Assembly: GCA_026416715.1 (NCBI GenBank)
Contig: JAOAEQ010000007.1
Coordinates: 41,658-105,657, forward strand
DNA length: 64,000 nt
Source: a bacterium
GTDB taxonomy: Bacteria > UBP4 > UBA4092 > JAOAEQ01
Direction: 5' to 3'
Shown: piece after piece, positions 1 through 64,000 of the stretch
Position numbering within the stretch: the stretch's first letter is position 1
How the letters are laid out: each line of letters starts with the position of its first letter
Translations under genes and position numbers: made by a program
Notes under the pieces: generated by a model
Seen by the model: only the letters and a program-made list of their open reading frames with translations
Database searches by the model: none
Told to the model about the DNA's origin: nothing

Positions 1-1584
1 GAAAACTTGATTGATTTGATGGTTTCCAGATGAAATTGCGATAAGCATTAATCCATAACTATCAGTTTCAAAAGCATATTTAGTCCCATCAAGTTCAACC
101 TGCCATCCCGGAAAATAAAATGTATTTAATCGAACCACGCTCGGTGATTCCGCGATAATAAACCAGGAACGATTTGTTCCGGTAATCGTTTGCGGTTGAA
201 TAACCATTTTCCCAGCAATAGTTGAAATCGGACTATCCGCAAAACTATTCGGCATCCGATTGACAGTTTGCGGAAGATATTCATTGCTCATTGTCGTCCC
301 GTAACTTTTTTGAACTGATTCGCAAGTCCAGATAAATTCCGGAGTTAACTCTGTTTCACGAACCGGGATACTACGGTGGTGTAAATAAATTGACGAAAGT
401 AATATCGTTATAATTAGTGCTATCATAGCACTCAATTTTGGCGATATATATTTCGTCCGGATTATATCGATAGTAGCACCACTTAATAATGTTAATGGTA
501 AAGCGGTTAAGGCTAATAATCGCCAAGGATATAAAATATATTTCATCAAGGGAATGACCGCCCAAATGAATTTGCTTATCGGTAACATTAAAAAGATTAA
601 TCCGAGTAGTGATATCCAAGAGAACCAATACCATTGTTTCTTGACAAGCGATAAATCCAACTTAGCGTTATTCAATATAAAAAATAATGAGATACATGAA
701 AGTAGTATCGGGGCTAGTCCGAGTTGGAGCGACATTCGATTAATTGCACCGGGTTCGCTGCCTCCCCATCCCCAACGGGGATTGACTAGGTCAACTAACG
801 AAACAAAGTGGTTGCGATAATCCGCAGCGGTAACCAGATTTTCAACTGAAACGAATTGTTTTTCTGCTAATGCTGGAAGCCAGAAATAGGCGCTAAAACC
901 TAAACCAAATAATAACCCTAGTAAGCAGTAAGTAGTAGGTGTTAGGAATTTTTTTCCCTTTGTAAAAATGAGAAAAATAATATAAACGAGCAGAAATGCA
1001 GTAAAGACCATAGCCATAATGTTATGGCTTAGGATGACTGCTGCATAAGATAAACTTGCACTAAGCAGATACCACGGAGTGAACTTTGTGTTCCCTTGCC
1101 ATAATTTATAAAAGAAGAATAAGACCCAAGGGAAAAATGCAGTCGCAATGAATTCAGAAATATCTCCACGGACATAAACCTGTACCAGATGATAAGGGAA
1201 ATAAACATAAACGATAGCAGCAACTAATCCAGCAAGGTTATTGTGGAGAATTTCTTTCACCCAGAAATAAACGCCAATACCGCCAAGCAGAAATCCGAGT
1301 ATAACAGTTGCATGGATCGAATACACATAGCCCAATCCCGCGAGATAGAGTAAATAAGCTATGTAATATGCAAGTGGAGCATAAAAATTAAAAAACGGAT
1401 AACCATATCCAAGTGCAAATGAAGAAACCCAGCGCGGTGGAATTTGTCCTTCGTTAAAACATTGTTCTATTCCATAGAGCCGAAATAACGGAAAATACAT
1501 ATCATGAGTCAAGATAAATCCAGGAAGTAGTAATGGGATAATAACGACGAAGCTAAATCCGATAATGATAAGAACCCACCGCAT
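1..1584 (-). CDS. PTPS-related polytopic membrane protein (GT-C-like), C-terminus cut by window edge
   Basis: The frame is open from the ATG at 1584 to the left edge of the window, giving 528 residues with no stop, so the C-terminus is missing. The protein is very hydrophobic: a first membrane segment lies at residues 3-23 and about ten more follow up to about residue 410, after which it becomes soluble and beta-rich. Residues 27-70 carry an HDMYFPLFR, PPRW, then GYGYPFFNFYAPLAYY pattern that I recognise from the membrane family named '6-pyruvoyl-tetrahydropterin synthase-related'. Despite that name these are not pterin enzymes; they resemble GT-C glycosyltransferases and YfhO-type proteins of the cell envelope. 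The family call rests on remembered motifs. It is the last gene of a minus-strand run and no good ribosome-binding site precedes it. Confidence 0.7.
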   Translation of the reverse strand, partial: MRWVLIIIGFSFVVIIPLLLPGFILTHDMYFPLFRLYGIEQCFNEGQIPPRWVSSFALGYGYPFFNFYAPLAYYIAYLLYLAGLGYVYSIHATVILGFLLGGIGVYFWVKEILHNNLAGLVAAIVYVYFPYHLVQVYVRGDISEFIATAFFPWVLFFFYKLWQGNTKFTPWYLLSASLSYAAVILSHNIMAMVFTAFLLVYIIFLIFTKGKKFLTPTTYCLLGLLFGLGFSAYFWLPALAEKQFVSVENLVTAADYRNHFVSLVDLVNPRWGWGGSEPGAINRMSLQLGLAPILLSCISLFFILNNAKLDLSLVKKQWYWFSWISLLGLIFLMLPISKFIWAVIPLMKYILYPWRLLALTALPLTLLSGATIDIIRTKYISPKLSAMIALIITILLSSIYLHHRSIPVRETELTPEFIWTCESVQKSYGTTMSNEYLPQTVNRMPNSFADSPISTIAGKMVIQPQTITGTNRSWFIIAESPSVVRLNTFYFPGWQVELDGTKYAFETDSYGLMLIAISSGNHQINQVF

Positions 1585-1603
1585 TGTTTTATCCTAGAAA
1601 TAA

Positions 1604-1677
1604 AAACCACAGATTGCCCAGAATTTGCCCATTTATTTGGATACTGTGTAGGTCGTGCTCTGAGTCATCTGTGGTTT
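1604..1677. repeat. Imperfect inverted repeat, about 19-nt arms
   Basis: The outer 11 bases match perfectly (AAACCACAGAT at 1604-1614 against ATCTGTGGTTT at 1667-1677), and a second block, AGA with TCT, continues the pairing inward to 1622/1659. It fills the spacer between two minus-strand genes. There is no T-run, so it does not look like a simple terminator. Similar spacer-filling inverted repeats occur at 13503-13583 and 14670-14742. Confidence 0.6.
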
Positions 1678-1682
1678 ATTTT

Positions 1683-2804
1683 TTATTTAATTTGGACGAA
1701 TTTCCCTTCTTTTACGATATAAACATACATAGCTTTATTGGTGGTATCACCATGTTCATCGAAATTAGTTATTCCGACTACGCCATTGAAATCTTTCGTT
1801 TCACGAATTGCTTTAACTACCGCTGCTCGGTCGGTTGTTCCAGCGCGTTTTATTGCGTCAATAATGATATTCGCTGCATCGTATGCAAAGGGTGCGTAGG
1901 TTTTTATGGCACCATATTTAGCAGTAAATTTATTGATAAACTGTTTTGCCGTTTCGACTTTATCCCAAGATGGAACTGAAAACGTTATAATTGTTCCTTC
2001 TGCTGCTTTTCCAGCGATATCAAGAAATCCAGGAACATATAATCCATCGCCGCCCATAAATTGGGTTTGCATACCAAGTTCTTTCATTTGTTTTGCAAGT
2101 AATCCCGCTTCCGGATACATGCCACCAAAATAAACCAGATCCGGATTTTTGGATTTAATCTTGGTTAATATTGCCGTAAAATCACGGTCTCCTTGCGTTA
2201 TTCCTTCAAATAAGATTTCTTTTAATCCTAATTGATGAACTCCTTTACGGAATTCTTCAGCTAACCCCTGACCATACTGACTTTTATCATGCAGGATAGC
2301 AATTCTCTTTTTCCCGAGTTCTTTAATTGCGAATTCCGCACCGAACGGACCTTGGAATGAATCCGTTGCACACATGCGAAATATTTCAGGGTATCCCTGT
2401 AACGTCAATTCCGGATTCGTTGATGATGGCGTTATCATTGCCAGTTGCGCTTCATGATACTTTTTCGACGCAGGAATAGAACAGTTACTGTTTAAATGGC
2501 CAACAACCGCTACCACTGTTGGGTCAGTGATGAGTTTTTGCGCAACGGCAACTGCTTCTTTCGGGTCATGTTTATCATCCATCGGAACAAGTTCGAGTTT
2601 TTTCCCCAGAACACCACCAGCAGCATTCGCTTCTTCTATCGCCATTAATACTCCATTTTTCATATCAATCCCAATTTCTGCTTGGTCACCAGTTAAGGGT
2701 GCAGCGAATCCAATTCGAATAACATTTGTTTGCTGCTGTGCGCAACTGAAAAAGAATAATCCGATAAGAACAATGAAACCTATTACAATAATATTATTTT
2801 TCAC
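1683..2804 (-). CDS. Branched-chain amino-acid-type ABC substrate-binding lipoprotein (LivJ/LivK family)
   Basis: This is a periplasmic-binding-protein type I fold of the Leu/Ile/Val family, expected to be tethered to the membrane and to present amino acids or similar ligands to an ABC importer. The N-terminus has a hydrophobic stretch ending in FFFSC, a lipobox, followed by AQQQ; the mature part opens with IRIGFAAPLTG and contains VVGHLNSNCS and ITPSSTNPELT, typical ligand-site segments of the family. An in-frame GTG at 2813 lies inside a perfect AAGGAGGTGA ribosome-binding site, so I choose the next GTG at 2804, eight bases after that site. No permease or ATPase genes lie next to it, so its transporter partner must be elsewhere. 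Ligand unknown. Confidence 0.88.
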   Translation of the reverse strand: MKNNIIVIGFIVLIGLFFFSCAQQQTNVIRIGFAAPLTGDQAEIGIDMKNGVLMAIEEANAAGGVLGKKLELVPMDDKHDPKEAVAVAQKLITDPTVVAVVGHLNSNCSIPASKKYHEAQLAMITPSSTNPELTLQGYPEIFRMCATDSFQGPFGAEFAIKELGKKRIAILHDKSQYGQGLAEEFRKGVHQLGLKEILFEGITQGDRDFTAILTKIKSKNPDLVYFGGMYPEAGLLAKQMKELGMQTQFMGGDGLYVPGFLDIAGKAAEGTIITFSVPSWDKVETAKQFINKFTAKYGAIKTYAPFAYDAANIIIDAIKRAGTTDRAAVVKAIRETKDFNGVVGITNFDEHGDTTNKAMYVYIVKEGKFVQIK

Positions 2805-2912
2805 ATTTTTCACCTCCTTGAGTGAATTTTAGGGTTATATGCAACTGTAGAAAATTATATCATTATTTTCTTAATTTGCTCTAATTTCCTTTTCCCTTAG
2901 CTTATTTATTTC

Positions 2913-4661
2913 CTAGAATATTGGGCTTAATCTATATTGTAGATTATAGAGTCTCGAATAGATACCGTTTGCATCGAGAAGTTCTTGATGGGTTCCTATT
3001 TCCGCAACTGTCCCATCTTCAAGTACAATAATCTTATCCGCATGCTGGATGGTTGATAACCGATGCGCAATAATGATACTAGTTCGATTTGCGGTAAGAT
3101 TTTTTAACGCATCTTGGATTAATAGTTCCGTTTCAGAATCAACCGATGACGTCGCTTCGTCGAGTATCAGAATCGGCGCATTTTTTAGAATAGCACGCGC
3201 AATCGAAATCCGCTGTTTCTGCCCACCGGAAAGTTTAACTCCACGTTCACCAATTACCGTATCATATTGCTGGGGTAACTCTAAAATGAATTCATGTGCA
3301 TGCGCTGCTTTCGCAGCGGCGATGATTTCTGCTTCAGTGGCTTTTAAATTACCATATGCAATATTTTCTTTAACCGTTCCAGTGAATAGAAATACCTCCT
3401 GCAAGACCAGAGCGATTTTTGACCGCAGATAACTAACTGATAAATCCCGTAAATCATAACCGGATAATGTGATTTTTCCTTCATTCGGGTCGTAGAATCG
3501 TGGGATAAGATTGATAATGGTAGTTTTTCCAGCACCGCTAGAACCAACCAGCGCTACGGTCTCTCCGTCTTCAATTCGAAACGATGCATGCAAAAGGACC
3601 GGAAATCCGGGTTTATAAGCAAAGGTGACGTTATGGAATTCGATATCATGTTTGGTCAATTTCGGTTTTTGTGCATGTTTAGTATCCTTAATATCAGGTT
3701 CAGTATCAATGATTTCATAGATTCGTTTTCCACCAACTGCCGCTCGTTGGACCGTGTCAACTACTCGCCCAAGTTGGAGTATTGGCCGATAAAAATATTG
3801 CAGGTATAAAAAGAAGGCAACCAGATTGGCAATAGATAATTGTCCGAGTAACGCGAGTTTTCCACCGTACCAAATAACGAGAATCATACCAATACTTCCA
3901 GTAAGTTCAACCAGCGGGAATCGAGTGGCAAGAAACCAAATCGTTTTCATCGTTGACTGATAATGGGCAATGCTTTTCTCTTCGAACCGTTCTAATTCGT
4001 ATTCCTCCCGATTAAACGATTGGATAACCGAAATGCCGGAGAGATTATCCTGCATTTTTGCGCCGATTTCAGCAAGTTTCTGTTGAGCAGCATGATATGC
4101 GGTATGGACTTTTTTCCCATAATTTCGAACCAGATATACAAGGATCGGTATTGGAATCAAGGTGACTAATGCTAGTCGCCAATCAAGCCAGAATAGTATT
4201 GATGTCGCTCCGATGAAGAGAATAATTGAAGTAATGATATCCGGAATCGCATGGGAGATTAGCTCTTCAATCATTGCAAGGTCGCTAATCATTCGCGTAG
4301 TAATTTGTCCTGTCTGTCGGTCATGATAATATCGTAACGAAAGTTTTTGCAAATGTTCATATAGTTGAACGCGAATATCGGATAACGTGCCCCAACCAAC
4401 CTGATGCGCTAGAAAAACGTTACCGAAACTGGCAAGCGCCCGCAGGATATATAATCCGAGTGCGAGCAAAGCGAGTTGATTTATCATTCCCCAGCCGGAT
4501 TGACCGAGCGATTCCAGTTTCTGAATTATCGCAACAAGTTGTCGAACGACTAACGGTGCCACTAATTCCGCTGCGGTTAATATCAGCATACTTAATATCG
4601 CTAAAATCATTTTATGCTGATATTTACGCGCTTGATTGAGGATACGGAGGATATATGTCAT
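2913..4661 (-). CDS. ABC exporter, fused membrane and ATPase domains (MsbA/MdlB-like)
   Basis: A 582-residue half-transporter expected to work as a homo- or heterodimer in the inner membrane. Residues 1-310 hold six membrane helices of the type I exporter fold. The nucleotide-binding domain follows, with Walker A GSSGAGKTT near residue 373, Q-loop LVLQE, signature LSGGQ at 477, Walker B LILDEATSS around 497-506 and the H-loop histidine near 533. Length and order fit lipid, peptide or drug exporters such as MsbA; the substrate cannot be read from the sequence. Because the organism makes lipid A, an MsbA role is possible, but the gene is not next to any lpx gene. It sits between the binding protein and the acetyltransferase, with separate spacers on both sides. 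Confidence 0.88.
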   Translation of the reverse strand: MTYILRILNQARKYQHKMILAILSMLILTAAELVAPLVVRQLVAIIQKLESLGQSGWGMINQLALLALGLYILRALASFGNVFLAHQVGWGTLSDIRVQLYEHLQKLSLRYYHDRQTGQITTRMISDLAMIEELISHAIPDIITSIILFIGATSILFWLDWRLALVTLIPIPILVYLVRNYGKKVHTAYHAAQQKLAEIGAKMQDNLSGISVIQSFNREEYELERFEEKSIAHYQSTMKTIWFLATRFPLVELTGSIGMILVIWYGGKLALLGQLSIANLVAFFLYLQYFYRPILQLGRVVDTVQRAAVGGKRIYEIIDTEPDIKDTKHAQKPKLTKHDIEFHNVTFAYKPGFPVLLHASFRIEDGETVALVGSSGAGKTTIINLIPRFYDPNEGKITLSGYDLRDLSVSYLRSKIALVLQEVFLFTGTVKENIAYGNLKATEAEIIAAAKAAHAHEFILELPQQYDTVIGERGVKLSGGQKQRISIARAILKNAPILILDEATSSVDSETELLIQDALKNLTANRTSIIIAHRLSTIQHADKIIVLEDGTVAEIGTHQELLDANGIYSRLYNLQYRLSPIF

Positions 4662-4734
4662 ATTCGAGAAAATTCAAAATTCCAATTTGGTGTGTACTGT
4701 ATCCGTCGCACAAAGATTAAAACTTTCAATTTTT

Positions 4735-5919
4735 TTAGAAGTAATCTAGAATATGGGTTGGTTTATCGAAGAATGCGGTGTTTAAGAACGACAATTTAGC
4801 AGGTCTCTTGATTTCCAATTTTCCATCAATCGCTAACTCTTCCGCTGACCGATAGCCGGAATAAAGCTCTGAAAATGTTTGTATGGTGCAACAGAACTCC
4901 GGCGTTTTTGTCGTTCTATGAATTGCTGCTTTACCCGCTTCAATATCAAGTTCCCACGGACCGATATTCCAATCTCCGCAATCGTCTTGAATTGAAAAAA
5001 TGACCTTGCCTTGTGCTTGTGGGGGATATCCACGGAGTTCAACCGCTTTCTGAACATCAACTACCCGGAATTGAAAAACTGGTTCCATAGCGATTTTTGC
5101 GGAAAACGGTTCGCGAAAATGTTTCCAGAGTATTGGATAGTATGGAGTAAATAATTGAAATCGGGAAATATTATTTGGCAACTGCTGCATGAATCCGAAT
5201 AACGCTTTATACGCCGTTAAATTCAAACAAGCGAATTCTTTAATGATACATTCGTGGCCGAATTCTACTCGATTATGGGTGCACAGGAGATATCCAATCG
5301 GTTCGCCGTTATCTTCAATAATATATCCTTGCCCTTTTTCTTTCATAATCTGCTCGATTTTTTTTATCCATAACTCTTTCGTTCGTTGAACGCAAAGATT
5401 ATATTTCATCGCGTATTGCGAATAGATTTTATCTAAAAGCGGTATTTCTTTTTCCGGTTCGCAATATCGAACTAACTTCTTCTCATCAAACGGTCGAATT
5501 CCATCTTGTTTAAATTCACGATATACATACCGATGCCCGCAGAGTTCCCAACCAAATTTACGATAGTATGCATGCGAAAATGGATAAAGAATCGAAGTCC
5601 ATTGTTTATGTTCTCGCATATCACGCACACTATCCCGCATAAGCGCTCCCGCATATCCTTTTCCCTGACAATCTGCTCGAGTTGCAACTCCTCCAATACC
5701 GCCCATCGAAATAACGTTTCCGCCAACCCAGATTTTATACGGGATTATCTGGATTATACTAACAATATGTTTTCCTTCAAATATCGCACGGGTATTCGAT
5801 AATACCGAATTCTGCGCCCATTGTTGACCGATTTCTAAACCGGTTTTGTAGCTATTATTGTATATTTCTGCTATTAACTGTCGTTCCGATTCTTTAACCT
5901 GGCGAATGGTTGGGGTCAT
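4735..5919 (-). CDS. Eis-like GNAT N-acetyltransferase with SCP2-like C-terminal domain
   Basis: The 394 residues match the three-part layout of the Eis/Rv2416c family: an N-terminal GNAT domain, a second degenerate GNAT-like domain, and a C-terminal sterol-carrier-protein-2-like fold. The acetyl-CoA pyrophosphate loop is visible as VATRADCQGKGYAGALM near residues 80-97, preceded by the usual GGIGG strand; the C-terminal part (about 295-394) includes the AELAIDGKLEI region and ends in aromatic DYF, the carboxylate end used for catalysis in Eis enzymes. A good AAAGGAA ribosome-binding site lies seven to eight bases before the ATG at 5919. Known family members acetylate amines, including aminoglycosides and lysines, but the substrate here is unknown. 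Confidence 0.85.
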   Translation of the reverse strand: MTPTIRQVKESERQLIAEIYNNSYKTGLEIGQQWAQNSVLSNTRAIFEGKHIVSIIQIIPYKIWVGGNVISMGGIGGVATRADCQGKGYAGALMRDSVRDMREHKQWTSILYPFSHAYYRKFGWELCGHRYVYREFKQDGIRPFDEKKLVRYCEPEKEIPLLDKIYSQYAMKYNLCVQRTKELWIKKIEQIMKEKGQGYIIEDNGEPIGYLLCTHNRVEFGHECIIKEFACLNLTAYKALFGFMQQLPNNISRFQLFTPYYPILWKHFREPFSAKIAMEPVFQFRVVDVQKAVELRGYPPQAQGKVIFSIQDDCGDWNIGPWELDIEAGKAAIHRTTKTPEFCCTIQTFSELYSGYRSAEELAIDGKLEIKRPAKLSFLNTAFFDKPTHILDYF

Positions 5920-5942
5920 ACTTTATTTCCTTTCTTTGCGAT

Positions 5943-5960
5943 CGTGAATTACGTGAATTA
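5943..5960. repeat. Tandem 9-mer, two perfect copies
   Basis: CGTGAATTA occurs twice back to back, just after the start of the Eis-like gene and before the end of the hydrolase gene. It is short, and I report it because similar degenerate short-period repeats turn up in other spacers of this window. Confidence 0.5.
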
Positions 5961-5969
5961 AATGAATAT

Positions 5970-6923
5970 TTATTTATCTAAAATACTTGGTAACGAAGTC
6001 TGTGCGATATATTTTCCCATCGTATAGAAATGGTTCATATGGTCTTGTCCGGTTTCACCAGCAAACTCGCGAACGTGGAAATTCCCTTGATCAACTGTAG
6101 ATAATAACCGCATTGTTTTCCACGGTTCATCCAGAGATAGAGAAGAGGTGTCCTCGTGCTTCACGACACGTTGTAATCCAAGTTTTTTAATCAGAAAATC
6201 AGCGGTTTTTGTTGTGCTGGCATAGGTTTTCGGGTCAATCTGTGAATGGGTGATCCACATTGTTTTCTTACCTCGCACTGCATCTTGCGCGAACTGGAGA
6301 AACATTTGCATTTGTTCCGCTGGCGGGGTATGAGTTGTAGTATCTAAACCTGCATGGATGGAATCGAGAAAAACCGTATCTGTTATTTTCTTATAATACG
6401 CCGGGACTTGCAGGATTTCTCGCATTGCGCCGAATCCTGCACTGAACGAGGTTAAACAGAGTCTGCCTAATCGTGGACGATGAACGATACTATTTTTATC
6501 CAACGTTTCCATAATTTCGGTCAACAACCGACCGAACTCTTTTTTATCTTTATATTTCGCTGTATATACTCCAGAGAGTCCGCGTAGCGGTATCGTTACC
6601 ACCACTGCATTCTTACCGGTTGGATAAAAACTCTGTTCCACAACCCAAGAGGCACCATGGAAATGAATTAGAAGATTAACGTTCTTCTTTTTCGCATGAA
6701 AATAAGGTGGAACATACATAACCCCGGTTGATAACGCAAAATGCTGACCGGGTAACTCGATTTGTTGTGGAGCGATTATGAGCGGTGCTAACGGAGTAGA
6801 GGTTGTCGTCATTATTGATTGCGTGGTACCATTCGACATCGCTTGACTAGTAGTAACATCAATTATTACGATGAAAAACCAGATTACAACAAAATTAAGT
6901 TGGGTAATTTTTCTTATTATCAT
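5970..6923 (-). CDS. Secreted alpha/beta-hydrolase-like protein
   Basis: A 317-residue protein with an N-terminal hydrophobic segment (residues 10-25) that looks like a signal peptide or anchor. The body has features of the alpha/beta hydrolase fold: LLIHFHG at 84-90 is like the strand and oxyanion HG motif, and SFSAGFGA around residue 161 is a nucleophile elbow with Ser161 as the likely catalytic serine. VFLDS (Asp187) and the histidine in GQDHMNHF near residue 296 are candidates for the rest of the triad, although the usual aspartate position is not certain. The second half carries WITHSQIDP, where a hydrolase often has its acid residue. I do not recognise the exact subfamily or substrate. 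No ribosome-binding site precedes the ATG. Confidence 0.6.
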   Translation of the reverse strand: MIIRKITQLNFVVIWFFIVIIDVTTSQAMSNGTTQSIMTTTSTPLAPLIIAPQQIELPGQHFALSTGVMYVPPYFHAKKKNVNLLIHFHGASWVVEQSFYPTGKNAVVVTIPLRGLSGVYTAKYKDKKEFGRLLTEIMETLDKNSIVHRPRLGRLCLTSFSAGFGAMREILQVPAYYKKITDTVFLDSIHAGLDTTTHTPPAEQMQMFLQFAQDAVRGKKTMWITHSQIDPKTYASTTKTADFLIKKLGLQRVVKHEDTSSLSLDEPWKTMRLLSTVDQGNFHVREFAGETGQDHMNHFYTMGKYIAQTSLPSILDK

Positions 6924-6950
6924 CTAAGTAATTATGATTACTAAAATAAA

Positions 6951-7027
6951 TGGCGTGCCCAGAGGGAGTTGAACCCCCAACCTATAGATCCGTAGTCTAT
7001 CGCTCTATCCAATTGAGCTATGGGCAC
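6951..7027 (-). tRNA. tRNA-Arg(ACG)
   Basis: Read on the minus strand the element folds into a full cloverleaf: acceptor stem GTGCCCA/TGGGCAC, D arm GCTC...GAGC, anticodon stem ATAGA/TCTAT with loop CTACGGA (anticodon ACG, reading CGN Arg codons after deamination to inosine), T arm GGGGG-TTCAACT-CCCTC, discriminator G and an encoded CCA end. It is 77 nt long. Confidence 0.96.
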
Positions 7028-7148
7028 GTAAAAGAAATAAACGAAACTAAATAAATCTACGAAAAAGTAACTTTATTCTTTCGTTTTTACGGTTCTAACT
7101 TTACAAAATATTATACCACTATTACATAGTGTGAGCAATGAGATTTAC

Positions 7149-7177
7149 TTGCTAAAAAATCAAATTATCGATATGAT
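7149..7177 (+). promoter_or_regulatory. Sigma-70-like promoter ahead of the TrpF-like gene
   Basis: TTGCTA at 7149-7154 and TATGAT at 7172-7177 are separated by 17 bases. The expected transcription start falls within a few bases of the ATG at 7187, and there is no ribosome-binding site, so the message may be leaderless. A small hairpin (AATTATC-GATAT-GATAATT) overlaps the -10 region. Confidence 0.4.
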
Positions 7178-7186
7178 AATTAGCTA

Positions 7187-7888
7187 ATGCACAATATTAT
7201 CCAGATTGCGGGAATTAAAGATTTTGCTGAAGCGCAGATGCTCATTGCAAGGGGAGTGGATTATCTTGGTTTTCCATTACGACTAGATGTGCATGAAGAA
7301 GATTTATCTGAAGAAGAAGCTGGTCGAATTATTCGAACTTTGAAACCGCCAACGTTTGGAGTTTTGATCACTTACTTAAATAAAGCAATTGAAATCGTTG
7401 AATTCTGTGCGCAATTAGGAACGAAAATTGTTCAACTCCATGGCAAGATTGCGGGTGAAGAACTGGCTCGGGTGAAATCGCTCGACTCAGATCTGGTTAT
7501 CATCAAGAGTCTTATTGTTACCGGAGATAATTTTTCTGAGCTTGCAGCAGAGATCGTTCGGTTTACTCCGTTCGTTGATGCATTTATAACTGATACCTAC
7601 GACCCAAACACCGGCGCAACTGGAGCGACTGGGAAACCGCATGATTGGACAATCAGCCGCCGGTTAGTTGAAATATCACCTCGTCCGATTATTCTTGCCG
7701 GCGGATTAACTCCGGAAAATGTCGCGCAAGCGATAGAGTTTGTTCGCCCAGCAGGTGTCGATGTTCATACCGGGGTTGAAGATGCTAACGGAAGGAAAGA
7801 CCAAGATAAAGTTACCAGGTTTATTTCTAACGCGCGTAATGCATTTAAACGAATTCCTATAACATTATTTTCAATCAGGAGATTGTAA
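7187..7888 (+). CDS. TrpF-like (phosphoribosylanthranilate isomerase family) barrel lacking the catalytic cysteine
   Basis: The 233-residue protein is clearly built on the TrpF barrel: VQLHG at 82-86, the general-acid region ITDT (Asp136), a GATGKPHDW phosphate loop near 146-154, LAGGLTPENV at 170-179 and GVDVHTGVED at 190-199 all match conserved TrpF segments. However, the KICGIT motif that supplies the general-base cysteine of true isomerases reads IQIAGIK here (Ala8), and the substrate-arginine segment (usually SxRxV) reads LDVHEED. A tryptophan-pathway role is therefore doubtful. No other trp gene is nearby. Its stop codon overlaps the start of the next gene (TAATG at 7886-7890), so the two are probably translated together. 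It may be an isomerase for another sugar phosphate or a non-catalytic relative. Confidence 0.75.
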   Translation: MHNIIQIAGIKDFAEAQMLIARGVDYLGFPLRLDVHEEDLSEEEAGRIIRTLKPPTFGVLITYLNKAIEIVEFCAQLGTKIVQLHGKIAGEELARVKSLDSDLVIIKSLIVTGDNFSELAAEIVRFTPFVDAFITDTYDPNTGATGATGKPHDWTISRRLVEISPRPIILAGGLTPENVAQAIEFVRPAGVDVHTGVEDANGRKDQDKVTRFISNARNAFKRIPITLFSIRRL

Positions 7889-9906
7889 TGCGTAACCAGT
7901 TTAACTATAAACTTCGGTATTTAGTGTTACCCGATACGAACGTAAAAGAACATTGTAAACAATTGGTTCAGTTCTGTCGTCGTCATCATGTAGAAGAAGT
8001 CATTTTGTTTATTGCACCCGAGGAATGGAATAACGGTTTACTATCTCACCAAGAAGAAGATATTTGGTATCGTCATATAACCACCGTTACTCATATATTG
8101 CGCAAGCATGGGATAGATGTCAGTTTAAATCTATGGATGACTGTATTACATTGTGACCGGGGTAGAAAATTCCCAGAAGATTATCCATTTCGTCCGTTAG
8201 TTTCTCCCTTGGGAGAAAAGAGCAAAGCCTGTGCGTCATTTGCTGATCCGGTCTGGCAAAAGTATATTTCTCGTTTATATAGCCGATTTGCCGAACTCAA
8301 ATTTCGAATCTTATGGATTGAAGATGATTTCAGATATCACAATCACAATCCATTGACGTGGGGTGGAGGATTTGAACCGGAAGTTATCCAGCGATTCGAA
8401 AAGAAAATAGGTCGAACAACCAATCGGGATGAAATCGTGAAAAATATTTTAAAACCAGGAACACCGCATCCTTGGAGAGCAATATGGATGGAAACCTGGC
8501 GAGAAATACAGCTTGAAGTAGCTACCATGATTACGCAGGCGGTACTTGAAAAGGGGAAGAAAAAAATAAAACTAGGGTTGATGAGTTCACATCCTAGTCA
8601 CCATGCAATTGAAGGAAGAGATTGGCAACAATTGTTGTCGGCATTATCTATTAACCGACAGGTAGCGCATCGACCGCATTTTACTCCTTATATGGAACAA
8701 TGCGGGAAAGAAAAACCATATGCAATCATGATGCTAGATTTACAGAAAAATTTTCAACCATCATCCTGTGAAGTTACTCCGGAAATAGAAAATTTTCCTT
8801 ATACTACCTGGAATAAGTCTGATACCCAGACTTGGTCAGAAATGGCGTTATGTATGTTCTATGGTTCGGATAATATGCTACTCAATTTATTCCCGATGAC
8901 CGGAACATCATTAACCTACCAGGAAAAAATTGGGAATTTGCTTGATCGCTCACGAGCGAGTTTAACTTGGATTCAAAATAAGTTCTCGAAATCGTTATCT
9001 ACTACCGGTATCGGTTTTTTATGGAAACAAAATGCACCGGAATATATCCATACCCATACTGGAAAATATATGGATGAATTGTACATTGACCCGATGGAAT
9101 CAGGATTTTACCTCATGCCATTCGGTGTCCCCTGTTCTGCGCGGATACAGAAAGTAAACGCGATTTTCGGGAGTAATATTTGGTCTTTCACCGATGATGA
9201 AGTGATGCAACTATTACAAAACGGGCTATTGCTAGATGGTCTAAGCGCTAGAATACTTTGTGAACGAGGATTTAGTAAATTTCTCGGTGTGCAATTTCGC
9301 GGAACTGTAGCCAGAGAAGAGAGTGTTTATTCAATCGAGCTGATAACGGGCGTAGAATCGACTGGATTGAACCGAGGTTTTCCATTTAATATCAACAAAG
9401 CGCCACAAATATATCTATTTGATTTACATAAACCAGCGCAAGAATGGACTACTATCACCGACCCGACTATGAAAAGAATTGCGCCTGGTATCATTGCATA
9501 TACCAATGAACTTGGTGGGCGCGTTATAATTTACGCCGTTGCAAATCCAGCATTTTTACCTAGAAATAATCATCGACAAATATTAGTTCATCGGATGGTT
9601 TCATTTCTTGCGAACGGTGAATTTTATGCTGCTTTGGTTACAGGCGGTCCGTATCTCTTGCCAATACATTTTAAAAGTTCAACCCAAGAATACATCGTTA
9701 TTCTCAATGGTTCAACGGATCCGGCAAAACCTATGATAACATTGAACCGAGATAACTATACAACGCTAAATTCTACTCTCTTGAAGCCATTATCTAAACC
9801 CCAGAAAATTGCTGCTCTCGTTAAACCGAAAAAAAATGGGTTAACAATTACTACAAACCAGGATGTGCCATATTACGGATTTTGGGTGGTTGAGCTTATT
9901 CGATAG
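7888..9906 (+). CDS. Glycoside-hydrolase-like protein (GH42-like TIM barrel)
   Basis: 672 residues, with no signal peptide. The N-terminal 330 residues look like a (beta/alpha)8 glycosidase of the GH-A clan: ILWIEDDFRYH around residue 145 resembles the acid/base strand, and PEIENFPYTTW around 299-301 could bear the nucleophile, followed by MALCMFYGSDNMLLNLF, which is like the late barrel strand of beta-galactosidases. The middle (about 360-560) may correspond to a GH42-type trimerisation domain and the end to a beta-sandwich. These are resemblances by eye, not a firm family assignment. The start is supported by AGGAG seven bases upstream and by the overlap with the TrpF-like gene, implying a shared job in sugar metabolism. 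Confidence 0.5.
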   Translation: MRNQFNYKLRYLVLPDTNVKEHCKQLVQFCRRHHVEEVILFIAPEEWNNGLLSHQEEDIWYRHITTVTHILRKHGIDVSLNLWMTVLHCDRGRKFPEDYPFRPLVSPLGEKSKACASFADPVWQKYISRLYSRFAELKFRILWIEDDFRYHNHNPLTWGGGFEPEVIQRFEKKIGRTTNRDEIVKNILKPGTPHPWRAIWMETWREIQLEVATMITQAVLEKGKKKIKLGLMSSHPSHHAIEGRDWQQLLSALSINRQVAHRPHFTPYMEQCGKEKPYAIMMLDLQKNFQPSSCEVTPEIENFPYTTWNKSDTQTWSEMALCMFYGSDNMLLNLFPMTGTSLTYQEKIGNLLDRSRASLTWIQNKFSKSLSTTGIGFLWKQNAPEYIHTHTGKYMDELYIDPMESGFYLMPFGVPCSARIQKVNAIFGSNIWSFTDDEVMQLLQNGLLLDGLSARILCERGFSKFLGVQFRGTVAREESVYSIELITGVESTGLNRGFPFNINKAPQIYLFDLHKPAQEWTTITDPTMKRIAPGIIAYTNELGGRVIIYAVANPAFLPRNNHRQILVHRMVSFLANGEFYAALVTGGPYLLPIHFKSSTQEYIVILNGSTDPAKPMITLNRDNYTTLNSTLLKPLSKPQKIAALVKPKKNGLTITTNQDVPYYGFWVVELIR

Positions 9907-9961
9907 AGGTTATAATATAATAGCAACCAACGCGAAATTTTTATTTAGGTAGCATAATCCA

Positions 9962-11194
9962 ATGTTAACCTTATCAGATATTATTAATGCGAGAAATAGG
10001 CTGGGTAATGCGATTCAGCATACCCCATGTCCGTATTCTTATACGCTATCCGAACTCACTGGCTGTCATACCTATCATAAACTAGAAAGTTTCCAGATGA
10101 CCGGCAGTTTCAAAGAGCGTGGTGCGTTAAATCGTCTTTTATCGTTAAATAAGGAAGAGCAGCAGCAAGGGGTGGTTACTGCAAGTGCGGGAAACCATGC
10201 GTTTGCGATAGCATACCATTCGCGACGGCTGTCGATCCCAGCAACTATCGTTATGCCAGTCGGGACACCGCTAATTAAAGTTTCTTCCGTTCGTCGGGAA
10301 CAAGCTCGGGTTATTTTGCATGGAGAAAATTATGATGAAGCATATGCATATGCTCAAGAGATCGCTCGGCAGGAGAACCGGATTTTTATCCATGCGTTTG
10401 ATGACCCGTTGGTTATCGCTGGTCAAGGGACAATTGGGCTTGAACTCCTCGAAGAACCGATACCGCTTGATGCGGTCGTGGTTCCAGTCGGCGGCGGCGG
10501 ATTGATTAGCGGGATTGCAATAGCAATTAAAGAGACTAATCCGAAAATTAAAATTTTCGGCGTTGAAGCTAATAATGCACCTTCTATGACGATTGCAATT
10601 GAGAAAAACCAAGTAACGGAAATTCCGATATCAAGCACGATAGCTGATGGAATTGCGGTTAAAAAGGTTGGTATCAATACTTTCCCACTGGTTAAACGAT
10701 ATGTGGATGATATGGTTACCGTTACCGACGAAGAAATAGCGAATGCGATTCTGCTCCTGTTAGAAATCGAGAAAATCGTGGCTGAAGGTGCAGGAGCGAC
10801 TCCATTAGCTGCATTAGTGAATCGGAAGATAGCCAATCTGGAAGGAAAAAAGGTAGTTTGTATATTAAGTGGCGGGAATATTGATGTTAATCTATTATCA
10901 CGGATTATTGAAAAAGGATTGGTTAAAGATGGCCGGTTAGCGAAACTGCGGGTTCGACTTCCAGACCGTCCTGGATTCCTTGGCAAACTAGGCACATTAA
11001 TCGGGAGTTGCAATGCGAATATCTTGGAAATCTCGCACAATCGCCAATTTCCAAGTGCACCGTTAGGTGAAAATGAGGTAGATTTCATTCTCGAAACGAG
11101 GGGGCAAGCGCATATCGAAGAAATAATTACGTTGTTGAGAAAGAATCAATATCAAGTCGAAAATTTAAGCCAATATACTTCTCCCAAAAACTGA
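9962..11194 (+). CDS. ilvA: Threonine ammonia-lyase (threonine dehydratase) with C-terminal ACT domain
   Basis: A fold-type II PLP enzyme that converts threonine to 2-oxobutanoate and ammonia, the entry step of isoleucine synthesis or part of threonine catabolism. Lys51 in the SFKERGALN motif holds PLP, GNHAFAIAY follows the SAGNH substrate loop near residue 75, and GGGGLI near 176-181 binds the PLP phosphate. Residues from about 325 to 410 form one ACT-like domain opening with LRVRLPDRPGFLGKL, the usual place for amino-acid feedback control. The length (410 residues) and single ACT domain fit the medium-length class rather than long E. coli IlvA with its two ACT-like repeats, so tdcB-type naming is also possible. 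A TATAAT sequence lies about 40 bases upstream. Confidence 0.92.
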   Translation: MLTLSDIINARNRLGNAIQHTPCPYSYTLSELTGCHTYHKLESFQMTGSFKERGALNRLLSLNKEEQQQGVVTASAGNHAFAIAYHSRRLSIPATIVMPVGTPLIKVSSVRREQARVILHGENYDEAYAYAQEIARQENRIFIHAFDDPLVIAGQGTIGLELLEEPIPLDAVVVPVGGGGLISGIAIAIKETNPKIKIFGVEANNAPSMTIAIEKNQVTEIPISSTIADGIAVKKVGINTFPLVKRYVDDMVTVTDEEIANAILLLLEIEKIVAEGAGATPLAALVNRKIANLEGKKVVCILSGGNIDVNLLSRIIEKGLVKDGRLAKLRVRLPDRPGFLGKLGTLIGSCNANILEISHNRQFPSAPLGENEVDFILETRGQAHIEEIITLLRKNQYQVENLSQYTSPKN

Positions 11195-11380
11195 AATAAA
11201 CTTGACTCATCAAATCCATTGATTTAAGGTTACATAAATCACTCTATCCATTTTTGCTCAAAGAACCTGCATATTCGTCTGGTGGTTAAAATACAACTTC
11301 ATAGAATTAACAGATTTCTATTGCATTTTGACTCAAATCGAATTAAAATATCTATATACTCATATAGAATAAATATATTT

Positions 11381-11926
11381 ATGAAACGTCCATACCCTAA
11401 TTATATTCAGGTAACAAAAAACTTTATACCAGTATTAGAGGACGTAGCAGCGAGATTGTATAAGCAATTAACAAAAAAATCGGTTAAATCAGAAAAAGAG
11501 CTGCAGAAGATTGTTTATCAAGCGTTTGAACAGGTTTTGTTTCCGGTAGATTTATCTACGGCGACATTAAAATATAATGAACCGAAATTGCAACTTGTTA
11601 AATCCGGTCCGTTAGGAACCGCTTCCTATGCTGCGCCAAAAGAACGACAGGATTATGCTCGGCGCAAACCAGCAAAACCATATATGCTAACTCCAGCGCG
11701 CCAACTCCAGCAGTCTCGCATGCGACAAGCAACTACTGCTTGGAAAACTACTCCTGAATCTATTCGAATCCAATGGAAACAAATTGCTGAAAAAGAGCAT
11801 AACTATGCAGTAAGTCTCTTTTGCGGTATCTATATGCTACTTTTAGCTGATAACCGACCAATTCCAAACCCATTAATTCCGAATCCAGAATTACTCAAAT
11901 ATTATCATTGTCGGAAAACAAAATAA
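11381..11926 (+). CDS. Hypothetical protein, 181 residues
   Basis: I do not recognise this gene. A GTG at 11282 is possible, but its added residues are AT-rich spacer-like, so I place the start at the ATG at 11381, which opens MKRPYPNYIQV. The protein is basic and lacks a signal peptide or membrane segment. The stretch at about residues 105-150 (TPARQLQQSRMRQATTAW, then IRIQWKQIAEKEHNYAVSLF) has the R/F-spaced, W-containing pattern seen in some small helical DNA-binding or phage-type proteins, but this is weak. It stands alone between ilvA and the radical SAM gene and is followed by a strong hairpin. Confidence 0.5.
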   Translation: MKRPYPNYIQVTKNFIPVLEDVAARLYKQLTKKSVKSEKELQKIVYQAFEQVLFPVDLSTATLKYNEPKLQLVKSGPLGTASYAAPKERQDYARRKPAKPYMLTPARQLQQSRMRQATTAWKTTPESIRIQWKQIAEKEHNYAVSLFCGIYMLLLADNRPIPNPLIPNPELLKYYHCRKTK

Positions 11927-11952
11927 CCTACTATTATCTCCGAACCCACACT

Positions 11953-11995
11953 GGAGCAACTACGAACGAGATATTATCTCGTTCGTAGTTACTCC
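11953..11995. terminator. Strong hairpin after the 181-residue gene
   Basis: Two 20-base arms (11953-11972 and 11976-11995) pair at 19 of 20 positions around an ATT loop; the inner 15 pairs are perfect. There is no T-run on either side, so it may be a factor-assisted terminator, an RNA-stabilising hairpin or a palindromic repeat unit rather than a classical intrinsic terminator. Confidence 0.55.
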
Positions 11996-12066
11996 GTATA
12001 TCATCCATAAGTTCTAACGGTTAAATTTTTACAGAAAACATTATTGTTTTTTTGCAGTGTTCTGAA

Positions 12067-12096
12067 TTGACAAGAATTAGCGAAACATTTTAAGAT
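12067..12096 (+). promoter_or_regulatory. Possible promoter for the radical SAM/sugar operon
   Basis: A perfect TTGACA at 12067-12072 is followed after 18 bases by TAAGAT (12091-12096), a weak -10. The start codon at 12106 is only ten bases beyond the -10 and has no ribosome-binding site, again suggesting a leaderless or very short leader message. Confidence 0.38.
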
Positions 12097-12105
12097 TTTT
12101 AACTT

Positions 12106-13503
12106 ATGTTAAATAAAATTTTGCTGGTAAACCCAAACCTAATGAAACCGGTTGTATCGCCGGTAGCATTAGATTATCTTGGTGTTGCGCTAAAACATGC
12201 CGGGTTCGAAGTAAGTCTATTAGATTTATCGTTTTCTAAAGATATCGAATCCGATATTCGGTCAACGGTATCACACGATGAATTTATCTTAATTGGGGTA
12301 ACCGTTCGAAATATCGATGATTCATATTATGCAAGTCAAGATTTTATTTTGGAGAAAACTAAAGGAATTATCAACCTGATTAAAAAATATAGTGATACTC
12401 CGTTAGTTCTCGGAGGCGTTGGGTTCTCGATTATGCCGGAATTAACGCTTGCTTATTGCGAGGTTGACCTTGGGATAATCGGAGATGGTGAATTAGCGTT
12501 GCCCATGTTAGCCGAACGAATATCGAAAGAGTATGATTATTCTGAAATCCCGAATCTGGTGTATAAAACTAAAAACGGATATCAGCGGAACCCGACAAAG
12601 TTTTATCCGATTGATTCAATTTCGTTATCGCACCGTGAGACTATAGATAACCTTCGATATTATCGAGAAGGTGGAATGGTTGGATTTGAGACTACACGGG
12701 GATGTAATCAGCCGTGTTCATATTGTTGTGATCCGGTGAGTAAAGGTAGAAAGGTTCGGTGCCGAAACCCGAAAGATGTTGTTGCTGAGGTAGCATATCT
12801 TGTTTCCCAAGGGATAGATTATTTTCATACCTGCGATAGTGAGTTTAATGTTGATTATACCCATGCAGTTGCGGTTTGCAATGAATTGATTCATTCTGGG
12901 CTCGGGAATAAAATTACATGGTATACCTACTGTAATATCGTACCGTTTGATGAACCGCTAGCAGCATTATTACGGAAATCTGGTTGCGTTGGCATAGATT
13001 TTGTTGCTGACCATTGCAATGAAAAGATGCTGAAAATACTTGGAAATCAATATACATTTGCTGATATCGAGAATGTAGCAAAATTATGCCATAAATATGG
13101 ATTCGCGTTTATGTTTGATTTGTTACTTGGTGCTCCCGGAGAAACCCGAGAAACGATTACAGAAACCATAACTAAACTGAAAATGCTTAATCCGAGCCGG
13201 GTAGGGGTAAGCCTAGGATTACGGATATATCCCCAAACGCCAATGTTTGACCGATTTAAACAGTTGTTTGGAAAATCGGAATCGGAATTATTGCCACCGA
13301 CATTTTATCTTGCCCCGGAGTTAGGTGATGATATAGAAGAATATATTGAGCATTTGACTCGAGACGATCCAAGATTCTTATTCGGGAATCGCAAAAAAAT
13401 TGACCGAAATTATAATTATAATGATAATAATAAACTCGTTCAAGCGATTGTTGAGCAGGGATATAAAGGTGCATTCTGGGATATTTTGAGAAAAATTAAT
13501 TAA
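12106..13503 (+). CDS. Radical SAM protein with N-terminal B12-binding-like domain
   Basis: 465 residues. The first 150 residues resemble the Rossmann-type cobalamin-binding domain common in this class (ILLVNPN start, ALDYLGVALKHAGFEV, then VLGGVGFSIMPE and IGDGE). The radical SAM core follows with the cluster motif GCNQPCSYC (Cys200, Cys204, Cys207), which binds the 4Fe-4S cluster that cleaves S-adenosylmethionine. The C-terminal 100 residues are less typical. Such enzymes carry out methylations, rearrangements or ring formation on unactivated carbons in lipid, antibiotic or cofactor pathways. It heads a same-strand group with a sugar kinase, a nucleotidyltransferase and an epimerase, so its substrate may be a sugar or a glycosylated lipid. 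That link is inference from position only. Confidence 0.82.
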   Translation: MLNKILLVNPNLMKPVVSPVALDYLGVALKHAGFEVSLLDLSFSKDIESDIRSTVSHDEFILIGVTVRNIDDSYYASQDFILEKTKGIINLIKKYSDTPLVLGGVGFSIMPELTLAYCEVDLGIIGDGELALPMLAERISKEYDYSEIPNLVYKTKNGYQRNPTKFYPIDSISLSHRETIDNLRYYREGGMVGFETTRGCNQPCSYCCDPVSKGRKVRCRNPKDVVAEVAYLVSQGIDYFHTCDSEFNVDYTHAVAVCNELIHSGLGNKITWYTYCNIVPFDEPLAALLRKSGCVGIDFVADHCNEKMLKILGNQYTFADIENVAKLCHKYGFAFMFDLLLGAPGETRETITETITKLKMLNPSRVGVSLGLRIYPQTPMFDRFKQLFGKSESELLPPTFYLAPELGDDIEEYIEHLTRDDPRFLFGNRKKIDRNYNYNDNNKLVQAIVEQGYKGAFWDILRKIN

Positions 13504-13583
13504 CGACAGAGACGCAGAGACCACAAAGAATGTTTCGAATTGAAGTCGAAAGTCAGCTTGGTGAGCTTTGCGACCTCTGTCGT
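13503..13583. repeat. Imperfect inverted repeat in spacer
   Basis: ACGACAGAG at 13503-13511 pairs perfectly with CTCTGTCGT at 13575-13583, and the bases just inside (GCAGAGACCAC against the complement of GGTGAGCTTTGC) pair partly. It begins right at the stop of the radical SAM gene and ends shortly before the ribosome-binding site of the kinase gene. Confidence 0.6.
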
Positions 13584-13600
13584 GAAGTAGGAGATGATAC

Positions 13601-14653
13601 ATGCAAGAGTTTGATTTGTTTGTTCCGGGAAGAGTATGTTTATTTGGCGAGCATTCTGATTGGGCAGGAGGATATCGTCGGCTCGATTCGAGTATCCCAA
13701 TGGGATATTGTTTAATCGTGGGAACAAACCAAGGAATATATGCAAAGGTTAAACCTAATTCCGATGAGTTGATTATGACCTCGACGTTACCAGATGGGCA
13801 ACGTATTCCCAATCGGATTAAAATGGATGAAAAAATTCTGTTCGATACCGCAAAACGAGGCGGGTTTTTTAGCTATATCGCAGGAGTAGCGTATTATGTC
13901 TTGCGGAATTATCATGTTAAAGGATTAACTATCGATAGTTATAAAATGGACTTACCAATTCGAAAAGGATTATCTTCATCAGCAGCGATAAATGTACTAA
14001 CAGCACGAGCATTTAATTATATCTATGACCTTAAACTTACCAAACGCGGTGAAATGGAACTAGCATATCTCGGTGAAATTTTAACTCCATCACGTTGCGG
14101 ACGGATGGATCAGGCATGCGCATACGGTCGGGTTCCGGTATTTCTGACCTTTGATGGAGATAATATGGAAATAGAAGAATTACATCCACAACGTCCCATT
14201 TATATGGTCATAGTAGATTTAAAAAAAGGTAAGGATACGAAACAAATTTTAGCGGATTTGAATGCTTGTTATCCGAATACAAAAGGGAAAATAGCTGAAG
14301 ATGTTCGGTATTATCTCGGTCATATCAATCAGGAGATTTTAATCCAAGCGAAACAAGCTATTATTGACGGAGATGCAGAAGAAGTAGGACGACTGATGAC
14401 CGAAGCCCAACGGTTATTCGATGAATTTATGATTCCGGCAAGTCCGCGAGAATTAACCGCTCCGAAGCTTCATCAAGTATTATCTTATCCACCAATTCAA
14501 GACTTAATTTGGGGTGGCAAAGGAGTTGGGTCTCAAGGTGACGGTTGCGCGCAATTTGTGGTTCGAGGCCCGCAAGAACAAAAAGAACTGATAAAAAAAT
14601 TACCAGAATCACTAGATGTCGAATGTTTTGAATTAACGATAGAACCAAAATGA
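13601..14653 (+). CDS. GHMP-family sugar kinase (galactokinase-like)
   Basis: 350 residues with all three GHMP motifs. PGRVCLFGEHSDWAGG near residues 9-24 matches the galactokinase-type sugar-binding signature but with FGEHSDW in place of GEHTDYN. GLSSSAAINV near residues 128-137 is the ATP-phosphate loop, GRMDQACAYG supplies the likely catalytic aspartate, and GVGSQGDGCAQFVV is the third motif. The reaction is expected to be phosphorylation of a sugar at C1 with ATP. The variant sugar motif and the neighbouring nucleotidyltransferase and epimerase suggest a salvage or activation line for a hexose, heptose or uronic acid rather than the standard Leloir galactose pathway. AGGAG lies eight bases before the ATG. 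Confidence 0.82.
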   Translation: MQEFDLFVPGRVCLFGEHSDWAGGYRRLDSSIPMGYCLIVGTNQGIYAKVKPNSDELIMTSTLPDGQRIPNRIKMDEKILFDTAKRGGFFSYIAGVAYYVLRNYHVKGLTIDSYKMDLPIRKGLSSSAAINVLTARAFNYIYDLKLTKRGEMELAYLGEILTPSRCGRMDQACAYGRVPVFLTFDGDNMEIEELHPQRPIYMVIVDLKKGKDTKQILADLNACYPNTKGKIAEDVRYYLGHINQEILIQAKQAIIDGDAEEVGRLMTEAQRLFDEFMIPASPRELTAPKLHQVLSYPPIQDLIWGGKGVGSQGDGCAQFVVRGPQEQKELIKKLPESLDVECFELTIEPK

Positions 14654-14669
14654 TAAAATAACCATAATC

Positions 14670-14742
14670 CTGTCCTGAAAACACGGGAACTCGAGGGAAT
14701 TAAGTGGAGTGGTTCTCCGAGCGTTTCGTGGTTTTATGACAG
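14670..14742. repeat. Imperfect inverted repeat, 30-nt arms
   Basis: The arms at 14670-14699 and 14713-14742 pair over most of their length (CTGTC with GACAG at the ends, then AAAAC/GTTTT-type and CTCG/CGAG blocks). It fills the spacer between the kinase and nucleotidyltransferase genes. Its inner sequence has the CACG-rich look of short palindromic units also seen in other spacers here. Confidence 0.6.
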
Positions 14743-14751
14743 AAATATCCG

Positions 14752-15690
14752 ATGGTAAAGAAAGCTGTTATCACTGCAGCAGGTTTGGGAACACGATTAT
14801 ATCCCGCAACGAAAATAGTAAAAAAAGAACTGTTTCCGGTAATTGACCGTGATGGATTGGTTAAACCGATAATCCAGATTATTGTTGAAGAGCTAGTCCA
14901 ATCCGGAATAGAACAGATTGGAATCGTTATCCAACCGGAAGATAAACCAGTATTTCATCAATTTTTTCATCAACCATTGCCTTCAAATTTTGCTGAACAG
15001 ATACAAAATAAACCGATTATAATTGAACAGACTAAACACATTTTAGAGTTAGGCAAACGAATATCGTTTGTTTATCAGGATAAGCAGGATGGATTTGGAC
15101 ATGCGGTATATTGCGCTCGTGAGTTTGTAGGACACGAACCGTTTATCTTGCTCCTTGGTGACCATGTTAGTCATTCGAAAATCGAGATATCCTGCGTGCA
15201 ACAATTACTAAATGTATATCAACGGTATCAAAAGAGTGTAGTAGGAGTCTTACGAACGGCAGAATCGCTTATATATCGGTTCGGTACTGTCGGCGCAAAA
15301 CCGATTTGTTCGGATCCGGGCGTATTTGAAATAACGGAATTTAAAGAAAAACCGACTATTGAATATGCACAGAAATATCTTCGTGTTGAAGGTTTAGGTA
15401 CGAACCAATATCTTTGCCTTTTTGGTCAATATATTTTAACCCCAAGAATTTTCGAACATTTACAATATCATATTGACCATAATCTGCGGGAACAAAATGA
15501 AATCCAATTAACTTCTGCTTTGGAAAAGCTGCGGAAACAAGAAGGATTTTTTGCTTACGAAATCCAAGGAGAACGATATGATATTGGTGTTCCGGAAGGG
15601 TATCTTGAAACGATACTAGCATTGGGAAAAGCTAACTATAGAAGTCGTAACATTGTACCCTCAAGTTTGCAAGCGAAAAACAATTGGTAA
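14752..15690 (+). CDS. GalU-like sugar-1-phosphate nucleotidyltransferase
   Basis: A 312-residue protein of the glucose-1-phosphate uridylyltransferase family, which joins a sugar-1-phosphate to UTP (or another NTP) with release of pyrophosphate. The nucleotide-binding signature AAGLGTRLYPATK is at residues 8-20 and is followed by KKELFPVID; LLGDHVS near residue 135 holds the metal-binding aspartate, and FKEKP at about 200 is the sugar-contact loop. It differs from housekeeping GalU enough (KIVKKELFPV instead of KAIPKEMLPI) that the sugar may not be glucose. Its place between a sugar kinase and an epimerase gives a coherent order of reactions: phosphorylate at C1, add the nucleotide, then epimerise. 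Confidence 0.82.
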   Translation: MVKKAVITAAGLGTRLYPATKIVKKELFPVIDRDGLVKPIIQIIVEELVQSGIEQIGIVIQPEDKPVFHQFFHQPLPSNFAEQIQNKPIIIEQTKHILELGKRISFVYQDKQDGFGHAVYCAREFVGHEPFILLLGDHVSHSKIEISCVQQLLNVYQRYQKSVVGVLRTAESLIYRFGTVGAKPICSDPGVFEITEFKEKPTIEYAQKYLRVEGLGTNQYLCLFGQYILTPRIFEHLQYHIDHNLREQNEIQLTSALEKLRKQEGFFAYEIQGERYDIGVPEGYLETILALGKANYRSRNIVPSSLQAKNNW

Positions 15691-15776
15691 TTTTGGATTT
15701 TTTATTCCGAACCGAAGCATAGAAATTTATGATAAGATAATAAGTCTTTTTATATATTTGAGGAGGTAAATTATCC

Positions 15777-16799
15777 GTGAGCAAGAAAATACTGGTTACT
15801 GGTGGCGCAGGATTTATCGGTAGTAATCTGGTGTATCGTCTGGTTGAACAAGGTGAAGACGTAACCATACTCGATAATCTTTCGCGTAAAGGAACGGAAA
15901 AAAATGTTGAATGGCTTAAAGCAAAATTTGGTGATCAATGTAAGCTCATAGTAGGTGATATTCGAAATAAAGAAGTGGTTAATCAAGCGGTGCAAGGACA
16001 AGAGGTGATATTTCATCTTGCGGCACAGGTTGCAGTAACCACATCGATTCTGAACCCACGAGAAGATTTTGAAATTAATGCACTTGGGACATTGAATATT
16101 CTTGAAGCGGCACGGATGAGTAATTGTAATCCGATACTCGTTTTTACTTCAACGAATAAGGTGTACGGTGGATTGGAAGATATTAAAGTAATTGAACAGC
16201 AAAAACGATATAGTTTTAGAGATTATCCATTTGGAATTGCCGAATCGCGTGGGTTGGATTTTCATTCACCATATGGATGTTCAAAGGGTGCGGCGGATCA
16301 GTATGTTCGCGACTATGCACGAATGTATGGATTGCGAACCGTAGTATTTCGTATGTCTTGTATATATGGTCCACGTCAATTCGGAAACGAAGACCAGGGA
16401 TGGGTTGCACATTTTATTATCTCATCGATACTGGGTAAACCGATAACTATTTATGGCGATGGGAAACAGGTCCGGGATATTCTTTTTATCGAAGATTTAA
16501 TTCGAGCATTTCAGCTTGCAGTAGCGAACATTGATATCACTGCTGGGCAGATTTATAATATCGGTGGTGGGCCAAATAACACCGTATCCGCTTGGCTCGA
16601 ATTTCGTGAATATCTAGCAAAACTTCTCTGTCGGGAAATCCCCGCGAATTTTAGTGATTGGCGACCAGGTGACCAAAAAGTATATGTTAGCGATATTCGA
16701 AAAGCCCAACATGATTTGAATTGGCATCCACGAATTGAAGTTGGAGAAGGTATCGAACGGCTATACTGCTGGGTAATCGAGAATTCACATCTTTTTTAA
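15777..16799 (+). CDS. NAD-dependent NDP-sugar epimerase (CDP-paratose 2-epimerase-like)
   Basis: An extended short-chain dehydrogenase/reductase of 340 residues. The NAD-binding loop GGAGFIG is at 9-15, and the catalytic Tyr166 and Lys170 lie in SPYGCSKGAADQYVRDYA. That segment, together with FRMSCIYGPRQFGNEDQGWVAHF, is closest in my memory to CDP-paratose/CDP-tyvelose 2-epimerases, which invert C2 of a nucleotide sugar; UDP-glucose 4-epimerases are the next best match. The start is a GTG with an excellent GAGGAGGT ribosome-binding site about ten bases upstream. It is the last sugar-activation gene before carB. Confidence 0.82.
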   Translation: MSKKILVTGGAGFIGSNLVYRLVEQGEDVTILDNLSRKGTEKNVEWLKAKFGDQCKLIVGDIRNKEVVNQAVQGQEVIFHLAAQVAVTTSILNPREDFEINALGTLNILEAARMSNCNPILVFTSTNKVYGGLEDIKVIEQQKRYSFRDYPFGIAESRGLDFHSPYGCSKGAADQYVRDYARMYGLRTVVFRMSCIYGPRQFGNEDQGWVAHFIISSILGKPITIYGDGKQVRDILFIEDLIRAFQLAVANIDITAGQIYNIGGGPNNTVSAWLEFREYLAKLLCREIPANFSDWRPGDQKVYVSDIRKAQHDLNWHPRIEVGEGIERLYCWVIENSHLF

Positions 16800-16870
16800 T
16801 AACAATTAACGAATATCACAACCTAAAAACCGATTGCAATAAGTCAATAAATTAAATTTGTATGTAAATT

Positions 16871-19800
16871 ATGCCGAAAAGAACCGATATTAAAAAAATT
16901 CTCATCATTGGGTCAGGGCCAATCGTTATTGGTCAAGCCTGCGAATTTGATTATTCCGGTACCCAAGGATGTAAAGCTTTGCGGGAAGAAGGATATGAAG
17001 TTGTACTGGTGAATAGCAATCCCGCAACGATTATGACTGACCCGCAAATGGGTGACCGAACCTATATTGAGCCGATAACCGCAGACATTATAGCGAAAAT
17101 TATTGAACGAGAACGACCACATGCATTATTACCAACACTCGGTGGGCAAACAGGATTAAATGTCTCACTCGAACTCTATGAAAACGGAATCCTAGAACAA
17201 TTCAATGTTGAGTTAATCGGGGCGAAAGCGGAAGCAATTAAAAAAGCCGAAGATCGAAGTCTCTTTAAAAAATGTATGGAAAATATTGGGTTGAAAGTAC
17301 CAAAAAGTGGATTGGCATACACGGTAGAAGATGCGCTTCAGTTAGTGAAAGATATTGGATATCCAAATATTATTCGGCCAGCGTTTACTCTTGGGGGTTC
17401 TGGCGGTAGTATTGCGTATGATGAAACCGACTTCTTGGAAAAAGTCCAATGGGGATTGGCAACCAGTCCGATACATCAGGTGTTAATTGAACAATCCGTT
17501 ATTGGGTGGAAGGAATTCGAACTAGAAGTTATGCGAGATATAGCGGATAACGTGGTAATTATCTGTTCGATAGAGAATTTTGACCCGATGGGAATTCACA
17601 CCGGTGATAGTATCACAGTGGCTCCAGCGCAAACTTTGTCAGATAAAGAATATCAACAGATGCGAGATGCGGCGATAGCGATTATTCGCGAAATTGGAGT
17701 AGAAACTGGTGGGTCGAATATCCAGTTTGCAGTAAATCCGGTTAACGGGGATATGGTAGCAATTGAAATGAATCCGCGTGTTTCTCGGAGTTCTGCATTA
17801 GCTTCAAAAGCTACCGGATTTCCCATTGCGAAAATAGCAGCAAAACTTGCTGTTGGTTATCGACTTGATGAGATTCCGAACGATATAACTAAGAAAACCC
17901 CAGCTTGTTTCGAGCCGACAATAGATTATTGCGTGGTGAAAATACCGAGGTTCGCTTTTGAAAAATTTCCAGGTGCTGAACCGATTTTGAATACACAAAT
18001 GAAATCGGTCGGTGAAACCATGAGCATCGGTCGGACATTTAAAGAAGCATTACAGAAAGGAATTCGATCATTAGAAATTGGTAGATTTGGGTTCGGTGGC
18101 GATGGGCGTGGGACAATCGAGATTGAAAAAATAGTTGATAAGCTACGTATTCCTAATCCAGAACGTCTATTTTATATCCATTATGCGTTATCGCAGCGAA
18201 TGAGTATCGAGAAGATACATAAATTTACGAATATTGACCCTTGGTTTCTGGCGAATCTAAAACAAATCGTTGAAATGGAACGCAAACTAGCGAAATATCG
18301 ATTACCGAATAACTCGAACTCTGCGCAGGAGATTAAAGAACAAAAGGTTCCGATTATCAGCAGCGAACTATTACGAGAAGCAAAACGATATGGATTTAGC
18401 GATGTTCAACTTGCCTATTTACTGCGGAGTGATGAAGAGACTATTCGGCAGTTTCGGAAGAAAAAACGGATTGTTCCAACTTTTAAAGTCGTAGACACCT
18501 GTGCTGCGGAATTTGAAGCTTATACACCATATTATTATTCAACGTATGAAACAGAATCAGAAGTGAAAAAATCGGATAAGAAAAAGGTTATCATCATCGG
18601 TGGTGGTCCAAATCGAATCGGGCAGGGGATTGAGTTTGATTATTGCTGTGTTCATGGAGTTCAGGCACTCCGTGAAGAAGGTTACGAAGCAATTATGGTC
18701 AATAGTAATCCGGAAACCGTCAGTACAGATTACGATATATCCGACCGATTATATTTTGAACCATTAACTCGAGAAGATGTATTGAATATTATTGAAGCTG
18801 AACAACCGGAAGGAGTTATTGTTCAGTTTGGTGGGCAAACTCCTTTAAATCTCGCAATACCATTAGCCAAGGCTGGGGTGAATATACTCGGTACCTCTCC
18901 AGATAGTATCGATTTAGCTGAAGACCGGAAACGTTTTGGTGCTTTATTAACAGCATTGGATATTCCTACCCCCGAAAATGGGACTGCTCGCTCAATTGAC
19001 GAAGCAATTGCGGTAGCAACCCGTATTGGATACCCCGTTATCGTTCGGCCATCCTATGTGCTTGGTGGTCGAGCAATGGAAATAGTTTACGAAGAAATCG
19101 CGTTACGAAAATATATCGAACGAGCGGTTATGGCTTCGGAAGAACACCCGGTATTAATTGATCGATTCCTAGAAAATGCGGTGGAAATAGATGTTGATGC
19201 AATTAGTGATGGAAATCGAACGGTTATCGGTGCGATTATGGAACATATTGAAGAAGCGGGTATCCATTCCGGAGATAGCGCGTGTGTTATTCCACCGCGA
19301 TCGTTAAATTCGCTAATAATCGATACAGTTAAAGAATATACCTATAAACTGGCAAAAGCGTTAAAGGTTGTTGGGTTAATGAATATCCAATATGCTCTTA
19401 AAGATGGGAAGGTGTATGTCCTTGAAGTCAATCCACGCGCATCGAGAACGATTCCTTATGTCAGCAAAGCTATCGGTATCCCGTTAGCCAAATATGCTAC
19501 GAAAATCATGGTCGGGAAAACGCTTGAAGAACTTGGATTTACCCAGGAGAAACATTTAGATTATTTTGCTGTCAAAGAAGTCGTATTGCCATTCATTAAA
19601 TTCCCGGGAGTTGATATTATTCTTGGACCAGAAATGAAATCTACCGGTGAAGTAATGGGACTCGATACTCGATTTGGCGCTGCATTTGCAAAATCACAGA
19701 TTGCAGCGGGTTCGTCGCTTCCGAAATCAGGAACCGTATTTATTAGTGTAAATGACCCGGATAAACCGGCAATTGTTCCGATAGCGAGGAAATTAGTTGA

Positions 19801-20125
19801 ACTTGGATTCTATCTCCGAGCAACTCGGGGTACTTATCACTACCTCCAAGCGCAGGGTATACCAGTTGATTTTGTTTATAAAGTTAACGAAGGCAGCCCG
19901 AATGTAGTTGACCTCATTCATGAAGGGAAAATTAACCTGATTATTAATACCCCGCTAGGAAAGATTTCTAAATATGACGAATTCGCAATTCGAAGAACTG
20001 CGATAACTAATCGTATTCCGGTTATTACCACTATTCCTGCAGCATTCGCTGCAGTTGAGGGAATCCAAGCGTTACAACAGGAAGAACTTTATGTTCGATC
20101 TCTCCAAGAATACCATAGTACCTAA
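16871..20125 (+). CDS. carB: Carbamoyl-phosphate synthase large subunit
   Basis: At 1084 residues this is full length. It makes carbamoyl phosphate from bicarbonate, two ATP and ammonia delivered by the small subunit, for pyrimidine and arginine synthesis. Two homologous ATP-grasp halves are visible: the first opens with [21 protein letters not shown] and the second, near residue 575, with [20 protein letters not shown]; each half has its [18 protein letters not shown] or [16 protein letters not shown] metal/ATP segment. The C-terminal 140 residues form the MGS-type allosteric domain. The small-subunit gene carA is not in the window. No ribosome-binding site precedes the ATG. Confidence 0.97.
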
Positions 20126-20320
20126 AAAGTGAGCAGAAATTCGTTACCGTTATCGCTTATACTTTGCATATTGCTGCTACTATGTGCAAAAAAATTTTAA
20201 CCCTAAAACCAAAGCGTCACCAACTTTTTAGGAAATCTTAATGTCAAAATCCAAAGTTCAAAGTTTAGATTCCGTCGGTATGACTTGCAGTTTTCGTTAA
20301 ATAGAAGTATATTAATTATA

Positions 20321-21214
20321 ATGAAAAATTGTAGGGGATTTTTTATAAAGAGTTATATCATATCTATATGTATTATCGGTCTCTGGGGATTAAGCGTTAT
20401 AACTTATGCGGTAAATGAACCGACCAAAACCGAGATGAATCCGGCGGCAACAGACCGAGTGTTGCAGTCGTATGGCAAATTGCCAATATCGTTTATAGAA
20501 AATAAGGGTCAAATAGATACAACTGTAATATATTATGTTTCCAACGCTTCCGGAACAATGTTTTTCACAAAAGATGCGATAGTTATGGAATTTATTAAAC
20601 GAGAAAAACCACCAGAACTACCATCATCTGATACGACGATACTAATTCCGCTAGACAGGTTTGAGAGAAAACCCCCGTCATTTTCCTCATCAACTGTTCC
20701 CATAAAAGAGACCCGGTTAGTTCTCAAGAAACGGTTTCTCGGTGTTGATCAGAAATGTGAAGTAGTAGGAGAAGAAGAGTTACCTGGGAAAGTGAATATT
20801 CTTCGAGGTAGCGACCCTTCAAAGTGGAAACAGAATCTTGCTACGTTTAGACAAATTCGATACAAGAATCTCTATTCCGGAATTGATGTTGTATATCGAG
20901 GTTCAGAGGGGAAGTTAGAGTATATCATGTATATCGCATGCGGAAAGAACCCTAACCAGATTAAATTTATTTTTGAAGGCGCAGATAATATCGAATTAAG
21001 CGAATCGGGAGATTTAATTATTAAAACCAAATTAACTGATTTTATCGAAAAGAAACCGAATGCGTATCAGGAAAAAGATGGAAAGAAAGTTAATGTCATT
21101 AGTAAATTTATACTAGAAAAGAACCCTTTTCTCCGAAATTGTGGAATAAACGGGTATATTATTCGTGTCAAAATCGATAACTACGATAAGAACCTCCCAT
21201 TAATAATTGAATAG
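20321..21214 (+). CDS. Exported SBBP-associated N-terminal domain protein lacking the propeller
   Basis: The ATG at 20321 gives 297 residues with a signal peptide (IIGLWGLSVITYA region). An upstream TTG at 20285 is unlikely. The mature part (SYGKLPISFIENKGQ, FTKDAIVM, ELPGKVNILRGSDPSKW, LYSGIDVVYRGSEGKLEY, NPNQIKFIFEGAD) matches the domain that normally precedes SBBP beta-propeller repeats in large secreted proteins (the family I know as DUF7948). In those proteins a YDxxxPLIID segment leads into the repeats; here the chain stops exactly after DNYDKNLPLIIE. It is therefore either a natural stand-alone domain or the remnant of a longer gene. The reading frame itself is intact. Function unknown. 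Confidence 0.7.
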   Translation: MKNCRGFFIKSYIISICIIGLWGLSVITYAVNEPTKTEMNPAATDRVLQSYGKLPISFIENKGQIDTTVIYYVSNASGTMFFTKDAIVMEFIKREKPPELPSSDTTILIPLDRFERKPPSFSSSTVPIKETRLVLKKRFLGVDQKCEVVGEEELPGKVNILRGSDPSKWKQNLATFRQIRYKNLYSGIDVVYRGSEGKLEYIMYIACGKNPNQIKFIFEGADNIELSESGDLIIKTKLTDFIEKKPNAYQEKDGKKVNVISKFILEKNPFLRNCGINGYIIRVKIDNYDKNLPLIIE

Positions 21215-21231
21215 TTGTTTGTATTAGCTTT

Positions 21232-22266
21232 ATGAGTCTAGTAAATCTAGCAGCGATATTACAGGATGCACAACGGAATCATTATGCGGTCGGATCGTTT
21301 AATGTTGTTAATTTAGAATTTCTGCAAGCGATATTAACCGCAGCGGAACGTAAAAGGTCACCAGTCATTTTAAGTATCGCGGAAGTCCATTTTAAGTATC
21401 TGGAAAACGGATTGGCAACGCAAACGAACAAGTATGTAATTGATTTGGAAACTATTCTGCCATTAATTCGACATGCAGCAACGCAAGCAACAGTGCCTGT
21501 AGCAATTCATCTTGACCATGGATTGAAGTTTGAGACGATAGTTCGTGCGATTCGTTGTGGATTTACATCAGTGATGTTTGATGGTTCATTATTACCTTTT
21601 GAAGAAAATATCAGACAAACCCAAGAAGTTGTAAAAATGGCGCATGCGGTTGGGGTAACTGTAGAAGCGGAACTCGGTCATGTTGGTGGTGCGGAAGGTG
21701 GTCCCGGCGGCGAAGAAGCAGCGAAAGAGTGGTATACCAACCCAGCAGATGCTCAGCAGTTTGTTGAGCGAACTCAAGTTGATGCGTTAGCGATTGCTAT
21801 TGGGAATGCGCATGGTTTATATAAACAGACTCCAAAACTTGATTTCGACCGATTATCCGAAATCCGAAAACGAGTAACAGTTCCATTAGTATTGCACGGT
21901 GGCTCAGGGATCCCTGCAGAGGATTTTAAAAAATCAATTCAACTTGGAATAAGTAAAATTAATTTCTATACTGAAATGTCGCGTGCTGCAGTGGATAAAA
22001 CCAAGCAAATTATCAAGGAACATCCCAATATCATTAGTTTCCCGGATATTTTAATGGCGGTAAAATCAGCAGTACAAGAAGTGGTTGCAGAAAATCTTGA
22101 TATTTATGGTTCGGCAGGAGTCTGCGAAAGGAGCAATACACTCTGTGCTGTTTGTGGTGCTTCATGCGGTCAATTGGGTACGAATGGTAAAATAACAGTT
22201 GACGTAAAGGAATTAACGAAACTTGTTGCTCGGGTTACAGAGGAAATTTTAAATACAAAGTCGTAA
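21232..22266 (+). CDS. Class II fructose-bisphosphate aldolase family protein with Cys-rich C-terminal extension
   Basis: 344 residues of the zinc-dependent aldolase family (FbaA/KbaY/GatY). HLDHG at 93-97 supplies the catalytic Asp95 and zinc ligand His96; VEAELGHVGG near 142-151 and LVLHGGSGIP near 220-229 give further metal and phosphate contacts. The reaction is cleavage or formation of a ketose 1,6-bisphosphate. The usual family ends near FGSAG; here about 47 extra residues follow, with Cys298, Cys305, Cys308 and Cys312 in a C-x6-C-x2-C-x3-C pattern that could hold a metal. The gene precedes a phosphohexomutase, so the pair may serve central sugar-phosphate metabolism. Exact ketose substrate not determinable. 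Confidence 0.85.
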   Translation: MSLVNLAAILQDAQRNHYAVGSFNVVNLEFLQAILTAAERKRSPVILSIAEVHFKYLENGLATQTNKYVIDLETILPLIRHAATQATVPVAIHLDHGLKFETIVRAIRCGFTSVMFDGSLLPFEENIRQTQEVVKMAHAVGVTVEAELGHVGGAEGGPGGEEAAKEWYTNPADAQQFVERTQVDALAIAIGNAHGLYKQTPKLDFDRLSEIRKRVTVPLVLHGGSGIPAEDFKKSIQLGISKINFYTEMSRAAVDKTKQIIKEHPNIISFPDILMAVKSAVQEVVAENLDIYGSAGVCERSNTLCAVCGASCGQLGTNGKITVDVKELTKLVARVTEEILNTKS

Positions 22267-22316
22267 TAATAAAAAAACTGAATTTACATGAGAGTTATAA
22301 TATTGTCGTAACATTT

Positions 22317-23738
22317 ATGGCAAAAATATCTTTTGGAACATCTGGATGGCGGGCGATTATCTCTGAAGAATTTACCTTCGCTAATGTTCGTATTGTGACA
22401 CAAGCGATCGCACAGTATCTTCAACAAGAACAATTAGATACACGAGGAGTAGTTGTCGGATATGATACTCGCTTCTTATCCGATAAATTTGCGAAAACAT
22501 GTGCGGAAGTATTTGCTGGAAACAGAATCCCAGTATATTTAAGTGACCGTGATGTGCCAACTCCAGCAATATCGTTTGAGATTATTTCTCGGCAGGTAGC
22601 TGGTGGAGTTAATATCACCGCTTCCCATAATCCACCAGAATATAATGGGATAAAATTTTCGCCATTTACCGGCGGTCCAGCACCGGTTGAAGTAACCAGT
22701 AGAATTGAGCAGATAGCAAATCAATTGATTAGTTCGGGAGCTACGCCTCATGTACTGCCATTATCAGAAGCGATAGAGAAAAAATTAGTACAAGAGATAG
22801 ATATCAGATCGCGATATTTAACTTATATACGCGAAAAGATAGATTGGGATAGCATTCGAAAAGCAAACTTGAAAATTGTTGTTGACCTTCTCTATGGAAC
22901 GGGTAAAGGATATCTTGATGTGCTCCTACGAGAAGCCGGATGTGAAATAGAGGTACTCCATGCAGAACGAGATGTCTATTTTGGTGGGAGAACCCCAGAA
23001 CCGTCCGAGAACAATTTAAAAGAATTGAAGTTGAAAGTAAAAGAAATGACCGCACATTTGGGATTAGCGTTAGACGGTGACGCTGATCGGTTTGGAATAA
23101 TTGATTCTGATGGAACATATATTACCCCGAATCAAGTGATAGCACTATTATTTCTCCATCTTATTGATTCGCGTAAGTGGACTGGCGCAGTTGTTCGGTC
23201 GATTGCGACTACTCATCTTATTGATGCTATTGCTAAAGAAAAAGGAATTCAAGTATATGAAACCCCAGTTGGGTTCAAATATATTGGTGAGTTGATGTCA
23301 CAACAAGAGATTATTATTGGTGGAGAAGAGAGCGGTGGATTGAGTATATATCGCCATGTTCCGGAAAAAGACGGTATCATTGCATGTTTATTGGTCGCTG
23401 AATTGATTGCACATCAGAAAAAATCGTTGGGAATATTGTTAAAAGATATCTATAAGAAATATGGAAGTTATTTCGTACAGCGCATTGATTTAAGAACTGA
23501 TAATATAAAGAAACAAGCGATTTTAAGCCAATTACGGTCAAATACCCCGACACTTTTTGCCGGATTGAGAGTGAAAGAAATTAAAACAGTTGATGGGATT
23601 TGTTTTGTTCTTGAAGATGGAAGTTGGGTATTAATACGTCCATCGGGAACTGAACCGCTCTTACGTTGTTATGCGGAAGCAAAAAGCGAAAAAACCCTTC
23701 AGGAAATAGTTGATAGTTTATATAAGCTGCTACGATAA
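22317..23738 (+). CDS. Phosphoglucomutase/phosphomannomutase family (alpha-D-phosphohexomutase)
   Basis: 473 residues; interconverts hexose 6-phosphates and 1-phosphates through a phosphoserine. The phosphorylated Ser103 lies in VNITASHNPPEYNG, the magnesium loop LDGDADRFG is near residue 246, the sugar-specificity loop GGEESGGLS is near 335, and the phosphate-binding loop RPSGTEPLLR is near the C-terminus. The FGTSGWRA opening is typical. The GEESGGL loop is compatible with glucose and mannose substrates. It directly follows the aldolase and precedes the COX24-like small gene. Confidence 0.92.
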   Translation: MAKISFGTSGWRAIISEEFTFANVRIVTQAIAQYLQQEQLDTRGVVVGYDTRFLSDKFAKTCAEVFAGNRIPVYLSDRDVPTPAISFEIISRQVAGGVNITASHNPPEYNGIKFSPFTGGPAPVEVTSRIEQIANQLISSGATPHVLPLSEAIEKKLVQEIDIRSRYLTYIREKIDWDSIRKANLKIVVDLLYGTGKGYLDVLLREAGCEIEVLHAERDVYFGGRTPEPSENNLKELKLKVKEMTAHLGLALDGDADRFGIIDSDGTYITPNQVIALLFLHLIDSRKWTGAVVRSIATTHLIDAIAKEKGIQVYETPVGFKYIGELMSQQEIIIGGEESGGLSIYRHVPEKDGIIACLLVAELIAHQKKSLGILLKDIYKKYGSYFVQRIDLRTDNIKKQAILSQLRSNTPTLFAGLRVKEIKTVDGICFVLEDGSWVLIRPSGTEPLLRCYAEAKSEKTLQEIVDSLYKLLR

Positions 23739-23774
23739 GACTATCGATTTCAATGAAAGGAGGGCGAACAAGGA

Positions 23775-23864
23775 ATGCCTTGCGGAAGAAAACGTAAACG
23801 TCACAAAATTAAAAAGCATAAATTAAAAAAACGACGGCGTCGTGACCGGCATAAGAAAAAATAG
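23775..23864 (+). CDS. 29-residue AURKAIP1/COX24-type small basic protein (mS38-like)
   Basis: A very short gene, preceded by a strong AAAGGAGG ribosome-binding site (23757-23764). It encodes 29 residues, MPCGRKRKRHKIKKHK followed by a Lys/Arg run and ending in DRHKKK. This is the signature of the tiny bacterial proteins with an AURKAIP1/COX24 domain, which are related to mitochondrial ribosomal protein mS38 and thought to be ribosome-associated in the bacterial groups that have it. Twenty of the 29 residues are Lys, Arg or His. It sits between the phosphohexomutase and ispE and is followed by a hairpin. Confidence 0.88.
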   Translation: MPCGRKRKRHKIKKHKLKKRRRRDRHKKK

Positions 23865-23897
23865 CCATAGGTAATAGTTCGCTGATATTAGACGATT

Positions 23898-23960
23898 AAA
23901 GCAGATACAAAGAGATTTTATGAACCGATTATATTTAATCTTTTGTATCTGCTTTCTTTC
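23898..23960 (+). terminator. Hairpin with T-rich tail before ispE
   Basis: AAAGCAGATACAAA at 23898-23911 pairs with TTTGTATCTGCTTT at 23942-23955, extended inward by GATT/AATC with one bulged base. The 3' arm runs into CTTTCTTT. It looks like an intrinsic terminator or attenuator between the small COX24-like gene and ispE. It covers the upstream in-frame ATG at 23920, which supports the later ispE start at 23968. Confidence 0.6.
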
Positions 23961-23967
23961 TTTAAGT

Positions 23968-24828
23968 ATGCTACTTAAAGCGTATGCTAAAGTAAATTTA
24001 TTCTTGGAAATTGTAGCTCGCCGAGACGATGGATATCATGATTTGGTAACCATTCTCCAAACAATTAATCTCTATGATACTATTCGGTTAACCATCCAAC
24101 CTAAAAAAATTAACCTTACCTGTAATATACCAGAATTGCCCATTGATTCATGTAATTTAGCGTACCGTGCAGCGTCGCTGTTGCAAGAAAAAACAGGGGT
24201 TAAACAAGGAATATCGATTCATTTAGAAAAAAACATTCCGATAGGTGCTGGATTGGGTGGAGGAAGTAGTGATGCTGCTGCTGTCTTGATTGGATGTAAT
24301 AAACTGTGGAATTGTAACTTATCTTACGATGAACTCACTGAAATAGGTTGCCAACTAGGTATGGATGTGCCATTTTTTCTGCGGGGGGGAACGGCGTTAG
24401 CTTTGGGAAAAGGCGAACGAATAGTTCGACAACTACCAACACCAGAATTAGTATTCGTCGTTGTCTATCCTAATTTTCCGATATCTACAGCCACAGTGTA
24501 TAAACATTTCAATATCGCTTCCATAATCAATAAAAAAGACCCAACTGAAATCATATCTGCAATAGAAACAAATAATTGTTCGAAAATAGCTTGTTTGTTA
24601 TTTAATCGTCTTGAAATAACAACATTTAATCTATATCCGAAGTTGGTTGAGGTTAAGCAAAAACTGGTTCGTTTAGGCTGTGTAAACGTATTAATGACGG
24701 GTAGCGGTTCTGCAATATTTGGAATTGCATCGGAAAAAAGTCAAGGTGAACGTATCGTACAAAAAATCGATAAAGAACAGCAATGGTGGGTAAAATTGGT
24801 TGAAACTGTAAAACAATATAATGTTTAG
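23968..24828 (+). CDS. ispE: 4-diphosphocytidyl-2-C-methyl-D-erythritol kinase
   Basis: A GHMP kinase of the MEP isoprenoid pathway that phosphorylates CDP-methylerythritol with ATP. I start it at the second in-frame ATG (23968), which opens MLLKAYAKVNLFLEIV as in the family, giving 286 residues; the upstream ATG at 23920 lies in a hairpin and would add an unrelated hydrophobic tail. Motifs: KVNLFLEI with DGYHDL (substrate), IPIGAGLGGGSSDAAA near residue 90 (ATP), and MTGSGSAIFGI near 247. IspE shows that this organism makes isoprenoids by the MEP route. Confidence 0.93.
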   Translation: MLLKAYAKVNLFLEIVARRDDGYHDLVTILQTINLYDTIRLTIQPKKINLTCNIPELPIDSCNLAYRAASLLQEKTGVKQGISIHLEKNIPIGAGLGGGSSDAAAVLIGCNKLWNCNLSYDELTEIGCQLGMDVPFFLRGGTALALGKGERIVRQLPTPELVFVVVYPNFPISTATVYKHFNIASIINKKDPTEIISAIETNNCSKIACLLFNRLEITTFNLYPKLVEVKQKLVRLGCVNVLMTGSGSAIFGIASEKSQGERIVQKIDKEQQWWVKLVETVKQYNV

Positions 24829-24943
24829 AATAAAAAATTTTTAGTATGAAAAATGTGATATCCAATTACAGGTTGCTTTTTGTAATAAGAACATATTATA
24901 ATAATAAAATTAGAACAATTATAAAACTACATTTTGGTAAGGT

Positions 24944-25020
24944 GGGCGATTAGCTCAGTTGGTTAGAGTGCCGTCTTGACATGGCGGAGGTCACTGGTTC
25001 GATTCCAGTATCGCCCACCA
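24944..25020 (+). tRNA. tRNA-Val(GAC)
   Basis: Complete cloverleaf of 77 nt: acceptor stem GGGCGAT/ATCGCCC, D arm GCTC...GAGT, anticodon stem CCGTC/GGCGG with loop TTGACAT (anticodon GAC), T arm ACTGG-TTCGATT-CCAGT, discriminator A and encoded CCA. A run of seven Ts follows and may end the transcript. Confidence 0.97.
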
Positions 25021-25100
25021 TTTTTTTGTATAACCTAAGCTTATTAAAGTTAAGTTATATTTTTGGGTGATTTTGGCATTCAAAAATCTTCTTATCTTTT

Positions 25101-26462
25101 ATGGAAAAAAAACTTAAACAGGCGTTAACCGTTGCTACAACTGAATATATTGAAATCCGAGTTCAACGGACAAGCTATACCGAAGTGGTTTACATGGGCA
25201 AAGAACTGGAAAATATCGGGGAATCCGATGTTTTCGGCGGGAATGTACGAGCATTCCATAACGGAGGCTGGGGGTTTGTTAGTTTTAATTCACTCGATAA
25301 TTTAGAACACCATGTTCGACTCGCTTGTCATCAGGCTAAATTGATCGGAAATCAAACAAGCAAATTAGCACCGGTTAAACCTCAAAAAGCGTTTATTTCT
25401 GCTCAACCAAAATTAGACCCGAGAAGTATTCCGTTATCGGAGAAACAGTTCCTTTGTGAACGATATAATCGCCAGTTATTACACTACCCGCAAATTCAAT
25501 CCACTCGCATTCTCTATGCTGATGGGTATACCCGAAAATATTATTTTAATTCCGAGCAAACCGAAATTGAACAGGAGAAATTATTTGCCGGAATGAGTAT
25601 ATCAGCTTTAGCGAAAGATGGAAATACCGTCCAGCGAGCTTATGAGTCTCTGGCTAGTGAAACTGGATATGATAGTATTTTAGGTTTGGAACCCATGGTA
25701 GAACAAATTGCGGAACGCGCTATTGGATTGCTTTCCGCCAAACGGGTTACATCCGGAGTGTATACGGTCGTTATTGACCAGAAGCTTGCCGGGGTGTTTA
25801 TCCACGAAGCATTTGGCCATTTAAGTGAAGCTGACCATATTTATGATAATCCGCGGATGTTAGCGATAATGAGAATTGGCACACAATTTGGGGTTCCGGA
25901 ATTAAATGTTGTTGACGATGCAACGATTCCAGGGATACGAGGACATTATGAATTTGATGATGAAGGTGTTCCTGGTCAAAAAAATTATTTAATTAAAAAT
26001 GGTATTTTAGTGGGACGCCTTCATTCACGGGAAACAGCGGCGAAAATGAATGAACCAGTTAGTGGTAATGCGCGTGCAATTTCTTATCGGTTTCCGCCAA
26101 TAGTTCGTATGAGTTGTACGTATATAGAACCGAGTACATACTCGTTCGATAAAATGATTAGTGAAGTTGATTATGGCTTGTATGTTAAAGGAGCACTAGG
26201 AGGAAATACCAATTTAGAAATGTTTACCTTTTCATCCGAAGAGGCTTATGAAATTAAACAAGGGAAAATTGGTCAACGGATACGTGATGTAATCTTAAGT
26301 GGCAATGTATTTGAGACCTTACAGAATATTGATGCAATTGGAAATGATTTAGAGATTCGCGGTGGTCTTGGTGGTTGCGGTAAGCAAGGACAAAGTCCAT
26401 TACCGGTAAGTGACGGAGGACCACATATTAGAATTCGAAATGTTGTAATAGGTGGTATATAA
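25101..26462 (+). CDS. tldD: Metallopeptidase TldD
   Basis: 453 residues. The zinc site HEAFGH (HExxxH, His235-Glu236-His240) marks the active subunit of the TldD/TldE heterodimeric protease, which unfolds and cleaves small proteins and matures some peptide antibiotics. The C-terminal GGLGGCGKQGQSPLPVSDGGP segment is also typical and includes the conserved cysteine. The partner gene tldE follows after only six bases. No ribosome-binding site is visible before the ATG; the gene lies just after tRNA-Val. Confidence 0.95.
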   Translation: MEKKLKQALTVATTEYIEIRVQRTSYTEVVYMGKELENIGESDVFGGNVRAFHNGGWGFVSFNSLDNLEHHVRLACHQAKLIGNQTSKLAPVKPQKAFISAQPKLDPRSIPLSEKQFLCERYNRQLLHYPQIQSTRILYADGYTRKYYFNSEQTEIEQEKLFAGMSISALAKDGNTVQRAYESLASETGYDSILGLEPMVEQIAERAIGLLSAKRVTSGVYTVVIDQKLAGVFIHEAFGHLSEADHIYDNPRMLAIMRIGTQFGVPELNVVDDATIPGIRGHYEFDDEGVPGQKNYLIKNGILVGRLHSRETAAKMNEPVSGNARAISYRFPPIVRMSCTYIEPSTYSFDKMISEVDYGLYVKGALGGNTNLEMFTFSSEEAYEIKQGKIGQRIRDVILSGNVFETLQNIDAIGNDLEIRGGLGGCGKQGQSPLPVSDGGPHIRIRNVVIGGI

Positions 26463-26468
26463 TTCAAT

Positions 26469-27809
26469 ATGAAGGATACAATGACCAATATTAGTCAATA
26501 TGTTTTAGACTTAGCAAAGAATAGGACATCTTCCGCTGAAGTATATCATATTCGTAGCGAAGATACTCAAGTAGAATTCAAATCCGATGAATTGAAAGTT
26601 ATGTATACTCGATATACCAACGGAATCGGATTGCGAGTTATTGTAGATGGCAAAATAGGGTATTCCAGTACTACTGATATCGATAATCTACCTTCACTAG
26701 TTAATAAAGCGTTTAATTCAGCGAAATATGGACAAGAAGCAAAGTTTCAATTTCCGACAGGGAAACAACTGCATAAGTCAAAACCAGCTTCGGATATCTA
26801 TGATATAGCCGTAGCACAATGTAATGTTGATGCAATGGTAGAAAGCGGTAAAAGGTTAGTTGCTTTTGTTAAAGAGAACGCTAGAGAAGCAAAATGTGAT
26901 GTCGAAATTATTAAGCGGTTAGCAAATATTGAAATAATCAATTCAACTGGACTACATGTCCATTATCAAAAAACACTTTATACCGAATTTATTAATGCTG
27001 TAGAAGTTGAACCCGATGGATTCCTTTGGATAGACGAATATTATAGTTCTGGAAAATTAGTCCATCTACCCGAAAAATTGTTAATACGGCTTGTAGATAA
27101 AATGAAAACAGCGAAAAACAAAGTGAGTGTTACCACCCAATTAATGCCGGTGATTTTTGCTCCGAAGGCGCTTTATTCAATTCTTTATGGATTTGAAATG
27201 GGATGTAATGGTAAATATATTCAAAAGGGTACCTCGCCTATGACCGGAAAATTAGGACAGCAAATATTCAATTCAGCATTAACAATTATCGATGATCCGA
27301 CAATACCGTTTGGAGTGAATTCAACGCCATACGACGATGAAGGAATAGTACATCGTCCAATAACCTTAGTTGATACAGGGAAATTAACGCATTATATTTA
27401 TGATTTACAGACTGCAGGGTTAATGCATACCCATTCAACTGGACACGGACATCGTTCATTCAGTAATCTCCCTTCACCAGAATATACGAATTTAGTTATT
27501 AATCCCGGAGAGATTCCTTATGCCACCTTGATTTCCGGCATCCAAGAAGGTATTATTGTACACCAAATATTAGGTGGTGGACAGAGTAATTTATTAGCAG
27601 GAGATTTTTCGGTAAACGTAGACTTAGGGTTTAAAATCGAAAAAGGACAAATAGTAGGCCGTGTAAAAGATACAATGGTTTCGGGAAATATTTACGATGC
27701 GTTCCGACATATTGCAGCTATGAGCCAAGAACAGGAAACCGTGGGAAATATTATTGCTCCTGCTATTTTATTCGAGAAACTCAATGTTACTAGTAGTGCG
27801 GGATCATAA
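26469..27809 (+). CDS. pmbA: TldE/PmbA, non-catalytic partner of TldD
   Basis: 446 residues, homologous to TldD but without the HExxxH motif, as expected for the TldE (PmbA) subunit. Recognisable parts are TNGIGLRVIVDGKIGYSSTT near the N-terminus, GTSPMTGKLGQQIF in the middle and GGGQSNLLAGDFSVNVDLGFKIE near the end. It forms the hollow heterodimer with TldD that encloses the active site. Start could also be the internal ATG four codons later. In operon with tldD and followed closely by the macro-domain gene. Confidence 0.93.
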   Translation: MKDTMTNISQYVLDLAKNRTSSAEVYHIRSEDTQVEFKSDELKVMYTRYTNGIGLRVIVDGKIGYSSTTDIDNLPSLVNKAFNSAKYGQEAKFQFPTGKQLHKSKPASDIYDIAVAQCNVDAMVESGKRLVAFVKENAREAKCDVEIIKRLANIEIINSTGLHVHYQKTLYTEFINAVEVEPDGFLWIDEYYSSGKLVHLPEKLLIRLVDKMKTAKNKVSVTTQLMPVIFAPKALYSILYGFEMGCNGKYIQKGTSPMTGKLGQQIFNSALTIIDDPTIPFGVNSTPYDDEGIVHRPITLVDTGKLTHYIYDLQTAGLMHTHSTGHGHRSFSNLPSPEYTNLVINPGEIPYATLISGIQEGIIVHQILGGGQSNLLAGDFSVNVDLGFKIEKGQIVGRVKDTMVSGNIYDAFRHIAAMSQEQETVGNIIAPAILFEKLNVTSSAGS

Positions 27810-27814
27810 CTCAT

Positions 27815-28360
27815 ATGGAATGGAGAGTTAACCAAACTACAATAAAGTTTTTTCAGGGCGATATAACCACATTTACAACGGATGCAATCGTAAATGCGGC
27901 AAATAATCATCTCTGGATGGGAGGCGGTGTTGCTGGGGCAATCAAACAAGCTGGTGGTAGAATTATTGAAGAGGAAGCAATCCGGCTTGGTCCGATCCCG
28001 ATAGGAGAAGCGGTGGTAACAACCGCTGGAAATCTAAAAGCCAAATATGTCATTCATGCAGCTGGAATGGGACAAGATTTACAAACTGATGCGGATAAAA
28101 TTCGACAGGCAACTCGGAATAGTTTACTTCGTGCATGCCAGTATCGGTTATCTTCCATAGCCTTTCCCGCGATTGGAACTGGGGTTGGTGGGTTTCCAGC
28201 AAGAGCAGCGGCTGAGGTAATGCTACATGAAGTTGTTGAGCATTGTCAGCAGGAAACTACACTACGTGAAATTGATTTTGTGCTTTACGATGCCTCAACC
28301 TATATGGTTTTTTTGCAAGTCGCAGAACAATTTTTACAGAAAAAAAGAAAAAAACTTTGA
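27815..28360 (+). CDS. Macro-domain protein (ADP-ribose/O-acetyl-ADP-ribose binding)
   Basis: 181 residues, nearly all one macro domain. DAIVNAANNHLWMGGGVAGAI is the ADP-ribose-binding signature with the catalytic-region Asn pair and GGGV loop, and FPAIGTGVGGFP is the second phosphate loop. Relatives such as YmdB remove acetyl groups from O-acetyl-ADP-ribose or ADP-ribose from proteins. It begins five bases after tldE, so it is probably in the same operon. The -35 of the lpxA promoter overlaps its stop codon. Confidence 0.93.
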   Translation: MEWRVNQTTIKFFQGDITTFTTDAIVNAANNHLWMGGGVAGAIKQAGGRIIEEEAIRLGPIPIGEAVVTTAGNLKAKYVIHAAGMGQDLQTDADKIRQATRNSLLRACQYRLSSIAFPAIGTGVGGFPARAAAEVMLHEVVEHCQQETTLREIDFVLYDASTYMVFLQVAEQFLQKKRKKL

Positions 28361-28385
28361 CAAAAAGTTTGTCCTATGTTACATT
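28357..28385 (+). promoter_or_regulatory. Likely promoter of the lpxA operon
   Basis: A perfect TTGACA at 28357-28362, a 17-base spacer and TACATT at 28380-28385. The predicted start leaves a leader of about 45 bases that ends in the AAGGAG ribosome-binding site of lpxA. Confidence 0.5.
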
Positions 28386-28439
28386 TTGTATACATTTTGT
28401 AGTACAAGTAAATTTAATTGATAGTAAGGAGTATATGTT

Positions 28440-29210
28440 GTGAATATTCATCCGTCAGCAATTATTCATCCGAAAGCACAATTAGGGAAAAATATTACTA
28501 TCGGTCCCTATTGTATTATTGCAGAACATGTGACGATAGGCGATGATACTGTTCTTGATAATCATGTGGTTATTGAGAATTACACGAAAATAGGTCGTAA
28601 CTGTCGATTGCATTCATGTTCTGTCATTGGCGGAACACCGCAAGATCTGAAGTTTAAAGGTGGAGAAACCTATGTTGAAATAGGAGATAACAATATTATA
28701 CGTGAATTTGTAACCATTAATCGGGCTACTGAACCGGGTAGTATAACTAAAATTGGAAATAATAATTTGATTATGGCTTATGTTCATATAGCGCATAATT
28801 GTACCATCGGTAATAATGTTATATTGGCCAATGTAGCTACGTTAGCTGGGCATGTATGTATTGAAGATTATGCGGTTGTAGGTGGTGGTGTATTCATCCA
28901 TCAGTTTGTCCAAATTGGAAAATATTCCATCACCGGCGGTTGTTCAAAAGTAGTCAAAGATACTCCTCCCTATTTAAAAGTTGCTGGTGACCCGAGTAGA
29001 CCTTATGGTTTAAATACAGTTGGATTACAACGGCATAATTTTCCGAAAGAAGTCATCCATACCTTAAAAACCGCCTATAAAATTCTTTATCGGCAAGGAC
29101 TAACACTGCAAGACGCACTTAGCCGTATTGAACAGGAACTAGGTGATTCACAAGAAATCGTTCATTTTGTTAAATTTATTCGAGCTTCAAAACGCGGAAT
29201 ATGTCGTTAA
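28440..29210 (+). CDS. lpxA: Acyl-ACP--UDP-N-acetylglucosamine O-acyltransferase
   Basis: 256 residues of left-handed beta-helix hexapeptide repeats (IHPSAIIHPKAQLGKNITIGPYC onward), the first enzyme of lipid A synthesis. The catalytic histidine lies in YVHIAHNCTIGNN and the substrate segment in GGTPQDLKFKGGETYV. The C-terminal helical part (HTLKTAYKILYRQGLTLQDAL) is standard. The start is a GTG nine bases after AAGGAG; the nearby ATG at 28435 is out of frame. First gene of the lpxA-lpxI-oxidoreductase-lpxB cluster. Confidence 0.95.
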   Translation: MNIHPSAIIHPKAQLGKNITIGPYCIIAEHVTIGDDTVLDNHVVIENYTKIGRNCRLHSCSVIGGTPQDLKFKGGETYVEIGDNNIIREFVTINRATEPGSITKIGNNNLIMAYVHIAHNCTIGNNVILANVATLAGHVCIEDYAVVGGGVFIHQFVQIGKYSITGGCSKVVKDTPPYLKVAGDPSRPYGLNTVGLQRHNFPKEVIHTLKTAYKILYRQGLTLQDALSRIEQELGDSQEIVHFVKFIRASKRGICR

Positions 29211-29213
29211 GGT

Positions 29214-30044
29214 ATGAATTCACCTTCATTTACAAGAATCGGTCTCATTGCAGGGAGTAGTGATTATCCGATTCTCTTTGCAAAGGAAGCGTTAAAAAAT
29301 CAAATAGAACTAGTTATTTTTGCTTTCCCTACTATAACATCCCCTGAAATTGCTACGTTAGTTCCGGAAAAGAATGTTCATTGGATAAAATTTGGCCAAC
29401 TCGATGAACTCATTGTACTTCTTAAAAAAGAGCAAATTCGTTATGCAGTTTTTGTTGGAAAAGTTCCGCAAACGGTTATTTTTAAATCGTATACCTTTGA
29501 TATGCGAACATTAAAATTATTAACCAAACTTAGCAATAAACAAACCGATTCATTGCTATCTGCGGTTGCAGAAGAATTAGCTCAAGAAGGAATAACATTA
29601 TTGGATGCGACATTATACTTAAAATCCGGTTTAGCTGACGCTGGTCCTATGACCATTCGACAACCAACGACTGAAGAAATGGCTGATATTAAATTTGGAT
29701 TTAAAATAGCCAAGCATATTGCAGAAGTAGATATTGGTCAAAGTGTTGTTGTTAAGAATCAAGCCGTATTAGCTATTGAAGCAATAGAAGGAACCGATGC
29801 GGCCATAGAACGTGCAGCACAATTTGGTGGAGAAGGGGTTGTTATTGTTAAGGTAAGCAAACCTAAACAGGATATTCGGTTTGATATCCCAATAATTGGT
29901 AAGCGAACAATAGAAAAAATGGTTGCAGTTAAAGCCAGTGTTTTAGCTATAGAATCTGGGGCGACCCTTATTCTCGATAAACCAACGGTTATTGAATTAG
30001 CAAATCAGCATAACCTTTGCATGTATGGCATAAGTGCACCATAA
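29214..30044 (+). CDS. lpxI: UDP-2,3-diacylglucosamine pyrophosphatase LpxI
   Basis: 276 residues of the DUF1009 family, which includes LpxI, the alternative to LpxH in making 2,3-diacylglucosamine 1-phosphate. IGLIAGSSDYPILFAKEA opens the N-terminal domain; the C-terminal catalytic region includes LVKSGLADAGPMT-like text (here LKSGLADAGPMTIRQP), VVVKNQAVLAIEAIEGTDAAI and MVAVKASVLAIESGATLILDKP. It begins three bases after lpxA and its product would feed LpxB two genes downstream. Confidence 0.93.
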   Translation: MNSPSFTRIGLIAGSSDYPILFAKEALKNQIELVIFAFPTITSPEIATLVPEKNVHWIKFGQLDELIVLLKKEQIRYAVFVGKVPQTVIFKSYTFDMRTLKLLTKLSNKQTDSLLSAVAEELAQEGITLLDATLYLKSGLADAGPMTIRQPTTEEMADIKFGFKIAKHIAEVDIGQSVVVKNQAVLAIEAIEGTDAAIERAAQFGGEGVVIVKVSKPKQDIRFDIPIIGKRTIEKMVAVKASVLAIESGATLILDKPTVIELANQHNLCMYGISAP

Positions 30045-30066
30045 CATTAGATTTCGATTTTTTAAT

Positions 30067-31044
30067 ATGAAAAAAATAAAAGTTGCCGTTATCGGCGTTG
30101 GTCATTTAGGCCAACATCATGCGCGCATTTATTCAGAATTACCCGGAACCGAGTTGGTCGGTGTAGCCGATATCAATTTATTACAAGCAACCACAATAGC
30201 GAACCAATATAAGACATTAGCCTTTCCTAATCATCAGGAGTTACTGAAGCAAGTTAAGTTTGACGCCGCGAGTATCGTTGTTCCAACGAGTGCACATTAT
30301 TCTGTAACGCGCGATCTGTTGATTGCAGGGATACACTGTTTGGTTGAAAAACCGATAACCGCTTCATTGGAAGAGGCAACTGAGTTAGTACGCATTGCTA
30401 ATAGAGAGAAGCTCATATTACAAGTAGGTCATGTTGAACGGTTTAATGTCGCCGTTCGAGAGTTAGCGAAAGTATTGCGTTTACCACGGTTTATCGAATC
30501 ACATCGATTATCTCCTTTCGATGCGCGAGTTCGCGATGTAGGAGTAGTTCTTGACCTAATGATACACGATTTAGACATTATTTTAGCGGTGGTAAAATCG
30601 CCGGTGGTTGCGATAGAAGCGGTTGGCGTTCCAGTATTAACCAACCATGAAGATATCGCTAATGCACATATTCATTTTGCCAACGGTTGTATTGCTAATG
30701 TTACAGCGAGTCGGGTTTCCGCAGAGAAAATGCGAAAACTCCGTATATTTCAGAAGAATGCTTATTTTTCGCTCGATTATGCAACCCCGGAACTGAAAAT
30801 TTATCGCAAAGTAGTCAAACACGGTAAACCAATAATTTTATTACGAAAAGTATCAATTGAAAAAAAAGAACCGTTACGATTAGAATTGGAATCATTTATA
30901 TCCTGTGTTCGTGCTGGAAAACCCCCAATTGTTTCTGGAGAACACGGACGTGATGCGCTTGAATTAGCTTTGGAAATAACTCGATTGATTCACGCTAAAC
31001 CTCCAATCAAGCGCGAAATTAAACTAATGAAAAAACAAAACTAA
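30067..31044 (+). CDS. Gfo/Idh/MocA-family oxidoreductase in the lipid A operon (GnnA-like)
   Basis: 325 residues from the ATG at 30067; an earlier in-frame ATG overlaps the end of lpxI and adds an unlikely tail. The Rossmann NAD(P) motif VIGVGHLGQHHARIY is at the N-terminus and the family's VEKPIT motif lies near residue 96, followed by VGHVERFNVAVRE and a conserved MIHDLDIIL active-site segment. In some diderms a member of this family, GnnA, oxidises the 3-OH of UDP-GlcNAc so that GnnB can aminate it, giving lipid A with amide-linked chains. The position between lpxI and lpxB fits that role, but no GnnB aminotransferase is in the window. Confidence 0.85.
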   Translation: MKKIKVAVIGVGHLGQHHARIYSELPGTELVGVADINLLQATTIANQYKTLAFPNHQELLKQVKFDAASIVVPTSAHYSVTRDLLIAGIHCLVEKPITASLEEATELVRIANREKLILQVGHVERFNVAVRELAKVLRLPRFIESHRLSPFDARVRDVGVVLDLMIHDLDIILAVVKSPVVAIEAVGVPVLTNHEDIANAHIHFANGCIANVTASRVSAEKMRKLRIFQKNAYFSLDYATPELKIYRKVVKHGKPIILLRKVSIEKKEPLRLELESFISCVRAGKPPIVSGEHGRDALELALEITRLIHAKPPIKREIKLMKKQN

Positions 31045-31147
31045 CGAATTAAGAACTTAAAAGTGTAGTCTTACGTTTCCTATGTTACTTTGTTTCCCTT
31101 TTATCTAATTTTGGCATCTATTATTGTATTATTTCACTTATTGAAAA

Positions 31148-32335
31148 ATGATACATCGTATTTTCATTATAGCCGGGGAAGAATCCGGTGATCTCCATGC
31201 TTCAAATCTCTGTTATGCACTAAAAAAATTAGAACCTACCGTTCAAATTTTTGGATTTGGTGGAAACAGAATGCAAGAAGCAGGAGTAATCTTAATCCAT
31301 AATTTAGTTGACCGAGCGGTAGTAGGTTTTTGGGAGCCGATTAAACAACTTGGTTATTTCAAGAAATTATTTGATGAAATTGAACAGCTTATCATAAAAC
31401 AAAAACCCGTAGTTATCATTTTAGTTGATTATCCTGGATTTAATTTACGGGTTACAGCTCGGATAAAAAAATATGGTATTCCGATAATCTATTACATCAG
31501 TCCACAAATTTGGGCTTGGGGTAAAAAGCGAATAGAGAAAATTGCTAAGTTGGTTGACAAGATGCTGGTGATTTTCCCTTTTGAAAAAGAACTTTATACT
31601 CCATATGGTTTAGCAACAGAATTTGTTGGGCATCCATTATTAGATGTTGTTAAGTTAAGGTTGAGCCGAGAAGAAGTATACCAGAAATATAGATTAAATG
31701 CTGCACAACCGATTATGACCCTGCTTCCCGGGAGTAGAGAGCAAGAAATAAAATCATTATTACCCATAATGTTATCAGCAATCAAACATATTCGCCAGAA
31801 AATTAATACCATTCAGGTTGTATTATTACTTATTAGCGAGAAATATCAGGAATTAGTCCACACTATGATTAGCGCTTCCGGAGAATCAATAATCATTAGC
31901 ACCGAAGATAAATATGAACTCCGCGAAGTATCGAACATTTCTTTAGTTTCGTCAGGAACCGCAACGTTGGAAGGGGCAATTATTGGGACGCCAATGGTTG
32001 TAGTCTATAAAGTTTCACCAATTACTGCATTTATAGCTCGCAGATTAATTACCATTTCAGACATAGCCTTAGTAAATATTGTTGCGGGAAAAAGAATTGT
32101 TCCGGAACTAGTGCAGAAGCAGTTAACACCAATGGCATTAGCTGATGAAGCAATTAACCTGTTATTGACTCCAGAGCGGTTGGCGGAGATGAAATTGCAA
32201 TTAGCAGAAGTTAGAAATAAATTAGGTTCTCCCGGGGCTTCAATTCGCGCAGCACAATCCATTCTGAACTATTTAAAGTTATCAGGAACCTTTCAGCATG
32301 CTTCAGTTTCCACTTCAGATACCCACGAATACTAA
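31148..32335 (+). CDS. lpxB: Lipid A disaccharide synthase
   Basis: 395 residues, glycosyltransferase family 19. The N-terminus IFIIAGEESGDLHASNL, the middle YYISPQIWAWGKKRIEKIAKLVDKM and FEKELYTPYGLATEFVGHPL, the LLPGSREQEIKSLLP segment and SGTATLEGAIIGTPMVVVYK are all LpxB hallmarks. It joins UDP-2,3-diacylglucosamine to lipid X, releasing UDP. No ribosome-binding site is seen before the ATG. It ends only nine bases from the convergent DUF819 gene. Confidence 0.96.
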   Translation: MIHRIFIIAGEESGDLHASNLCYALKKLEPTVQIFGFGGNRMQEAGVILIHNLVDRAVVGFWEPIKQLGYFKKLFDEIEQLIIKQKPVVIILVDYPGFNLRVTARIKKYGIPIIYYISPQIWAWGKKRIEKIAKLVDKMLVIFPFEKELYTPYGLATEFVGHPLLDVVKLRLSREEVYQKYRLNAAQPIMTLLPGSREQEIKSLLPIMLSAIKHIRQKINTIQVVLLLISEKYQELVHTMISASGESIIISTEDKYELREVSNISLVSSGTATLEGAIIGTPMVVVYKVSPITAFIARRLITISDIALVNIVAGKRIVPELVQKQLTPMALADEAINLLLTPERLAEMKLQLAEVRNKLGSPGASIRAAQSILNYLKLSGTFQHASVSTSDTHEY

Positions 32336-32344
32336 CAAACTGTA

Positions 32345-33529
32345 CTATTGGAATTGAGCTATTTTCGCTAGTAATCCAGCGATAATTCCGCCGTAAACAC
32401 CGAGCATATATCCTAAAATAGCTAATAATAAACCGACTGACGCTAATGAACTCTGGTATATGGATGCAACTACCGGTGCTGAAGAGGTTCCGCCAATATT
32501 GGCTTGACTTCCAGTGGCAATGAAAAACATCGGGGCTCTCAACCATCGTGCCGCGACAAACATGCATAGACCATGAATAAGTATCCAGACTACACCAACA
32601 GCAAGAAAAATCGGATAATCAGCGACGTGCCGTAAATTACCTTGAGCACCGATTGAAGCGAGAATAAGATATAAACCAGCATATCCAATTTTAGACGCAC
32701 CCGCTGCCTCTAGTTCCGCTACTTTAGTAAACGATAATATGATCCCAATAGTACTGGCAATAATGATTGCCCAGGTGAAATGATTAATTATATAACTCAC
32801 ATTTGGAATCATTTTTCCCAGTTGGAAACATCCATATCCTAGGCAAAAAGCAATTGCTAATATTGAAGTAATATCAGTAACAGTAATAGGTCTGCTTTTT
32901 TCAAGATGAATTTTCTGGATTTTTAAATTGATTTCTTCGAGAGAACTACGGTCAGCTTTATTCCAGGTATCAATTTTTTGTTGATACGCAGAGAGTGCGA
33001 TAATGATGCCCAGCCAAGAATAAGCGACAACCGTATCAACAACCACACAAGCACTGAAAATCTCCGACGGGGTTCCAAATCCTTCTTTGATAGCTATCAT
33101 ATTTGCGCTTCCGCCAATCCAACTGCCGGCTAATGCACCGATTCCTTTCCAAGCGTCAGCGGGTAACCATTTATGGAAAATAAACGTTGCTATCGGCGCG
33201 CCAAGAATGATTCCAATGGTTCCTGCTAACATCATTAGAATAGCTATTTTACCTAATTTGAGTATTGATTTGATATCCGCTGAGATTAGTAAAATAATTA
33301 ATACCCCTGGCAAAAGATAATTTTTCAACCAGTCATAGGTAACAGATTCTGCGGGCAGAATACCAATCGTCGCACAAATCATTGGTAGGAAGTAAGTCCA
33401 AATTAGGGTGGGTAGATATTTAAACAACCATTGTAACTTTGGCTGTTTTCCGAGCCAGAAGATTAATCCAACCAGACTGATGAGAAAAACAAAAATTGCC
33501 GTCGGGTCTTGAATAGGTAATATTTGCAT
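32345..33529 (-). CDS. DUF819-family membrane protein
   Basis: 394 residues with about ten to eleven membrane segments. The pattern AESVTYDWLKNYLLPGVLIILLISADIK, then LKLGKIAILMMLAGTIGIILGAP and GSWIGGSANMIAIKEGFG, and FIATGSQANIGGTSSAPVVAS near the C-terminus match the DUF819 family of predicted transporters, whose substrates are unknown. I take the ATG at 33529; the open frame extends to 33556, but those residues are not family-like. It is the last gene of the long minus-strand block that starts at lpd and could be co-transcribed with the membrane gene 45 bases upstream. Confidence 0.85.
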   Translation of the reverse strand: MQILPIQDPTAIFVFLISLVGLIFWLGKQPKLQWLFKYLPTLIWTYFLPMICATIGILPAESVTYDWLKNYLLPGVLIILLISADIKSILKLGKIAILMMLAGTIGIILGAPIATFIFHKWLPADAWKGIGALAGSWIGGSANMIAIKEGFGTPSEIFSACVVVDTVVAYSWLGIIIALSAYQQKIDTWNKADRSSLEEINLKIQKIHLEKSRPITVTDITSILAIAFCLGYGCFQLGKMIPNVSYIINHFTWAIIIASTIGIILSFTKVAELEAAGASKIGYAGLYLILASIGAQGNLRHVADYPIFLAVGVVWILIHGLCMFVAARWLRAPMFFIATGSQANIGGTSSAPVVASIYQSSLASVGLLLAILGYMLGVYGGIIAGLLAKIAQFQ

Positions 33530-33574
33530 ACAGTATTCAGAAGAAAAACACACCACTTACCAGCTAAGAATACG

Positions 33575-34228
33575 TCATTTTCCAAAATTAAACAATTGGA
33601 AAACCAGCGGAGCCCATTCGGTAAGTAAAAATCTAATTCGTCCTATAACCAAGGAGACCCGACCCATAACAGTATATCCGAACGAAGCACCAAATGAGAC
33701 CATAATAAATATAATCCCCAACCACGAAACGGTTTTCAATCCTTTTCCTTGCTCGATAGAAAAGAAAAAGTAAATCAAAACTGCGGTAACTCCAACAATG
33801 ATAATCAAAGAATTAATCTGGAATCCGTCATTTGAAAAAAGTGGAGCGATGGTAGCGCTAGTATGTTTCAAAAGTAACGCCTGAATTGAGTTGGGAACAC
33901 TGATTCCTGCTCCCGCACCGATAACAAACGCAATCGAAATTCGACTAATCCAAGAGAATTTTTTGAAGAACCGACTGTACATTAACAACCCTAATACAGC
34001 TGGAATAAGAACAATAAAATTTCGTTTTTCAGTCAATTCTTTAATCAAATTCGGATCAATAACATTGAAATAAGCAATACATACGGTATATCCAGCTGAA
34101 ATACCGACATAAATATGTTCAGCTAATTTATACGCTGGATTATCCTTATATAAAAAGCTATAAATAGCGATGGTTAATCCTGCGGCAAGCCAAATTCCAA
34201 ATATTTCCCAACCAGTCATAGAATACAC
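33575..34228 (-). CDS. Membrane protein of the MutL-linked cluster, 217 residues
   Basis: Uncharacterised. About six membrane segments (near residues 8-25, 39-54, 72-87, 96-112, 139-157, 166-188), no signal-cleavage site and no known motif. The loop between segments is rich in charged residues around KELTEKRN and YSRFFKKFSW. It is separated by 19 bases from the gene before it and belongs to a tight minus-strand run of four membrane-protein genes. I infer that the four form a complex, but there is no direct evidence for its function. Confidence 0.7.
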   Translation of the reverse strand: MYSMTGWEIFGIWLAAGLTIAIYSFLYKDNPAYKLAEHIYVGISAGYTVCIAYFNVIDPNLIKELTEKRNFIVLIPAVLGLLMYSRFFKKFSWISRISIAFVIGAGAGISVPNSIQALLLKHTSATIAPLFSNDGFQINSLIIIVGVTAVLIYFFFSIEQGKGLKTVSWLGIIFIMVSFGASFGYTVMGRVSLVIGRIRFLLTEWAPLVFQLFNFGK

Positions 34229-34247
34229 TCGAATTTAGCGAATTAAT

Positions 34248-35069
34248 TTACTTCTGTTTTCTCCGTAAAGTAAAATAGGTTATATTACCAAAAACAATTA
34301 ACCCGATTATAAAAATATGAATTACTGACTGACTATCCATACCTGCGGAACCAGCACCACGATAACCTTCGAGCTTTTCATACTCAGACGCACCTTTAAG
34401 TCCGCCAATAATCCCGGTTATCTGTCCCGCATTCAATGCCGGATAATTCCCTGGTGCCATAACCGCAGTACATCCTGTTCCAATACGAATCCCGTATCGT
34501 TCGTATCCATACGTTATCCACGTAAATACAGTTGCATCATCGTGGAGAACAACGAGGTATTTAATGTCCTTTAAAGAATTAATATCTTTTAATCCTTCAA
34601 GGGTATAAGTATTATTGCCATAGTAATCTTTTGGGAAAGTTTGTTTCAAATCTACGCCAAGTCCAATTACCACTGCGTAAACACCAGATTTATATCCTAA
34701 ATGGACATAATCTTTTCCCGCAACTTTACCATATTCTTTCCCAATAATAGTCAACCATTTTTCTGCTATCCCGCTACCGCTCGTGTATAATGTCGTGGTA
34801 ATCACCCGGAGATTTTTTCGAAAACACTGACGTAATATTGCGACAGTCATTGGGTCTAATTCCGGGGTTGCAGCCGGTTCGTAATCGAAAACTAACATTA
34901 CCGCACTTCCAGCCGGCAGCTTTTCAATTTCATCATATACACCGCGAACCTCTTTTGTGATAAATACCGGTAGATTTAATGGAACAAATATCGGGATCGC
35001 TATTGCAACCATTACCACCGTAAAAATGATTCGCCGATCTATTTTAGATAATTTGCGCAACCAATCCAT
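34248..35069 (-). CDS. Membrane-anchored protein of the MutL-linked cluster, 273 residues
   Basis: Uncharacterised. An N-terminal membrane segment at residues 14-32 and a C-terminal one at about 248-266 flank a soluble domain of roughly 210 residues with alternating strands and helices (SAVMLVFDYEPAATPELDPMTVAILRQC, VYAVVIGLGVD, YLVVLHDDATVF), which looks Rossmann-like. The topology suggests the soluble part lies on the outer face of the membrane. TGCTAVMAPGNYPALNAGQITGIIGGLKGASEYE near the end is the most distinctive, probably conserved stretch. It sits between two polytopic proteins of the same cluster. Confidence 0.7.
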   Translation of the reverse strand: MDWLRKLSKIDRRIIFTVVMVAIAIPIFVPLNLPVFITKEVRGVYDEIEKLPAGSAVMLVFDYEPAATPELDPMTVAILRQCFRKNLRVITTTLYTSGSGIAEKWLTIIGKEYGKVAGKDYVHLGYKSGVYAVVIGLGVDLKQTFPKDYYGNNTYTLEGLKDINSLKDIKYLVVLHDDATVFTWITYGYERYGIRIGTGCTAVMAPGNYPALNAGQITGIIGGLKGASEYEKLEGYRGAGSAGMDSQSVIHIFIIGLIVFGNITYFTLRRKQK

Positions 35070-35108
35070 GGTTATATGTTATATGGACAGTAGTCTAAAA
35101 CGAACAAT

Positions 35109-35759
35109 TTAATCTTTTCCCTGATACGTTCGTTCTATTCCTAAAATTATTCTTAATGATGTAGCAATTCCGCCTAGCCCTATACCAAGCATAATTGCGC
35201 GACCTGCTGCCATACCCGGAACATCGAGTATCCAACTGGTAATTGTAGTGAAACCAGGTATAAATTTTGGCAGCGATTGTGAAATCATATCACCAAATGG
35301 GATACGACCAATCATAATAATCACCGCAGTGACGAGCATAACCGTAGCTTCAAAATTTCGTGCGATAAATGCCCGATACGCAGCAGAACATATAAAAAAT
35401 GCCGTTAAAGAAAAAGTTGATGCTGTTAACGGAACCTGAATGTTTTCAAACATCCACATAAACGGAGAACCAGATTGAATCCCTCTAGCAAATCCAACTA
35501 TAACCATTGTAACTAAAGCGATATACAATACTAAACTATATGCCCAGCCTGATGATTGACGTTTAATTTTAAAATAATGGGTTCGCATTAAACTGACTAT
35601 GCCGATAACAAGTGTAAATGCGGCAATTAACCGAATCCAGATAGTAACATTAGTTAAAATCGAATCAGATATTTTTAATGGAATGAAATATTGAGCAATC
35701 ATTCCAAATCCGAGGAATAATACGATTAATGTTGGTAAGCGTCTTTTAAAAAAATCCAT
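35109..35759 (-). CDS. Polytopic membrane protein of the MutL-linked cluster, 216 residues
   Basis: Uncharacterised, with five to six membrane segments (about 8-25, 37-57, 72-92, 108-128, 138-154, 185-206). Nothing in it matches a transporter signature that I know. A glycine-rich last segment, GRAIMLGIGLGGIATSLRIILG, follows an ILDVPGMA motif. Its ATG lies three bases from the end of the preceding fibronectin-like/DUF6754-like gene, so the two are almost certainly translated from one message. Confidence 0.7.
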   Translation of the reverse strand: MDFFKRRLPTLIVLFLGFGMIAQYFIPLKISDSILTNVTIWIRLIAAFTLVIGIVSLMRTHYFKIKRQSSGWAYSLVLYIALVTMVIVGFARGIQSGSPFMWMFENIQVPLTASTFSLTAFFICSAAYRAFIARNFEATVMLVTAVIIMIGRIPFGDMISQSLPKFIPGFTTITSWILDVPGMAAGRAIMLGIGLGGIATSLRIILGIERTYQGKD

Positions 35760-35762
35760 AGT

Positions 35763-37013
35763 TTATAATACCTTAAACATGTATTTGATGATTAATAGCC
35801 ATTCATTCGGGATAAAGTAATATATCGTACTTAATATTGAACCTATTAAAATACTGCTAACAATAAGAATTTTTCCGGCATCCTGGCCGCGAAGACTACC
35901 GAGCAATTTTGGTTCACGGGATAAATATGCACTTGCAGCATACAGTTCTTCTCCAATTAAAGTATAATCACAGGCAACAATGAAGAACGGCAGTTGATAT
36001 CGTGAATCTGTTCCGGCTACCTGAATAGCGCCTGTTGAAGCACCAGTTTCCGCCAGAATAATTGATTCAGCAGCAAATGTACCTAAAAAGAAATTCGCTG
36101 CCGGTTTTTCTCGTACCATAATTCCGTCAACAGCAGCTGTAAATCCAAACTGGTCTTCCGTGACATAGAAAATATCATTCGGATTAAATGCATCCGGTCT
36201 GCCAATGTTGAGATACGCCTCCTTCACTACTTCCTGACATACAGTCATGGCAATCGAATATCGGCACGGAACGATTATTCTTGAATCGTACGCTGCGACT
36301 TTTTTCGCTAAATGGCTTAAAATATTTACACTCGCTATCGTAGAGATACTATCCATATCGTATGCACCAGTAAGGTAGAGTATCGGTTTCCCCATTTCCG
36401 TAGCACGTCCGATAGCTTCATCAACTGCTTCCAATCCGGGAATACGGCGGATAAATAGGTTCGGGTCTTTTCGAGCGCGCTGAATGAAATAGTAGATAAA
36501 GAAAAATAATAATGCGGTTAGAATAAAATTATTTAACTTATTCCATTTAAACCAGTTCTGTTCCGGAATTGCGGTTACAATGTGCGGGTGAGTATAGACG
36601 GTGGTATCATTTGCTTGACTCATCCCCAGTTGATAGTAGAGTTGTATCGGTTTATTGGTAACCGTATCTATTGAGGCTTCTGCTTCGTAAAAATGCCATT
36701 GCTTATTGAGCTTAGAAAATCCGAAATAAGCTGGTGCGTCAGATTTATATGATTCAGTAGATTTAATTTCATCTACAGGGAAGAATGGTCCGGTAGAATT
36801 CGATGAAGTTGAAATAATATATTTTACATTCTCACCATCGCTCGGGGAGATTGTCCAAAGCAAAAGGATACTTTTCCCGTCATCGTTTGGAGTATCAATT
36901 GCTTCAAATTTCTCTGGGAGAACGAGTTGAACGGGTTGCGAAATAGCAATAGAAATTAACCTCAAAAAGAATATGGTAAGGATTAGATAAAAGAATCTAT
37001 GAGTATGTTTCAT
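35763..37013 (-). CDS. Membrane protein with fibronectin-like ectodomain and DUF6754-like domain
   Basis: 416 residues. A signal peptide (1-25) is followed by a beta-rich domain (about 30-155) with a fibronectin type III look, a membrane segment at about 162-180, a cytoplasmic domain at 185-375, and a last membrane segment at about 378-397. The cytoplasmic domain (GKPILYLTGAYDMDSIST, RIIVPCRYSIAMTVCQEVV, GFTAAVDGIMVREKPAANFF, ETGASTGAIQVAGT) resembles the family I remember as DUF6754; that name should be checked. No function is known. It follows the barrel-sandwich/KOW gene by 21 bases and overlaps in context with the other membrane genes of this cluster. Confidence 0.68.
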   Translation of the reverse strand: MKHTHRFFYLILTIFFLRLISIAISQPVQLVLPEKFEAIDTPNDDGKSILLLWTISPSDGENVKYIISTSSNSTGPFFPVDEIKSTESYKSDAPAYFGFSKLNKQWHFYEAEASIDTVTNKPIQLYYQLGMSQANDTTVYTHPHIVTAIPEQNWFKWNKLNNFILTALLFFFIYYFIQRARKDPNLFIRRIPGLEAVDEAIGRATEMGKPILYLTGAYDMDSISTIASVNILSHLAKKVAAYDSRIIVPCRYSIAMTVCQEVVKEAYLNIGRPDAFNPNDIFYVTEDQFGFTAAVDGIMVREKPAANFFLGTFAAESIILAETGASTGAIQVAGTDSRYQLPFFIVACDYTLIGEELYAASAYLSREPKLLGSLRGQDAGKILIVSSILIGSILSTIYYFIPNEWLLIIKYMFKVL

Positions 37014-37034
37014 TCAAAATTCTAGGTTCTGGAT

Positions 37035-38165
37035 TTATCCTTCAATAATTTCTACATTAGCTCGAGGTAATACGATACGTTGTCCATCCAGAAGTTCAAC
37101 CTCAAGAACCCGTACCTTTGCTTCCGTTTCGATTTGCTGTAATTCTGGTGGTAATGCGATAATTTTGCCGATTTTCCCAAAGTAGGGTTCGCGTATCACC
37201 CGAATTTGGTCGCCAATTTTAATGCCAGTACTTTGTGAAAAATCAATATTTTTTACCATACTACCCTCAGTTTTTGCAAGAGAAATTATTATTTCTGGTC
37301 GCATAACCCCAGCTCGGATTTGTGTTCTACCACTGATTGACGCTCGTTTCCCTTGATGTGATTTCAATAACTCAAATGTGCGCTGTGCCATCGAAATCTT
37401 GCCAAATCCTTCGGTAATAATTAACGTTGCGGTTACATCTTCATCTCCGGTAATCGCTACCCCGAGTTCATATCCTAACCATTCTTTAAGATCCTGCGCA
37501 TTAATACCACCGAGAATAATTCCGGTTACACCAAACTCAATTGCCTTCTTTAACGTTTTACCATCAATAAAGGAACCGCCAACAATAATTTTTCCTTGGA
37601 GCTCAGGATGAAGTTTATCGATTGTAAGTGGTTCATCAGGTGAGTTAACTACTGTTTGGAGAATGCCAGCTCGTTCACCGCCGATACCAAAAATCCCTTG
37701 GATAAAAGTTGCTTCAGTAACAATTTCTGCGCCTAAGCCCGGTATGATTTCTTTCACTTCTCCATCCAGATACGATAAGAGTTCAACGTGTCGTGGTGGT
37801 TTCCGTAAAAGAACCTGGCCAGTAATATGCGAAATACTCTCGACAGTACCCGTTATTGGCGATTTAACGGTGGTTTTAAACCATTTAATAATCGGTTTGT
37901 TTTCCGCTATCGGTTCTCCTTCCTGAACAGAGTCACCTTCTTTTTTGAGCATATATTCGTGGATATCTTCCGGTGCAATACTCAACTGGTTAACAACGTT
38001 AACCGCAAGGACTTCATTCGGCAGCTCGGTTCGGGCAATAATTGTTTCCGCCTTAACTATATCTCCAGGTTTAACTAATACTTCTCCAGGTATCGGTAGC
38101 GTGCGAGTTTTCGTTACCACGGTTCGTTCCATTACTTGTAAACCGGGGGTATATGCATGTGCCAT
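37035..38165 (-). CDS. Barrel-sandwich (lipoyl-like) and KOW-like domain protein of the MutL-linked cluster
   Basis: 376 residues, no signal peptide. The first 130 residues contain two short hybrid-motif stretches typical of biotinyl/lipoyl or RnfC-like barrel-sandwich folds (LPIPGEVLVKPGDIVKAETI and VKSPITGTVESISHITGQ), but without a lipoylation or biotinylation lysine motif. The middle (about 160-290) has alternating strands with GGSFIDGKTLKKAIEFGVTG, and the C-terminal 65 residues (KIGDQIRVIREPYFGKIGKI ... LPRANVEIIEG) look like a KOW/SH3-type barrel. The function is unknown. It lies between the split MutL gene pair and the DUF6754-like membrane protein. Confidence 0.68.
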   Translation of the reverse strand: MAHAYTPGLQVMERTVVTKTRTLPIPGEVLVKPGDIVKAETIIARTELPNEVLAVNVVNQLSIAPEDIHEYMLKKEGDSVQEGEPIAENKPIIKWFKTTVKSPITGTVESISHITGQVLLRKPPRHVELLSYLDGEVKEIIPGLGAEIVTEATFIQGIFGIGGERAGILQTVVNSPDEPLTIDKLHPELQGKIIVGGSFIDGKTLKKAIEFGVTGIILGGINAQDLKEWLGYELGVAITGDEDVTATLIITEGFGKISMAQRTFELLKSHQGKRASISGRTQIRAGVMRPEIIISLAKTEGSMVKNIDFSQSTGIKIGDQIRVIREPYFGKIGKIIALPPELQQIETEAKVRVLEVELLDGQRIVLPRANVEIIEG

Positions 38166-38267
38166 AATTATTACCTAGCTTCTCATTTTTATCTCTCTGC
38201 TGCGATTATGAATTTCTGATTTACCTATTATTGAATTTTATTCATTCGTATTTATGTTTTTAAAATT

Positions 38268-38663
38268 TTAATATTTCGGATAAACATTTAACGCTTGATT
38301 CCATTTCGTCAGTTGTTCCTGTCGTTCTTTATGGTCAGAAGATAATTTTAACGGACGCCCTCGTGTATCAATCACAATACCGACAACGCCGCCAGTAACT
38401 TTCTGGATGACCGTTTTACCAGAACCTTCACCGACGTTAAATCCTCGCATCGGCCGCACTTCGATAGTTGCTGATTTCTCTAACGGTAGCGGATGCAAAA
38501 CTATTTCACCCGGTGGTAGCCGATGCTCTATAATGTTTCCATCGTCGAAAGTGAGTTTATACTCGACACAGTCCTGTCCAGATTTCCCTTCGCCACTAAC
38601 CGCAATGCACGTCCCTAAATTTATCAAACAATCTTTTTCAAACTTCTGTAGCGGCAGTGTCAT
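38268..38663 (-). CDS. Detached C-terminal domain of the MutL-family protein
   Basis: 131 residues that continue the preceding MutL-type protein in a different frame, overlapping it by 26 bases. Its start reads MTLPLQ and then KFEKDCLINLGTCI, which reads naturally as the continuation of the upstream protein's end (NDTAATEV). The rest is a small beta-rich domain ending GGVVGIVIDTRGRPLKLSSDHKERQEQLTKWNQAL. I infer that relatives carry this domain fused. Its own ATG at 38663 has AGGAG about 15 bases upstream, so independent translation is possible; so is a +1 shift at the GTT-TGA stop site of the upstream gene, or a simple indel in the assembly. Confidence 0.65.
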   Translation of the reverse strand: MTLPLQKFEKDCLINLGTCIAVSGEGKSGQDCVEYKLTFDDGNIIEHRLPPGEIVLHPLPLEKSATIEVRPMRGFNVGEGSGKTVIQKVTGGVVGIVIDTRGRPLKLSSDHKERQEQLTKWNQALNVYPKY

Positions 38664-40062
38664 TCACACTCGCTAACACTCCTAAATGTGGCATCATAAA
38701 GATACTATCAACAGCTAATCGCGTGACCCCTTCTGGTTGAAAGGCATCTATCATCATTAACATCGATTGTACCCGACGCGGTGCATGAGATAACACGCCG
38801 CCACTGCCGATTAGCAGATGCAAATCCAGCATATTAATTAACGTTTGTCCGGATTCGGTTTGCTTGAATGAATCAGCAATTGACCGTTCTTGTTGAACTC
38901 CTTTTAATCCAACCGCTAACGATTTATGTTGTTCAAAAGCGAGCCGAAGTGCTTCGCGAGATATCGCTTGTTCGATAATCAGTTCTTTTAATGATTGCGG
39001 GATAGTCGTCGGCCGAATCATTTTATTTTTTATCCGGTTACGCAAGTCTTCAGGGTCGATGTCAAAGGGTAACCAACGAAGAATATTATCGAGCCCAGCT
39101 TCAGCGAGAACATTAGAGATACTATAACTCATTCCAAGATTAGCGCTTACGGTTCGATTGAATATTTTTTGGAATACCGAAAAGACATCCGTAGTCGCTC
39201 CACCGATATCAACGCCGATAACGTTTATATTTTCTTTCTTGGCAACGGTTTCGATAAGATTGCCAACCGCAGCCGGAGTCGGCATAATTGGAACCTCAAC
39301 CCATTCTTTGAGTTTTCCATATCCCGGTGCTTGAGCCATAACATGTTCCATAAACAACTCTTGGATTTTTTGGCGCGCAGGAAAAAGATTTTCTACCTCC
39401 AATTGCGGTCGAATATTATCGGTTATAACCAGGTCAACAATTTTGCCTAATACTCGTTCAACTTCCGGTCGTGCATCTTTATTGCCGGCGTAAATTATTG
39501 GAAGTCGGAAGGTATGTCCAAGTCGTGGTTTCGGATTCGCTGCTGCAATATATTCCGCTAGTTCAACGACATGGGCAATAGTTCCTCCATCAGTTCCGCC
39601 GGATAACAAAATCATATCCGGCCGGAATCCGCGGATACGTTCGATTTTCTGATGCGGGAGTCGTCCATCATTTGACGCAAGTACATCCATAACAATTGCA
39701 CCTGCACCAAGCGCAGCACGTTGTGCGCTTTCCGCTGTCATTGTTTTGACCGCACCAGCCACTAACATCTGCAATCCGCCACCAGCACTCGAAGTAGAAA
39801 TGTATATATCGACACCAATGTTTCCTTGTGCAGGATGAATTATCTTTTCTCCGTCAAGGATTTTGCGACCTGAAAGCTCTTCAACTTCAGCAATTGCATT
39901 TAAAACACCGCGGGTCACATCATTGAATGGCGCTTCAACCGTAGTCGGCGCTTCACCACGATACGTCTGCCGGTACTCACCATTCTTTTTTTCAATCAGA
40001 ATCGCTTTAGTCGTTGTACTGCCACAATCAGTAGCGATGATAACATTTAGATTCTCATACAT
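38638..40062 (-). CDS. MutL/GlmL-family ASKHA-type ATPase
   Basis: 474 residues. IIATDCGSTTTKAILIEK near the N-terminus and NVIGVDIGGATTDVFSVF near residue 280 are the two phosphate loops of the actin/Hsp70/sugar-kinase fold. MILLSGGTDGGT and LLIGSGGVLSHAPRRVQSM are also typical of the family named after GlmL (MutL), an accessory protein of glutamate mutase. There is no mutase (mutE/mutS) gene here, so the mutase role does not transfer; in this cluster it is more likely the ATPase of an unknown membrane system. The frame ends at a TGA in a GAA-GTT-TGA-AAA context and the missing C-terminal domain is encoded by the overlapping next gene. Confidence 0.82.
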   Translation of the reverse strand: MYENLNVIIATDCGSTTTKAILIEKKNGEYRQTYRGEAPTTVEAPFNDVTRGVLNAIAEVEELSGRKILDGEKIIHPAQGNIGVDIYISTSSAGGGLQMLVAGAVKTMTAESAQRAALGAGAIVMDVLASNDGRLPHQKIERIRGFRPDMILLSGGTDGGTIAHVVELAEYIAAANPKPRLGHTFRLPIIYAGNKDARPEVERVLGKIVDLVITDNIRPQLEVENLFPARQKIQELFMEHVMAQAPGYGKLKEWVEVPIMPTPAAVGNLIETVAKKENINVIGVDIGGATTDVFSVFQKIFNRTVSANLGMSYSISNVLAEAGLDNILRWLPFDIDPEDLRNRIKNKMIRPTTIPQSLKELIIEQAISREALRLAFEQHKSLAVGLKGVQQERSIADSFKQTESGQTLINMLDLHLLIGSGGVLSHAPRRVQSMLMMIDAFQPEGVTRLAVDSIFMMPHLGVLASVNDTAATEV

Positions 40063-40130
40063 AACGTTACCGATATTAATACATTGAATTGGATTCTATC
40101 CAATTAATGAATGTTCATTTGAATCAATGC

Positions 40131-40517
40131 CTATTCGGAAGCATCAGCTTGTACTGCTTGTTCGATTCGCTGAATGAAAAGTTCTATTCCATCCCGATGT
40201 TCAAGAATTTCGATAATTTTCTGATAATCTTCCTGTTTAAAAAACGGGCTTAAAAACGGCTCGATAACTATTAACGCTTGACTCCCGATAAAGTTTAACG
40301 GGGTCATAGATTGCAGCGCGATAATAGCAGGTGCTGCTAGCCGACGTTTGACAATAAACTCTGCCGCTTTATCCAAAATCGCATAATCCTTATCTGCTGG
40401 TAATGGCTCCTGTTGAACAGCAAACGCCTGTTTGAACTTCCGTTTTATCTTATACCATCTGTTCGATTCCATTTTATCATCAATTGTGGATTTTAGATGT
40501 TGACTTGTGTTTGACAT
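40131..40517 (-). CDS. Small soluble protein of the MutL-linked cluster, 128 residues
   Basis: Uncharacterised; no signal peptide or membrane segment. The N-terminal 45 residues are basic and the rest is predicted helical, with a hydrophobic central stretch APAIIALQSMTPLNFIGSQALIVIEPFL and an acidic end (EILEHRDGIELFIQRIEQA). The start might be the ATG 15 codons later. It lies six bases after the PH-like gene and 68 bases before the MutL-type ATPase gene, so it probably belongs to the same operon. Confidence 0.65.
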   Translation of the reverse strand: MSNTSQHLKSTIDDKMESNRWYKIKRKFKQAFAVQQEPLPADKDYAILDKAAEFIVKRRLAAPAIIALQSMTPLNFIGSQALIVIEPFLSPFFKQEDYQKIIEILEHRDGIELFIQRIEQAVQADASE

Positions 40518-40523
40518 TTGGAT

Positions 40524-40967
40524 CTAGTCAGAAGTAAAATCTGCGTTTTGTACTCTAGCTTTTATATACTCGATGATTACCTCTTTATCTTTACCCAGCA
40601 GAACGAAATGCCCGCGAAAGGTATCCAGCCAATGCGGACGAGAAAATGGAGATAATTGTACCCCAGTTTTACAGATATAGTAACTTTTAAACTCGCTCCA
40701 TTTTCGTAGCGTTGTTCTTCCAAGAAAAGTTATCTGAATTCCATCGTTATTAATCCGATATTCTGTTGGGAAAAAATACCGTAGTAACGAACTGATTAAA
40801 ACTACGAACGATACTCCAGTTAAAAAAGGTTCTTTGAAACTCGATTGAACAATACCGATAACAATAATTAAAAACAAAACTAATGCTACTGATTTAACCC
40901 AGTGCTCTTTAAACGGATGCACTTTCCAGACGAGCGGTAAATTTTCTAAATCAACCACAGAGGCCAC
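40524..40967 (-). CDS. Membrane protein with bacterial PH-like domain, 147 residues
   Basis: Two membrane segments (about residues 25-43 and 48-66) precede a soluble domain TEYRINNDGIQITFLGRTTLRKWSEFKSYYI and so on, which resembles bacterial PH-type domains of small membrane proteins. The start is uncertain: GTG codons at 40967 and 40958 both lie inside a repeated CCACAGAG motif and no ribosome-binding site is visible. It is the first gene of the MutL-linked run, after a 263-base spacer with hairpins. Confidence 0.65.
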   Translation of the reverse strand: MASVVDLENLPLVWKVHPFKEHWVKSVALVLFLIIVIGIVQSSFKEPFLTGVSFVVLISSLLRYFFPTEYRINNDGIQITFLGRTTLRKWSEFKSYYICKTGVQLSPFSRPHWLDTFRGHFVLLGKDKEVIIEYIKARVQNADFTSD

Positions 40968-40971
40968 AGAG
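40955..40971. repeat. Tandem CCACAGAG motif at the start of the PH-like gene
   Basis: CCACAGAG at 40955-40962 and again at 40964-40971 with one G between. On the minus strand the copies supply both candidate GTG start codons of the PH-like gene. The motif recalls the ACCACAGAG/CACAGAG words in the inverted repeats at 1604 and 13503. Confidence 0.55.
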
Positions 40972-41087
40972 TTTAACGATAAAATTAAACGCCTAAATAT
41001 ACTTTAAGAGTAAATATTTTATCATAAGTAGACAAGGATTGAAAACATAAAAAATTTATTCTGAAAAGATTTTATTAAATTGAATAA

Positions 41088-41158
41088 TGGAGTGAAACCA
41101 GTGAGGCTTTGACCCACACTGGTTCTCCTCCAGTATAGATTCTATCTCCGAATAGAAT
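41088..41158. other. Two-hairpin structured element between the UroD-like and PH-like genes
   Basis: A nested stem (TGGAG 41088-41092 with CTCCA 41128-41132, outside AACCAGTG 41096-41103 with CACTGGTT 41117-41124) is followed by a second stem ATTCTAT (41139-41145) with ATAGAAT (41152-41158). No T-run follows on either strand. It could be a structured leader RNA of the MutL-linked operon, a processing site or a palindromic repeat. I do not recognise a known riboswitch class. Confidence 0.5.
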
Positions 41159-41230
41159 AGCCAAGAATGTCTAACTATAATAAAATCAGTAGATTATATT
41201 TAAGAGAATTTTAAAAATAGTGGGTTTGGG

Positions 41231-42328
41231 TTAGCTGTAAGGATAGAATCCAGATTTCCAGCCTTCATCAAGCATGGTTAAGTAGTTTTGCACTGGGATA
41301 TAGTTTGCAACACTATTGCCCGTTCCGAACGCATATCCGCCACCAGGTGCACAATTTCGGAGAATGTTGCGGACATACTTGCGAATCTTCGGTTCATCCG
41401 CTTGGCAAAGAAAATCAACATCAACTCCGCCAAGAATACTGATTCGGTGGCCATATTTCTTTTTCGCTTCGGTAACCGGCATAATTGCATCTTCAAATGA
41501 ATGTTTGCCATCAAATCCGAGGGAAATAATATCATCCATAACTGTATCTAAATTTCCGCAAGAATGAAGTAAAATCGGTTTTTCTTTAGCGTGGCAGATA
41601 TCAATCAGTTTCTTATGCCAGGGGAAAACATATTTTCGTAACATTTCCGGCGAAATCATCGTACCATGTTTATGCCCCATATCGTCTCCGATGAAAAACA
41701 TTCCGACATGGTCGAAATCCGCCATCGTTTGATATAAACTCACAAAGAAATTCCCAATTTTATCAAAAAGCGATTGGATGAGTGGTTCATCATCGTAAAG
41801 CAGATAGGAGAATTTCGTATATCCGGTTAACCACATAACGTATTCGAGGATTCCGGACGTTTGCCCGATAATTCCCATTCCTTCCGGCAGGAATTGCATG
41901 ATTTTTTCGAAACTCGAATAATCAACCGATTCCGGTTTAGGCCAGGGATAGTTCTCGAAATCTTGCCAGTTTGCAATCATCCCGTTTTCTTCATCGATAT
42001 AAAATCGGTCGGATTTAGCGAGTTCTGCAGTATTCTGGGTATGAATTCGTGCGAATTCCATCGTAAATTGCGGGCTAAGATGGACATAATCGAAACCGGT
42101 TATATAGCGGAACTCTACATTCTTTTTTAGCCAGTTCAATTCAGCAACAGTATCTCCCGGTTGCGGGATAGGAATAGGTTCTCCCAGAATCGTTTCGATT
42201 ATTTCTATATCCGCAAACAATTCAATAAACGGAACTCGGTCAGGTTCACCTTGCCGAAAAACCGCTTTTTTTAACCGATTAAAATCTGGATTTGGTTGTA
42301 TAGAAAGCATAAGGTTTTTCCACGACAA
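41231..42328 (-). CDS. Uroporphyrinogen-decarboxylase-like (corrinoid methyltransferase-type) protein
   Basis: 365 residues of the UroD fold. The zinc-ligand motif is seen in ILLHSCGNLDTVMDDIISLGFDGKHSFED (His-x-Cys), and RISILGGVDVD is followed by the later conserved region; these features are shared with MtaA/MtbA-type methyltransferases rather than with HemE, whose substrate arginines are not apparent. Such proteins move methyl groups between corrinoids, methanol-type substrates and thiols, but no corrinoid protein gene is adjacent. It follows lpd by 66 bases on the same strand. The substrate is unknown. Confidence 0.82.
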   Translation of the reverse strand: MSWKNLMLSIQPNPDFNRLKKAVFRQGEPDRVPFIELFADIEIIETILGEPIPIPQPGDTVAELNWLKKNVEFRYITGFDYVHLSPQFTMEFARIHTQNTAELAKSDRFYIDEENGMIANWQDFENYPWPKPESVDYSSFEKIMQFLPEGMGIIGQTSGILEYVMWLTGYTKFSYLLYDDEPLIQSLFDKIGNFFVSLYQTMADFDHVGMFFIGDDMGHKHGTMISPEMLRKYVFPWHKKLIDICHAKEKPILLHSCGNLDTVMDDIISLGFDGKHSFEDAIMPVTEAKKKYGHRISILGGVDVDFLCQADEPKIRKYVRNILRNCAPGGGYAFGTGNSVANYIPVQNYLTMLDEGWKSGFYPYS

Positions 42329-42394
42329 TTATGAAATTTAAGAAAGTAATAATTTATTTGATTAAACCTATATGGGGTATGATAAACCTCCTTT

Positions 42395-43792
42395 CTACTT
42401 TTTAGGCAGATGGATTGCTTGATTGTGGACATCATGAGCAGATTCGCTAATCGCTTCTGCGAACGTCGGATGCGTATGAATTAATCTACTGAGGTCGGTT
42501 GCAGTCGCATTAAGCTGCATAGCTAATGCCGTTTCGTGAATCAATTCAGTAGCGTGCGCGCTGCAAATATGGACGCCCAGAATTTTATCCGAAGTCGCAT
42601 CTGCAATGATTTTCACTAGTCCATCAATTTCATTAACCGCATGCGCTTTTCCGAGTGCGCGCAATGGGAATCTACCGATTTTTACCTGATACCCTTGTTC
42701 TATCGCTTCTTTTTCCGTTAAACCGACTCTACCGATTTCCGGATTAGTGAATATTCCCCATGGAGTAACGCGATAATCCATCGTTCGATGCCCGCCGATA
42801 GCATTTTCCGCAGCAACGATCCCTTCCCTAGACGCTATATGCGCTAACATTAGTTTTCCAATAACATCGCCGATAGCATAGATTCCTGGAATATTCGTTT
42901 CCATTTTATCGTTAACAATAATCGCACCTTTTTCGTTCTGCTGAATTCCAAGTTCCGCGAGTCCGAGATTATCCACATTAACTTTTCGACCGACGCTAAC
43001 GAGGATTTTTTCGACTTCAATCGTTATGCCGTTCGATAATTGCACTCGCAATAGGCCATTTTCTAGTTTAGTGAATGTGCTAACTTGGGTGGCAGTGAAT
43101 AAAGGAATTTTCCTTTTTTGAAACTGCCGTTCGATAAGCTGACTGATTTCCTCATCTTCATTTGGTAATGGGCGTGGCATCAATTCGACAGCAGTTATTT
43201 GGACGCCTAATGTCTGGAAAAGAAACGCAAATTCGCAACCGATAACTCCTGCGCCGACAATCAACATGCTTTTTGGCAATCCAGAAAAATTTAATGCAAT
43301 ATCGCTAGAGATAATATTATTTCCATCAAGGGTGAGATTCGGCAAATCAGCTGGGCGAGAACCGGTCGCAATGATAATGTTATCAGTAGTAATTTGGGTA
43401 ATTGTTCCGTCGGGTAGGGTGATTTGAATTTGATGCGGATTGAGTAGTTTCCCAGTTCCTTTAATTAACTCAATCTGATAACTTTTAAATAACGATTTAA
43501 TCCCGCCAACGTTAATCGCGACGACTTTGTTTTTCCGTGCTAACATTTTCGCATAATTCGGACGGACAATACCTTGGATTTCAATACCTAATTCATCCGC
43601 TTGGTGCAGTTTATCCAGCAATTGCGTTGTCGCTATCAGAGTTTTGGTTGGAATACAACCCCGATTAAGACACGTTCCACCAACTTCATCTTGTTCGATA
43701 ACGCAGACTTTTGCACCTAGTTGTGCTGCACGAATCGCTGCGACATACCCTCCAGGACCACAACCGATAATAACTATTTTATAATCGTTCAT
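42395..43792 (-). CDS. lpd: Dihydrolipoyl dehydrogenase
   Basis: 465 residues. GCGPGGYVAAIRAAQLG is the FAD-binding loop, GGTCLNRGCIPTK holds the redox-active Cys41 and Cys46, IVGAGVIGCEFAFLFQ the NAD-binding loop, and HTHPTFAEAISESAHD near the C-terminus the catalytic His-Glu pair. The enzyme reoxidises dihydrolipoamide in 2-oxoacid dehydrogenases or the glycine cleavage system. None of those partner genes lies in the window. Divergent from the Na/Pi transporter gene. Confidence 0.95.
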   Translation of the reverse strand: MNDYKIVIIGCGPGGYVAAIRAAQLGAKVCVIEQDEVGGTCLNRGCIPTKTLIATTQLLDKLHQADELGIEIQGIVRPNYAKMLARKNKVVAINVGGIKSLFKSYQIELIKGTGKLLNPHQIQITLPDGTITQITTDNIIIATGSRPADLPNLTLDGNNIISSDIALNFSGLPKSMLIVGAGVIGCEFAFLFQTLGVQITAVELMPRPLPNEDEEISQLIERQFQKRKIPLFTATQVSTFTKLENGLLRVQLSNGITIEVEKILVSVGRKVNVDNLGLAELGIQQNEKGAIIVNDKMETNIPGIYAIGDVIGKLMLAHIASREGIVAAENAIGGHRTMDYRVTPWGIFTNPEIGRVGLTEKEAIEQGYQVKIGRFPLRALGKAHAVNEIDGLVKIIADATSDKILGVHICSAHATELIHETALAMQLNATATDLSRLIHTHPTFAEAISESAHDVHNQAIHLPKK

Positions 43793-43955
43793 AAGTCAAC
43801 CTAAAAATATTCTTAATTGAAAACTAAAATAGATAAAATAATCTTATTGGTTTTTTAGTTGTCCGCTATTTCTTTGAAATTAAATATTATTTAAATATCA
43901 TAATCTATATTATTATATTTTTTCTACTAGTATATTTTTCCTCCGATGACTTGAT

Positions 43956-43984
43956 TTGCAATTAATTCAACTCCTGCGTATAAT
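43956..43984 (+). promoter_or_regulatory. Sigma-70-type promoter of the Na/Pi cotransporter gene
   Basis: TTGCAA at 43956-43961 and a perfect TATAAT at 43979-43984 with the ideal 17-base spacer, placing the transcription start about 31 bases before the ATG at 44022. AAAGGGA serves as a modest ribosome-binding site. Confidence 0.65.
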
Positions 43985-44021
43985 TTTATATACTTTATAA
44001 TGATAATGCGAAAGGGATTGA

Positions 44022-45638
44022 ATGCTAAGCAATATCGAACTATTTTATTTATTTGGTGGAATCTGTTTCCTCCTTTACGGCGTAAAACAAGCCGGTGACG
44101 GATTGCAATATATCGCTGGAGCTAAGTTACGTCATATTCTCATCTCCATAACCGACCATAAGCTTCGCGCGATTGCCGTCGGAGCAATAGTTACTGCACT
44201 ATTACAAAGTAGTACCGCAACGACCGTTGTTTTAATCAGTTTGGTAAGTTCTGGATTATTGAACTTGCCCCAAAGTATTGGGATTATCCTTGGTGCAGAT
44301 ATCGGAAGCACTGTTACCGTCCAGTTATTAGCATTCAATGTTGCCGATTATGCGATTCTATTTATTGGTATTGGAATATCAATTATGCTCGGAGTGAAAC
44401 GGAAAAGTATCCAAGCGGTCGGGCGAACGATTTTTGGGTTTGGTTTGATTTTTTATGCGATTAAAATTATGTCCGCTGCGATTATCCCTCTCGGAAGCAG
44501 TGATATTTTCAAAAATATATTAATTGCATTGTCGGAATCGCCCTTATTATTATTGATATTGTCCGCAGGGTTTACCGCATTAGTCCATAGTAGTGCGGCT
44601 ACGATTGCGATAGCGATAGCATTAGCATTTTCGCAACAACACCTTATGACGATGTCACTCGCATTGCCGATCATTTACGGAGCGAATATTGGGACGTCTG
44701 CAACCGCATTGCTTGCTAGCGTTGGTAATACCGTTGAAGCGAAACGAGTCGCGTTAGCGCATGCGTTATTTAAACTTTTTGGCGTAGCGATTTTTTACCC
44801 AATTTCCAGTCCTTTTATTTTGTTGGTGCAAGCCACCGCTTCCGATACAGCGCGACAAATTGCAAACGCACATACGCTGTTTAATGTCGCAATTGCGTTC
44901 GTATTTCTACCTTTATCGGTTCCGTTATCGAAATTAGTTACAATAATCATTCCCGAATATAAAGAAAAAGAAACCGAGGTTAAACCGAAATACTTAGATG
45001 AGAAAATGCTCGATACGCCATCATTAGCTTTCGGTTTGGCAACACGAGAAACATTACGTATGGCTGAAATTGTTTCTGAAATGTTTATCGCTACACGCGC
45101 AGCATTTCATGCAAAAAATGAAGAGGAAATTGAAATTTTGCAGAGAAAAGATGATATTCTGGATATATTCGACCGTGAAATCAAGCGGTATTTAACCAAA
45201 TTATCACAACATCATCTTAATCAAGAACAATCCCATCGTTCGGTAATTTTATTAACCATTATTAATAATCTGGAAGATATTGGAGATATTATTGACAAAA
45301 ACCTGCTTGAATTAGCAAAAAAGAAAGTGCGAAAACAACTTGAGTTTTCGCAGCAAGGCTGGAACGAAATCCAAGAACTCCATCAGCGAGTGCTTAATAA
45401 TCTTGAGCAGGTAATTGCAGCATTCACAACCAATGACAAAATGCTGGCAAAGCAAATAGTAGAAAACAAACCGGACTTCGCTGAATTAGAACGACAGTTT
45501 CGTCAATCCCATATTGCCCGATTACAAGCAGGATTACCAGAATCACTGGAAACCAGTGAAATTCATCTAGATGTATTAACCAACCTGAAACGGATTAACT
45601 CGCATGTTGTAGCAATCGCTTTAGCGATTGTTGAATAA
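44022..45638 (+). CDS. Na/Pi cotransporter family protein with PhoU-like C-terminal domain
   Basis: 538 residues. Two inverted-repeat halves of the NptA/PF02690 family carry the diagnostic motifs ALLQSSTATTVV near residue 64 and ALVHSSAATIAIA near residue 187, with PxxIYGANIGTS between; eight to nine membrane segments extend to about residue 310. Residues 340-538 are a helical PhoU-like domain with many Glu/Lys/Asp positions. These proteins take up phosphate with sodium, and the PhoU part is thought to be regulatory. It stands alone under its own promoter, divergent from lpd. Confidence 0.9.
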   Translation: MLSNIELFYLFGGICFLLYGVKQAGDGLQYIAGAKLRHILISITDHKLRAIAVGAIVTALLQSSTATTVVLISLVSSGLLNLPQSIGIILGADIGSTVTVQLLAFNVADYAILFIGIGISIMLGVKRKSIQAVGRTIFGFGLIFYAIKIMSAAIIPLGSSDIFKNILIALSESPLLLLILSAGFTALVHSSAATIAIAIALAFSQQHLMTMSLALPIIYGANIGTSATALLASVGNTVEAKRVALAHALFKLFGVAIFYPISSPFILLVQATASDTARQIANAHTLFNVAIAFVFLPLSVPLSKLVTIIIPEYKEKETEVKPKYLDEKMLDTPSLAFGLATRETLRMAEIVSEMFIATRAAFHAKNEEEIEILQRKDDILDIFDREIKRYLTKLSQHHLNQEQSHRSVILLTIINNLEDIGDIIDKNLLELAKKKVRKQLEFSQQGWNEIQELHQRVLNNLEQVIAAFTTNDKMLAKQIVENKPDFAELERQFRQSHIARLQAGLPESLETSEIHLDVLTNLKRINSHVVAIALAIVE

Positions 45639-45752
45639 CACCTGCGTTGAATTGACTTGAGTTGACAATAAGAGAATGTTATAACTACACGTTATAATGC
45701 CGATGTTTTTACAAAGTTAAATTCAAACGTATCATTATGTGCAACGCATTTG

Positions 45753-45780
45753 TTTACAAGACCGCATTTGCTGGTATAAT
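45753..45780 (+). promoter_or_regulatory. Likely promoter upstream of cinA
   Basis: TTTACA at 45753-45758, a 16-base spacer and a perfect TATAAT at 45775-45780. The leader would be about 140 bases. The rest of the 290-base spacer (45639-45928) shows no other clear signal. Confidence 0.5.
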
Positions 45781-45928
45781 ATCAGAATAAGAATTCATTG
45801 CGATAAAAGAAAATTGTACTATACCATATATAAAGAAATAATTTTTTGTGAGCGCTGTTTTCTCCGCAATAAATATTATGGTAACTATTTTGGCTGATTG
45901 AGATTGTGAACGTGTTTTAAAAAAAATT

Positions 45929-47212
45929 ATGCAAGCGGAAATTGTTTCTATAGGAACCGAATTAACCCTCGGACAGATAATGGATACGAATGCGGTATAT
46001 CTATCGCGACAATTGTATCAATTAGGAATAGAGGTTAACTATCGTTCCACGGTAGATGATAATTTAGCGCGAATAATTGAAATTGTTCGGATCGCATTAA
46101 CCCGGAATGATATAGTGATTCTCTGTGGCGGATTGGGTCCTACGGAAGATGATTTAACGCGCGACGTCATTGCGCAAATTGCTGGGGTGCCGCTTGAATT
46201 TCGTCCGGAATTGTTCGAAATGATAACCAATTATTTTACTCGAATTCGGCCGGGAGTAAAAATGCCGGAAACTAATCGAGTGCAAGCGTATGTTCCCAAA
46301 GGAGCAAAATATTTTATCAATTCACGAGGAACAGCGCCTGGTATATTACTTGAAACACAAGGGAAACTCATCATTGCTTTGCCAGGACCACCGCGGGAAT
46401 TGCAACCGATGTGGATGGAGCAGGTTCGTCCTGAATTAGAACTCCGGTATCGAAGTCAACAGATAATGAAATTTCGAATATTGAAAGTAGTGGGATTATC
46501 CGAATCAGCGATAAATGAAAAAATTCAGGATTTAATGCAAACAACAGGCGAATCTCATGTTGGATTGATGGCGGAACAAGGCGAAATTGCTATCCGAATA
46601 TTAGCTAAATCCGAACTCGAATCAAACGTCGATGAGCAACTCGAGCGGATTGAACGAGAAATTCGTTCCCGAATAGGAGAGTATATCTATGGCACGGATC
46701 ATGCCACCTTAGAAAGCGTAGTTGGTGATTTGTTGAGACAGAATCAGTTGCGGTTAGCAACTGCGGAATCCTGTACTGGTGGACTTCTTGGCCATCGGAT
46801 CACCAATGTTCCCGGTAGTTCCGACTATTTCGAAGTTGGGTTTGTAGTGTATAGTAATATAGCAAAACAGAAATTACTCGGGGTTCCGGCAGAAACGATA
46901 GAGACCTATGGTGCGGTAAGTGAACAGACTGCATTAGCCATGGTCATAGGATTGTTGGACAGAACCAATGTAGATATTGGAATTGCAATCACCGGCATTG
47001 CTGGACCAACTGGAGGAACAGCAGTAAAACCGGTTGGATTAGTGTATATCGCGCTTGGTGAACGTAATCGAAATCCGCAATGTAACCGATATACGTTTAC
47101 GGGTGAACGAGAATTAATTAAATGGCGAAGTACACAAGAGGCGCTCGATGTATTGCGAAAATATTTAATTCAAGAAAAAGGATACGATAGAAAACCGAGT
47201 AGAAAATCTTAA
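45929..47212 (+). CDS. cinA: CinA-family nicotinamide-nucleotide amidohydrolase
   Basis: 427 residues with both usual domains: an N-terminal MoCF/MogA-like domain (EIVSIGTELTLGQIMDTNA, LCGGLGPTEDDLTRD, ALPGPPRELQPMW) and a C-terminal CinA amidohydrolase domain (LATAESCTGGLLGHRITNVPGSS, ITGIAGPTGGTAVKPVGLVYIA). The two together hydrolyse ADP-ribose and deamidate nicotinamide mononucleotide in pyridine-nucleotide recycling; in some bacteria the gene is DNA-damage or competence induced. No ribosome-binding site is visible at the ATG. Same strand as the following transaldolase. Confidence 0.95.
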   Translation: MQAEIVSIGTELTLGQIMDTNAVYLSRQLYQLGIEVNYRSTVDDNLARIIEIVRIALTRNDIVILCGGLGPTEDDLTRDVIAQIAGVPLEFRPELFEMITNYFTRIRPGVKMPETNRVQAYVPKGAKYFINSRGTAPGILLETQGKLIIALPGPPRELQPMWMEQVRPELELRYRSQQIMKFRILKVVGLSESAINEKIQDLMQTTGESHVGLMAEQGEIAIRILAKSELESNVDEQLERIEREIRSRIGEYIYGTDHATLESVVGDLLRQNQLRLATAESCTGGLLGHRITNVPGSSDYFEVGFVVYSNIAKQKLLGVPAETIETYGAVSEQTALAMVIGLLDRTNVDIGIAITGIAGPTGGTAVKPVGLVYIALGERNRNPQCNRYTFTGERELIKWRSTQEALDVLRKYLIQEKGYDRKPSRKS

Positions 47213-47260
47213 ATTGGACATCTGACGTTAGACCATTTGATTATAGGGAGGAAATCTTTT

Positions 47261-47908
47261 ATGAAACTATTTATTGACACGGCAAATCTCGATGAAATTC
47301 GAGAGGCGAATAGTTGGGGTATCATTGATGGCGTTACAACTAATCCATCATTGGTCGCTAAAGAAGGAAAAAATTTTAAAGAACTGATTGAAGAAATATG
47401 TAAAATTGTTGACGGGCCAATCAGTGCAGAAGTGATAAGTCTCGAAGCAGATAGTATGGTTTCTGAAGCGATAGAATTAGCGAAAATACATAAAAACATT
47501 GTAGTGAAAATCCCATTAATTATTGAAGGATTAAAAGCTGTTAAGCGATTGAAAAAAGAAGGGATTAAAACGAATGTAACGTTATGTTTTTCTCCGGCTC
47601 AAGCTCTGTTGGCAGCGAAAGCTGGCGGAACTTATATTAGTCCATTTATTGGTAGGTTAGATGATGTTGCTCATAATGGTATGGAACTAATTCGACAGAT
47701 CAAAACTATCTACGATAACTATGGATATCAAACTCAGATTATTGCTGCTAGTATTCGCCATCCATTACATGTTGTTGAAGCCGCTATGGCAGGGGCAGAT
47801 ATCGCTACGGTTCCTTTTAAAATTATTCGACAGTTAGTGAACCATCCTTTAACAGATATTGGTATAGAAAAATTCTTAACCGACTGGAATAAGCGAATTA
47901 AAAACTGA
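47261..47908 (+). CDS. Transaldolase, short (TalC/FSA-like) class
   Basis: 215 residues, the compact single-domain class. The start is the ATG at 47261, with AGGGAGG eight bases upstream. Motifs: [34 protein letters not shown] with the Schiff-base lysine near residue 84, [32 protein letters not shown] and [24 protein letters not shown]. It transfers dihydroxyacetone units between sugar phosphates in the pentose-phosphate pathway or acts as a fructose-6-phosphate aldolase. Confidence 0.93.
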
Positions 47909-48015
47909 TAGTTGAAACAAGGCAGGTATCATGTAGGTCTATTGGGTATATATTTTAAACAAATCCAAATAAGTATTCTTGACGCAGCTATCATCTAACT
48001 AGCCACGCAATTATT

Positions 48016-49008
48016 ATGGATAATATTCTCGACCAAGCAAAAAAAGTTTTAGAAACCGAATCAGCGGCGATTTTAAATCTCATTCCAAAGCTTAATCAAC
48101 AGTTCGAATCTGCCATTGCTACGATTCTCGCCTGTAAGGGTAGAGTTATCGTAACCGCAATTGGCAAATCAGGACATATTGGGCGGAAAATCGCTGCAAC
48201 CTTAGCGAGTACCGGAACCCCTTCATTCTATCTTCATCCGGCAGAAGGTGAACATGGTGACTTGGGAATGATAACATCCGATGATGTGGTATTAGCGATT
48301 TCAAACAGTGGGGAATCAGATGAAATCATCAATATTCTGCCGGTAATAAAGAAAATTGGCGTTCCTATTATCGCTATGACCGGTGCCCCGGATTCAACCT
48401 TAGCAAAGAATAGTAATGTAGTTTTGGATATAGGCGTTGAAAAAGAAGCAGACCCATTTAATTTGGTACCTACAGCAAGCACCACTGCAACATTAGCGCT
48501 TGGTGATGCCATTGCCGTTGTCTTATTACATAAGAAAGAGTTTAAAGAGAAAGACTTTGCACTATTACACCCAGGCGGCAGCATCGGTCGAGAATTAATG
48601 GAAGTAAGTGCGGTCATGCATACAGGAGCGGAAAACCCTGTTATTCATTTCCGACAAACATTTCGTGAGGCGTTAGATGAGATAACTGGAAAAAAACTCG
48701 GAGCGGTAAGTGTCGTTGACGACGACTCTAAACTTATCGGTATCATCACCGATGGTGATGTCCGTCGATTATTTCAACGGGCAGATGAGTTTCAAGGGCA
48801 ACTTCTTTCATTACCCATATCAAAAATTATGCAGCGTGACCCGATATTTGTAACGCCAACAACTCGATGCATTGAAGCAGTTCGGATTATGGAAGAGAAC
48901 CCTAAAGGTAGAAGAATTATGGTTCTACCAGTAGTCAATGATTGTGGTCAACCCGTTGGAATGATCCATCTCCATGATTTAGTTCGGCGGGGTTTCTCGG
49001 TAGGATAG
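48016..49008 (+). CDS. kdsD: D-arabinose 5-phosphate isomerase (KdsD/KpsF/GutQ)
   Basis: 330 residues: an SIS sugar-isomerase domain (residues 1-190, with TAIGKSGHIGRKIAATLASTGTPSFYLHPAEGEHGDLGM) and two CBS domains (about 205-330). It converts ribulose 5-phosphate to arabinose 5-phosphate, the first step of Kdo synthesis for lipopolysaccharide, and thus complements the lpx genes in this window. The glycine-rich LLHPGGSIGREL motif joins the two parts. No clear ribosome-binding site. It converges on a minus-strand gene 21 bases away. Confidence 0.93.
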   Translation: MDNILDQAKKVLETESAAILNLIPKLNQQFESAIATILACKGRVIVTAIGKSGHIGRKIAATLASTGTPSFYLHPAEGEHGDLGMITSDDVVLAISNSGESDEIINILPVIKKIGVPIIAMTGAPDSTLAKNSNVVLDIGVEKEADPFNLVPTASTTATLALGDAIAVVLLHKKEFKEKDFALLHPGGSIGRELMEVSAVMHTGAENPVIHFRQTFREALDEITGKKLGAVSVVDDDSKLIGIITDGDVRRLFQRADEFQGQLLSLPISKIMQRDPIFVTPTTRCIEAVRIMEENPKGRRIMVLPVVNDCGQPVGMIHLHDLVRRGFSVG

Positions 49009-49029
49009 GAGGAGCAAAGGAAACAAACG

Positions 49030-49389
49030 TTATTTAAATCGGGTTACTTCCAATCCTAATACCCGATTTAGTTCTAAGTTTACTGCTGACCAGCGGTCAC
49101 GGAGCAGAGTGATTTGAAATTCTTGCAATTCTTTCAGATAGCGTAATGCAAAAACTTCTTCTAAAAATGAAATTACTTTATCGACAAAACCTGGCTCTAA
49201 TCCTAGTTTATTGGATACCGGAACGATAATTTCAGCACTTCGCATCGCAAGTTTTAAATACTCATCTTCCCAGCGCGGGTCAAAAGTTGGCTCATGCAAA
49301 GCTTTTGCCATACATTCCGATATCTTTCGCCATAATTCGGCAAATTCGACCCCCAATTCCCGGTCTTTCGGTTTAAGCTTTTTCGGCAT
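49030..49389 (-). CDS. Hypothetical protein, 119 residues
   Basis: No recognised family. A soluble, mostly helical protein with a basic start (MPKKLKPKDRE) and paired aromatic-charged helices (ELWRKISECMAKALHE, FVDKVISFLEEVFALRYLKELQEFQ). It is the last gene of the minus-strand run that includes the helical-repeat lipoprotein and the small membrane protein, and it lies ten bases from the latter. Confidence 0.6.
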   Translation of the reverse strand: MPKKLKPKDRELGVEFAELWRKISECMAKALHEPTFDPRWEDEYLKLAMRSAEIIVPVSNKLGLEPGFVDKVISFLEEVFALRYLKELQEFQITLLRDRWSAVNLELNRVLGLEVTRFK

Positions 49390-49399
49390 AGATTATATG

Positions 49400-49504
49400 T
49401 TATTCCTTCTTGAAAAGATTCAGCGAGAACATAATAAACAAGGTGAATCCGATAATGAGCAAGACAACAATAATTTCTACAATTTGTAAGGTATTTAATC
49501 CCAT
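49400..49504 (-). CDS. 34-residue single-pass membrane protein
   Basis: A short open frame, ATG at 49504 and TAA at 49400, encoding MGLNTLQIVEIIVVLLIIGF followed by a further hydrophobic stretch and the polar end NLFKKE. One membrane helix (about residues 7-28) with a lysine-rich inner tail fits a genuine small membrane protein, and it falls in the spacer between the lipoprotein and the 119-residue gene on the same strand. The ribosome-binding site is weak, so this call is tentative. Confidence 0.45.
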   Translation of the reverse strand: MGLNTLQIVEIIVVLLIIGFTLFIMFSLNLFKKE

Positions 49505-49571
49505 AATACTTATTGTTCTGGCAACAACTTGAGTTAGTTAACAGAACTAAATCTTGAAATTGTGTGATTAT

Positions 49572-52500
49572 TTACTTCTGAATTAATGACTTAATTGCTT
49601 GAATATCTTCTTTAATATCTTTTTTCATTTCTGTAACATAGAATGGAACATTAAAAATCGGTTTTTTTTCTGGTTTTGGACCGTAAAGAATCATATCTAT
49701 TTGCGACTTCTTTTCCCAGGCAGCCGTGATATTTTTAAACGCGCTATCAATAAATTTATCCCGAACTTCTGCGCTATACTGTTCAGTAAAACCAAATTTA
49801 TCAAAGTAATCCGCGGCAACTTTTGCTTCAGCAAATGCGCTTACTGCTAATGCATGGAGCTCTTTTAGCGTTGGTGGCGGATTTAATTGCTTCACGTTCG
49901 TATCAAGGTCTGTCATAATCTGTTTGAATTTCGATGAAGTCATCTGTCCAGCCAATAGCCCTTTATATGGGTCAATCCGCATATCGCCTTTACTACTTCG
50001 CACGAATTCTTCACTTAACGACATCGTATAATGGAACGAAGGTTCTATCGCTTTATATGCTGCAGCCATCTCACCACCTTTTAAATACTTCATAATATAC
50101 GGAGATAATCGAATCACACTATCAAAATCGCCCATCGCTTTGTTCCAGCGGTTTATCAGCTCAGATAACGCCACTTTATAACTATTTTCTTCGCGACGAA
50201 GAGAAATAGTTTTCATTACAGATTCAGCTTGATTAAGATGAATTTTAGCTTGCTGATAATTTTTTGCTGCATAGGCAATGTCCATCAGTTTTAACGCGTC
50301 TTGAACCTGTTTTATTTCTGATTCTGCATATTCTTTAGCCCCAAGTTTCATATGTTCAGTTAGCGCTGATTGAATGGCTGCGGTTTCCTTTTCTTTCACC
50401 GATTGCGCTAGTTGCTCTAATCCCATAATTTCATTTTTAATGGTTTCGAAAGTTGTCATTGTCGCAATAAAAGCTGCAGGTCCCTGTTTTTTATAGTTTG
50501 TCACTGCTTGTTCGGTTCGTTCTTTCAAGCTATTTACCCGCTGGGGAATAAAAGCAGTAGCTATAACTGCTTTTGATAACATGAAATCAATCTGAGCAGC
50601 TTCCCGAGCAACGAGCGTATCTTTCGTATCCTTACTCGCTCGATCAGCGAGCATTAACGCTGCGGTTGCAGCTCGTAACGATTCCGGGTAACGTTTTGCT
50701 TTCATTTCGCGTTCTGCAAGGTCTAACTGGATTACCGCGTTTTGTAAAGTAGTCGGTTCCAATTTCCATGCGCCGAGCTCTTTTGCTAACGCTACTGCTT
50801 TTCTCGCTTTATGAATTTGTCCGTTTAATGCATCTTGTGCCGCTTGTTCAGCTTCATTGATATCTTGTAAGGCAAGGTCGAATTTCCCTGCTTGCAGGTC
50901 TGTCTGTGCATCGTTTAGTTTCGTTAACGCTTTATCGTATGCTTCAATAGCATAACCGTATGCGCCAGCTAATTTCGCTTCGTTAATTTGCAGTTGCACG
51001 TTCGGAGTCCGGTCAATAATTTGCTGTCGGATTGATTTATTTTTTGCTGCAATAGCAACATTCTGACTTGCGACCGCACTCTCAAACGCTAAATTGTATC
51101 TTTTTGCTGCAAGTTTTGTATTTGCTTCTTCGAGTAGATTTTTTGCTTGTTTCAAAAGGTCGGGGGCATAACGAGCAACCAAGTATTTTTCTTCTTCTAC
51201 ATTTGCAATGAGGGTATTGGTCTCGTTGATTTTGGCTATCGCTTTACTGCGGATAGTTGTAATCGCTTCTGCACATTTACTTTCAACCTGACCTGCGATA
51301 TCAATCGCTTTGGTGAACTGTTGCGCGACTAACGCTTCTTTACCTGAAGCTAATAACGCTCGAGCTTCTTTCATTTCATCAATAGCATAGAGATCTCCAC
51401 CTTCGCCAACCGTTCGAGATATTTCTTTTTCTGCAGCAATCAGACTGATTTCCGCATTGCGTTTTATAGCTGCCATTTTGGCTTCCTGAGCTTTTTCAAT
51501 TGTAGTTTGCGCAGTAACTATCGCATCTCGATACTGTTTACTTTCCAAATACGATTCGGCTAAGGATTCTAACGATGCAGCGCGTGCGAGTAGATCACTA
51601 GCATAGATGGTCGCTTGTGCATCTTGTGCGTCTTGAATAGCAAGTTTCGCTTTTTGGATTTCATCGTTAGCCCGTAAGCGGAGTTGATCATTAGCACGTT
51701 CAATTTTATTTGAAATGTCATCAAGTAATTTTTTTACTTGGTCATATTCACTCGCATTATATGCTTTAATCGCCTCATTATGTAAAGATTCAGCTTCAGC
51801 TAAAAAAATCGGAGCATATTTTTCTCCATCGTTAGCGCGAACTAAATCAATACTTTTTTGGGCTGTATCTAACATTTCTTTAAGACGTAATTTTTCTGCT
51901 TTAGCGAGAATTGACGGCGCTTCGTTCTCAACCATTTTCGCTACCGATACAGCAATTTTGTAATCTTTCGCATTGAATTGACTCCAAGCGGTCGCAAAAC
52001 GTCCTTTTATCGAATTATATTCTATTGGCACATATTTTTTCGCGTTAGCTTCCTCGAGCGCAAGCATTAATTTTTCTGCTTTAGCAACCGCATCCCGCGC
52101 TAGGCTCTCTAAAGCGCCATTATCCGCGGTTTCCGCTAAAATTAATGCACTTTTCCCCTTATCTATTGCTAGGAGATATTTCTCTTGCTTCAATAAATTT
52201 TCTGCTTCTGTAACTGCATCTTTTGCTTTTGTCCAAGCATCCGGAACCCGGATTTCCGCTTCATTAAACCGAGCTTCTTCGAGTTTCGCCTTTGCATCGT
52301 TTACATATTTATTAGCTGCTTCAATAACATTTTTTAATAATGTTCCTACTCCAGACGTTACCTCGTTAGCGAGTTGGATAGTTTTATCATAATTCTTTTT
52401 GGTATGAGCGTTTCTCATTTTATCCCGAGTTTTTTCGAGTTTATCATATAACTGCGGGTCAGTTTTACGACCTTCATTTTCTGTAGCAATTCGAAATTTA

Positions 52501-52853
52501 CGTTCCGCAAGTTCGAAATCCGCTTCAGCTTTTTTTTGCCGAGTGGTTTCAAATAAATCTTTGGCTAGGGTCAATGCGGTTTTTATCGTAGTTCTTGATT
52601 CTTTATAATTTCCGGCATCATAGAGTTGTTTTGCCCGAGCTAATGAATCTTCCGTTTGTTTTAGTTTATTTGGAGCATGGATATCTGCTTGATAATCCTT
52701 CGCTTTAAGAACCAATTTTTCTACCGTACCGATTTGCCATTTTGCAAATTGTTTATCCAAACAACCGGTTAAACAACCGATAACGAAACCGAATATTACC
52801 AATATTTTTATTATATTTAATGGTTGTAAATTCGTTTTAGGATAAGTTCTCAC
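49572..52853 (-). CDS. Giant helical-repeat lipoprotein, 1093 residues
   Basis: The N-terminus has a membrane segment ending in a lipobox (IGCLTGC), so the mature protein should be lipid-anchored on the cell surface side or in the periplasm. The rest is almost wholly helical and alanine/lysine/glutamate rich, with repeated units of about 70-100 residues built around an AxxxxxAxxLYxxxxYxxA pattern (for example AKQLYDAGNYKESRTTIKTA, AKRYNLAFESAVASQ, AGKFDLALQDINEA). This is a TPR-like or coiled solenoid fold of the DUF4398 kind. The start is a GTG with AAAGGAG nine bases upstream. The last 180 residues lack the repeat. Role unknown; a scaffold in the envelope is likely. Confidence 0.72.
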   Translation of the reverse strand: MRTYPKTNLQPLNIIKILVIFGFVIGCLTGCLDKQFAKWQIGTVEKLVLKAKDYQADIHAPNKLKQTEDSLARAKQLYDAGNYKESRTTIKTALTLAKDLFETTRQKKAEADFELAERKFRIATENEGRKTDPQLYDKLEKTRDKMRNAHTKKNYDKTIQLANEVTSGVGTLLKNVIEAANKYVNDAKAKLEEARFNEAEIRVPDAWTKAKDAVTEAENLLKQEKYLLAIDKGKSALILAETADNGALESLARDAVAKAEKLMLALEEANAKKYVPIEYNSIKGRFATAWSQFNAKDYKIAVSVAKMVENEAPSILAKAEKLRLKEMLDTAQKSIDLVRANDGEKYAPIFLAEAESLHNEAIKAYNASEYDQVKKLLDDISNKIERANDQLRLRANDEIQKAKLAIQDAQDAQATIYASDLLARAASLESLAESYLESKQYRDAIVTAQTTIEKAQEAKMAAIKRNAEISLIAAEKEISRTVGEGGDLYAIDEMKEARALLASGKEALVAQQFTKAIDIAGQVESKCAEAITTIRSKAIAKINETNTLIANVEEEKYLVARYAPDLLKQAKNLLEEANTKLAAKRYNLAFESAVASQNVAIAAKNKSIRQQIIDRTPNVQLQINEAKLAGAYGYAIEAYDKALTKLNDAQTDLQAGKFDLALQDINEAEQAAQDALNGQIHKARKAVALAKELGAWKLEPTTLQNAVIQLDLAEREMKAKRYPESLRAATAALMLADRASKDTKDTLVAREAAQIDFMLSKAVIATAFIPQRVNSLKERTEQAVTNYKKQGPAAFIATMTTFETIKNEIMGLEQLAQSVKEKETAAIQSALTEHMKLGAKEYAESEIKQVQDALKLMDIAYAAKNYQQAKIHLNQAESVMKTISLRREENSYKVALSELINRWNKAMGDFDSVIRLSPYIMKYLKGGEMAAAYKAIEPSFHYTMSLSEEFVRSSKGDMRIDPYKGLLAGQMTSSKFKQIMTDLDTNVKQLNPPPTLKELHALAVSAFAEAKVAADYFDKFGFTEQYSAEVRDKFIDSAFKNITAAWEKKSQIDMILYGPKPEKKPIFNVPFYVTEMKKDIKEDIQAIKSLIQK

Positions 52854-52993
52854 GTTTATATCTCCTTTTATCTTTGTTTATATTTTTTAACAAGATTAAA
52901 AGCAATTTATTTCGAATAGGAAAATACATAATACCGGTCATACAGCCGATGTATTGTTGTACCACCGGTTTTTATATTTTAGTTGTTATTATA

Positions 52994-53326
52994 TTATGCT
53001 CGGAGTTCTCCAAGCCATTTATACAGAAACAATTGCTGACGATGTAGCGATTTTTCTATGGTGCGCAGTTCCATATCCGCCATATTCGCTAATTGATTTA
53101 ACGAAACTATTTGTCGCAATAATTTAATTAAGTTTGAACGAACGCTATCGCGATTTCCTAAATCCGCTATCACCGGCTGGATATGCCGTGCGATATTACC
53201 CTTACTAATAAGCAATGTTCGTTCCTGTTCCGCTTCAATCGGAATTCTATATGCTACCTGGCGGATAAGCTCGCGAATCGTCGCTAGTTCTTTAATAATT
53301 TCTTCGAGTCGTTCAATCGCTTCCAT
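52994..53326 (-). CDS. Small helical protein, 110 residues
   Basis: Uncharacterised. Predicted to be nearly all helix, probably two coiled-coil hairpins (IERLEEIIKELATIRELIRQV and later SLNQLANMADMELRTIEKSL). No signal peptide. It lies between the zinc-ribbon gene (58 bases) and the helical-repeat lipoprotein gene (140 bases) on the same strand and may belong to the same operon. Confidence 0.62.
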   Translation of the reverse strand: MEAIERLEEIIKELATIRELIRQVAYRIPIEAEQERTLLISKGNIARHIQPVIADLGNRDSVRSNLIKLLRQIVSLNQLANMADMELRTIEKSLHRQQLFLYKWLGELRA

Positions 53327-53384
53327 TTATGTTATGAAAAAGATCGCAACCAAATACCGTCAGCTTTCCTGAAAACATTAATCC

Positions 53385-54389
53385 TTATTTTTCAATAAAT
53401 GATTCTGGCCCAGCGTGCCGTTCACCAAAATAACTACTTCGATATTGTTCCGGCTGACCTTCTCCATACATGGGGATGTTTCCTTCCGGTCCCATTCCTC
53501 GATACTGACCGGGTTGCATTCCTTGCTGGCGCATTCTTTCCATTTGTTGTCGTTTCTTTTCGGCTGCCATAGCCGCTAATTCTTCAGCGCTCCATTGGAA
53601 CTGTTTATAGAATTCTTTTGTAATCGGGTCTTTGAATGGTGCAAATATTCGGGTGGTAAAATCAGCAAAAAAACCGTCGGTACCATCACGTCGTGATGCC
53701 CAATATCCATAGGTCGGAATTGGTGACGGCGGATTGGTTACTGGGTCTTCACTCGCTACATATACCATATAAAATTCTATCGGACTATCATTTTTAGCAA
53801 AATCAACCAGACGACGCAGCGATTGCAGTTGTCCCCAGCATTGTTCACAAAGTCGGTCTTTTTGTTCCGTTATATTACTATATATTCCGTCGCCAGCAAC
53901 TTCGTCACCATGCGTACCGTCATCGTAAAAACCGGATAATTCTGATTCGGAGATTTCACGTTTTTTAGGTTGCCGTAATTCTTTATTACATTTCACACAG
54001 ACTTCATGGACACCTTCTTTAACCGTATATCGTTTTTCTTCTTTCGGTTGAGGTTGGGTACCTGGAGCTCCTCCTTCAGGACCAATCTGCGGAGCAGCAG
54101 CTTCAAAACGTCGATATTCTTCTGCAGGAACCGCTGGACTTGGAGCACCACCGCCAGATTTTAATGCATATCCACAATTAACACAATTGGTGTTAGTTGG
54201 GTCGTTCAAGGTTCCACATTGTGGACATTTAATTTTATCGCCAGTAACGGCGCGTGCCCGTTCTATACCTACGAAACCCGGACTAACACCTTCTTCTTGA
54301 GCAAGCGCAAGATTACTAAATACAATACAACTCACATAAATTAATGCCAACATAATAAGTAACTTTGTTTTTTCAGTGTTAATCTTCAT
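53385..54389 (-). CDS. Exported zinc-ribbon protein, 334 residues
   Basis: A signal peptide (cleavage near ALAQ, residues 27-31) leads into a short acidic region and a CPQCGTLNDPTNTNCVNCG zinc ribbon. A second Cys4-type site is split: VCVKCNKE near residue 135 and LCEQC near residue 183, separated by a DDGTHGDEVAGDGIYS stretch that resembles calcium- or turn-rich loops of surface proteins. The C-terminal third is rich in Gln, Met and Pro (MRQQGMQPGQYRG). Zinc ribbons are usual inside the cell, so an exported one is uncommon. No function is known. A promoter with TTGACA lies 85 bases upstream. Confidence 0.65.
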   Translation of the reverse strand: MKINTEKTKLLIMLALIYVSCIVFSNLALAQEEGVSPGFVGIERARAVTGDKIKCPQCGTLNDPTNTNCVNCGYALKSGGGAPSPAVPAEEYRRFEAAAPQIGPEGGAPGTQPQPKEEKRYTVKEGVHEVCVKCNKELRQPKKREISESELSGFYDDGTHGDEVAGDGIYSNITEQKDRLCEQCWGQLQSLRRLVDFAKNDSPIEFYMVYVASEDPVTNPPSPIPTYGYWASRRDGTDGFFADFTTRIFAPFKDPITKEFYKQFQWSAEELAAMAAEKKRQQMERMRQQGMQPGQYRGMGPEGNIPMYGEGQPEQYRSSYFGERHAGPESFIEK

Positions 54390-54480
54390 ACCATACCTCC
54401 ACTTTATTCACTTATTTAAAGTTGCAGAATATTATATGACCTTAATATTATTCCATATTTATATTATACTATATATAATG

Positions 54481-54509
54481 AATTTACCACTAGATACCAC
54501 GCTTGTCAA
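54481..54509 (-). promoter_or_regulatory. Likely promoter of the zinc-ribbon gene
   Basis: On the minus strand a perfect TTGACA (54509-54504) is followed after 17 bases by TAAATT (54486-54481). The remaining 290-base spacer between this gene and hslV (54390-54680) is very AT-rich and holds a tandem AAATATCTTA pair, but no other clear feature. Confidence 0.42.
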
Positions 54510-54680
54510 ATAAAAAATGATATAATTCCATTAATTACACAAAATATCTTAAAATATCTTAACAAATTTAACAAGCAAAAAATACTTTTTTCTTATTGAT
54601 AGCCATCCCTTAGCATACCATTGTCGATTTCGTATGGATAAGCGATAGGAATTAAATTTATAAAAAAGGAGTTGAATTTT

Positions 54681-55232
54681 ATGCAGCATCATTTAGCTTG
54701 GCATAGCACTACCATCCTTGCCGTTAAAAAAGATGACCGGATTGCAATTGCTGCTGATGGCCAAGTTACTCTTGGTGAAACTGTGGTCAAGCATCACGCA
54801 CAAAAAATACGGAAATTAGCTGATGGAAAAGTCGTCGTGGGGTTTGCTGGTGCCGCTGCGGATGCATTTACTTTACTCGACCGGTTTGAATCAAAAATTA
54901 CTGAATATCATCAGAATATTCGCCGCGCTGCCGTTGAACTAGCAAAAGATTGGCGAACGGATAGGATGCTACGCCGGTTAGAAGCGATGTTAGTTGTTGC
55001 CGGGAAGGTCACCGAACCGGATTTATTGGTTATCAGTGGGAATGGAGAAATCATCGAGCCAGATGATGGTATAGTTGCTATTGGTTCCGGTGGAGCGTAT
55101 GCGTTAGCCGCTGCTCGTGCATTATTGAAATATACCAACCTATCGGCAAAAGAAATCGCAGTTGAAGCGTTAAATATCGCTGGGAACATCTGTGTTTATA
55201 CCAACACCAAAATCACTGTTGAAGAAATCTAA
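54681..55232 (+). CDS. hslV: ATP-dependent protease proteolytic subunit HslV (ClpQ)
   Basis: 183 residues from the ATG at 54681, which lies nine bases after AAGGAG; an in-frame TTG at 54672 overlaps that site's spacing and is less likely. The catalytic threonine follows a short propeptide (MQHHLAWHS then TTILAV). [35 protein letters not shown] and [16 protein letters not shown] are HslV hallmarks. HslV forms a double-ring protease capped by the ATPase HslU, whose gene is normally adjacent; here the next gene is convergent and hslU is absent from the window. Confidence 0.94.
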
Positions 55233-55264
55233 ACGTCGGACTCTATTCCTGTGAGCACAGAGAT

Positions 55265-56629
55265 TTAACTAGAGATATCAAAATATTTTGGCAGGAATTG
55301 CGTTTTCAGCCACGCTAGGTACCGGCAACCCACGGCAATATTTTTTTCCGGTTCATACGCTGATTGATGAAAATTCCAATTTACCCCGAGCAATGCAACC
55401 ATATCGTTCCAAGCATGTTGTGTGAGTTGCATTAATCCACGTGCATTTTTATTTGACCGGGCTTTCGGATTAAAATCCGATTCTACTTTAATAATTGCCT
55501 TAACCAATTCCGGTTCTAATCCATAGGCTTTTGCATAGCGGTGAATGAGTTCATCAAACCCATTATCATTGAGCGATTGGTTCAACCACTGGTGTACTCG
55601 AACTACATAATCTTTAGTTTCCTGATAAGGAACATTACCATCATAGACTACAACCGCTTTTGGTCCCGCATTATACGCTTGTAACACCAAATGTAACCAT
55701 TTCGCAATTTTGCTAGGATACCCTGTTTCATTCAGGGTAGGACGCTTAACCAGCTCGGGTCTAACCGGTTCTAGTGAGGCGAGTCGGTTTAATTCTTCCC
55801 AATACGCAGAACTGGGAATATCCGGACCGGTATCAGAAATTGCGGTGGAAAGTGTTTCAGCAATAATTTTTTCTTGTTCAGTTTGCGCGAGCGCGAGTTC
55901 ATAACTTTTTTCCTGTTCCCAATTCGATAAGGTTTCTAAACCTTCATCCCGTTGCATTATCGCAAGCATTTGATGAACCTCTTTACACTGCGCATCTAAT
56001 CGGTATGCTTCTCGTAGATTTTTTAGCACCCCTTCAGTAAAATAACGGTTATAATAATATTTTGCATACATAACATAAATTTTGGCTAGTTCAGCTTTCA
56101 TTTCTGTCGAATATGGTTTATCATTATGAACCTGTAAAACGTGTCGGTATAAATTGATTGCCGCTTCATATTTCTGCTCGTTTAGTAAAGAATCAATCTC
56201 AGCCAATTCTGTTTTTCGAAGTTGTAGGAATTGGAATTTGCGAACTTTTTCTTGGACAGCAATATTATTAGGGTCGTATTGTAACGACTTTAAATAAAAT
56301 GGAATTGCCGTAGCATATTGTTGCTCGTTAGCTACCGTTTCCGCAAGGCGGAGATACCCAATTGCTGGTGATTCGTGTCGAATCGAATTAATCTGGTTTC
56401 GGGGAATAGAGAGAACCCCTACTGTAGTTTGAACTCGTAATCCGGAGTCTTGTTCGGTTAGAATTACCGCATCAAGAATCTGACCGGATTGAAGCTGGAT
56501 TTGGTCTGCCCAAACGGCCAGAGAACCGAGTATGATAAAAACTATCAAGACATACCCGAGTTTATATTTTTCCAATAATAAATGATGTGTTTTGCTGTAT
56601 TTCATACCGCAGTCTAACTTGATACCCAT
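55265..56629 (-). CDS. Lytic-transglycosylase-like protein with apparently permuted catalytic motifs
   Basis: 454 residues. After a signal anchor (about residues 27-44) come a small beta domain (SGQILDAVILTEQDSGLRV) and a TPR-like helical region to about residue 240. At the C-terminus, LVKAIIKVESDFNPKARS, GLMQLTQHAWNDM and NIAVGCRYLAWLKTQF are the catalytic-glutamate and following motifs of SLT (GH23) enzymes. The YNAGP-x-ETKDYV motif that normally comes after these lies before them, at about residues 311-340, and the chain ends right where it would be expected. The order looks circularly permuted. The enzyme should cut peptidoglycan in the periplasm. A second ATG at 56605 is possible. Confidence 0.8.
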   Translation of the reverse strand: MGIKLDCGMKYSKTHHLLLEKYKLGYVLIVFIILGSLAVWADQIQLQSGQILDAVILTEQDSGLRVQTTVGVLSIPRNQINSIRHESPAIGYLRLAETVANEQQYATAIPFYLKSLQYDPNNIAVQEKVRKFQFLQLRKTELAEIDSLLNEQKYEAAINLYRHVLQVHNDKPYSTEMKAELAKIYVMYAKYYYNRYFTEGVLKNLREAYRLDAQCKEVHQMLAIMQRDEGLETLSNWEQEKSYELALAQTEQEKIIAETLSTAISDTGPDIPSSAYWEELNRLASLEPVRPELVKRPTLNETGYPSKIAKWLHLVLQAYNAGPKAVVVYDGNVPYQETKDYVVRVHQWLNQSLNDNGFDELIHRYAKAYGLEPELVKAIIKVESDFNPKARSNKNARGLMQLTQHAWNDMVALLGVNWNFHQSAYEPEKNIAVGCRYLAWLKTQFLPKYFDISS

Positions 56630-56773
56630 GTTCTATTTCAGTTTACCATAAAAAAAATAAAAATGTCAAAACATACATCATTGAAAAATGGGAGGTTCCT
56701 ATCTCCTAGATTATGCACCAATATTAAGCATCAAGTTGTTGTAGATTTTTACGAAAATAATACTAAATCAGCA

Positions 56774-57841
56774 TTAATTCGTTAGGTGGTCGAAAGGGAA
56801 AGGTTGTTGCATCAGTTCTTCCAGCCGGATATGAGATAATAAGCTCCAGTCCAATCCATTGATCAATGATGGCGATTCTCGCAGGAGAAGCGGATGGTTA
56901 TCTTCAGAGATGATTTTAAGGAATACCTCGGTTAATTGAAGGTCAAATTGAGTTCCAGCACAGCGAGTAAATTCTGCAATCAACTCCGATTTACTTAACG
57001 GAGCACGATAGGGTCGTCCAGAAATCATTGCATCATAGCTATCAGCAATACTAACGATACGAGCACCAAGCGGAATTTGTTCTCCGGTAAGTCCTTGCGG
57101 ATATCCTTTACCATCGACTCGTTCTTGATGGTAGAAGATAACCGGAATACGGTCGTGTAAAAATTCAATTGGTTTTAAAATATATGCTCCAATAACTGGA
57201 TGTAACTTACAGATTTCATATTCTTCCTTGGACAACGGCGTTGTTTTCTTAAGAATCGCATCGCTAATACCAATTTTGCCTATGTCGTGCAGTAAAGCGG
57301 CTTGGCGCAACGAAATAATTTCCTTCCCAGTTAATCCAATTTTGCGCGCCAATATTTCTACAACTTTACTTACTCGTTGTGAATGACCGCTCGTATGATG
57401 GTCGCGTGCATCAATGGCGGTAATTAACGTTTCAATCGTCGCTAAAAAATGCCGACCGAGTTCATCAATAATTTGAGTGCGCTGTTTCAGAATCTGGTGA
57501 ACAAATAATCGTAATTGATTGATATTGACCGGTTTAGTAAAATAATATGTTGCCCCGGCACGCATCGCTTCAACTGCGGAATCAATAGCGCCGAATGCCG
57601 TGAGAATAATTACTGCCGTTTCCGGATGACGTTTTTTGATTTCTTTTAACAGAGTTAACCCATCCATTTCCGGCATCCGAATATCTGTAACGGTTAAATC
57701 AACATGCGAATTGTCAATAACTTGCAAAGCTTCTTGCGGATTCCGCGAAACTTTTACTTCACATTCTGAATCAGATAATCCGAAATACAGAGCATCAAGA
57801 ATACTTTCTTCATCATCGACAACGAGAATGTTATATCGCAT
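56774..57841 (-). CDS. Response regulator with HD-GYP (cyclic-di-GMP phosphodiesterase) output domain
   Basis: 355 residues from the ATG at 57841, which sits just past the stop of the upstream kinase; an upstream GTG-type start at 57862 would overlap it. The receiver domain has ILVVDDEES, the phospho-acceptor Asp in LTVTDIRMPEMDG (Asp53 in this numbering) and the conserved LTA and FTKPV positions. A helical linker leads to an HD-GYP domain with HTSGHSQRVS, LLHDIGKIG, HPVIGAY and ERVDGKGYPQGL (the GYP motif). Such domains degrade cyclic-di-GMP. It forms a two-component pair with the neighbouring kinase. Confidence 0.94.
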   Translation of the reverse strand: MRYNILVVDDEESILDALYFGLSDSECEVKVSRNPQEALQVIDNSHVDLTVTDIRMPEMDGLTLLKEIKKRHPETAVIILTAFGAIDSAVEAMRAGATYYFTKPVNINQLRLFVHQILKQRTQIIDELGRHFLATIETLITAIDARDHHTSGHSQRVSKVVEILARKIGLTGKEIISLRQAALLHDIGKIGISDAILKKTTPLSKEEYEICKLHPVIGAYILKPIEFLHDRIPVIFYHQERVDGKGYPQGLTGEQIPLGARIVSIADSYDAMISGRPYRAPLSKSELIAEFTRCAGTQFDLQLTEVFLKIISEDNHPLLLRESPSLINGLDWSLLSHIRLEELMQQPFPFDHLTN

Positions 57842-57845
57842 AACC

Positions 57846-59708
57846 TTAATTTCCTTTCGCAAGGTTCATATGCTGATTAGTATCAGGGTTTATCGATTTG
57901 GCATATTGCTGAACACCATTTTTAACCGGAAGTTGGATAACGAATTTCGTTTTAACTTCCGGCTGACTTTCTACGGTGATAATCCCATGATGTTCGTTAA
58001 TAATCCGTTGTGCAACTGATAACCCGAGTCCGCTACCCCGCATTTTGGTAGTAAAAAATGGCGTAAAAATTTTATCTAAGTCTTTCGCAACAATGCCCGG
58101 TCCCGTATCTTCAAAAGAAATTTCAACGTATTCAATCGTATGTTTGGTGAACGTACGGGTGGCAATGGTTAACGTTCGTTGTCCAGTTTTTTGGAGCGCC
58201 ATCGCTTCAATCGCATTGAGAACAATATTGAGAAATACTTGTTCAAGTTTTTGTTCATCTGCCATAATCATTGGCAAGGAATAATCAAATTGTGCCACCA
58301 GATTAACCTGGGTTTTTTTCGCTTGTTCCTGGACTAAATAGATTATTCGGTTCAAAATACTATTAACCTGCACTTTCTGGAACGATAGCGGATGTGGTCG
58401 TGCAAAATCTAAAAGTTCATTGAGTACATTATTTAATCGAGTTAGTTCCCGAGAAAATGCTTGTTGCATTTTTGCGCGGAACTCCGGTTGATTATATTTT
58501 TCCGGTTGATTCATCATTTCCGTAAATCCGAGCAACGATTGGATCGGGTTCTTAATTTCGTGGGCGATAACCGACGCCATTTTGCCGAGAACAACCAGCC
58601 GTTCATTTTGTCGAATTGTTTCTTGCTGACGAATAAGCTCCTGAGTCATAACATTAAACGAATATGCAAGTTTTCCTAGTTCATCCCGTCGGTTTAGTCC
58701 GGATTTCGTTCGCCAATCGAGGTTCCCTGCGGCAACCTGTTGTGCGCCGAAACTCAACTGTTGTATCGGATGAACCAATCGTTGTGCAGAGATAAATCCG
58801 ATAAGTGTGGCTAAAATCGTACAAATAATCACCAATCCGATAATCTGTTGTTTCATTTTCGCTGCGCCAGCAAAAGCTTCTGCAGTAGTTTGTTCGATCG
58901 CTAAAATCCAACCTAGTCTAGGCACAATTGCGCTGGTTCCCAAACTTCGTATCCCTTCAGCGGAAATATATTCAGCGTCAGCATTTTTCCCAAGCGTTGC
59001 CGATCGAATAATCGGAATATTTATCATACTCCTGCCGGTTAATACCAATGATTTCCGCGGATGGGCAATCAGCCGACCGTAAGCTGAAGTTAAATATGCT
59101 TTTCCGGTTTTCCCAAGTCGAATAGAGTCAACTAAATCCCAGATTCCACGAAGGTTAACTTCCGCAACCAGCGCCCCTGAAATTTCTCCGTATTGTTTAA
59201 TTGGCGCTGCGATTTGAATATATGGTAGATGGGTTGTGGGAGAAATATATACTTCAGAAACATAGAGGTTTCCGGCGAGCGCTTTTTGTACCGCAACAGC
59301 ATTGGCTAGGTTCGACAATGGTTGTTCAAGCGAACTATGTACAATTTCTTTTCCGTATGTATCAGTTATATAGAGCGATTCAAATTCTTTAAATCGGCGT
59401 GAAATATTTCGAATGATTGTTTCCTGTTGCCAGTTATCCATATGTGCAACTCCGATGAGTTCCGCAGTAGATTTAACTAAATTTATTGCATTACTCACAT
59501 ACAGTTGGATCTCGTTTGCGGTTTGGTTGGTGACGTTCCGGTTATATTCAGTAACGGCATGCCGTATTGCTGTTTGACTCGTTTTAACGAGTAGATATCC
59601 TGTGCCGATTATGGGTAATACTACCGCTGGGATTATCAATAGCAATTCTTTAATAATAAGATGTTCACGCATTCGATTGAATAATTTTGTAACCATAATT
59701 GATTTCAT
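57846..59708 (-). CDS. Sensor histidine kinase with extracellular sensor and HAMP domain
   Basis: 620 residues. A first membrane segment at about 17-37 precedes a periplasmic Cache-like sensor domain (residues 45-275, with LGKTGKAYLTSAYGRLIAHPR); a second segment at about 287-308 leads to a HAMP domain. The catalytic core has the H-box VIAHEIKNPIQSLLGF with the phospho-acceptor histidine near residue 383, the N-box FLNIVLNAIEAM, FEDTGPGI and the FTTKMRGSGLGLSVA lid. It phosphorylates the downstream HD-GYP response regulator and so probably tunes cyclic-di-GMP levels in response to a small ligand. Confidence 0.94.
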   Translation of the reverse strand: MKSIMVTKLFNRMREHLIIKELLLIIPAVVLPIIGTGYLLVKTSQTAIRHAVTEYNRNVTNQTANEIQLYVSNAINLVKSTAELIGVAHMDNWQQETIIRNISRRFKEFESLYITDTYGKEIVHSSLEQPLSNLANAVAVQKALAGNLYVSEVYISPTTHLPYIQIAAPIKQYGEISGALVAEVNLRGIWDLVDSIRLGKTGKAYLTSAYGRLIAHPRKSLVLTGRSMINIPIIRSATLGKNADAEYISAEGIRSLGTSAIVPRLGWILAIEQTTAEAFAGAAKMKQQIIGLVIICTILATLIGFISAQRLVHPIQQLSFGAQQVAAGNLDWRTKSGLNRRDELGKLAYSFNVMTQELIRQQETIRQNERLVVLGKMASVIAHEIKNPIQSLLGFTEMMNQPEKYNQPEFRAKMQQAFSRELTRLNNVLNELLDFARPHPLSFQKVQVNSILNRIIYLVQEQAKKTQVNLVAQFDYSLPMIMADEQKLEQVFLNIVLNAIEAMALQKTGQRTLTIATRTFTKHTIEYVEISFEDTGPGIVAKDLDKIFTPFFTTKMRGSGLGLSVAQRIINEHHGIITVESQPEVKTKFVIQLPVKNGVQQYAKSINPDTNQHMNLAKGN

Positions 59709-59884
59709 TTTTTCGGGGTTAATATCCCCAATTTTATCGTTATCTTTCCCAACGTTTACAATCGGGGTTATTTGCTGTCATCATCTGCGTTTAATTCAAC
59801 CACAAAACGCTCCCACAACATTCAAGGATTTGGCATTCCGTTATATAAATGTTGAACAGTGAATTTCCGCATTTGATTTTGGTT

Positions 59885-61459
59885 TTATAATTTAATATCC
59901 CAATCTTTTAGATTCCAGTAGATATTATCGCTACTGCGTGGATGAATATAAGCAATTCGGGTATTCGCACCGGATAATTTATATGGAAAAAATAACAATA
60001 TCCCGGGTGGATTTACCGCTAGTTCATATTGAATCTGGTCGATTAGATCTTTCCGCAAGTCTGGGTCAACCGTAACCTGCAATTGGTCATATATTTTATC
60101 TAAAGCATTGTTAGTATATGAAAACGCGTTCAATCCATTTTGGATTTGGTCTGAATGGAAGAAGGCATACCCGAAATTGGTTTCATATAGTGAGTCCATT
60201 TCGGCAATCGCGGCATCGAATTTTTTCGGAAGTAGATACTCATTTATCAGCTGAGATACCGGTAAAGATTTCAGATATAGATTAATTCCGAGCTCCTGTA
60301 GTTGCTGGTCGAGAATAAGTGCTAGTTGTCGCTTGAGCGTGTTATCTTCATCAATCAGGAGCGTAAATTCAAATGGAACTCCTTGTTTTTTTAGCTGTCG
60401 TGTTTTTTTGTCAATAGACCAGCCGGCATCGTTAAGTAGTTTAAGTGCGGTTCGTGGCTGATATTGAAACGATGGAGTCGTCCGGTTATATAAAGAACTA
60501 TCTGGCGGAAAAATACTCCTAGCAATACTTCCTTCTCCGAGCAGAACTTCATCAATCATTGCTTGTTTATCCACCGCATAATTGAGCGCTTTCCGAATAC
60601 GAACATCTGCAAATAACGGTGAGCGATTATTCAGTATTACCATATAATAATAACGGGCAGGCGTTTTATACCCTTGAATTTTCGGATTAGTTAATAGCAC
60701 TTTGTAATCTTCCGGAAGAACCCCTTCAGCGACATCAATTTGTTCTGTCATCAACTGCGACCAGGTGACAGTTTGATTCGGTAACGAGCGAACAATAATT
60801 CGGTCGAGATTCGGTTTTCCAAGAAAATAATCGGGATTAGCGGTCAGGATTAAGGTTTCATCAATCCATTGTTCAACTTTGAATGGGCCGGTACCAATCG
60901 GATGACGATTAAATGCTAAGTTCGGATTCTGTAAATCGGTTATCGTCAGCCGATGTTTGGGAAGTATAGCGATTCGCATCGTGTATAGAAAGTTTGTGTT
61001 CGGTTCTTTAAAAACTATCCGTAGCTGATACCGACCGAGAACTTCGATATGGTCAACGGAATTAAATTCACTCGCTAAATAACTGGCTATTTTCGGATGC
61101 ATAATCGCATCGTAGGTGAATTTAACATCATCAGCGGTGAGTTCCACTCCATCGTGAAACTTCACACCAGCCCGAAGATGAATGGTTAACTCTTTCCGGT
61201 CGGGACTATATTGCCAGCGTTGCGCAAGATGTGGGATGAGCTCAAGCTGGTCATTCATTTGAATTAATCCATCAAATATGTTTGTTTCAATTGCAGTTAA
61301 GGTTGATTCCGCAACCAGAATTGGATTTATTTTATCTCCGAGCACGCCGCCAATTACCACCGTTTTCAGTTTCGGCTTATTTTGAATAAACGAACAACCG
61401 AGGAATATAGCAATCCCAATTGATGTTATTGCAATGAATATTCGGTAGTAATATTTCAT
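59885..61459 (-). CDS. Oligopeptide/dipeptide-type ABC substrate-binding lipoprotein (SBP family 5)
   Basis: 524 residues. The signal sequence ends in a lipobox (IFLGC) at about residue 22. The mature part (PILVAESTLTAIETNIFDGLIQ, LTIHLRAGVKFHDGVELTADDVKFTYDAI, GTGPFKVEQW, VRIRKALNYAVDKQAMI) is typical of DppA/OppA-type binding proteins. These deliver peptides, nickel or sugars to an ABC importer. No permease or ATPase genes are adjacent, so it works with components coded elsewhere. It lies between the histidine kinase and the pseudopilin genes, all on the minus strand. Confidence 0.9.
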   Translation of the reverse strand: MKYYYRIFIAITSIGIAIFLGCSFIQNKPKLKTVVIGGVLGDKINPILVAESTLTAIETNIFDGLIQMNDQLELIPHLAQRWQYSPDRKELTIHLRAGVKFHDGVELTADDVKFTYDAIMHPKIASYLASEFNSVDHIEVLGRYQLRIVFKEPNTNFLYTMRIAILPKHRLTITDLQNPNLAFNRHPIGTGPFKVEQWIDETLILTANPDYFLGKPNLDRIIVRSLPNQTVTWSQLMTEQIDVAEGVLPEDYKVLLTNPKIQGYKTPARYYYMVILNNRSPLFADVRIRKALNYAVDKQAMIDEVLLGEGSIARSIFPPDSSLYNRTTPSFQYQPRTALKLLNDAGWSIDKKTRQLKKQGVPFEFTLLIDEDNTLKRQLALILDQQLQELGINLYLKSLPVSQLINEYLLPKKFDAAIAEMDSLYETNFGYAFFHSDQIQNGLNAFSYTNNALDKIYDQLQVTVDPDLRKDLIDQIQYELAVNPPGILLFFPYKLSGANTRIAYIHPRSSDNIYWNLKDWDIKL

Positions 61460-61539
61460 AAACTTTCATCATCCTAAATGGCTATAACTACCTCGGCTAT
61501 ACACGGGGGCATAGTAGATATTTGAATTTTGCTTTTTAA

Positions 61540-62151
61540 TTATGGACCATACCGATAGATATCACCGTCGCTAACCACACCGTTCGTTGGGTCGTATTGA
61601 CTTGGTGTTGGGTTCATCCCTTCATGGTCATTATCCATATCCGGACCATTACTCATTAAGAACCATTTCCATTCATAATGCCATAACCCTGGATCCATCG
61701 GGTCGGATTCGTCAGGAAAACCTTCGTCCGATTGAACATACACATATGGGGTTAGTATTCGTGTTCCATCATAAGCGCTTGTATAATGGAATATATCTAA
61801 TGGAATTGAACGAATATACGCTACTGGTGTAGTTAATCTGCTCTGAACTACCCACATATCGTATGACATTAAATCGTCCGGCGGAACTCCAAATGGCGGA
61901 TATGCAGTATTATCAACATGATATGCTTCGATAGCGGTTGCTAATGACCGTAATTCCGATTTAACCCGAGTAACTTTCGAACGCATTTGCGCAGCGAGAA
62001 AGTTTGGAATCGCTATTGCCGCTAGAATAGCGATAATCGCTACAACGATTAATAATTCAATGAGCGTAAATCCGGTTAAAATTAAAAATGCCTGATGATT
62101 TTTATGATTGCTCAATGCAAATAAGTGATACGGTGTAGTTTTTTGTTTCAT
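61540..62151 (-). CDS. Type IV pilin-like/type II secretion pseudopilin
   Basis: 203 residues with a prepilin leader of about 27 residues and the class III cleavage site GFTLIELLIVVAIIAILAAI; the first mature residue is Phe and Glu5 is conserved. The hydrophobic helix continues to IPNFLAAQMRSKVTRVKSELRSLATAIEAYHVDNTAYPP, as in GspG-like proteins with an extended C-terminal part. The C-terminal region (SNGPDMDNDHEGMNPTP) is acidic and may bind calcium. It would be processed by a prepilin peptidase coded elsewhere. It stands alone on the strand. Confidence 0.9.
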   Translation of the reverse strand: MKQKTTPYHLFALSNHKNHQAFLILTGFTLIELLIVVAIIAILAAIAIPNFLAAQMRSKVTRVKSELRSLATAIEAYHVDNTAYPPFGVPPDDLMSYDMWVVQSRLTTPVAYIRSIPLDIFHYTSAYDGTRILTPYVYVQSDEGFPDESDPMDPGLWHYEWKWFLMSNGPDMDNDHEGMNPTPSQYDPTNGVVSDGDIYRYGP

Positions 62152-62488
62152 ACGTTAATGTTGCCTTTCATAATTGCCACATATAACACAACTATGCACC
62201 AAATAAAATTGGCACGTAATATGCCAATTCAATACATAGAGTGATTTGATATGCTTTTTAGCGATAAAATTAGAGTTCTGATATGACGAGAATGAATTTA
62301 ACTTTAATTAAATCAAAAGAAAATAAAATTTTCGGAAATAAACTTAGAGGAAAGCGCCCCTTGAAAAATCAAGGGTTTGAATGATGTAATTTTATGTCAC
62401 CTGCTAGTATTATTAGTTACAAAATTGTGTTCGCGGTTACATTTTATGTTTAAAATTACGGAAAGTGGAGGGAGTAATCCGAAGGCAT
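62152..62488. other. Non-coding spacer with one short hairpin
   Basis: This AT-rich stretch between the pseudopilin and the peptide-gene terminator holds no convincing gene. It contains a perfect 7-bp hairpin CCCTTGA-AAAA-TCAAGGG at 62358-62375 with T residues after it on the plus strand, too weak to call a terminator, and an open frame of 33 codons from 62284 without a ribosome-binding site. Confidence 0.6.
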
Positions 62489-62523
62489 AAAAAAAGGAGA
62501 TGGTATCGCCCAATACCATCTCC
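62489..62523 (-). terminator. Rho-independent terminator of the small peptide gene
   Basis: Read on the minus strand, GGAGATGGTAT and ATACCATCTCC pair perfectly over 11 bp around a TGGGCG loop, followed by seven Ts. This is the best intrinsic terminator in the window. It lies 46 bases after the stop of the 21-residue peptide gene. Confidence 0.9.
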
Positions 62524-62529
62524 CAACCC

Positions 62530-62555
62530 ATTATTGCAGATATATCAGCAATAAT
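62530..62555 (-). other. Near-palindromic hairpin after the peptide gene
   Basis: ATTATTGC (62530-62537) pairs with GCAATAAT (62548-62555), and the bases between form a GATATATC palindrome, so the whole stem is nearly continuous. It stands between the peptide stop codon and the terminator and may protect or process the short message. Confidence 0.5.
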
Positions 62556-62569
62556 CTGCTAAAGGCGTA

Positions 62570-62635
62570 TTAATATTTGAACCAGGCACATACTTTTTCT
62601 GGTTTTACGCCTTTTTTAAGGACTATGACCTTCAC
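62570..62635 (-). CDS. 21-residue peptide gene next to the radical SAM/SPASM maturase (likely RiPP precursor)
   Basis: The GTG at 62635 follows an outstanding ribosome-binding site (AGGAGGGAGG, seven to eight bases upstream) and opens a 21-codon frame ending with TAA at 62570. The product begins MKVIVLKKGVKP and ends EKVCAWFKY: a basic N-terminal half and an aromatic, single-cysteine C-terminal half. Hairpins lie before and after it, and a strong terminator follows. It is downstream of, and on the same strand as, a radical SAM/SPASM peptide-maturase gene, the arrangement expected of a ribosomally made, post-translationally modified peptide or a cofactor precursor such as PqqA or MftA. I cannot name the family. 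Confidence 0.72.
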   Translation of the reverse strand: MKVIVLKKGVKPEKVCAWFKY

Positions 62636-62673
62636 GCCTACCTCCCTCCTCTCTCCGTAATTTCGGTTTTATC

Positions 62674-62700
62674 TCTTCACTCAAAGCTCTAGAGTGAAGA
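62674..62700 (-). other. 9-bp hairpin in the leader of the peptide gene
   Basis: TCTTCACTC (62674-62682) pairs with GAGTGAAGA (62692-62700). It sits about 40 bases before the ribosome-binding site of the peptide gene. Confidence 0.5.
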
Positions 62701-62713
62701 TGGATGTATATAC

Positions 62714-62750
62714 CCACCTGAACTCTGACGCCCAATTCAGAGTTCGGTGG
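62714..62750 (-). other. Hairpin just after the radical SAM/SPASM gene
   Basis: CCACCTGAACTCTGA (62714-62728) pairs with TCAGAGTTCGGTGG (62737-62750) with one bulged base. It begins 11 bases after the maturase stop codon. There is no T-run, so it may be a processing or stabilising element separating maturase and peptide message levels. Confidence 0.5.
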
Positions 62751-62760
62751 TGTTATTCAT

Positions 62761-64000
62761 TCATAATTTACTACTCCCTTCGTTAACACTAACCGTTGCA
62801 TAATCCGATTTTAATACGGCTAGTCCAACTGAATCGAAATAAGATTTTTCACAAACGACTTGAGTATAATCACCAAACTTAACCTGCGCACAATACCGGC
62901 ATCCAGCGCCGCAAATCGGGAAATAGATACAATCGAGACATTCTTTTGGGGCATTAACATTGATAAAATCTGAATACCGCTGATTAAACCCCGTGCGGAT
63001 ATCACCGATGATAAATTCTGGTCTTCCAACGAACCCTGCGCATTTATAAAAGTTCCCAACCGGGTCAATTACCAGACTATTATCGAAATTGAATTCGCAA
63101 GGACCGAGAACCAGATAATCCGGAACCGAGAATCCGCGTGATTTAGCTTCATTCCGAAGATGCAACATCGCAGATAAATCCGATTCGGCAAAAGAGATAC
63201 TCGCGCATTGCGCTGCAACCGCTGAAGTTTTTTGGTTTGTATTCAGAATCGGTTTAAATGAAATATGTTTAATGCGGTCGGTCAATCCCAGTTCTTTTAA
63301 TTCATCGAGCATTTCCGAAAAACTCGCGATATTTTCCGCATCGTAGTTTCCGGATACTATCAGGTTAATTTCCTCCGGTAACGTTAAAAGATTATCAAAA
63401 ATCGCTTGATACGAATCAATCTGGGTTTTACTCGGTCGCTTTCGATTATGGAACTCGCGATTCCCGTCGATTGTGACTTTAACTTGGGTTATTCGGCAAT
63501 CAGCCAGTTTTCTTGCTGTCGATTTATATAGGAGCACACCATTTGAAATGAGTTCTGCATGATAAGTTATATTCTTGGTGTCGCAAAACGCGCATATCGT
63601 TGAACTAATTTTTGTTATCGCTTGCTGGTTTAATAAAGGTTCTCCGCCGTAAAAGCAAATTCTCACCTGGCGAATTTGCTTTTCAGATATCTGCTGTTGA
63701 ATCCACTGAATTACCCGATTCTGCGTTTCCGCATCCATAAATATCGGTTGAATTACTCCTTCTTCAACGCAATACACACAAGCGAGATTACAGGCGTAGG
63801 TAGTTAAAATCGTTAAATTTAACGTGTGATTATTATTTCGAATATCAGCTAACCAAGTACTGATGGTTTCAGTTTCGTCAATGGTATCAGGGATTAAGAA
63901 TTTTTCTTCAATAAGCGGAGTTAATGAATCATCAGCTTGAATTGAATCAGGAAATTGGGTGAGAACATCTTTAGTCTGCTGATTGAGATATACAAGTGAT
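62761..64000 (-). CDS. Radical SAM/SPASM peptide-modifying enzyme, N-terminus cut by window edge
   Basis: The frame is open through the right edge, giving at least 412 residues; the start is outside. Upstream residues (SLVYLNQQTKDVLTQF) resemble the winged N-terminal part of peptide maturases. TTYACNLACVYCVEEG carries the CxxxCxxC motif of the radical SAM cluster, CFYGGEPLLN follows, and the C-terminal SPASM part has ECLDCIYFPICGAGCRYC plus a later Cys, enough ligands for auxiliary 4Fe-4S clusters. Such enzymes form carbon-carbon, thioether or similar bonds in short peptides. The 21-residue peptide gene directly downstream, with its single Cys and Trp-Phe-Lys-Tyr end, is the obvious candidate substrate. 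Confidence 0.9.
   Translation of the reverse strand, partial: SLVYLNQQTKDVLTQFPDSIQADDSLTPLIEEKFLIPDTIDETETISTWLADIRNNNHTLNLTILTTYACNLACVYCVEEGVIQPIFMDAETQNRVIQWIQQQISEKQIRQVRICFYGGEPLLNQQAITKISSTICAFCDTKNITYHAELISNGVLLYKSTARKLADCRITQVKVTIDGNREFHNRKRPSKTQIDSYQAIFDNLLTLPEEINLIVSGNYDAENIASFSEMLDELKELGLTDRIKHISFKPILNTNQKTSAVAAQCASISFAESDLSAMLHLRNEAKSRGFSVPDYLVLGPCEFNFDNSLVIDPVGNFYKCAGFVGRPEFIIGDIRTGFNQRYSDFINVNAPKECLDCIYFPICGAGCRYCAQVKFGDYTQVVCEKSYFDSVGLAVLKSDYATVSVNEGSSKL

Follow-up and report, generated by a model that had tools for sequence, protein, structure and literature searches.

The window, a 64,000-nt stretch of contig JAOAEQ010000007.1, encodes a 21-residue precursor peptide, MKVIVLKKGVKPEKVCAWFKY, beside a radical SAM/SPASM maturase and close to genes for a solute-binding protein of the SBP_5 type, a sensor histidine kinase and a response regulator. 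The combination of maturase, tiny peptide, SBP_5 and kinase recurs in the Omnitrophota, the Auribacterota and several small unnamed phyla. The assignment of the substrate and of its partners is well supported, and from the locus we infer a signalling role for the modified peptide. A RiPP signalling unit, in which this peptide is read by the SBP_5 protein and signals through the dCache kinase to the HD-GYP regulator, with c-di-GMP as the output in this genome, appears somewhat probable. The locus (Table 1) adds a peptide family that is absent from every library searched and links a so far uncharacterised group of radical SAM maturases with a particular receptor and kinase. It would also provide a concrete example, open to testing, of RiPP signalling in poorly known diderm phyla, among them the Omnitrophota.

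Table 1. Positions of the features of the peptide locus within the window
Feature	Position	Strand	Remarks
Response regulator, HD-GYP-type (HD_5) output	56774-57862	minus	Frame overlaps the kinase gene
Sensor histidine kinase, dCache_1-HAMP-HisKA-HATPase	57846-59708	minus	
SBP_bac_5 oligopeptide/nickel-type solute-binding protein	59885-61459	minus	Likely lipobox FLGC
Type II pseudopilin-like protein	61540-62151	minus	Between the terminator and the SBP gene
Intrinsic terminator 3' of the peptide gene	62495-62524	minus	13-bp stem, 4-nt loop, U-run
Precursor peptide gene	62570-62635	minus	GTG start, 21 codons (21 aa)
Shine-Dalgarno sequence GGAGGGAGGT	within 62636-62653 (3' end of the spacer)	minus	Anti-Shine-Dalgarno duplex -13.4 kcal/mol
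Spacer between maturase and peptide genes, 125 nt	62636-62760	minus	Two stable stem-loops; Shine-Dalgarno sequence at the 3' end
Radical SAM/SPASM peptide maturase	62761-64000, off the window edge	minus	Sister to the geopeptide maturases

The precursor peptide family and its maturase

The stop codon of the maturase gene and the GTG of the peptide gene are separated by exactly 125 nt. The anti-Shine-Dalgarno duplex formed by the upstream GGAGGGAGGT (-13.4 kcal/mol) ranks first among 984 short ORFs of the window, while folding z-scores of -4.6 and -4.2 were obtained for the spacer and the 3' flank of the peptide gene, respectively. No match of the 21-mer was found in Pfam or NCBIfam at E<=1. With a profile built from 11 peptides of other genomes, including that of genome G015 and excluding that of the window, the window frame is placed first among 985 window ORFs (E 1.1e-5). 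A profile of all 29 peptides recovers it at E 0.02, and it still ranks first when the G015 peptide is removed from the latter (E 0.09). It is likewise first with the G015 peptide as the lone query, where none of 20000 shuffles scored equally well, and with a lone, distant Auribacterota peptide. Judged by its sequence, the 21-codon frame is a real gene and not a chance occurrence. A first-pass annotation of this DNA had described the GTG-started gene at this distance from the maturase, its near-perfect ribosome-binding site, the hairpins on both sides and the intrinsic terminator, and had considered the peptide unlisted, all of which was borne out. The leader would span approximately residues 1-14 and the core approximately the terminal VCAWFKY.

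The sampling across the analysis comprised 847 genomes. A maturase with 33% identity to that of the window was found in G015, among 60 other genomes across the domain, and the ATG-started MKVLKIKKVVRQKAVCSWYLY is encoded directly 3' of it, in the position observed in the window. Further members include MKLTVIRVGKPGPLGCVILR in G016, with variants in G163 and G302, MEIKIIKADPDPDIGNLCPFFVT in Omnitrophota SURF_12 and MKLKVIKKGVKSALKCAAGPCCKQGPVNFFPEP in the Auribacterota, while most Omnitrophota genomes with a match encode peptides of the form ME[IV]Ixx(G)...CC[WFYM]P.GT. A short beta-like leader of approximately M-[KE]-[VIL]-x-[VI]-[IL]-x-x-G and one or two cysteines before a variable tail are constant in the family; the cores vary strongly, with Cys as the sole residue common to all of them. 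The peptides of G179 and G386 are the most divergent and are weak assignments made on position, Shine-Dalgarno sequence and a late Cys only. The C-terminus C-A-W-[FY]-x-Y, put forward earlier as a mark of the family, was rejected since only the G015 peptide (C-S-W-Y-L-Y) resembles the window end. Codon-level conservation pertains to the G016-type relatives and not to the window genome: six of the seven codon differences between the peptides of two species of the G016 genus are synonymous, while in comparison with a third, more distant G016-type species non-synonymous changes are at least as frequent (2 vs 4 and 3 vs 5), all of them in or near the core. The proposal of the first-pass annotation that the peptide is the maturase substrate is strongly supported by conservation of the frame beside related maturases across phyla, and the window peptide is very probably the substrate of the adjoining enzyme. 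The family is probably under-counted, as precursors this small easily escape gene callers.

The window carries 412 residues of the 436-aa maturase (L005 4419-5729), the gene of which starts 72 nt past the window edge; the first 24 residues lie outside and one edge codon reads N. Its radical SAM motif, CNLACVYC (CX3CX2C), and its SPASM set, C325-x13-G-x4-C344 ... C378-x2-C381-x5-C387-x3-C391 ... C407, the cysteines of which had been noticed in the first pass, conform to the CX3CX2C motif and the seven-cysteine pattern CX9-15GX4C...CX2CX5CX3C...C of SPASM maturases, and all of these cysteines are invariant in alignments of 10 and 24 members. The SPASM model TIGR04085 scores 48.7 bits (cut-off 27). 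Among families, TIGR04280, the geopeptide maturase, scores highest, with 273.8 bits for the 412 residues in the window and 282.4 bits for the genome protein, values below the cut-off of 400 bits, so that by sequence score the enzyme is a neighbour and not a member of this NCBIfam family; the scores for PapB (125.8 bits, cut-off 340) and SCIFF (105.2 bits, cut-off 425) are far under their thresholds. In a maturase tree of 51 rows, where the SBP was used partly for the grouping label and never for the tree itself, the window enzyme groups with those of SURF_12, G015 and G016/G163 (support 95/87), each of which is accompanied by a one-Cys peptide of 20-23 aa and an SBP_5, and the SBP-linked enzymes are split from four geopeptide-type ones at 100/100.

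The AlphaFold model of the maturase (pLDDT 82.7) matches ChlB, CteB and anSME at Z 27-28, with CteB (5wgg) as the nearest solved structure by sequence (E 4e-49, Z 28). CteB and TigE align with the model starting at residue 1 of the window-encoded protein and thereby span the recognition region; the N-terminal recognition assignment derives from this structural alignment, for a region with a local pLDDT of 55-68 from which the first 24 residues are absent. A PqqD/RRE domain is absent from the N-terminus of every maturase member by Pfam. Used alone as a query against the genome contigs, the window maturase retrieved no relatives; most among the matches listed for the maturase alignment are generic radical SAM proteins, and a plasmid search yielded distant maturases only. 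Three more radical SAM genes of the window genome (G000:C22 6171-7728, two adjacent; C25 43885-44295) are distant from the window maturase.

Several other small precursors were observed. A different Omnitrophota radical SAM clade is associated with its own tiny peptides, four frames ending in ...CR[SC]GRVLW, e.g. MKARKINKAKATKKSKKKLSRYCRSGRVLW (L096 ~7656; L105 7591-7683; L106 ~360 and 5216-5296). Three tandem precursors of ~94 aa with NTGCP-type repeat ends are encoded upstream of a maturase in G044 (L043, oriented 2079-3009), and G223 (L075, oriented 6320-6517) encodes, beside a TIGR04280-like maturase, a 65-aa precursor in which Cys recurs at intervals of four to five residues.

Solute-binding protein, kinase and regulator genes

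The SBP, kinase and regulator genes (56774-61459), not connected with the peptide in the first-pass annotation, are all located downstream of the maturase gene on its strand. An SBP_5 gene is found close by on the same strand in 26 of the 27 clade loci, the contig of the 27th starting at the maturase. The kinase is present in 22 of these loci by BLAST and in a 23rd (L204) by Pfam; four further loci are cut by the contig end. Neither SBP_5 nor kinase was found at any of 20 outgroup maturase loci. The usual Omnitrophota operon encodes a TonB receptor, SBP_5, the peptide, the maturase, an ABC exporter, the kinase and a regulator. The TonB receptor, present in most Omnitrophota loci, is nearest to BtuB and has the PQQ transporter as a distant relative; no TonB receptor or exporter was detected by BLAST at the G015, G016, G163 and G179 loci. 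The regulator outputs vary by genome and are of the HD-GYP, LuxR, LytTR or NtrC type, a variation that suits a sensing front end. The pseudopilin-like gene is probably not a core part, because no relative of it was found at the other loci. In all three G016-type genomes, the peptide and maturase genes are preceded by a gene for a conserved protein of ~187 aa that has no Pfam match (L037 4724-5287; likewise 5' of the peptide gene in L067 and L185).

No linked exporter or protease was found within the window. Past its right edge, L005 6115-10381 (+) carries genes for a divergent GntR regulator, an ABC ATPase and a pair of ABC-2 permease-like proteins, of which one is fused to WD40-like repeats. 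This set, which starts ~0.4 kb upstream of the maturase and is the nearest transporter, is not conserved in the family and is possibly the exporter, or unrelated.

The window SBP is ~30-34% identical, over nearly its full length, to most Omnitrophota and G016-type SBPs, while its paralogues in the same genome match over parts only. Both this SBP and the kinase sensor are most similar to those of this system and, among the collected loci, the sensor domain matches kinases of this system only. The closest folds to the SBP model (pLDDT 90) are NikZ, AppA and related proteins: the nickel-chelate proteins NikZ are the top structural matches, NikZ/NikA the nearest fold, and the nearest sequences and folds include AppA, which was solved with a nonapeptide. 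This modelled likeness would allow either a peptide or a chelate ligand; MbnE (5ICQ) is not among the structural or sequence matches listed. None of the 28 BPD-type permease genes of the window genome is on this contig, so that the SBP has no cognate permease there, and no TonB plug domain was found in this genome, which is estimated to be 100% complete and encodes Omp85, and therefore has an outer membrane. Since the contig lacks a BPD permease and the genome a TonB plug, the SBP most likely serves as a receptor on the outer side of the inner membrane rather than as part of an importer. The adjacency of this orphan SBP gene to a sensor kinase gene is conserved, as is characteristic of an SBP/histidine kinase pair. 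The dCache domain is reported to bind AI-2 (PMC7584622), and that of the window kinase could sense something else directly.

Proposed signalling role and alternatives

In the proposed unit, the short N-terminal leader strand of the 21-aa precursor would be bound by the N-terminal recognition region of the maturase, and the radical SAM/SPASM enzyme would act on the single Cys of the C-terminal core, or on a residue beside it, most likely by formation of a thioether. The core would then be cut free and exported by a putative route, and presumably be captured as a ligand outside the inner membrane by the orphan SBP_5 lipoprotein, which would in turn signal to the neighbouring dCache histidine kinase. 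Phosphorylation of the HD-GYP regulator by this kinase would change c-di-GMP in the window genome. The nearest studied enzymes make Cys thioethers; since Cys is also the only common core residue, a Cys-centred modification is our best guess, with a likelihood slightly above even. The same invariance of Cys makes a purely aromatic cross-link less likely; aromatic residues vary, and neither the G015 nor the G016 peptide contains acidic acceptors of the PapB type. CteB is a thioether enzyme according to the title of 5wgg.

A modified-peptide signal is favoured because receptor and kinase are constant while the TonB receptor, exporter and regulator output vary. Of the two roles suggested earlier for the product, cofactor or signal, the linked SBP, kinase and regulator speak for the latter. 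The missing window-linked exporter or protease, NikZ as the top structural match of the SBP and the variable cores count against signalling, and the BtuB-like TonB receptor at most Omnitrophota loci fits chelate or vitamin-like uptake as well as sensing. That the system constitutes an undescribed diderm signalling class, in which a radical-SAM-modified pheromone of ~20 residues is read by an orphan SBP_5 lipoprotein and a dCache kinase across several candidate phyla and feeds exchangeable outputs (c-di-GMP, LuxR, LytTR, NtrC), is an evenly balanced prospect.

The Cys peptide may instead be a methanobactin-like metallophore, which would be exported, bind metal, return through a TonB receptor and be captured by the SBP, the kinase reporting supply. 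MbnE, an OppA/AppA-type protein, takes Cu-Mbn after MbnT (PMC7558416), and both the Omnitrophota operon, which combines all of these components, and the NikZ/NikA-like SBP fold are in keeping with such a role. However, the window genome is devoid of TonB plug domains despite its outer membrane, neither TonB receptor nor exporter was detected by BLAST at the G015, G016, G163 and G179 loci, a single-Cys core of few residues provides few metal ligands, there are no metal-related neighbours, and the Omnitrophota receptor is nearest to BtuB, rendering metallophore or chelate uptake unlikely overall, although this reading stays open for the TonB-bearing relatives. A bacteriocin or self-protective antimicrobial RiPP, the level of which is monitored by the SBP and kinase, would account for the ABC exporters adjoining many Omnitrophota members and for the divergent GntR and ABC-2 transporter adjoining the maturase of the window, an arrangement familiar from resistance of the bacitracin type; it is improbable given that there is no conserved immunity gene, that the ABC-2 set is not a conserved feature of the family and that receptor and kinase, not the exporter, are the most constant partners. 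The stable hairpins on both sides and the terminator would suit an attenuator leader peptide controlling the downstream operon, a highly improbable reading that was rejected on gene order, since the homologous frame of G016, the Auribacterota and the Omnitrophota is positioned 5' of the maturase gene or between it and the SBP gene, and its amino acid sequence is conserved. Least probable is a precursor of a redox cofactor similar to PQQ or mycofactocin, suggested by the tiny precursor, the SPASM enzyme and the distant PQQ transporter relationship of the Omnitrophota receptor: the core of a cofactor precursor would have to be invariant, whereas it differs between genomes, and neither an oxidoreductase nor any additional biosynthetic gene is linked to the locus.

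Comparison with known systems

Within the literature collection searched, no paper pairs 'geopeptide' with 'radical SAM', and searches for RiPPs with SBP, kinase or TonB returned none on this system. The closest maturase family is that of the geopeptide system (TIGR04280 maturase, TIGR04229 peptide), which forms the neighbouring tree clade and whose peptides similarly contain a short [IV][IV]-rich leader with a G, followed by Cys. In contrast, the window maturase falls under the family cut-off and its peptide has no TIGR04229 match, and all four geopeptide-type loci encode a TonB receptor, which was not found at the window locus (L005), and lack SBP_5 and kinase. To our knowledge, the TonB receptor is not part of the written definition of the geopeptide family. 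The SPASM architecture is also common to the CteB/SCIFF and PapB ranthipeptide maturases, the precursors of which are longer and contain several Cys, whereas the window precursor comprises 21 residues with one Cys and falls outside the ranthipeptide/SCIFF definition.

As in the methanobactin operons (MbnT, MbnE, exporter), a RiPP is combined here with an OppA/AppA-type SBP and, in the Omnitrophota, with a TonB receptor and exporter. Unlike in methanobactin synthesis, which is characterised by the MbnB/MbnC pair, the modifying enzyme found here is a radical SAM protein, a two-component system takes the place of FecIR-like regulation, and TonB-dependent re-import has no plug domain to rely on in the window genome. 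In LuxP-LuxQ and TorT-TorS, a solute-binding protein without a permease of its own functions beside a sensor kinase, and the SBP and kinase described here may work similarly by analogy. They differ from these pairs in that the SBP belongs to the SBP_bac_5 family, the kinase is of the dCache type and the proposed ligand would be the cell's own modified peptide.
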